Origin: Candidatus Dadabacteria bacterium
Lineage (GTDB): Bacteria > Desulfobacterota_D > UBA1144 > Nemesobacterales > JADFKM01
Direction of reading: 5' to 3'
Assembly: GCA_022564935.1 (NCBI GenBank)
Contig: JADFKM010000029.1
Coordinates: 1-25,267, forward strand
Length of the DNA: 25,267 nucleotides
Shown here: positions 1 through 25,267 of the stretch, piece by piece
Numbering within the stretch: the first letter of the stretch is position 1
Layout of the letters: each line of letters opens with the position of its first letter
Position numbers and translations under genes: made by a program
Notes under the pieces: model-generated
Databases searched by the model: none
What the model saw: the letters and a program-made list of their open reading frames with translations, nothing else
Told to the model about the DNA's origin: nothing

Positions 1-65
1 TCCTCTTCATAATGCTCGGCTGCTATTTTTACGTCGTCAAATCGGGGGCTCTGGACTGGGAGTGA
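1..65 (+). CDS. nuoA: NADH-quinone oxidoreductase subunit A, C-terminal end (partial)
   Basis: Only the last 20 codons are in the window; the gene starts upstream. They read into a hydrophobic segment followed by the ending KSGALDWE, the usual C-terminus of NuoA, a small membrane subunit at the quinone-side junction of complex I. The TGA stop (63-65) overlaps the GTG start of nuoB at 62, which points to translational coupling. The identification rests on this tail plus the following nuoB, nuoC and nuoD. Confidence 0.85.
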
Positions 66-541
66 CCACGAGTCCCGCCCTCGGAGGCGAGGGGTTTCTG
101 CTCACAAGCATTCAGGAGCTTGCCAAATGGGGCAGGAAGAACAGCCTGTGGCCCATGCCCTTCGGCACGGCCTGCTGCGCTATCGAGATGATGAGCGCGC
201 TGGCCTCTCGTTATGACCTAGCCAGGTTCGGCGCCGAGGTCGCAAGGTTCTCCCCCCGGCAGGCAGATTTAATGATAGTATCCGGCACGATTACCTACAA
301 GATGGCCTCGGTCTGCAGGAAGATATACGAGCAGATGCCGGAGCCTAAGTGGGTCATCGCCATGGGCTCGTGCACCTGTGGGGGCGGCCCATTCGACAGC
401 TACTCCGTGGTGCAGGGAATAGACGAGTTCCTCCCCGTGGACGTGTATGTCGGAGGCTGCCCGCCGAGACCCGAAGCCCTTATCGACGCAGTAATGAAAA
501 TACAGCGAAAGATCGAGATCGAAGGGGCGCCGCTGGTATGA
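62..541 (+). CDS. nuoB: NADH-quinone oxidoreductase subunit B (complex I PSST subunit)
   Basis: This 159-residue protein carries the terminal 4Fe-4S cluster N2 of complex I, which passes electrons to quinone at the cytoplasmic face of the membrane. The cluster ligands are visible: adjacent C38 and C39 in [12 protein letters not shown]104 in [14 protein letters not shown] and C133 in [11 protein letters not shown]. Length is normal for the family. The start is GTG at 62, overlapping the nuoA stop. The gene ends in an ATGA overlap with nuoC (ATG at 538, TGA at 539-541), so nuoA-B-C appear translationally coupled. Confidence 0.96.
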
Positions 542-1107
542 CCTTCGAGCCTCAAACGGCCCTCGACTCCATCAACCGGCACAAACCGAGCGCCATATTG
601 GAGGTCACTGAGTTCAGGGGCGAGACCACACTCCTCATCAACAAATTAGACCTCCATGCGGTGGCTTCCCACCTCAAACGCAACCACGGTTTCGTCTTCC
701 TCGCCGACATCACGGCCGTAGATTACCTGGGCCTTCGCAACCCGCGGTACGAAGTGCTGTATGTAGTGCACCGCTTCGGCGAGGGCTTTGAGGACAATGC
801 GCGGCTGAACCTCAGAATAGGCGTTCCTGAAGACAGGCTCCGCGCGACGTCTGTCACCAACATCTGGAAGGGGGCCGACTGGCTCGAGCGCGAGGTATAC
901 GACATGTTCGGAATCGTGTTCGAGGGCCATCCTGACCTGAGGAGGATACTGATGCCGGACGACTACGACTATTTCCCCCTAAGGAAGGACTTCGACGTCA
1001 GGAACCGCGAGCCGTCGAAACGCTGCTTCGAGAGGGAGCTTGAAGCGGGTAAGCTGGACTTCAGGGGCTCGTTAGATAAACCCCTCGAAAAATCCCCAAA
1101 TAATTAA
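538..1107 (+). CDS. nuoC: NADH-quinone oxidoreductase subunit C (complex I 30 kDa subunit)
   Basis: This 189-residue hydrophilic subunit of the complex I connecting module packs against NuoD and NuoB. The family signature is clear in the second half: [20 protein letters not shown], then [18 protein letters not shown]. The reading frame is open further upstream, but ATG 538 is preferred because it forms the ATGA overlap with the nuoB stop and the upstream residues are antisense-like and arginine-rich. NuoC is separate from NuoD here, unlike the NuoCD fusion of enterobacteria. A 37-bp spacer leads to nuoD. Confidence 0.95.
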
Positions 1108-1144
1108 TAGACCTCGGGCAATCCGTGCGTTATGAGAATTCGTC

Positions 1145-2368
1145 ATGGAAAGAATTGAGTTCGTATCCGAAGAGTTCGGCGACACCAGCAGCCTGAAGAC
1201 CGAGACCCTTCTTCTCAACATGGGCCCGCAGCACCCCTCGACGCACGGAGTTTTACGTGTGCTGCTCCGGCTGGACGGCGAGTACGTTGTCAAAGCCACC
1301 ACGCACATAGGCTACCTCCACCGCGGCGTTGAGAAGCTGTGCGAGCACATCACATACCAGCAGTGCATTCCCTACACCGACCGGATGGACTACGTGGCCT
1401 CCATTTGCAGCAACATCGGTTACATCCTCACGGTGGAGAAGCTCCTGGGGATACAGGACGAAGTGCCCGAAAGGGCGAAGGTGGCCGAAGTCATACTGTT
1501 CGAGCTGGGCAGGATAGAGTCCCACCTCATAGGCATTGGCACAAACGCCCTCGACCTTGGGGCGATGAGCGTGTTCATGTACTGCTTCAAGGAGCGCGAG
1601 AGGGTCTACGACATCCTGGAAATCGTGTGCGGGGCCAGGATGACGACCTCTTACCCGCGTGTGGGAGGCCTGCCGCTCGACCTGCCGGAGAACTTCTCCG
1701 AAGTGGTGCGAAACTTCATAAAGGTATTCCCCGAAACGCTTAATGAGGTCGACAAGCTCCTCACCCGCAACCGCCTGTGGGTGGACAGAACAAAGGACGT
1801 CGCGTTCATCAGTGCCGAGGACGCCATCGACCTGGGACTCACCGGGCCGGTGCTGCGCGGGAGCGGCGTGCCCTACGACGTGCGCAAGGCGATGCCCTAC
1901 CTGGACTATGAGAACTACGACTTCGAGGTGCCCGTGGCCACCGACGGCGACGCTTACTCGCGCTACCTGTGCAGGATGGAGGAGATGCGTCAATCACTGC
2001 GCATCATAGAGCAGGGCATCGACAACCTGCCCGACGGCCCCTACATCGCCGACCTCCCTGAGATAGTGCTTCCTGAAAAGGAGCTTGTCTACACTAGGAT
2101 GGAGTCCTTGATCCGTCATTTCGTGCTCGTCTACGAGGGTTTCAAGCCCCCTCCAGGCGAGGTGCGCCTCGCCGTCGAGAACCCCAAGGGCGAGCTGTCG
2201 TACTACCTCGTAAGCGACGGGAGCGGCCAGCCTTACAGGATGAGAGTGCGGGGGCCTTCGTTCGTGAACCTCCAGGCGCTCTCAAAGATGGTCGAAGGCA
2301 GTCTCCTTGCAGACGTCATCGCCGCCATCGGAAGCCTCGATATAGTGCTGGGAGAGGTTGACAGGTAG
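1145..2368 (+). CDS. nuoD: NADH-quinone oxidoreductase subunit D (complex I 49 kDa subunit)
   Basis: This 407-residue protein forms the quinone-binding cavity together with NuoB and descends from the large subunit of NiFe hydrogenases. Visible landmarks are NMGPQHPSTHGVLR (residues 25-38, with the quinone-pocket histidines), IGYLHRGVEKL, TDRMDY, the central GRIESHL helix and the conserved C-terminal end IGSLDIVLGEVDR. The usual metal-binding cysteines of the hydrogenase ancestor are absent, as expected for complex I. ATG 1145 gives the family N-terminus; no strong Shine-Dalgarno sequence is seen. No nuoE or nuoH follows: the next 400 bp are AT-rich and non-coding, so the nuo run ends here. 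Confidence 0.96.
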   Translation: MERIEFVSEEFGDTSSLKTETLLLNMGPQHPSTHGVLRVLLRLDGEYVVKATTHIGYLHRGVEKLCEHITYQQCIPYTDRMDYVASICSNIGYILTVEKLLGIQDEVPERAKVAEVILFELGRIESHLIGIGTNALDLGAMSVFMYCFKERERVYDILEIVCGARMTTSYPRVGGLPLDLPENFSEVVRNFIKVFPETLNEVDKLLTRNRLWVDRTKDVAFISAEDAIDLGLTGPVLRGSGVPYDVRKAMPYLDYENYDFEVPVATDGDAYSRYLCRMEEMRQSLRIIEQGIDNLPDGPYIADLPEIVLPEKELVYTRMESLIRHFVLVYEGFKPPPGEVRLAVENPKGELSYYLVSDGSGQPYRMRVRGPSFVNLQALSKMVEGSLLADVIAAIGSLDIVLGEVDR

Positions 2369-2765
2369 GGATGGATTTCAAAAATAATACCGATGTAAAT
2401 TAGCTGCACATGGGTTAATTTATGGTTTGTATTTCCCTATTTACAGCCAAAACCATCAGCCAACAAATCATTAATATACATGACATGACATTTCATACAC
2501 CCCCCTCGGTAGTGTCCCCCTCAAAACGGCACTATAGTTATATAAGTTGGGAAGTGAAAAAATCGTTTATTAATTTTAGTAATGGCACAGGAGCAACCAT
2601 GCGCGGTCGATATACGTCATAATTCGCAGAGCGTCATGAACGCGCACTCCGACTTATTTTATATAGCCGACCGTTCATCCTAATCGCTATAATGGTGTTA
2701 CACTATTATAAGATAATTTGTCCTCTAAACTTTCACCAGGGGCTTATATGTTAAGGAGGTGGAGC
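2369..2765 (+). other. AT-rich intergenic region downstream of nuoD, with probable promoter of the secreted protein gene
   Basis: No convincing gene is seen in about 400 bases. The base composition falls sharply compared with nuoD. A perfect TATAAT lies at 2688-2693, about 75 bases before the next start codon, but no good -35 box lies 16-18 bases upstream, so the promoter is only probable. A 66-codon frame at 2422-2622 has no ribosome-binding site and no recognisable composition. No clear rho-independent terminator follows nuoD. Confidence 0.4.
2753..2760 (+). promoter_or_regulatory. Strong Shine-Dalgarno site that decides the start at 2766
   Basis: AAGGAGGT is a near-perfect anti-16S match five bases before ATG 2766. 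The frame is open upstream to a TTG at 2718 and an ATG at 2748, but choosing 2766 puts a textbook signal peptide at the N-terminus. Confidence 0.8.
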
Positions 2766-3422
2766 ATGAGAAGTTTCCTAACAGCAATTCTAATTTTATC
2801 GATCTGCCTGTTCTTCGTGCCCGGCGCTTTCGCAAAGGGAAAAGGTAAATCCGCTGACGCTCCTCACGGTAAACCCGCTTATGCGCCTCATGGAAAATCC
2901 CCTGCCGGGCCGAAGGGGAAAGAAACGGCGCCCGGATACCAGCTGTACCGAGTCGGGCAGCCCCTTCATCCCGGCAAGCACGGCTCTAATCCGAAATGCG
3001 ACCCCTCTTTTGACGGCCTGTACTCAGACCTTATCATGCATTTCACAGTGCCATACGACAACCAAAAGCACGGAAACTGCAAGAACAAGGGCCGGTCCTC
3101 GCTATCCTCGTATCAGGGGTTCTCTGACCTCCCGGAGGGATATTGGACTTATTCACACCCCCACTGGTACATATGGGGCAAAAGATCCGGCGATGACAAA
3201 AAAACTTCCTTCAAAGCTCCCAAGTACTGCGATCCGACGATGGGCGGCAAGTACTCAAGCCTCCTGTTCAAGCTCGCGGTGCCGGGAGACCGCGACGAAT
3301 ACGGAAGCTGCAAAGACAAAGGCACGCAGTCACTCCTATCCTACAGGGGAATCCTTAACCTGCCCGGCGGGCACTGGACATACTCCTACCCCTACTGGTA
3401 CATATGGGGTGTCAGACGGTAG
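2766..3422 (+). CDS. Secreted protein of unknown function with two tandem Cys/Trp domains
   Basis: I do not recognise this family. The 218-residue product starts with a signal peptide (residues 1-23, cleavage after AFA), followed by a basic Gly/Lys/His/Pro-rich linker with repeated APHGK units (about 24-57). It then has two copies of a roughly 63-residue domain. Domain 1 (78-140) and domain 2 (155-217) align without gaps at an exact offset of 77 residues, with 34 of 63 positions identical by my count. Each has two cysteines 27 residues apart (C78/C105 and C155/C182), which could form a disulfide, and each ends in WTYS.P.WYIWG. The product is probably periplasmic or extracellular. The gene stands alone between AT-rich spacers, downstream of nuoD and convergent with lolA. 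A carbohydrate or ligand-binding role is possible from the exposed aromatics, but that is a guess. Confidence 0.8.
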   Translation: MRSFLTAILILSICLFFVPGAFAKGKGKSADAPHGKPAYAPHGKSPAGPKGKETAPGYQLYRVGQPLHPGKHGSNPKCDPSFDGLYSDLIMHFTVPYDNQKHGNCKNKGRSSLSSYQGFSDLPEGYWTYSHPHWYIWGKRSGDDKKTSFKAPKYCDPTMGGKYSSLLFKLAVPGDRDEYGSCKDKGTQSLLSYRGILNLPGGHWTYSYPYWYIWGVRR

Positions 3423-3791
3423 GGTCTATTCTGACTCCCGACTAAAATGGAATACCCCACGAGGGCTTAAACACTTTTCGTGACTAAAAGTACCGTAATG
3501 CTCACACAAGCATTTCAAAATTAAGGGTACAGCCCCGCTTCAAATTATCAGCTCAAGGTATGTAATTTTTATAGATACTGAAGCAAACAACCCTTACTGC
3601 CTGAGGTCAGCTCTTCTACTTAAATTGAGCCGGGCGGCCCCAGCCGTCCTCCAACGGCACTGTGCTTCCACTCCCGGCTATTGCGCGCCTTTCTCCTCCA
3701 CCAATCTGAATTTAAGCACCTCCCCTATAATGCCTCCCGCATTCGCATCTAAGAGTGTTTCTTGTCTTTTTCTAAATCAGAAACAAACGCC
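3423..3791 (+). other. Intergenic region between convergent genes
   Basis: About 370 bases lie between the stop of the secreted protein gene and the stop of lolA on the other strand. I see no gene with a ribosome-binding site and no clear hairpin followed by a T-run. The first half is AT-rich; the second half (about 3625-3700) is more GC-rich and could be decayed coding sequence, but it gives no recognisable protein. Confidence 0.4.
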
Positions 3792-4469
3792 CTACCGGAT
3801 AAGCGGCGGGGCTTTTATGACTTCAACCCCTTTTGGTATCTTGAACTTAAATACCGAGTCGGATATCCCCTTGTTTATCTCAATGTTGCTGAAGTTAACT
3901 ATGGTCTTATTGTTGAAGGGGTCGTACAGGAATATTGCGCTCACAATCCAGCTCTTCGGGTCAACTACTATGGTAAACCTGTTTACCTCGTCCCCCGAGT
4001 CGTCCTTTGGCGAAAGATCGACGAGGTAATTGCCCTTTGCGTCCCTATGTCCCTTGGTGGGAAAGGATGCGTTGAACTGCTCCTTTATCTTTCCCAGACC
4101 CTGCAGGAACGTCGTTGTGCCCTGTGTGCTTATCACCCGCTCGATGGAGGTCTCCACAACCTGCTTCTCTTCGTGGTCGTACTGCCAAAAGGTAGAGCCG
4201 TCCGAGACGATTTCGTCACGGTTGGGCGTGTAGTAGTTCCAGCGCATCTTGCCCGGCTTTTTAAACCACACCTCACCCTTTGACTTCTGCACCTTCTCAA
4301 GAGCCTTGATCTCTGCGGTCTGCTCGAAGGAGGCGTGAAACTCGCGGGCCCCCTCGTAAGTGCGCTGCACGTTTTCAACGACGCGCTCCAGGTCGGATGC
4401 ACTAGAAGTGCCCAATGCGGGCACTGCTATCAATAAAGCGACTACAAGCGTCGAAAGTGCCTTATTCAA
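3792..4469 (-). CDS. lolA: Outer-membrane lipoprotein carrier protein LolA
   Basis: LolA carries lipoproteins across the periplasm from the LolCDE release complex to LolB at the outer membrane. The 225-residue product has a signal peptide (about 1-24, ending SSA) and then the LolA core: an N-terminal helix around ERVVENVQRTY, EFHASFEQTA, GEVWFKKPGKMRWNYYTPN, the strand FWQYDHEEKQV, the Thr/Leu-rich FLQGLGKIKEQF, and a C-terminal LYDPFNNKTIVNFSNIEINK resembling the LolA 'D..GN.T.I.F..i..N' pattern. Size is normal. It starts 6 bases after the ftsK stop on the same strand, the common ftsK-lolA order, so the two are very likely co-transcribed. Confidence 0.93.
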   Translation of the reverse strand: MNKALSTLVVALLIAVPALGTSSASDLERVVENVQRTYEGAREFHASFEQTAEIKALEKVQKSKGEVWFKKPGKMRWNYYTPNRDEIVSDGSTFWQYDHEEKQVVETSIERVISTQGTTTFLQGLGKIKEQFNASFPTKGHRDAKGNYLVDLSPKDDSGDEVNRFTIVVDPKSWIVSAIFLYDPFNNKTIVNFSNIEINKGISDSVFKFKIPKGVEVIKAPPLIR

Positions 4470-4475
4470 TCTCGT

Positions 4476-6890
4476 TTACCTCTCATGGAGCTTGTCGGCG
4501 TCAATGTAAACCTCGCGGGGCTTGCCCGCCACTTCCTGCGGGCCGATCAGCCCCTCCTTTTCCATAATCTCCACTATACTTGCGGCCCTATTATAACCTA
4601 TTTTCATCTTCCTCTGTAGCATAGAAATGGATGCCTGCCCCATTTCGGCCACTATGAGCAGCGCCCTCTCGTACAGCTCGTCCTTTTCGGCTTCCGTATC
4701 CCAGGGGTCGTCTTCGGTTACAAGGGCGGTTATCTCACTGATGTAGTTAGGAGCGCCCTGCTCACTGAGGTAGGTAGTGATGCGCTTGCGCTCTCCGTCA
4801 GAAACCAGCGCCCCTTGGATGCGCACCAGGTTGAAGGTGCCGGGCTGGAGGAAAAGCATGTCTCCCCGGCCAAGAAGCCCCTCTGCCCCGGAGGAATCCA
4901 TTATTATCCTGGAGTCCACTTTCGAGGATACAAGGAAAGAGATGCGGGCCGGGAAATTTGCTTTTATCAAGCCCGCTACGATGTCCGTAGACGGCCTCTG
5001 CGTGGCGACTATGAGGTGGATTCCCGCCGCCCTCCCCTTCTGGGCAAGCCGGGTTATGCTCTCCACGACTTCTCTCGGGGCGACCATTATGAGGTCGGCA
5101 AGCTCGTCGAGAACTATCACTAGGTAGGGCAGCCAGTGCTCCTTCCTAAACTCCTCGGGAAGCCTTTCGAGTCCCCTGTTGTAAGCCTCGATGTCGCGAA
5201 CCCCATGGGTAGAAAGCAGCCTGTAGCGCTCTTCCATTTCCCCCACCGCCCAGCGCAGAGCGGCTGCTGCCTTTCGTGTGTCAGTGACAACGGGGTGAAG
5301 CAGATGCGGTATGCCCTCGTATATCGACAGCTCGAGCATCTTCGGGTCTACCATGATGAACTTTATCTCCGAGGGCGTGGCCTTGTACAGCATGCTCGCC
5401 ATGAGCGAGTGGAGAAAAACGCTTTTTCCCGAACCCGTGGTGCCCGCAATCATGAGGTGGGGCATCTTCCTCAGGTCGGTATAGTAGGGTCTTCCCGAGA
5501 TGTCTTTGCCCAGAGCCAGAGTAAGGAGCGAACCGCCGCCCCTGAACTCCTTCTGCTCCAGAAGCTCCCTCAGCACTACTTCTTCCCTGTACTCGTTGGG
5601 AACCTCGATACCCACCACGTCCCTGCCGGGAATGGGGGCCACAATCCTGACGCTGAGTGCGCTCAGGCACATGGCGAGGTCGTCGGTAAGGTTGGAAATC
5701 TTGTTTATCTTTACGCCGGGTGCGGGCTTGTACTCGAACATAGTAATCACAGGCCCCGGCCTTATCTCGGTCACGTTGCCCATAACACCGAAGTCCGAGA
5801 GCTTCTGCTCTATCATGGCAGCCTTCTCGTACACCGCCTGGCGGTCTACCTCGTACGAGTGGCCTATCTTCGGGTCGAGGAGCTCAAGCGCGGGCAGCCT
5901 GAAAGGCTCCTCGGACCTGGGGGCTTCAGGGCGTATCTGCTCCCATGGGTCGCTGCCCTCGTCCGTCCTCTCTCCCACAGTCTTCTCCAACACAATCTCC
6001 TGCATTCTTTTCTCGTGCGCCCCGTTTTTCCTCACAAACCTCTCGGCGCCCCCTTCCTCAACCCCTTCCGTGCTAAGCAGGTTGATAACCGAAAGCTTCG
6101 AGTCGCCCGGCAGCGCACCGACACTCCCCTTACGTAGGAAAATCTTCGGCTTTGCGCCGCTCTCATTACCACGGTCGTCTCCGATTACTATGACCCCGCG
6201 GCCGCCATATTCCTCATCGCCGCTTCTTATTCCCGGAAGGCTTCGGGTCGCACGCTCAAGCCCCTTGGATACGTATGACCCCGCCAGAGCAACGGTGCCC
6301 GCTACAAGCCCCGCTCCATTAGACACGGTCCCAATAATAAAACTCCATAATTCCATACTCGCCTCAATCACTTCTTTCAGCGTCAGGTTTAACATAACTA
6401 TCAAACTCAGAAGAGTGAGAAAGGTTACGATTATGTACGAGCCGACAGCTCCTGCCGGGCCCAGTATAAGGAACATTGATAGCTCCCTGCCTATCCATCC
6501 GCCCGCCGGGTTGTAGCCGACCAATCCCGCTTCTCTAAATGCCATCCCAAGAAGCGCCGTCGATGAGACGAGAAGGACGAAAGAAGCGCCGAGTCTCCTT
6601 GCCATAGCCCCGGAAAAGGCGTTTCTAAACACCACCCCGGCAGTGTAGACGGCCACAAAGGGTATGAGGAACGATGATATGCCGAATGCGCTTCCCAGAA
6701 CTGATGCGATAAACACCCCTACAGAGCCCATAGCTCCCCTCACGTCAAGGCCCGAGCGGGAGCTGTAAAACACCAGACTGAGAAAGGAGAAAACCCCGAT
6801 TGTGAACAGAACAGAAGCAATTATCTCACGGGCAACAAGAAGGTCGTATCCTCCAGCCGCGCGTCCCTTGCGCTTGTCGAGCATCTTCAA
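4476..6890 (-). CDS. ftsK: DNA translocase FtsK/SpoIIIE
   Basis: FtsK is a septum-bound hexameric DNA pump that clears and resolves chromosome termini at division. The 804-residue product has about four membrane segments in residues 22-170, a charged linker (about 215-330), the alpha/beta motor with Walker A GTTGSGKS (483-490) and a Walker B region IVLDELADLIM, the conserved TQRPSTDI motif, and a C-terminal winged-helix gamma domain (about 740-804) that reads KOPS-type sites. The linker is much shorter than in E. coli FtsK. The start is TTG 6890 or the ATG two codons later at 6884; a GGGGGA lies about 11 bases before the TTG, which favours it slightly. lolA follows after 6 bases. Confidence 0.96.
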   Translation of the reverse strand: MKMLDKRKGRAAGGYDLLVAREIIASVLFTIGVFSFLSLVFYSSRSGLDVRGAMGSVGVFIASVLGSAFGISSFLIPFVAVYTAGVVFRNAFSGAMARRLGASFVLLVSSTALLGMAFREAGLVGYNPAGGWIGRELSMFLILGPAGAVGSYIIVTFLTLLSLIVMLNLTLKEVIEASMELWSFIIGTVSNGAGLVAGTVALAGSYVSKGLERATRSLPGIRSGDEEYGGRGVIVIGDDRGNESGAKPKIFLRKGSVGALPGDSKLSVINLLSTEGVEEGGAERFVRKNGAHEKRMQEIVLEKTVGERTDEGSDPWEQIRPEAPRSEEPFRLPALELLDPKIGHSYEVDRQAVYEKAAMIEQKLSDFGVMGNVTEIRPGPVITMFEYKPAPGVKINKISNLTDDLAMCLSALSVRIVAPIPGRDVVGIEVPNEYREEVVLRELLEQKEFRGGGSLLTLALGKDISGRPYYTDLRKMPHLMIAGTTGSGKSVFLHSLMASMLYKATPSEIKFIMVDPKMLELSIYEGIPHLLHPVVTDTRKAAAALRWAVGEMEERYRLLSTHGVRDIEAYNRGLERLPEEFRKEHWLPYLVIVLDELADLIMVAPREVVESITRLAQKGRAAGIHLIVATQRPSTDIVAGLIKANFPARISFLVSSKVDSRIIMDSSGAEGLLGRGDMLFLQPGTFNLVRIQGALVSDGERKRITTYLSEQGAPNYISEITALVTEDDPWDTEAEKDELYERALLIVAEMGQASISMLQRKMKIGYNRAASIVEIMEKEGLIGPQEVAGKPREVYIDADKLHER

Positions 6891-7150
6891 TACTGCAATT
6901 TCCCCCTTACATTATTACTACTTGAAGCGAGCGCAGCCAGCCGGGCGTCCAACCCCCTGCACAATCCATCTCTTTTTTCCACGGAAGCTTGGGACGTTGT
7001 GATTATATCAACAATCTTCCCTCAGAAAATAGCGGAATTTTGGGGAGTTGTCAACCCTTCTTAAATTATTTTCTTAAGTTTTTTTAATAATTCTACCTTA
7101 GCCGCACCGGAGAGCCGCATTCGGCCTCAATAACCGCCGAGAACAACCAG
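6891..7150 (-). promoter_or_regulatory. Intergenic region holding the probable ftsK promoter
   Basis: This lies between the divergent ftsK and the accessory island. On the minus strand a TATAAT is at 7002-7007, about 110 bases before the ftsK start; its -35 region is weak. From about 7060 the base composition turns strongly AT-rich, which marks the island edge. A 7-bp AT inverted repeat (AATTATT at 7064-7070, AATAATT at 7086-7092) spans a T-run and could act as a weak terminator or be chance in AT-rich DNA. Confidence 0.35.
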
Positions 7151-7183
7151 TATATGCATTATCGTTACGGCGGGAACTATAGT
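7151..7183 (+). repeat. 33-bp direct repeat, copy 1 (left of the NDT-like gene)
   Basis: This 33-base element matches 8281-8313 at 29 of 33 positions, in the same orientation, 1130 bp apart; mismatches are at repeat positions 2, 6, 20 and 29. The shared core is CATTATCGTTACG-N-CGGGAACT. Copy 1 ends at the first base of a TATAAT (7183-7188), and a weak -35-like TTATCG lies 18 bases before it, so this copy may double as the promoter of the gene at 7242. The mismatches are not codon-third-position biased, so the conservation is not protein-coding. Confidence 0.8.
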
Positions 7184-7241
7184 ATAATAGAGTTTCTTTG
7201 TACAATATTACTAAAGGAATAATAAATGGGGGACGAACATT

Positions 7242-8183
7242 GTGAACAAATGTCCTATATGTAGATCATCGGCTACATGCACCATGATGAAGCAAGAGCA
7301 TAAATACACAATAGTATGTGAAAGGTGCGGCGATTACTACATATCAGAGATTGCGTCCAATTATCAAGATTTCAAGTCATTAAATAAACGACAAATCGCA
7401 AATGCATCAGGGTGGATAAGAGAAAATCAAGAATTTGAAATAATCTCTACTAAAATCGACTTTCTAAAGACACTGCCAACACCTTCTATACCGGAAAAGG
7501 CCGAGAAATTACTTTTATATGTATCAAAAGAATTTCCATATCCGGGATATGTTTTCACTTTTTTAGACGATGGAGGAAAGTCCAAACCATTATATTTTGC
7601 AATTAGTTGGTCTTATGATGCCTCTGATTGTAGATATATTTATTATGACTACCTATTCAACGAGAAGAAATTTCTTTCATATTATGATGCACCGACCGAA
7701 GGATATAAAATATCGCCTTCTGGTTGGGCATATATAGATGAACTTAAAAGGATAAATCCAAAAAGCCAACAAGCATTTGTGGCGATGTGGTTTGATCAAA
7801 AGTTGGACAATGCATACTCAGAAGCTATAAGGCCAGGGATTGTAGATGCAGGATACAAACCACTTCGAATAGACAAGCACGAACATATAAACAAAATCGA
7901 CGACGAAATCATTGCTCAAATAAGACGAAGCAAGTTTATAGTCTCGGATTTTACCGGACAAAGAGGCGGTGTTTATTTTGAGGCTGGCTATGCACTCGGT
8001 TTGGGATTGCCAGTAATCTGGTTATGCGAAGAAATCGAACTTGAAAAAATTCATTTCGATAATAGACAGTACAATTTTTTGCCTTGGGAACATGATAACT
8101 TACCGGAATTAAGAGAAAAATTGCAGTTCAGGATTGAAGCAACTATTGGACGTGGCGATTACACGGAGAATAAAAGCTCATAA
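7242..8183 (+). CDS. Zinc-ribbon protein with C-terminal nucleoside deoxyribosyltransferase/TIR-like domain
   Basis: The 313-residue product has an N-terminal zinc ribbon (C4, C7, C26, C29: CPIC and CERCG), a middle region of about 140 residues ending in a winged-helix-like SPSGWAYIDEL, and a C-terminal domain from about 176. That domain shows AFVAMWFD, RIDKHEH, IAQIRRSKFIVSDFTG and GGVYFEAGYALGLGLPVI. This is the Rossmann-like pattern of nucleoside 2-deoxyribosyltransferase relatives, a group related to TIR domains and common in bacterial conflict loci; E247 aligns with the family's catalytic Glu. The likely activity is cleavage of a base-sugar bond in a nucleotide or NAD-like substrate, but this is inferred. 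GTG 7242 is used because GGGGGA lies about 9 bases upstream. The gene is AT-rich, unlike ftsK, and faces the SIR2-like gene. Confidence 0.75.
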   Translation: MNKCPICRSSATCTMMKQEHKYTIVCERCGDYYISEIASNYQDFKSLNKRQIANASGWIRENQEFEIISTKIDFLKTLPTPSIPEKAEKLLLYVSKEFPYPGYVFTFLDDGGKSKPLYFAISWSYDASDCRYIYYDYLFNEKKFLSYYDAPTEGYKISPSGWAYIDELKRINPKSQQAFVAMWFDQKLDNAYSEAIRPGIVDAGYKPLRIDKHEHINKIDDEIIAQIRRSKFIVSDFTGQRGGVYFEAGYALGLGLPVIWLCEEIELEKIHFDNRQYNFLPWEHDNLPELREKLQFRIEATIGRGDYTENKSS

Positions 8184-8280
8184 ACCATATCATCTGACTT
8201 AATTTCCTACCAACATTGATGGATATCTTTACACATGCCGGATTCGCAGATTATGCCCAAACCCCGGTGAGCACTACAGG

Positions 8281-8313
8281 TTTATACATTATCGTTACGT
8301 CGGGAACTGTAGT
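8281..8313 (+). repeat. 33-bp direct repeat, copy 2 (right of the NDT-like gene)
   Basis: This is the second copy of the 7151-7183 element, 29 of 33 identical, about 100 bp after the stop of the NDT-like gene and 50 bp before the stop of the convergent SIR2-like gene. Unlike copy 1 it has no TATAAT after it. Its end pairs with a sequence just upstream: ACTACAG at 8273-8279 and CTGTAGT at 8307-8313 form an inverted repeat, so the transcript could fold here. It could be a recombination scar, a site of insertion or a shared regulatory site. Confidence 0.75.
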
Positions 8314-8362
8314 TAGGGATAACCAAGATAAATCAATTTTAAAACACTTATTCAGAAGTAGA

Positions 8363-9415
8363 TCAACTAATTGTCTGAACGAGACTATAAGAATTGAAGA
8401 ACTCATCAATGTATTCTCTACCAAATGGTTTGAAAAAGGTGTCGAATTTACCTTTGGGCAAGCCATGCTTTACGTCTTTATCCTTATTCCATATTAAAAG
8501 TTTCAAGTTTTTATTGGTATTTAGAGCTTGCTTGAAAATATCATTTATACCTTCATCTCTAAATGAAAACCCAATTACTATACAGTATTCAACCTCTTTC
8601 AAAGTTTCTTTAAGGTTATTGTAAAGTTCATTAAATGGAAATTCATTAAAGTTTTTCCCACCAGGAAACAGCATAGGATGGTATTCAAGATCTGTTAGGT
8701 CTGGAATATTCACAAGATATATCTTTCCTTTATTTTTAGGGTTTCGTTTCCAATTTAATGATCCATGCAGTTTGTGTAGATGAAATTTGTTTCCGTCTTT
8801 ATGAAACATCTGATTATTAAAAATGTAACCACTTTGTTTGGGCTCAAATCCAACATTTAATTGCCCATCAAGAGTGTCGTCATTCCAAAAAGTATTTTCT
8901 ATACATAGATCATAATTTGTAGTAAATATATCAAGGGGCTTCGAAAATAGTAAAAGAAATTTTTTGTATGCTTCTCTATAGTCTTCTTCAGATTCATCTG
9001 GGTCTTTCCAGTATGTATCATAAATAATTGTATAAATTATTTTCTTTAATCCTTGTATTGACCGTCTATCATCAACCAAACGTTCTTCTAACTTCATTTT
9101 ATTGGATGAAGTTAATTTATTGATTATACAATCGTAATTATTAAGTATTAAGTCACTATGTAGACCAACTTCATCGAAGCTGTAGGTAATCCACTTTTCG
9201 TATTTATCTAATGCTAACAGAATTTTTTCAATATCGAGTTCTATAATATCTCTATTAAGAAAGTATCTTTTTGCTGCCTCATATATTTGTCTTTGATTTG
9301 TAGTTCCCAATTCAAAATTATTAACTATTTCTATGAATTCCACCGTAGTAGGAAACCCAAATGCCCTTGATGCACCTGCTCCGAGAAAAAGACATACATC
9401 ATTCTTGTTAGACAT
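8363..9415 (-). CDS. SIR2-like (SIR2_2 type) NAD-binding protein, probable defence effector
   Basis: SIR2-fold proteins bind NAD+, and several defence systems (Thoeris ThsA, DSR1/2, SIR2-HerA, short Argonaute-SIR2) use them to deplete NAD+ and stop phage growth. This 350-residue protein shows the nucleotide-binding LFLGAGASRAFGFPT (10-23), FTTNYD with catalytic-type Asn (164-169), KLHGSLNW with the active-site-type His (215-222) and VIGFSFRDEGIND (280-292). The SIR2 domain accounts for almost the whole length, with no clear SLOG, transmembrane or HerA-type partner, so it is not canonical Thoeris. It is AT-rich, converges on the NDT-like gene across about 180 bp, and starts almost at its own predicted transcription start. 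Confidence 0.82.
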   Translation of the reverse strand: MSNKNDVCLFLGAGASRAFGFPTTVEFIEIVNNFELGTTNQRQIYEAAKRYFLNRDIIELDIEKILLALDKYEKWITYSFDEVGLHSDLILNNYDCIINKLTSSNKMKLEERLVDDRRSIQGLKKIIYTIIYDTYWKDPDESEEDYREAYKKFLLLFSKPLDIFTTNYDLCIENTFWNDDTLDGQLNVGFEPKQSGYIFNNQMFHKDGNKFHLHKLHGSLNWKRNPKNKGKIYLVNIPDLTDLEYHPMLFPGGKNFNEFPFNELYNNLKETLKEVEYCIVIGFSFRDEGINDIFKQALNTNKNLKLLIWNKDKDVKHGLPKGKFDTFFKPFGREYIDEFFNSYSLVQTIS

Positions 9416-9423
9416 AGATTCAT

Positions 9424-9452
9424 AATATAACGATTTAACTATTTTAATTCAA
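9424..9452 (-). promoter_or_regulatory. Sigma-70-type promoter for the SIR2-like gene
   Basis: On the minus strand TTGAAT (9447-9452) and TATATT (9424-9429) are separated by exactly 17 bases. The expected start of transcription, near 9417, is only about two bases before ATG 9415, and there is no Shine-Dalgarno sequence. The mRNA would therefore be leaderless or nearly so. Confidence 0.5.
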
Positions 9453-9834
9453 CACCAGGAAGGATTATAAATGCACAAAACTACTCATCAGCCCAACGTA
9501 GATGCAAAAAGCCACTTACTCCTGCCTCCCCCATGACTTCGTAGAGGCTATTGCCATCCTCGATGATTCGGCGCTCCATGCCCGGCCTTTACGCCCCGCA
9601 CCCGCAATCCTAGACCCAAGCGAACCGGTATTCTTCGTCACAGGGCTGTGATACATCGAATCCGCTCTAAAGCGACAGGTTACGATAATTGTTACACATC
9701 CGAGACAACCGAACATATTAGTGTCTCAAATAACTGTCTCAATTGCTTGCTTATTGTCTCAACATCTCACATACCATTCACTACCGCTAAATGATTACAC
9801 AACAATTACAGGCAGTTAGGTAGCAGCATTGAAC
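9453..9834 (+). other. Intergenic region between the SIR2-like gene and the first sigma-54 promoter
   Basis: No gene is supported. Bases 9500-9660 are GC-richer than the island and carry short frames on the minus strand without ribosome-binding sites; they may be decayed coding sequence. From 9700 the sequence holds the TGTCTCA repeat cluster annotated separately. Confidence 0.4.
9702..9761 (+). promoter_or_regulatory. TGTCTCA repeat cluster, candidate enhancer-binding-protein site
   Basis: TGTCTCA occurs three times in direct orientation at 9722-9728, 9735-9741 and 9755-9761. The inverted half GAGACA sits at 9702-9707. The cluster lies about 75-135 bp upstream of the sigma-54 promoter at 9835, the distance at which NtrC-type activators usually bind. 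That these are activator sites is an inference from repetition and position. No activator gene is in the window. Confidence 0.45.
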
Positions 9835-9850
9835 TGGCACAGCATTTGCA
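9835..9850 (+). promoter_or_regulatory. Sigma-54 (RpoN) promoter, -24/-12 type, of small coiled-coil gene 1
   Basis: TGGCACAGCATTTGCA matches the sigma-54 consensus TGGCAC-N5-TTGCA exactly, with the invariant GG and GC ten bases apart. Transcription should start near 9861, about 74 bases before the TTG start of the coiled-coil gene. Confidence 0.78.
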
Positions 9851-9934
9851 TTTGTATAGTTTGCTCTTATATAAATCGAGTCACACGATCAACCGGAAAG
9901 CGTAAGCAGCAAAATACGAATTGGAGGAAAGAAA

Positions 9935-10093
9935 TTGGACGAATCACAGTTGATAAAAAAGGTTGTTGACATTGACGCAAGACTCTCCATGGCGGAAATA
10001 GAGATCAGAAACTTAACCGAAAAGATCAATAAACTTGAAGATTATATCAAGAGCAAATTTGTTGTTGAAGGCGCGTTCTCGGGAGATGATTGA
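9935..10093 (+). CDS. Small coiled-coil protein 1, sigma-54 controlled, function unknown
   Basis: This 52-residue protein is not a family I recognise. It starts at TTG 9935, preceded by GGAGGAAAG at a good distance. Residues 5-40 form an amphipathic, charged heptad pattern (VVDIDARLSMAEIEIRN, then LTEKINKLEDYIKSK), a likely short coiled coil. There is no signal peptide, membrane segment or cysteine. It resembles the protein at 11646: both carry S-x-L, then D-[IL]-D-x-R-L and E-x-x-I-R in register, with 9 of 23 positions identical by my count, and both follow sigma-54 promoters. A regulatory, adaptor or oligomerising role is possible, but nothing in the sequence fixes it. A 10-bp inverted repeat begins 16 bases after the stop. 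Confidence 0.65.
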   Translation: MDESQLIKKVVDIDARLSMAEIEIRNLTEKINKLEDYIKSKFVVEGAFSGDD

Positions 10094-10108
10094 ACCGATG
10101 GTAGCTGA

Positions 10109-10157
10109 TTTATCCCTCTCATGCCACAAAGCCAATGCCCTAAACCTGAGGGATAAA
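10109..10157 (+). repeat. 10-bp inverted repeat downstream of coiled-coil gene 1
   Basis: TTTATCCCTC (10109-10118) and GAGGGATAAA (10148-10157) are perfect complements separated by 29 bases, starting 16 bases after the stop codon. The transcript could fold into a long stem-loop. There is no T-run after it, so it is not a standard terminator; it may be an mRNA 3' stabiliser or a protein site. Confidence 0.5.
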
Positions 10158-10276
10158 GATGCGGCTCCCACCAAAATTCCTTCCCAAAAAAGCTCCAGAC
10201 TAAGTGTATGTATGTTTTCCTTAGCTCTGCAAGCCGCCATTAGCCCATCGGCAAGAGCAGCGCCCTTCTACCCACC

Positions 10277-10301
10277 TGCAAAGAGCCGGGCTTTGCAGCC
10301 C
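10277..10301. terminator. Hairpin between coiled-coil gene 1 and the convergent aldo/keto reductase
   Basis: TGCAAAG (10277-10283) pairs with CTTTGCA (10291-10297); an alternative pairing is GGGCT (10288-10292) with AGCCC (10297-10301). It lies 13 bases beyond the stop of the minus-strand aldo/keto reductase gene. No T-run is present on either strand, so termination is only a suggestion. Confidence 0.25.
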
Positions 10302-10313
10302 TCCCGGTAATCA

Positions 10314-11120
10314 CTAAAGGGGAAATGCATCGTTGAGAATCTTAATCTGAGCGTCGCTCAGGCGCCATCCAGAAGCCTCGCAGTTCTCCTCCGTGCGCTC
10401 TGTGGAGTTTGACTTCGGGATTACGATCACATTCGGACTGGCGGTGCACCAGTTAAGGGCAACCTGCGCCGGGGTCTTTCCCGTCTCTGAGGCAATCCGC
10501 TCAAGAGCCTTCATCCCGCGGCCCTTGAGGAATCTCGACCCCGCGGCTAGGCTGCCGTCGTCAAGGGGTGTGTAGGCCATCACCGTGATTCCGTGCTCCT
10601 CGCAGTAAGGAAGCAGCTCGATCTCAATCTCCCGCCTCTTAAGGTTATAAAGCATCTGGTTCGACACAATAGGGTGATGTCTCATCAAGGCCAGAGCCTC
10701 TTGTAGCTCGGCGATGGAGAAGTTGCTTACGCCTATGAACTTGACCAGCCCGCGGTCGGCAAGCTCCTCCATGGCGTGCATTGTCTCAGAAATCGGATAT
10801 ACGGGATTCGGCCAGTGAACCTGGTACAGGTCTATGCAATCGACCCCTAGCCTAAGGAGGCTGTCTTCGGCGGCACGTAATACAGCGTCGTAAGATAGAT
10901 GCCGTCCTGAGACCTTCGTCGCGATAAACGCCCGGTCGGGGATTCCGCTTATGGCCTCGCCCACTATGTCCTCGGTGTTGTAGCCCTCGGCGGTGTCGAT
11001 GAGGAACGCCCCAAGCTCAATCCCCCGGCGAAGGGGCTCCACACCTCCGCTGTAGCGCCAAGTGCCGAGCCCAATTTCTGGTACTATAGCATCGGTGCTT
11101 CCTAGCCGTTTCATTTCCAT
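10314..11120 (-). CDS. Aldo/keto reductase
   Basis: This is an NADPH-dependent cytoplasmic carbonyl reductase of the (beta/alpha)8 aldo/keto reductase superfamily. The 268-residue product contains the full catalytic tetrad: D42 and Y47 in IDTAEGYNTED, K69 in IATKVSGRH and H102 in LYQVHWPNP. The cofactor-binding pattern IPKSNSTERTEEN near the C-terminus matches the family signature 'IPKS....ri..N'. Length is typical of the short prokaryotic 2,5-diketogluconate-reductase-like members. Substrate cannot be told from sequence. ATG 11120 has a purine-rich GAGAGCAG just upstream; a second ATG two codons later is also possible. It sits alone between the two sigma-54 coiled-coil genes, on the opposite strand. 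Confidence 0.93.
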   Translation of the reverse strand: MEMKRLGSTDAIVPEIGLGTWRYSGGVEPLRRGIELGAFLIDTAEGYNTEDIVGEAISGIPDRAFIATKVSGRHLSYDAVLRAAEDSLLRLGVDCIDLYQVHWPNPVYPISETMHAMEELADRGLVKFIGVSNFSIAELQEALALMRHHPIVSNQMLYNLKRREIEIELLPYCEEHGITVMAYTPLDDGSLAAGSRFLKGRGMKALERIASETGKTPAQVALNWCTASPNVIVIPKSNSTERTEENCEASGWRLSDAQIKILNDAFPL

Positions 11121-11281
11121 CTGCTCTCGCCCCGCCCATAGCCCTGCCGAAGTATTATGCCCCCTCAGCTACAATTACCTCCTCACCCTCATTACTCATA
11201 TTAAACCTACTAACTATCTTTATAGAGATAAGTTTAAGATTTGCATACCGTTCATCAGAGATTTCCATTAATCCTCCATAT

Positions 11282-11301
11282 GGTGTCACCTAAGTGACAC
11301 C
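11282..11301. repeat. 8-bp perfect palindrome GGTGTCAC-N4-GTGACACC
   Basis: Both 8-bp arms are exact complements around a 4-base spacer, giving a 20-bp dyad typical of a dimeric regulator site. It lies about 160 bp upstream of the aldo/keto reductase start and about 275 bp upstream of the second sigma-54 promoter, so it could serve either. Confidence 0.6.
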
Positions 11302-11316
11302 TTTGGACTCTGGCAC

Positions 11317-11334
11317 CTCTGTATTTTAACAGAG
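11317..11334. repeat. 6-bp inverted repeat CTCTGT-N6-ACAGAG
   Basis: A perfect 6-bp dyad lies 15 bp beyond the palindrome at 11282-11301. Taken alone it is near chance level, but it is part of a series of four inverted repeats in 170 bp. Confidence 0.35.
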
Positions 11335-11358
11335 AGATACAGTTCTTCTAGTCCTGTC

Positions 11359-11378
11359 TTTTCTCCTAGCAGAGAAAA
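11359..11378. repeat. 7-bp inverted repeat TTTTCTC-N6-GAGAAAA
   Basis: Both arms are perfect complements around CTAGCA. It is the third dyad in the series upstream of the second sigma-54 promoter. Confidence 0.4.
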
Positions 11379-11425
11379 CATACCCCTCTTCTCTATATCA
11401 CAGCGGGCGATTATTACTGAACTGT

Positions 11426-11449
11426 GGTGTCTGGGAAACAAAAGACACC
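11426..11449. repeat. 7-bp inverted repeat GGTGTCT-N10-AGACACC
   Basis: The arms share GGTGTC with the palindrome at 11282 and TGTCT with the TGTCTCA repeats upstream of the first sigma-54 promoter. It lies about 130-150 bp upstream of the second sigma-54 promoter, a usual distance for an NtrC-type activator site. A common activator for both small genes is an inference. Confidence 0.45.
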
Positions 11450-11575
11450 TAACGCAGACGGCACGGCAAATTGTATGGGTGGGAGCGTCATAATGTCTGT
11501 ATTTCTTACACATACATATTCCGGCATGTTAGCAATATAACAACGTTTACCGGAGGTTAGGAGAATATCATGGGC

Positions 11576-11591
11576 TGGCACAACACTTGTG
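11576..11591 (+). promoter_or_regulatory. Sigma-54 (RpoN) promoter of small coiled-coil gene 2
   Basis: TGGCACAACACTTGTG keeps the full -24 TGGCAC and the -12 TTG at the right spacing, but has GT instead of GC at -12, so it is weaker than the one at 9835. Both promoters are followed by TTTGTATA (9851-9858 and 11599-11606). The transcript should start near 11602, about 44 bases before ATG 11646. Confidence 0.62.
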
Positions 11592-11645
11592 AATATTGTT
11601 TGTATAAATTGGTCGGCGACATATATAATGTCAGGAGGCAGGACA

Positions 11646-11873
11646 ATGAAGTTATCGCATTTAGTCCTTGAGCTGGAAGACCTTGACAGAAGGCTCAACA
11701 AAATAGAAGAGAAGATAAGGAAATGCAAAACGTTCCTACGCAACAAGCAGATTGCCGAGAGCTCCGTACCGTCAAAGGAGGGAGAAAAAGCGGCTCCGTT
11801 GTCAATCACCTCCGATGGTCCGGAACACTCTCGACAAATTGATACGTCCTCTAAAATGCCTCGCGGGCATTGA
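11646..11873 (+). CDS. Small coiled-coil protein 2, sigma-54 controlled, paralogue of the one at 9935
   Basis: This 75-residue protein is not a family I recognise. ATG 11646 follows AGGAGG at 11633-11638; an in-frame TTG at 11589 is rejected because it falls inside the sigma-54 -12 element. Residues 4-38 form a charged amphipathic helix (LVLELEDLDRRLNKIEEKIR), a likely coiled coil; the remaining 37 residues are polar and probably disordered. The helix aligns without gaps with the protein at 9935 (shared S-x-L, D-[IL]-D-x-R-L, E-x-x-I-R). No membrane segment or signal peptide. The longer C-terminal tail is the main difference. It probably works in the same pathway under the same activator; the function is unknown. 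Confidence 0.62.
   Translation: MKLSHLVLELEDLDRRLNKIEEKIRKCKTFLRNKQIAESSVPSKEGEKAAPLSITSDGPEHSRQIDTSSKMPRGH
11855..11871 (+). terminator. Possible terminator hairpin at the end of coiled-coil gene 2
   Basis: AATGCC (11855-11860) and GGCATT (11866-11871) pair across a 5-base loop and overlap the last codons of the gene. The following GAGTTTGTTTG is only moderately T-rich, so this is a weak candidate. Confidence 0.3.
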
Positions 11874-12240
11874 GTTTGTTTGAGACTCATCACCGGGCAT
11901 CTATCTTTCTCTCTCAGCTCCCGGAGTCAGAATTGCGCCGGACGCTTTTATTCAAGCACAGATGAGTGAAAATTTCGGCCCGCAATTCACTTCTCATTTC
12001 CTGGCCATGGTTACATAAGGGGCCGGTTACCGGCAATCCTGTTGGGTTCGCAGGTTCTTATACAAATCCGTTTCTATATTTCCCAACTTCCATTACGGAA
12101 CCCCAAATTTCTCCTTCATTCCAAACCCCGGCTCTTCTCCACTGGGAGCGCGCCCCATCCGGTGGCATATGAAGCGACTCCTTCATAGAGATACAGCGCG
12201 GCCCTGTGACATATTCTGCATATTTACCGAAACGCTCCGT
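11874..12240 (+). other. Intergenic region with no supported gene
   Basis: The sequence is of intermediate base composition. A 66-codon minus-strand frame with a TTG start (12058-12258) has a protein-like, Trp-rich composition but lacks a ribosome-binding site and overlaps the pseudogene, so I do not call it. The remnant at 12241 may begin as early as an ATG at 12169. Confidence 0.35.
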
Positions 12241-12577
12241 AACAGCAGCAGGTACCAATTCAAGGTGCTCTACGCCGAGGACACCTTCACGGAGCCTACA
12301 TAGGGGAGTACGTCGCCCCGAAGAACTACAGGGCGCGCAGAGGTTCGGTAACTACGTGACAGAGCCCGGCGGGGAGTTATCGAGGGACTACAGAGATTTC
12401 TACCTGACCCCAAAGTACGGGAGGCTCTCACTTAAAGTGGAGTACTGCGGCCACAGGGTAGCGGATGACGGCAGGCCCGTGACGAAGGAGGGCAAGCTGG
12501 TCGAGGAGATCGCGTTAGAGCAGCTCAACTGATCGAGCTACAGCCTCACACTCGACCCTGAAAACCCGCCGGAGTGA
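12241..12577 (+). pseudogene. Frameshifted remnant of an unrecognised gene
   Basis: Protein-like sequence continues through three frames. RYQFKVLYAEDTF in the first frame (to about 12290) continues as GAYIGEYVAPKNYRARRG in a second (12291-12343). It then goes on as FGNYVTEPGGELSRDY, LTPKYGRLSLKVEYCGHRV and GKLVEEIALEQLN in a third, to TGA 12530-12532. The frame stays open after that TGA for another SSYSLTLDPENPPE, to TGA 12575-12577. Both shifts go the same way, as from two single-base losses. Codon composition is GC-rich like the host genes. No family is recognised. Sequencing error is an alternative to true decay. Confidence 0.55.
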
Positions 12578-12775
12578 ACCACCTATCTCCAATTAGGTTC
12601 TCCCAATCGCCTCCAACTTGTACTGCTGCCATCTGCGTGGCCAGCCTGGCGAAATATTGGGTATTATTTCATGGCGACTAAGCAGCGGTGCTTTCACCCT
12701 CTACATTTGTAGCGTCCAGCACTCGCTGCACCCGCGCAGAACAGACACCGTACCTGAAGGAAACAATCGTATACA

Positions 12776-14326
12776 TTGAAAGAAACACTCGAACGCACAC
12801 AACCACCCTCGTATGCAGAGGGAGATGATGCCTCCGCAGCTTCGGTAAGGCGCAAGCTCGCCACCACGGGGGTGATGATCGGCATGTTCCTCTCTGCGCT
12901 GGACTCGACCGCCGTTACCACGGCCATGCCCACTGTGGTCTCCAGCCTGGGCGGGCTTGAGATATACAGCTGGGTGTTCGTCTCCTATACCCTCACCTCG
13001 ACGGTGTCGATGCCGCTGTGGGGAAGGCTTTCGGACCTGTTCGGAAGGAAGGTCTTCTACAATATGGGGATAGCCCTTTTCCTGCTGGGCTCGATCCTAT
13101 CCGGAATGTCCGGCTCGATGACGCAGCTCATTGCATTCAGAGCCCTGCAGGGCCTGGGAGCCGGGGCGCTCATAACAATGGGGATGATAATCATCGGGGA
13201 GATTTACACGCTCAGGGAGCGCGCCAGCATACAGGGCCTCTTCGGAGGCGTCTGGGGACTCTCGAGCATCCTCGGCCCCATCATAGGCGGGTTGATCACA
13301 GACCAGCTTTCCTGGCGGTGGGTGTTTTATTTGAACATCCCTTTCGGCCTCGTTGCAGCCGCCGTTATTACCTACGCCCTAAACAGCAAAGGGGGCAAAA
13401 AAGACATCGCTCTCGACTACAAGGGAGCCGCCGTGTTCGCCGCGCTCATATCAATATTCCTCTACTGGCTCTACATCGCCGGCAGCCCGGGGAGCCTCTC
13501 ATCCCCACTGACCTACACACTGCCGGTCGTCTCCGCCGCTTTGGTGCTGCTGTTTATCTCCATCGAAAAAGAGGCGTCCCACCCAATACTACCGCTTGAG
13601 CTTTTCAAGAACCGCTACTTCGCCTCGAGCGCCGTCGTGGGACTGCTCATAGGCATGGCGATGTTCGGATCCATCACGTTCATCCCCCTCTTCGTGCAGG
13701 GTGTAATGGGCACGACCGCTACGGGCACGGGGAAGATAATCACCCCCCTGCTGCTCTCATGGGTCACGCTCTCAAGCATCTCGGGCAGGCTGATGCTCCG
13801 GGTCGGGTACAAGACGATGATACACACGGGCACCGTGCTCCTGGGCATAGGGTTCTTCCTCCTCGCCACGATGAGCGCGGCCACGACAAAGACGGAGATA
13901 TCTATGTACATGATAGTGCTCGGAGCAGGGATGGGCATGCTGTTTATGCCGATACTGCTGGCGGTACAGAACTCCGTGTCCAGGGAGATTTTCGGCATTG
14001 CCACCTCTGCCACTCAGTTCTTCCGCTCAATAGGAGCGGTCATAGGCGTCACTCTCATGGGGGCTGTGATGACGGCGTCGATAACTGCGGGGATGGGCGC
14101 CGTCTCGCTCCCGGCGGACTCGAAGCTCAAAGGCACGCTGTCCCCAGACCTGATAGTGCATCCTGAAGTAAGGGCGGGACTCCCCCCGGACGTGGTAAAT
14201 TCACTCACCGCAGTCTTAGCGGACTCGCTCCACTGGGTGTTCGTAACGGGCCTTGTAATAGCGGTGCTCGCCTTCATCTCAGGGTTCTTCGTTCCCACCG
14301 GGAGGGAGTTTAAAGGAAGTAAGTAG
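12776..14326 (+). CDS. MFS drug/solute exporter, DHA2 (EmrB/QacA) type
   Basis: This 516-residue inner-membrane proton antiporter has the 14-helix pattern of the DHA2 family. Family motifs are present in order: LDSTAVTTAMPTV (42-54, motif D1), GRLSDLFGRK (83-92, motif A), RALQGLGAGA (122-131, motif B), GGVWGLSSILGPIIGG (157-172, the antiporter motif C) and LSWRWVFYLNIPFG. Substrate is unknown; relatives export dyes, antibiotics and other toxic compounds. TTG 12776 is the likely start, with GAAGGA about 14 bases upstream; the next possible starts fall just before the first helix. The 198 bp before it (after the pseudogene) hold nothing I recognise. No EmrA-like adaptor is nearby. Confidence 0.9.
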   Translation: MKETLERTQPPSYAEGDDASAASVRRKLATTGVMIGMFLSALDSTAVTTAMPTVVSSLGGLEIYSWVFVSYTLTSTVSMPLWGRLSDLFGRKVFYNMGIALFLLGSILSGMSGSMTQLIAFRALQGLGAGALITMGMIIIGEIYTLRERASIQGLFGGVWGLSSILGPIIGGLITDQLSWRWVFYLNIPFGLVAAAVITYALNSKGGKKDIALDYKGAAVFAALISIFLYWLYIAGSPGSLSSPLTYTLPVVSAALVLLFISIEKEASHPILPLELFKNRYFASSAVVGLLIGMAMFGSITFIPLFVQGVMGTTATGTGKIITPLLLSWVTLSSISGRLMLRVGYKTMIHTGTVLLGIGFFLLATMSAATTKTEISMYMIVLGAGMGMLFMPILLAVQNSVSREIFGIATSATQFFRSIGAVIGVTLMGAVMTASITAGMGAVSLPADSKLKGTLSPDLIVHPEVRAGLPPDVVNSLTAVLADSLHWVFVTGLVIAVLAFISGFFVPTGREFKGSK

Positions 14327-14447
14327 GGGGTTGTGTTAGCGGGGAGCGCTTAAAGATACCAAGGGTCATAAAATCGTTAATTTCTTTATCATCGACGCCG
14401 CTTCCGAATATGCCTCTCACACCAGAAACAGGTATTATGCAAGTTGT

Positions 14448-15974
14448 ATGGAGAAAAAGGGCGAGGTGTATTTGATCGGCGCGGGGCCGGGCGACTACGG
14501 CCTCCTCACACTGAAGGGTAAGGAGCGCCTTGAGCAGGCCGACGTCATAGTTTACGACTACCTGGTGAACAGTCGCTACCTCAAGCTCGCCAAACCGGGC
14601 GCCGAGAAGATATACGTGGGCAAGAGGAGCCGCACCAGCCCGGGGCACCAGGACTACATCAACTCCCTTCTCGTGGAGCGAGCCTCGGAAGGGAAGAAGG
14701 TAGCGCGCCTCAAGGGGGGCGACCCGTTCGTCTTCGGACGCGGGGGAGAGGAAGCGCATGTATTAGCGGAGCACGGAATACCGTTCGAGGTCATACCCGG
14801 GGTTACGTCGGTCTCCGCCGCTCCCGCATACGCCGGTATCCCCATAACACACAGGGAATACACCTCCGTCTTAGCAGTTGTGACGGGACACGAGAACAGT
14901 GACAAAAACAAATCCGCCCTTCCCTGGGAAGCCCTCGCACAGATACAAACCCTCGTTTTCTTGATGGGAGTTAAGAACCTAGAGCAAAACATGGAAACTC
15001 TCATAAAACACGGCAAAGACCCCGACACTCCGGCTGCGCTGATCTCATGCGGCACAATATCGAAGCAGCGAACCGTAACGGGCACGGTGGGCACAATAGC
15101 AGGCATCGTGAGGGAAAGCGCCCTCAAGCCTCCCAGCATCGTGGTCGTGGGGGAGGTCGTAAGACTCAGGGAGGCCATCAACTGGTTCGAGACAAAGCCG
15201 CTTTTCGGAAGGAAAATCCTTGTCACGAGGGCGAGGGAGCAGGCAAGCGACCTCGTAAAGCTAATCGAAGATCAGGGAGCAAACGCCCTTGAGTTCCCGA
15301 CGATACGCATCGTCCCCCCCGCAAGCTGGGAGCGGCTCGACGGAGCAATCGAGGGGCTTAGCTCCTACGACTGGATTGTGTTCACAAGCGTAAACGGGGT
15401 GGAGCGCTTCTTCGGGAGACTCCGGGAAAGGGGCCGGGACGTGCGCGCCCTAGGCAGCCTGCAAATCGCCTGCATCGGTGAGCAGACCGCTCGAAGGGTG
15501 GAAGAGCGGGGCTTCAACGTCGACCTGGTGCCCGACGATTTCAGGGCCGAGGGGCTTATCGAAGTTTTCGAGAACGCGGATGTAAAGGGAAAACGCATTT
15601 TGATACCCAGAGCAAAGGATGCAAGGGAGGTTCTGCCCGAAGAGCTTTCGCAGATGGGAGCGGTGGTGGACGTGGTGCCCGCGTACGAGACAAAAAAGCC
15701 TGAGGCTGAAAGCGCGGATGAGGTAAAGGAGCTTCTGCTTACAGGCGAGGTTGACGTAATCACCTTCGCCAGCTCCTCGACCGCCAGGAACTTCTTCGAA
15801 GCTCTCGGTGATGACGCCGCAGGGTGCGTCCAAAACTCCGTTATCGCATGCATCGGCCCCGTCACGGCGAAGACCGTGCGGGAGTTCGGTTTCGAGCCCA
15901 CGATCGTGTGCAGTAAATACACCATCGAGGAGCTTGTATCAGAGATATCCAACCACTTTACAACCGGCCTATAA
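14448..15974 (+). CDS. cobA-hemD: Fused uroporphyrinogen-III C-methyltransferase / uroporphyrinogen-III synthase
   Basis: This 508-residue bifunctional cytoplasmic enzyme acts at the tetrapyrrole branch point. The C-terminal HemD domain (about 254-508, from GRKILVTRAREQASDL, with VFTSVNGVERFF and ITFASSSTARNFF) closes hydroxymethylbilane to uroporphyrinogen III. The N-terminal SUMT domain (about 5-245) methylates it twice with SAM to precorrin-2; it shows YLIGAGPGDYGLLTLKG, RLKGGDPFVFGRGGEE (87-102) and a PGVTSVSAAPAYAGIPITHR stretch. The fusion is known in several phyla, for example clostridia and deltaproteobacteria. ATG 14448 has no strong Shine-Dalgarno site. rsmE follows 3 bases after the stop, so they form an operon. 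The 121-bp gap after the MFS gene holds no obvious terminator. Confidence 0.95.
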   Translation: MEKKGEVYLIGAGPGDYGLLTLKGKERLEQADVIVYDYLVNSRYLKLAKPGAEKIYVGKRSRTSPGHQDYINSLLVERASEGKKVARLKGGDPFVFGRGGEEAHVLAEHGIPFEVIPGVTSVSAAPAYAGIPITHREYTSVLAVVTGHENSDKNKSALPWEALAQIQTLVFLMGVKNLEQNMETLIKHGKDPDTPAALISCGTISKQRTVTGTVGTIAGIVRESALKPPSIVVVGEVVRLREAINWFETKPLFGRKILVTRAREQASDLVKLIEDQGANALEFPTIRIVPPASWERLDGAIEGLSSYDWIVFTSVNGVERFFGRLRERGRDVRALGSLQIACIGEQTARRVEERGFNVDLVPDDFRAEGLIEVFENADVKGKRILIPRAKDAREVLPEELSQMGAVVDVVPAYETKKPEAESADEVKELLLTGEVDVITFASSSTARNFFEALGDDAAGCVQNSVIACIGPVTAKTVREFGFEPTIVCSKYTIEELVSEISNHFTTGL

Positions 15975-15977
15975 CCC

Positions 15978-16721
15978 ATGCCGAAAACAGTTAAAACACC
16001 GAACAGGATCCCCAGGTTCCACCTGCCGCCCCAGGAGATTACGAAGGGCGCCGTCACAATCCGGGGACAGGACTTCCGCCACATCGTAAAATCGCTTCGC
16101 CTCGGCGTGGGAAGCGCGCTCACTCTCTTCGGCGGCACGGGAATCGAATACGGCGGGGTAATCACCTCCGTAGGCCCGCGCTTCCTAGAGGTGCGCATAT
16201 GTAGCTCCGAGAGCGTAGACAGGGAGTCGCCGCTGCGCATCACGCTGTTCCAGGCAATAGCCAGGGGCGAGAAGATGGATGCAGTCATCGAAAAGACAAC
16301 TGAGCTGGGGGTTAGCGCCATAGTGCCCGTAATAACCGAGAGGACGCAGGTAAAGGGCACGCGCAGGGTGCCGCGGTGGAGGAGGGTAGCCGTCGAGGCG
16401 GCAAAACAAAGCGGCAGGACGAGCCCCCCGGAGGTATTCGAGCCTGTTGAATTTGCCCAAGCCCTCGAAATGCAAAAAACTACAGGCCCCGGCGTCCTCT
16501 TCTACGAGAGGGGGAAGAAACGGTTCTCTTCAAAGGAGCTGAAGAGTAAGCAGTCGGTGAGCATATTCACCGGCCCCGAAGGCGGCTTCTCGGAGGCAGA
16601 GGTGGAAGAAGCGCACAAATCAGGCTGCCGCGTCCACAGCCTCGGCCCGCGCATACTGCGCACGGAGACCGCGGGCATCGTCGCAGTAGCCCTGCTCCAG
16701 CACGCCCTCGGGGATTTGTAG
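15978..16721 (+). CDS. rsmE: 16S rRNA (uracil1498-N3)-methyltransferase RsmE
   Basis: RsmE methylates N3 of U1498 in helix 44 of 16S rRNA using SAM. The 247-residue protein has the N-terminal PUA-like domain (RFHLPPQEI, HIVKSLRLGVG) and the SPOUT methyltransferase domain with its trefoil knot: QAIARGEKMDAVIEKTTELG (92-111), GPEGGFSEAE (199-208) and LGPRILRTETA (222-232), which are the SAM-binding loops. Length is normal. It is translated directly after cobA-hemD. Confidence 0.95.
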   Translation: MPKTVKTPNRIPRFHLPPQEITKGAVTIRGQDFRHIVKSLRLGVGSALTLFGGTGIEYGGVITSVGPRFLEVRICSSESVDRESPLRITLFQAIARGEKMDAVIEKTTELGVSAIVPVITERTQVKGTRRVPRWRRVAVEAAKQSGRTSPPEVFEPVEFAQALEMQKTTGPGVLFYERGKKRFSSKELKSKQSVSIFTGPEGGFSEAEVEEAHKSGCRVHSLGPRILRTETAGIVAVALLQHALGDL

Positions 16722-16802
16722 TGCTTGAGTGGATACAATGCTGAGACCGGGCTTTACCTATGCGTAATTTCTCCATACACATCTTAGGCGCGGCTCTATA
16801 GT

Positions 16803-16832
16803 TTGAGGGATAAGTCTGCCTTGTGATATCAT
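16803..16832 (+). promoter_or_regulatory. Possible sigma-70 promoter for the GT22-type gene
   Basis: TTGAGG (16803-16808) and TATCAT (16827-16832) are 18 bases apart, in the 159-bp gap between rsmE and the glycosyltransferase gene. Both boxes match consensus only partly. Confidence 0.3.
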
Positions 16833-16880
16833 TCTAGTCCTGCAGCCCTCGCTCCGCAAATACGCCTTTGCGCAGTTCTC

Positions 16881-18344
16881 ATGTCCAAGACCAACGCCTA
16901 TATTCTACTGATTATCTGCCTGCTGGGCCTCTGGCTCCGTGTGGGCCTTGGGCTTTTGCTGCCAAACATCATGATGCCCGACGAGATTTTTCAGACCCTT
17001 GAGCAGGCGCACAGGCTCACATACGGCTACGGCATCATCCCATGGGAATTCTGGGTAGGCCTTAGAAACTGGCTTCTTCCGATGTTCCTGGCTTCGGTGA
17101 TGTATTCAACCGGCTGGCTGGCTGAGGGCTCAACCGGTTATCTGATCGGGGTCGTGACGGCGCTCAGCTTGCTCTCGCTTACCCCCGTAGTTGTAGCATA
17201 CAGATGGGGTGAGCGTGTAAGCGGAACGGCAGGAGCAATAATAGCGGCCTCGGTATGCGCCGTGTGGTTCGAGTTCGTATATTTCGCCCCAAAGGCCCTC
17301 AGCGGAGTCGTCGCAACGTACGCGCTGATACCGGGGTTGTATTTGGGCTGCAGAGCCCGAATCCTCGAATCGAGGAAAACTCTCCTATGGTCAGGAATTT
17401 TGCTGGGTACGGTGCTTGCCCTGCGCTTCCACCTGGCTCCGGCTATCATCTTTGCCTTCGTGTGGATATGCAGAGCAGACTGGCGGGGCAAATGGGCGCC
17501 TATGACGGCAGGGTTTCTAATCCCAGTTCTCGTAATGGGTCTCCTGGACTGGTTAACCTGGTCGTACCCGTTCCAATCCGTCTTTCTTAATATCCGTATT
17601 AACATCTTCGAGGGAAAAAGCGAGATCTTCGGTGTGAGCCCTTGGTACGGGTATCTAAAGATGCTTTACAAAATTTGGTCGTGGGGTATGGCCCCTATCG
17701 TAATACTGGCAGTTCTAGGGGCAAGCAGGTATCCGCTGCCGGCTTTTGTCGCCCTGATAATACTGCTCACTTTCTCCATCGTTCCCCACAAGGAGTACCG
17801 CTTCCTCTTTCCCGTAATGTCAATTTGCATGCTGCTGGCAGGGCTTGGAGCAGCCGAGGTCTACCGGTTAATCAGCGACAAGCTTTCATCAACGCTCATT
17901 AAACAACTCGCCGCTACGTCATTCGTAGCGTTCTTTGCCTGCTTGTCCCTTGTTCTCGCACCTGAGCTGCACCCTTCGAAAACGATGTACCCCGGCCGTT
18001 TGTCTCACTGGCACAAACACATGGGCTCATTAAAGGGGTTTGAGCTATTGAGCAAAGAACCGAACGTATGCGGCGTGGGAATACAAGGGATATCCTGGGA
18101 AGAAACAGGGGGGTATGCGTATCTCCACAGAGACGTTCCACTGTTCCAGTTAAATATGGAAAATTTCACGACCTTAGAGCCCGGTTTCAATTTCCTCCTT
18201 GTAAGAACCTCGGAGTTTATAGATTTTGAAACGTACTCTCAGAAAGGATGCTGGTATGGAATCTGTCTCTATGAGAGACCGGGCGGCTGCACCGAGTTCG
18301 AGGGATATCACATAAACAATATCCTCAAGAAATCAGGACAATAA
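16881..18344 (+). CDS. Membrane glycosyltransferase of the GT22 (Alg9/Alg12/PIG-B mannosyltransferase) type
   Basis: This 487-residue polytopic membrane protein has about 9-10 hydrophobic segments. GT22 hallmarks are present: the first-loop acidic motif PDEIFQTLEQAH (33-44), YGYGIIPWEF (48-57), LRNWLLP, and HKEYRFLFP (303-311), the strongly conserved HKE.RF..P motif. Eukaryotic members add mannose from dolichyl-phosphate-mannose in the ER lumen; bacterial members probably use a polyprenyl-phosphate sugar at the periplasmic face. The last 130 residues form a non-membrane domain with several cysteines. The acceptor is unknown and no glycan cluster is nearby. It is convergent with the cytochrome gene at 18384. 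Confidence 0.82.
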   Translation: MSKTNAYILLIICLLGLWLRVGLGLLLPNIMMPDEIFQTLEQAHRLTYGYGIIPWEFWVGLRNWLLPMFLASVMYSTGWLAEGSTGYLIGVVTALSLLSLTPVVVAYRWGERVSGTAGAIIAASVCAVWFEFVYFAPKALSGVVATYALIPGLYLGCRARILESRKTLLWSGILLGTVLALRFHLAPAIIFAFVWICRADWRGKWAPMTAGFLIPVLVMGLLDWLTWSYPFQSVFLNIRINIFEGKSEIFGVSPWYGYLKMLYKIWSWGMAPIVILAVLGASRYPLPAFVALIILLTFSIVPHKEYRFLFPVMSICMLLAGLGAAEVYRLISDKLSSTLIKQLAATSFVAFFACLSLVLAPELHPSKTMYPGRLSHWHKHMGSLKGFELLSKEPNVCGVGIQGISWEETGGYAYLHRDVPLFQLNMENFTTLEPGFNFLLVRTSEFIDFETYSQKGCWYGICLYERPGGCTEFEGYHINNILKKSGQ

Positions 18345-18383
18345 TATCAGCGGTTAGGCTCGCGCTCGCAGCTTAAACGCGGG

Positions 18384-19961
18384 CTACTGCTCGAGCTTCC
18401 TTTTAATCTCGGCAGTTATCTCAATTGCGCGGGCTTTTTTCTCGCGCCTGGCATCCGAATAAACGCTTTGCTTTATCTCCCCCGCCTCGTGCTCGGCGTC
18501 CAGGCGCGCTATCTCCATAATGAGCTTCAACCTCTCGTACTCAAGCGCTTTTAGTAACTGCCCTTCATCGATGGCCGCTTCTGCCCCGCCCTTCCTGAAC
18601 GAGCGGAACACCCCTATACACAGCACAACTAGCACAATGGCCGTCGCATACCACCCCATGTGCTCCCCCGCCCTGAACGGCGCTTTTATCTTAACTGAGA
18701 TGGTGTGTCCGGCGCCAAGCCCTGTGCCGCCCCAGCTGAGGTACCTCTGGCCCTCCACTTCAATGGACGCGCCTTGTGTCAGACCCTCGACAGATACCTC
18801 GTTGTCCGTTTCAGACACGAGCATCGTGAAGTTATCGGTCGGGTACTTGAGCCGCCTTGAGATGTCTACGCCGGATTTGAGGGGCAATCTGTAGGTGAAC
18901 ACCACCCTCTTTACACCGGGTGTAAAAGGCAGGGTGTCGGAAATCCCCTCCGAGGTTCTTACCGCATACCTCCGCTCAATGCCCTGAATGAATGTAAGCT
19001 CCATCGCCCCCGCAGGAACGGGAAACGAAAGCGTGGGTCTCTTATCCACCTTTTCGCCCCCCGGGTGCTCCGTGCCCACATAGACCTTGTTGCCGCCGTT
19101 GCGAACGACTATTATCTCCGCAACGGAGGCGCTGTCGGGGCCGACCTCAAAGATAAGATGCTGCGCGCCGACCCTTATTTCCTCGGAGCTTGTCGTTGGG
19201 TCGTATACAGCAAGCTCTAGGCTCTTTTTATCCTCCTCGGGAAAGAACACCATCTTATCCGACTCGTACACCGAGCCGTCGTGCTCGAGCGTGACGACGT
19301 AGCTCCTGTTCCACGCAAGCCCCTTGAAGGAAAACCTGCCCTTCTTATCGGTCTTCCCTTCCCTGCCGTCGGTCTCCCTGTCTCCCATATACGCCTTAAG
19401 CTCCACTTCGACCCCCCATTCGGGCTGCTCCGTGCTCCCGTTGACCACCACACCCTCAATCACGCCCCTCCTGTCACTCCTTGAACGACGGGGCTTAAAA
19501 CCCAGCACATACTTCGCTATCTTGCGCGCGTTTCCCTCGCCGACCCCGAGGGGCGGCATCGGCGGGAAGCCGTCATTAACGGGCATCTTTCCCCTTGCGC
19601 CGTAAATGCCCTGCGGGTCGGTCATCCACTGCACGATTTCCATCTCCGAGTACCTCTTCCCCACTCCAGCAAGGTCCGGGCCGACGAACCTGCCCCTGCC
19701 GATAGTGTGGCACCTCACGCACCGGTTGGTTATGAAGAGCTCCCTTCCGCCGACCTCCGGCATCGAAGCGTGAGGAGAGACGAGTTGGCCGGGCATGGGG
19801 TGGGGAGCCGCCTGAGTGGGAGACGCGGGGGTACGGTTCTGAGCGTACAGGGCCGCAGTGGTGACAAGCGCTCCGGTGGTCAATAACAGTGATATGTAAA
19901 GGATCAAAACTCTAATATTGCCAGGCATAACACCAATGTTTCTAAGCGGTTCCGGGGACAC
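18384..19961 (-). CDS. Membrane-tethered cytochrome c with Ig-like domain and CcmI-like coiled-coil tail
   Basis: The 525-residue product has an N-terminal membrane or signal segment (about 17-40), a class I cytochrome c domain (about 70-155) with haem motif CVRCH (C81, C84, H85) and probable axial Met in FPPMPPLG (M135), and a carboxypeptidase-regulatory-like beta-sandwich (about 165-250: IEGVVVNGSTEQP, DKKGRFSFKGLAW). A long beta-rich region follows, then a second membrane helix (about 437-453) and a cytoplasmic coiled coil (about 465-525). That tail (YERLKLIMEIARLDAEHEAG) resembles the CcmI-like protein encoded just upstream. GTG 19961 is chosen because AAGGGTGAAG lies just upstream. It ends the ccm operon. 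It is probably an electron carrier or a ccm-associated factor; no exact family name is claimed. Confidence 0.78.
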   Translation of the reverse strand: MSPEPLRNIGVMPGNIRVLILYISLLLTTGALVTTAALYAQNRTPASPTQAAPHPMPGQLVSPHASMPEVGGRELFITNRCVRCHTIGRGRFVGPDLAGVGKRYSEMEIVQWMTDPQGIYGARGKMPVNDGFPPMPPLGVGEGNARKIAKYVLGFKPRRSRSDRRGVIEGVVVNGSTEQPEWGVEVELKAYMGDRETDGREGKTDKKGRFSFKGLAWNRSYVVTLEHDGSVYESDKMVFFPEEDKKSLELAVYDPTTSSEEIRVGAQHLIFEVGPDSASVAEIIVVRNGGNKVYVGTEHPGGEKVDKRPTLSFPVPAGAMELTFIQGIERRYAVRTSEGISDTLPFTPGVKRVVFTYRLPLKSGVDISRRLKYPTDNFTMLVSETDNEVSVEGLTQGASIEVEGQRYLSWGGTGLGAGHTISVKIKAPFRAGEHMGWYATAIVLVVLCIGVFRSFRKGGAEAAIDEGQLLKALEYERLKLIMEIARLDAEHEAGEIKQSVYSDARREKKARAIEITAEIKRKLEQ

Positions 19962-20009
19962 TCAGTTTCTTCACCCTTAAATTCTTCTGCCTCGGCTCAT
20001 TCATTATTG

Positions 20010-20387
20010 TCATCCCTCTTCGACCTGGCCCCTCATCTTAGCGACCTCGCTCTCTATCTCTGCCCCGGCCTCATCTCCCGTCATCCGCAGCTCAAGCCGG
20101 TCGATCTCTTTGAGCACAGCAATTGCCTCGGCTCCATACCTCCTCTCCATCTCTTCATAATCCGAGCGGGACAGCTTACCCATATCGAAGTCGAATTCGA
20201 TATCCTTTAATTCGGCGTAAAGGTGCTGTTTTTTGGAGTTCAGTTTCCGCAAATCATCGAGATAAGCGGACTGAGCGCCGTTCCCGGCATCTTTTTCTTT
20301 CTCACCGCCGGCGCCCCTGAAAAGGGGAAGAGCCACAAACAGCCCGGCGCCGAGTGCAATCGCCACTATTATCAACTTTTCAATCAT
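20010..20387 (-). CDS. CcmI-like cytochrome c biogenesis protein (short form)
   Basis: This 125-residue protein has one N-terminal membrane helix (about 3-22, IIVAIALGAGLFVALPLF) and a long coiled coil. The coil carries LYAELKDIEFDFDMGKLSRS and DYEEMERRYGAEAIAVLKEI, the pattern shared by CcmI N-terminal regions (L.EI.dLe.d...GKis..dY...r). It lacks the periplasmic TPR domain of full CcmI. ATG 20387 is preferred; GTG 20396 three codons upstream is possible. It lies between ccmF and the cytochrome c gene on the same strand. In full systems CcmI hands apocytochrome to the haem lyase CcmFH. The role of this short form is inferred from position. Confidence 0.7.
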   Translation of the reverse strand: MIEKLIIVAIALGAGLFVALPLFRGAGGEKEKDAGNGAQSAYLDDLRKLNSKKQHLYAELKDIEFDFDMGKLSRSDYEEMERRYGAEAIAVLKEIDRLELRMTGDEAGAEIESEVAKMRGQVEEG

Positions 20388-20457
20388 GCAAGACACCGTG
20401 CACTTAAGATGCAGCTTAAAGCATTATGACTTAGCGAGCCTGAAGGTACTCTACAAT

Positions 20458-22467
20458 TCATGTCTTCGCCGTCCCTTTCCCCTCTACCTCTGCGGGATAA
20501 ACAACGGCCTGCTCCTGACGACGCTCCAGGGCGCTCGGCCACATGGTAAATGTTGCGCCAATCAAAATCACCACCCCGCCGGCCCATATCCAGCTCACCA
20601 TCGGGTTCACTAACACCCTGAAGCTTGCCCTGCCCCCCGAGTCAAACCCGGCCAGAATGATGTACAGGTCGTCCTTAATAGTAGAGCGCAGGGCCACCTC
20701 CGTTTCCTTGTCGATCTCCCTGTTCCCCGAATAGTGGAACAGGTTGGATTCCGGCCTCAGCACGCCGAGGCTCTTATCGCCGCTCCACACAGACACAGAA
20801 GCCACCGTGACGTCCTTTGCCTCAATTGTATACTGTCGCAGATCGTCATACCTGAGCAAGTATTTTCCAACGGTCATGGTCTCGCCCTTGTTAAGCACGG
20901 ACTCCTTGCGAATCACGAAGGCCGAAGATGCCGTAATGCCTATGACTATGAGCACAAAGCCCACGTGCACAATGTATCCTCCGTAGCGGCGCCTGTTCTT
21001 GGACACCAGTCTCGACAGTGCCAGGAGCGGGTTCTCGCCCCGCCTGCACCTCACCCTGACGCCCCGCCAGAACTCAACTGCCACGGTAGCGGTAACGAAT
21101 GCGCACAGCGAAAATGAAATCACCGCATACACTTCCCTCATGCCGAGAAAAAGAAGCACGGCGGCAGTCAGAGCGCCAAATACAGTTGGGTACGAGAAAT
21201 TTTTGATGAAATTCTCCCTCGAGGCCTTGCGCCAGGATATAAGCGGGCCGATGCCCATAAGCAGGATGAGCACAAGACCCATGGGGACGTTAACGCGGTT
21301 GAAGTACGGCGGGCCGACGAGGATCTTTTCCCCTTTCAGGGCTTCGGTGACTATGGGGAATATGGTCCCGAGGAACACGGAAACCGCGGCTGCGAGGAAA
21401 ATGAGGTTGTTGTACAGGAATGCGCTTTCCCTCGATAGGAAAGACTCGAACCTGCCTTCGGACTTGAGACCGCCCTGTCTCAGGAGGAACATGGAGAAGG
21501 AGAACAGCAGAACGAAGGCGATAAAGGACAGGAAAAGGGGGCCGATGTCTGACTGAGCGAACGAATGCACCGAAGAGATTATCCCGCTCCTCGTTATGAA
21601 GGTGCCGAAAAGGACAAGGAAAAAGGTGATTATAATGAGGGACATGTTCCACTTTTTGAGCATCCCCCGTTTCTCTTGGATCATCACCGAGTGAAGGAAC
21701 GCTGTGGCCGTGAGCCACGGCATGAAAGCCGCGTTCTCTACCGGGTCCCATGCCCAGTATCCGCCCCATCCGAGCTCAAGGTAAGCCCACCTAGCCCCGA
21801 GAAGCAGCCCGAGGCCGAGGAAAGTCCATGCGAAAAGCGTCCACCGACGCGAGCTGCGTATCCACCCCCCACCCAGGCTTCCGCTCAAAAGCGCCCCCAT
21901 ACCGAAGGCAAAAGGCACCGAGAGGCCCACGAAGCCTATATATAAGAACACGGGGTGGATGGCCATGTAGGCGTTTTGGAGAAGGGGGTTCAATCCCCTG
22001 CCGTCCCCAGGGGTGAAGGCCAGTCTCTCGAACGGACTTTCTACGAACCCTATCAGAAAGATAAAGAACACGCTTATGGCCGAAAGCGTTATATAAACGT
22101 ATGGGATTAGCTCGTCCCTCTTATCCCTGTTGAACCAGGCTACCAGGGCGGAGTATATAGACAGTATCCACGCCCACAGCAGCAGCGAGCCCGCCTGTCC
22201 CGCCCACAGGGCCGTAACCCTGTATGTAGCAGAGAGGTCGTTGCTCGTGTTCGAGGCCACGTATTTAAGGCTGTAATCACGCACCAGCAGGGCATAAACC
22301 AGCGAAGCCGCCGCAAGGGTCAGGAGAAAGAACACCACATAAAGACCGCTCTCGGCACTCTTTATCAGGTCTCTCCTTCTCGACTTGGCTCCGAGGAGCG
22401 CCGCCGTCATAGAGTACAAAGAAATGATGAACGCCAGATATAACGAGACGGTTCCGATTTCAGCCAT
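20458..22467 (-). CDS. ccmF: Cytochrome c-type biogenesis protein CcmF (haem lyase)
   Basis: CcmF takes haem from holo-CcmE and attaches it to apocytochrome c at the periplasmic face. The 669-residue protein has about 14 membrane segments and the WWD haem-handling motif WGGYWAWDPVENAAFMPWL (234-252). The four conserved family histidines appear present: H171 (AIHPVFLY), H259 (FLHSVM), one in VHSFAQS and one in YIVHVGF. The periplasmic domain near the C-terminus is shorter than in E. coli but complete enough to end in a final helix. Length is normal. It lies 80 bp after ccmE on the same strand. Confidence 0.96.
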   Translation of the reverse strand: MAEIGTVSLYLAFIISLYSMTAALLGAKSRRRDLIKSAESGLYVVFFLLTLAAASLVYALLVRDYSLKYVASNTSNDLSATYRVTALWAGQAGSLLLWAWILSIYSALVAWFNRDKRDELIPYVYITLSAISVFFIFLIGFVESPFERLAFTPGDGRGLNPLLQNAYMAIHPVFLYIGFVGLSVPFAFGMGALLSGSLGGGWIRSSRRWTLFAWTFLGLGLLLGARWAYLELGWGGYWAWDPVENAAFMPWLTATAFLHSVMIQEKRGMLKKWNMSLIIITFFLVLFGTFITRSGIISSVHSFAQSDIGPLFLSFIAFVLLFSFSMFLLRQGGLKSEGRFESFLSRESAFLYNNLIFLAAAVSVFLGTIFPIVTEALKGEKILVGPPYFNRVNVPMGLVLILLMGIGPLISWRKASRENFIKNFSYPTVFGALTAAVLLFLGMREVYAVISFSLCAFVTATVAVEFWRGVRVRCRRGENPLLALSRLVSKNRRRYGGYIVHVGFVLIVIGITASSAFVIRKESVLNKGETMTVGKYLLRYDDLRQYTIEAKDVTVASVSVWSGDKSLGVLRPESNLFHYSGNREIDKETEVALRSTIKDDLYIILAGFDSGGRASFRVLVNPMVSWIWAGGVVILIGATFTMWPSALERRQEQAVVYPAEVEGKGTAKT

Positions 22468-22547
22468 TACGAGTGTGCAAGCTCCTTTGGAAGAACTGTT
22501 TAATCGGTCACTTTAAAGTCATGAAAGCACCGGCCCAATCTCCTTCC

Positions 22548-23024
22548 TCAGATGCTTTCTCCTTTGGGAGGAGCGTCCGGTTTGTATACGCCTTTTTCGT
22601 AATCCTTTTTCCTGTACCCCTCTTTCCGGAGCTCCAGCCCTTCGGTAGATTCGTATTTAGTTGGGCATTTTGCCAGAAGGAGGTCGGCATGAAAGACGTT
22701 CTCGGGGGTGTAGGTGCCCTCGACGATCGCCTCGACCTCGTCGCGGAATACGTCGGGTATCACACCCTTGTATTTAACCTCCACGTTGTGCTCGCCGTCG
22801 GTAATCACAAACTCAAGCCTGCCGTCGAGCTCCTTCTTGATGCTGCCCGGCACCACATTGCCCGAAACCCTTATCTTATTGTCGTACACTGCGGGCACGC
22901 GCTCTATCATCTCACTTATGGTCAGGTAGTAGATCATCGTCTCTTTTACTCCCGCATAAACGAGATAGCTGAGGGTGAGCCCAACTATGATTATAGCCAC
23001 GATTACCTTTTTCCCTCTAAGCAT
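22548..23024 (-). CDS. ccmE: Cytochrome c-type biogenesis protein CcmE, cysteine (CxxxY) variant
   Basis: CcmE is the periplasmic haem chaperone that covalently holds haem between CcmC and CcmF. The 158-residue product has an N-terminal anchor (about 7-24) and the OB-fold core (KIRVSGNVVPGSI, LEFVITDGEHNVEVKYKG, EAIVEGTYTPENVFHADLLL). Where most CcmE proteins have a haem-binding His in an H-x-x-x-Y motif, this one has C120 in AKCPTKYES, with Y124 kept. This Cys form is known from archaea and some sulfate reducers with a reduced ccm set. The C-terminal tail is long, charged and probably flexible. It lies 29 bp after ccmD. Confidence 0.95.
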   Translation of the reverse strand: MLRGKKVIVAIIIVGLTLSYLVYAGVKETMIYYLTISEMIERVPAVYDNKIRVSGNVVPGSIKKELDGRLEFVITDGEHNVEVKYKGVIPDVFRDEVEAIVEGTYTPENVFHADLLLAKCPTKYESTEGLELRKEGYRKKDYEKGVYKPDAPPKGESI

Positions 23025-23053
23025 ATGCCCTCTCCAGACAGTTTGGAAATACT

Positions 23054-23194
23054 CTAACGGTCATCCGAGCCGCTCAGGGATTCTTTAAGCGCCTTTAATT
23101 CCCTGAGGAGCCTTTTGTTTTTAACCCCCAAGCTATAAATATACCCGAAAATAAGCACCCAAAAGATTGTGTGACCCCAGAACAGATATTCCAT
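23054..23194 (-). CDS. ccmD: CcmD-like small membrane protein
   Basis: This short gene lies between ccmC and ccmE. ATG (23192-23194) follows a strong GGGAGGG at good spacing, and the 46-residue product has one membrane helix (HTIFWVLIFGYIYSLG) followed by a basic coiled-coil stretch (KNKRLLRELKALKESL). Size, topology and position match CcmD, which keeps the CcmABC-CcmE haem release complex together. Sequence conservation in this family is poor, so the call leans on position. Gaps are 25 bp to ccmC and 29 bp to ccmE. Confidence 0.82.
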   Translation of the reverse strand: MEYLFWGHTIFWVLIFGYIYSLGVKNKRLLRELKALKESLSGSDDR

Positions 23195-23219
23195 AATTTC
23201 CCTCCCTTAAAATCGTCGG

Positions 23220-23879
23220 TCATGAAGCCCCCGAAAGCTTCAGTTTCGCCACCTCATCGCTCATTTTCTCAAGGTCGTAGCGGTATTTGAGTATCACGAC
23301 GAAAAGGAGCGAGAAAGCCGTAAGGCTCGCAAAAAGAGCAACCAGCATCTTCGGGTCTATCCCCCCGCCTCCGCCCCCGAAAACAATGGGCGATACGCCT
23401 CTCATAACCCGCGCAGATATGTACACGAAGGGAAGGTCGATAAACGCTATAATGGCGAACACGGCGGCGAACTTCGCCTTCCTCACCTCGCTCCCCGCGC
23501 TTGAGCGCAGCAGCAGGTATACGATGTAAAGCACCCAGAGGATGAAAGTTGCAGTAAGCTGCGGGTCCCAAGTCCACCATACTCCCCAGATGGGTTTTGC
23601 CCAGATGGAGCCTGAGATGATGGTGAGCGTGATGAACAGCACCCCAAGCTCGGCGGAGGTGTATGCCAGTATGTCCCAATTCCTCTTTTGCGTCTTCAAG
23701 TACGCAATGCTCGAGATAAACACCATTGTGAAGGCCACGGTTGCGACCCACACCGAGCCCATATGGAAATAGAAGATCCTCTGTACATGCCCCATAACTA
23801 TTTCAGTAGGGGCGTAAAAGAACGCCGTGTAGAGCGAGGCTCCCATGCTCAGCAGCGTGAGAGTGAGAAGAATGTTCAT
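23220..23879 (-). CDS. ccmC: Haem exporter/transferase CcmC
   Basis: CcmC loads haem onto CcmE at the outer face of the membrane. The 219-residue protein has six membrane segments and the WWD motif IWGVWWTWDPQLTATF (about 98-112). The first axial histidine is present in RIFYFHMGSVW (H39). The second conserved His, usually in a W.R..HP context after the WWD loop, is not seen: the matching stretch reads ARVMRGVSPIVFG (Ser163), and there is no histidine after the WWD motif. The loop that follows is a run of glycines. Together with the Cys-type CcmE this suggests an altered haem-handling chemistry. It lies 36 bp after ccmB. Confidence 0.94.
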   Translation of the reverse strand: MNILLTLTLLSMGASLYTAFFYAPTEIVMGHVQRIFYFHMGSVWVATVAFTMVFISSIAYLKTQKRNWDILAYTSAELGVLFITLTIISGSIWAKPIWGVWWTWDPQLTATFILWVLYIVYLLLRSSAGSEVRKAKFAAVFAIIAFIDLPFVYISARVMRGVSPIVFGGGGGGIDPKMLVALFASLTAFSLLFVVILKYRYDLEKMSDEVAKLKLSGAS

Positions 23880-23915
23880 AATGACACATAACTCCCTGAT
23901 ATTAATGGATTATCT

Positions 23916-24584
23916 TTAGTCCTCTACGATGTACTCAAACACTATGGCGCTGGTTGTGACGAATATTATATCAAAGGCCACAAGCACTTTCAAAGAGCCG
24001 GAGGCTTCAGTGAGGCCGCCCCCGCTGAGCACGGCTTCGGTGAGCTTAACTGAGCTTGCGATAACGGGAATCACTATCGGGAACAGAAGCAGCGGAAGAA
24101 GTACCTCTCTCAGCCTCGTGTTAGCGGCCATGGCTGAGAACAGGGTGCCGACCGAGACGAACCCCACCGTGCCCAGGGCGAGGGTAAGCAGCAGCGAGGG
24201 GGCGTGCTCGAATACGTTTATGTTGAAGAACAGAACGAACAGCGGCAGAACTATAATCTCGACTATAAACATGAACAGCACGTTCCCGATCATCTTGCCC
24301 AGGTATATGAGGCTCCTGTCCACGGGGGTGAGGAGAAGGCCCAGCATGGCGTTGCCCTCCATCTCCAGGGCGAACGAGCGCCCGAGACCGAGCATCCCGG
24401 CAAAGCTGAATGCCACCCACAGTATCGCCGAGGATGCCTGAGGGGTAATGTCGGCCGAGAACCCGAAGGCGAAGTTGAAGATCACGAGGATCACGAGTGC
24501 GAAGATGAACATGGAGGTGAACATCTCCTTCGTCCGCAGCTCGGTGATTATGTCCTTCCAGATGATGGCCGTAACCTTGTTCAT
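23916..24584 (-). CDS. ccmB: Haem exporter permease CcmB
   Basis: CcmB is the membrane subunit of the CcmAB ABC transporter, which uses ATP to release holo-CcmE from CcmC. The 222-residue product has six membrane segments and the family N-terminus (IIWKDIITELRTKEMFTSM), with the conserved region LEMEGNAMLGLLLTPVDRSL and LPLLLFPIVIPVIASSVKL. ATG 24584 follows GACTGATGAG. It lies 37 bp after the ccmA stop. Confidence 0.94.
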   Translation of the reverse strand: MNKVTAIIWKDIITELRTKEMFTSMFIFALVILVIFNFAFGFSADITPQASSAILWVAFSFAGMLGLGRSFALEMEGNAMLGLLLTPVDRSLIYLGKMIGNVLFMFIVEIIVLPLFVLFFNINVFEHAPSLLLTLALGTVGFVSVGTLFSAMAANTRLREVLLPLLLFPIVIPVIASSVKLTEAVLSGGGLTEASGSLKVLVAFDIIFVTTSAIVFEYIVED

Positions 24585-24621
24585 TTCTCATCAGTCCCCT
24601 ATTTGACGCCGGAGGGGGCGA

Positions 24622-25267
24622 TTAGATTCCCACTATTTTCATATATCTGTCTTTGAAAAGGCCCGGCTCCATCGAGGCCGAATCCTCGGAGTACGTAATC
24701 CTTCCCCCGTCTATGATCATCACCCTGTCGCTAAGCTCGAGCCCCTCACCCACGTTATGCGTGGTCATGACCACGGTGCGGCGCTCCTGTTTTATGCCCC
24801 GGAGCATCTCGGTAAGCAGCGCGGCTCCGCGCTGGTCGAGACCCGTGTACGGCTCATCGAGGAGCAGTACGGCTGGGTCATGCACAATCGCCCTCGCAAC
24901 CGAGAGCCTCTGCTGCATGCCGCGCGAAAATGTCCTCACCACATCGTGCATCCTTCCTTCAAGCCCCATGCGCTTTATCAGTTTCCTCGCTCTCTCTTCG
25001 GGCCTCGGCACGTCGTACATAGAGGCGAAAAACCTTATGTTCTCAAGAGCCGTAAGCGAGCCGTAAAGGTAAGGGTCATGGGATATAACCCCCGTCACGG
25101 CGCGCACGCGCTCGGGCTGCCTCGCAAGGTCGTACCCCCCCACCTGTGCGCTTCCCGATGTGGGCTTGGTGAGTGTGGCGAGGATTCTGATGAGCGTCGT
25201 CTTTCCCGCGCCGTTAGGGCCGAACAGCGTAAGGAAGCTGCCCTGCTCAACACGCAGGTCAATGCCC
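24622..25267 (-). CDS. ccmA: Haem exporter ATP-binding protein CcmA (N-terminus outside window)
   Basis: This ABC ATPase of the CcmAB complex runs off the right end of the window, missing only about the first 10-20 residues. Walker A is FGPNGAGKTTLIRIL (near the window edge), Q-loop region VTGVISHDPYLYGSLT, signature TFSRGMQQRLSVARA, Walker B VLLLDEPYTGLD and the switch His in VMTTHN. The order ccmA-B-C-D-E-F is the first part of the standard System I operon and fixes the assignment among ABC proteins. Confidence 0.92.
   Translation of the reverse strand, partial: GIDLRVEQGSFLTLFGPNGAGKTTLIRILATLTKPTSGSAQVGGYDLARQPERVRAVTGVISHDPYLYGSLTALENIRFFASMYDVPRPEERARKLIKRMGLEGRMHDVVRTFSRGMQQRLSVARAIVHDPAVLLLDEPYTGLDQRGAALLTEMLRGIKQERRTVVMTTHNVGEGLELSDRVMIIDGGRITYSEDSASMEPGLFKDRYMKIVGI

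Follow-up and report, generated by a model that had tools for sequence, protein, structure and literature searches.

Two short helical-protein genes behind sigma-54-type promoters in a Candidatus Dadabacteria genome and their candidate regulon

Two neighbouring loci of a Candidatus Dadabacteria bacterium probably belong to a small activator-driven sigma-54 regulon that makes orphan single-helix proteins, a reading to which we give a probability of roughly 60%. The stretch of DNA analysed (the window; contig JADFKM010000029.1 of assembly GCA_022564935.1, 25,267 nt) carries at each of these loci a sigma-54-type promoter, TGTCT-type elements upstream of it and a short reading frame downstream, and a third promoter with a like arrangement of upstream repeats was found on another contig of the same genome (C27).

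Promoter sites and their upstream elements

The initial annotation had placed a sigma-54 promoter before each of the two small genes, and both strings are present on the + strand. Promoter 1 (9835–9850, TGGCACAGCATTTGCA) is a perfect TGGCAC-N5-TTGC at −24/−12, while promoter 2 (11576–11591, TGGCACAACACTTGTG) has one departure, TTGT instead of TTGC at −12. This departure is probably tolerated in sigma-54 promoters, because TTGT at −12 also occurs in the Salmonella pspA and pspG promoters and hydN has GTGT (PMC3844500). In the window alone, the two loose sigma-54 matches are at the level of shuffled sequence (mean 1.5), and the window by itself therefore gives no basis for judging them. A scoring matrix derived from 29 Salmonella sigma-54 sites (PMC3844500) was applied to both strands of 1.018 Mb, about half of the 1.99-Mb genome, covering about 2 million positions. 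With this Salmonella-based matrix, used here on a Dadabacteria-type genome, promoter 1 ranks first and promoter 2 ranks 21st, the latter being a moderate position only. The search for further TGGCAC-N5-TTGC sites that had been proposed returned nine perfect sites in the 1.99-Mb genome, versus two for the reversed control pattern. Other perfect sites precede genes with putative names read from sequence, namely RpoS-like, phosphate-type transporter, porin-like and multihaem cytochrome-like genes. A sigma-70 promoter reading was rejected, the + strand carrying no qualifying site at either start. Overall, the sequence supports the sigma-54 reading of both sites. The initial annotation had also seen TTTGTATA after both promoters; the element is present at both, but out of register, lying 16 and 23 nt from the start of TGGCAC, respectively.

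The candidate enhancer of promoter 1 (9702–9762, + strand) consists of GAGACA at 9702 and TGTCTCAA at 9722, 9735 and 9755, with the three repeats starting 113, 100 and 80 nt upstream of the promoter and being the only copies of this element in the whole window. The third sigma-54-type promoter (C27, 20113–20127, − strand, TGGCACGCTACTTGTA) has the TTGT variant at −12 and ranks eighth in the 1.018 Mb with the Salmonella-derived matrix. It is preceded, in order, by TGTCTCA, TGTCTCAA, TGTCTCAA and TGTTTCAA; three TGTCTCA copies start 128, 115 and 104 nt before the promoter site, and here, as at promoter 1, a spacing of 13 nt separates the first repeat from the second. Clusters of at least two same-strand TGTCTCA within 45 nt were observed in only two places in 1.018 Mb, promoter 1 and C27, where 0.12 close pairs are expected, and both clusters lie about 100–130 nt upstream of a sigma-54-type site. 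The C27 locus is a fair confirmation of the repeats, because it was found via its promoter and not via the motif.

At promoter 2, the candidate enhancer is a perfect inverted repeat, GGTGTCT-N10-AGACACC (11426–11449, + strand), and TGTCT half-sites also lie at 11355 and 11494. This upstream region contains four TGTCT/AGACA in about 240 nt versus 0.42 expected, though these half-sites are shorter than those of promoter 1 and C27 and arranged unlike them. At least three TGTCT half-sites within 180 nt upstream are seen at no more than three of the 40 top-scoring sigma-54 matches, namely promoters 1, 2 and C27, and a shared 5-mer with counts of four and four was obtained in 2 of 300 shuffles of the upstream regions of both window promoters; the half-site motif behind these figures was chosen after looking, that is, noticed first and tested second. 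Sigma-54 enhancers usually lie at a distance of 70–150 bp (PMC3844500), and the TGTCT(CAA) elements of all three promoters fall at this expected distance, suggesting that they are candidate activator-binding sites. Literature searches for TGTCTCAA together with RpoN gave unrelated matches only. The product of the gene downstream of the C27 promoter is 160 aa long, begins like a lipoprotein, contains an HEFAH motif and has no Pfam match. A possible weak further member is located at C99:17635–17649 (+ strand, TGGCACATCTTTTGA), which has TGTCT/AGACA half-sites upstream and a response-regulator receiver gene directly downstream.

The two window loci also share a 22-nt box, located at 9799–9820 (ACAACAATTACAGGCAGTTAGG) and 11540–11561 (ACAACGTTTACCGGAGGTTAGG) on the + strand, whose pattern is ACAAC-N2-TTAC-N-GG-N2-GTTAGG; in both copies, 14 nt separate the end of the box from TGGCAC. 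Elsewhere in the genome, there is no perfect match to this box and no further copy above chance was found, and allowing up to three mismatches did not turn up the combination of box and promoter at any other place; the C27 promoter lacks the box. The upstream regions of the two genes align beyond the promoters, with a local alignment score of 18 versus 9.6 ± 1.4 for shuffles (p 0.0005).

The small genes and their relationship

Both reading frames and both ribosome-binding sites of the initial annotation were confirmed on the + strand. Small gene 1 (9935–10093) has a TTG start behind the Shine-Dalgarno sequence GGAGGAAAG and encodes 52 aa, and small gene 2 (11646–11873) has an ATG start behind AGGAGG and encodes 75 aa, with a terminator-like hairpin (11855–11871, + strand) overlapping its 3′ end; terminator-like sites are not enriched in the window (3 versus 3.2 expected from shuffles). 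The codon usage of the first frame is gene-like (0.27 bits per codon), while that of the second is neutral (−0.03 bits per codon). AlphaFold2 predicted a single confident helix for protein 1 (residues 3–48, pLDDT 88.9), and for protein 2 a helix at residues 3–39 followed by a low-confidence disordered tail (pLDDT 80.4).

The view that no described family fits these proteins was borne out for both in Pfam, NCBIfam, PHROGs and PADLOC. Homologues were found neither in viral contigs, phages (protein 1) and plasmids (protein 2) nor by sequence search in 100 genomes; protein 1 gave only weak S15 helix matches in the PDB, and a profile search of 57 genomes of the class convincingly recovered only the two window proteins. 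Conservation of the frames in related genomes, which the initial annotation had named as a test of its reading, was therefore not seen, a result that is not decisive and counts as weak evidence because the relatives searched all lie outside the same family. The further copies of the D-[IL]-D-x-R-L coil that it had anticipated did not appear either, and the third regulon member is lipoprotein-like and not a coil. The aldo/keto reductase gene between the small genes did not serve to locate them by synteny: three Dadabacteria-type relatives were found to carry the reductase, but not the small genes.

Other genes of the window were also recorded. Next to small gene 1, in DNA of low GC content (0.34), lie two genes of defence type: the first (7242–8183, + strand) has a TIR-like effector domain (PADLOC E 5e-13), and the second (8363–9415, − strand) codes for a SIR2 protein resembling the SIR2 of a short Argonaute system (E 2e-27). 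In addition, positions 2718–3422 (+ strand) encode a secreted-looking protein of 234 aa with two WTYS-[HY]-P-x-W-YIWG repeats and no Pfam match.

The residues that had been reported as shared between the two small proteins are indeed identical in an ungapped, start-anchored register, amounting to ten within the first 25 (M1, S4, L6, D12, D14, R16, L17, E21, I24 and R25). Anchored at the start, the similarity has p 0.0007–0.002 against shuffles that preserve the hydrophobic or charge patterns, with 0.002 where both are preserved, and was reached in 0 of 1500 simple shuffles. In any register, p rises from 0.0007 with simple shuffles to 0.018 with the hydrophobic pattern kept and to 0.17 when the charge pattern is preserved too, and BLASTP between the two proteins reported no similarity. 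Identities by codon position over the 25 codons number 13, 17 and 10, which leans to selection on the protein. Paralogy, as claimed in the initial annotation, thus gains from the start-anchored similarity and the unique 22-nt box and loses from the blank BLASTP and the any-register values; on these sequence comparisons, the two genes are likely, but not proven, to be paralogues. Probably a single unit of promoter plus gene was duplicated, since both loci retain the unique box, the promoter and residues 1–25 of the protein; this is the simplest reading rather than a proven one. That the two form a paralogous family of adaptors is plausible and likewise not proven.

Sigma-54 machinery and the closest known systems

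The absence of rpoN had been named as grounds for abandoning the promoter reading. The DNA-binding and core-binding Pfam domains of RpoN were indeed not found in the assembly, which is 88.6% complete; the result is not decisive in an incomplete assembly whose activators are all intact but one. Of 60 genomes searched, almost all from relatives within the same class, 55 have RpoN; two near-complete relatives, both members of a single family within the order, lack it as well. In the one relative examined, hpf adjoins rpoN; here, hpf lies mid-contig in a different gene context, so a contig end at hpf cannot explain the gap. We take RpoN to be present in the organism and unassembled, with its loss as a possibility. 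Activator domains with the GAFTGA-type loop, the part of these proteins that contacts sigma-54, are encoded at seven loci, of which six are intact and one is frameshifted. At C30:14279–14777 (+ strand), a sigma-54 activator domain is split by a frameshift or by an assembly error.

A sigma-54 site precedes the RpoS-like gene both in this genome (C56:11797–11811, − strand) and in three Dadabacteria-type relatives (L085:3635, L086:3033 and L087:2726), the sigma-70 domains of the RpoS-like gene being confirmed in one of the three. By analogy, this arrangement suggests a cascade from RpoN to the RpoS-like factor; an RpoN-RpoS cascade is known in Borrelia. Three tandem sigma-54 sites were also observed within 72 nt at C85:36015–36086 (− strand), two of them ranked second and third in the half of the genome that was scored; no gene is apparent immediately after them.

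Sigma-54 regulons that have an enhancer of their own are a known kind of system; the small proteins described here are orphans. The GlrR/QseF-GlmY regulon of Enterobacteriaceae resembles the one proposed here in that TGTC half-sites precede sigma-54 promoters of the TGGCAC type and in its small-gene outputs, and its outputs include envelope functions. In enteric bacteria, the site bound by GlrR/QseF is TGTC-N10-GACA (PMC8745638), whereas the arrangement is TGTC-N12-GACA at promoter 2 and direct repeats at promoter 1 and C27, and the output there is a small RNA and here a predicted small protein; membership in that regulon was therefore rejected and the resemblance kept as a likeness only. The PspF-controlled pspA and pspG genes likewise have sigma-54 promoters with TTGT at −12, and PspA is a helical coiled-coil protein; the products here differ in being 52 and 75 aa long and have no similarity to Psp in Pfam or NCBIfam. 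Short coiled-coil families such as SlyX and XhlA share the short length, the single helix and the heptad-like pattern, but neither membership held: there was no Pfam match to SlyX at E 1, and XhlA was matched at E 0.02 with 15.5 bits against a cut-off of 34.7.

Alternative readings and meaning

In the regulon that we favour, one AAA+ enhancer-binding activator would bind the TGTCT(CAA) half-sites 80–150 nt upstream and make contact with the sigma-54 RNA polymerase poised at TGGCAC-N5-TTG[C/T], and ATP hydrolysis would open the promoter. The outputs would be the two short single-helix proteins and the C27 lipoprotein-like protein with its HEFAH motif. Judging from protein length and helix content, the helical proteins most likely form coiled-coil pairs, mutually or with a partner, and they may have an adaptor or regulatory role, as the initial annotation supposed. 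Its proposal that the two small genes are co-regulated is supported by the shared TGTCT(CAA) element, the C27 promoter of like layout and the seven GAFTGA activators.

The regulon may also be real without the small genes being paralogues, in which case unrelated short coils would have come independently under the same activator and D-x-D-x-R-L would be a coiled-coil convergence. We consider this rather unlikely: the fixed spacing of 14 nt between TGGCAC and a box confined to these two loci, the start-anchored p of 0.0007–0.002 with patterns kept and the codon-position identities (13, 17 and 10 of 25) all point to common descent, set against a blank BLASTP, an equal any-register score in 17% of the shuffles that keep hydrophobicity and charge, a third member that is not a coil and the lack of a family elsewhere to anchor the proteins. 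Where the product is concerned, an RNA is improbable, with the short frames being incidental. Small RNAs transcribed from sigma-54 promoters, glmY and glmZ among them, have been described (PMC3844500), and the neutral codon signal of the second frame would suit such a product; yet neither locus has an Rfam match, the predicted folding does not exceed that of shuffles (z −0.35 and −1.5), and both frames follow a strong Shine-Dalgarno sequence and encode confident predicted helices.

About equally improbable is that RpoN was lost in the lineage and that the sites are decaying relics of a former regulon. The missing RpoN domains here and in two near-complete relatives of the same order, an hpf that is not beside rpoN, and a frameshifted activator would fit such a loss, but six intact GAFTGA-type activators and well-kept sigma-54 sites before several genes would not, and the assembly is only 88.6% complete. 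Chance, meaning sigma-54-like strings in AT-rich intergenic DNA next to spurious short frames, is already disfavoured and now very improbable; the window by itself contains no more sites than shuffles give, whereas the genome-scale ranking, the shared box and the repeats common to a third locus go beyond it.

A small activator-driven sigma-54 regulon is therefore the reading we retain, and it is now better supported than from the window sequence alone. A more specific form of it, in which the TGTCTCAA repeats mark a regulon peculiar to the Dadabacteria-type lineage and a new, very short helical family serves a stress or envelope response together with a surface lipoprotein, is unlikely at present. 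No mention of Dadabacteria and sigma-54 together was found in the open papers searched, and the loci described amount to a specific small regulon, open to testing, in a bacterial group about which little is known. They also show that very short orphan genes, which annotation usually drops, can be recognised by their control region instead of by their own sequence.
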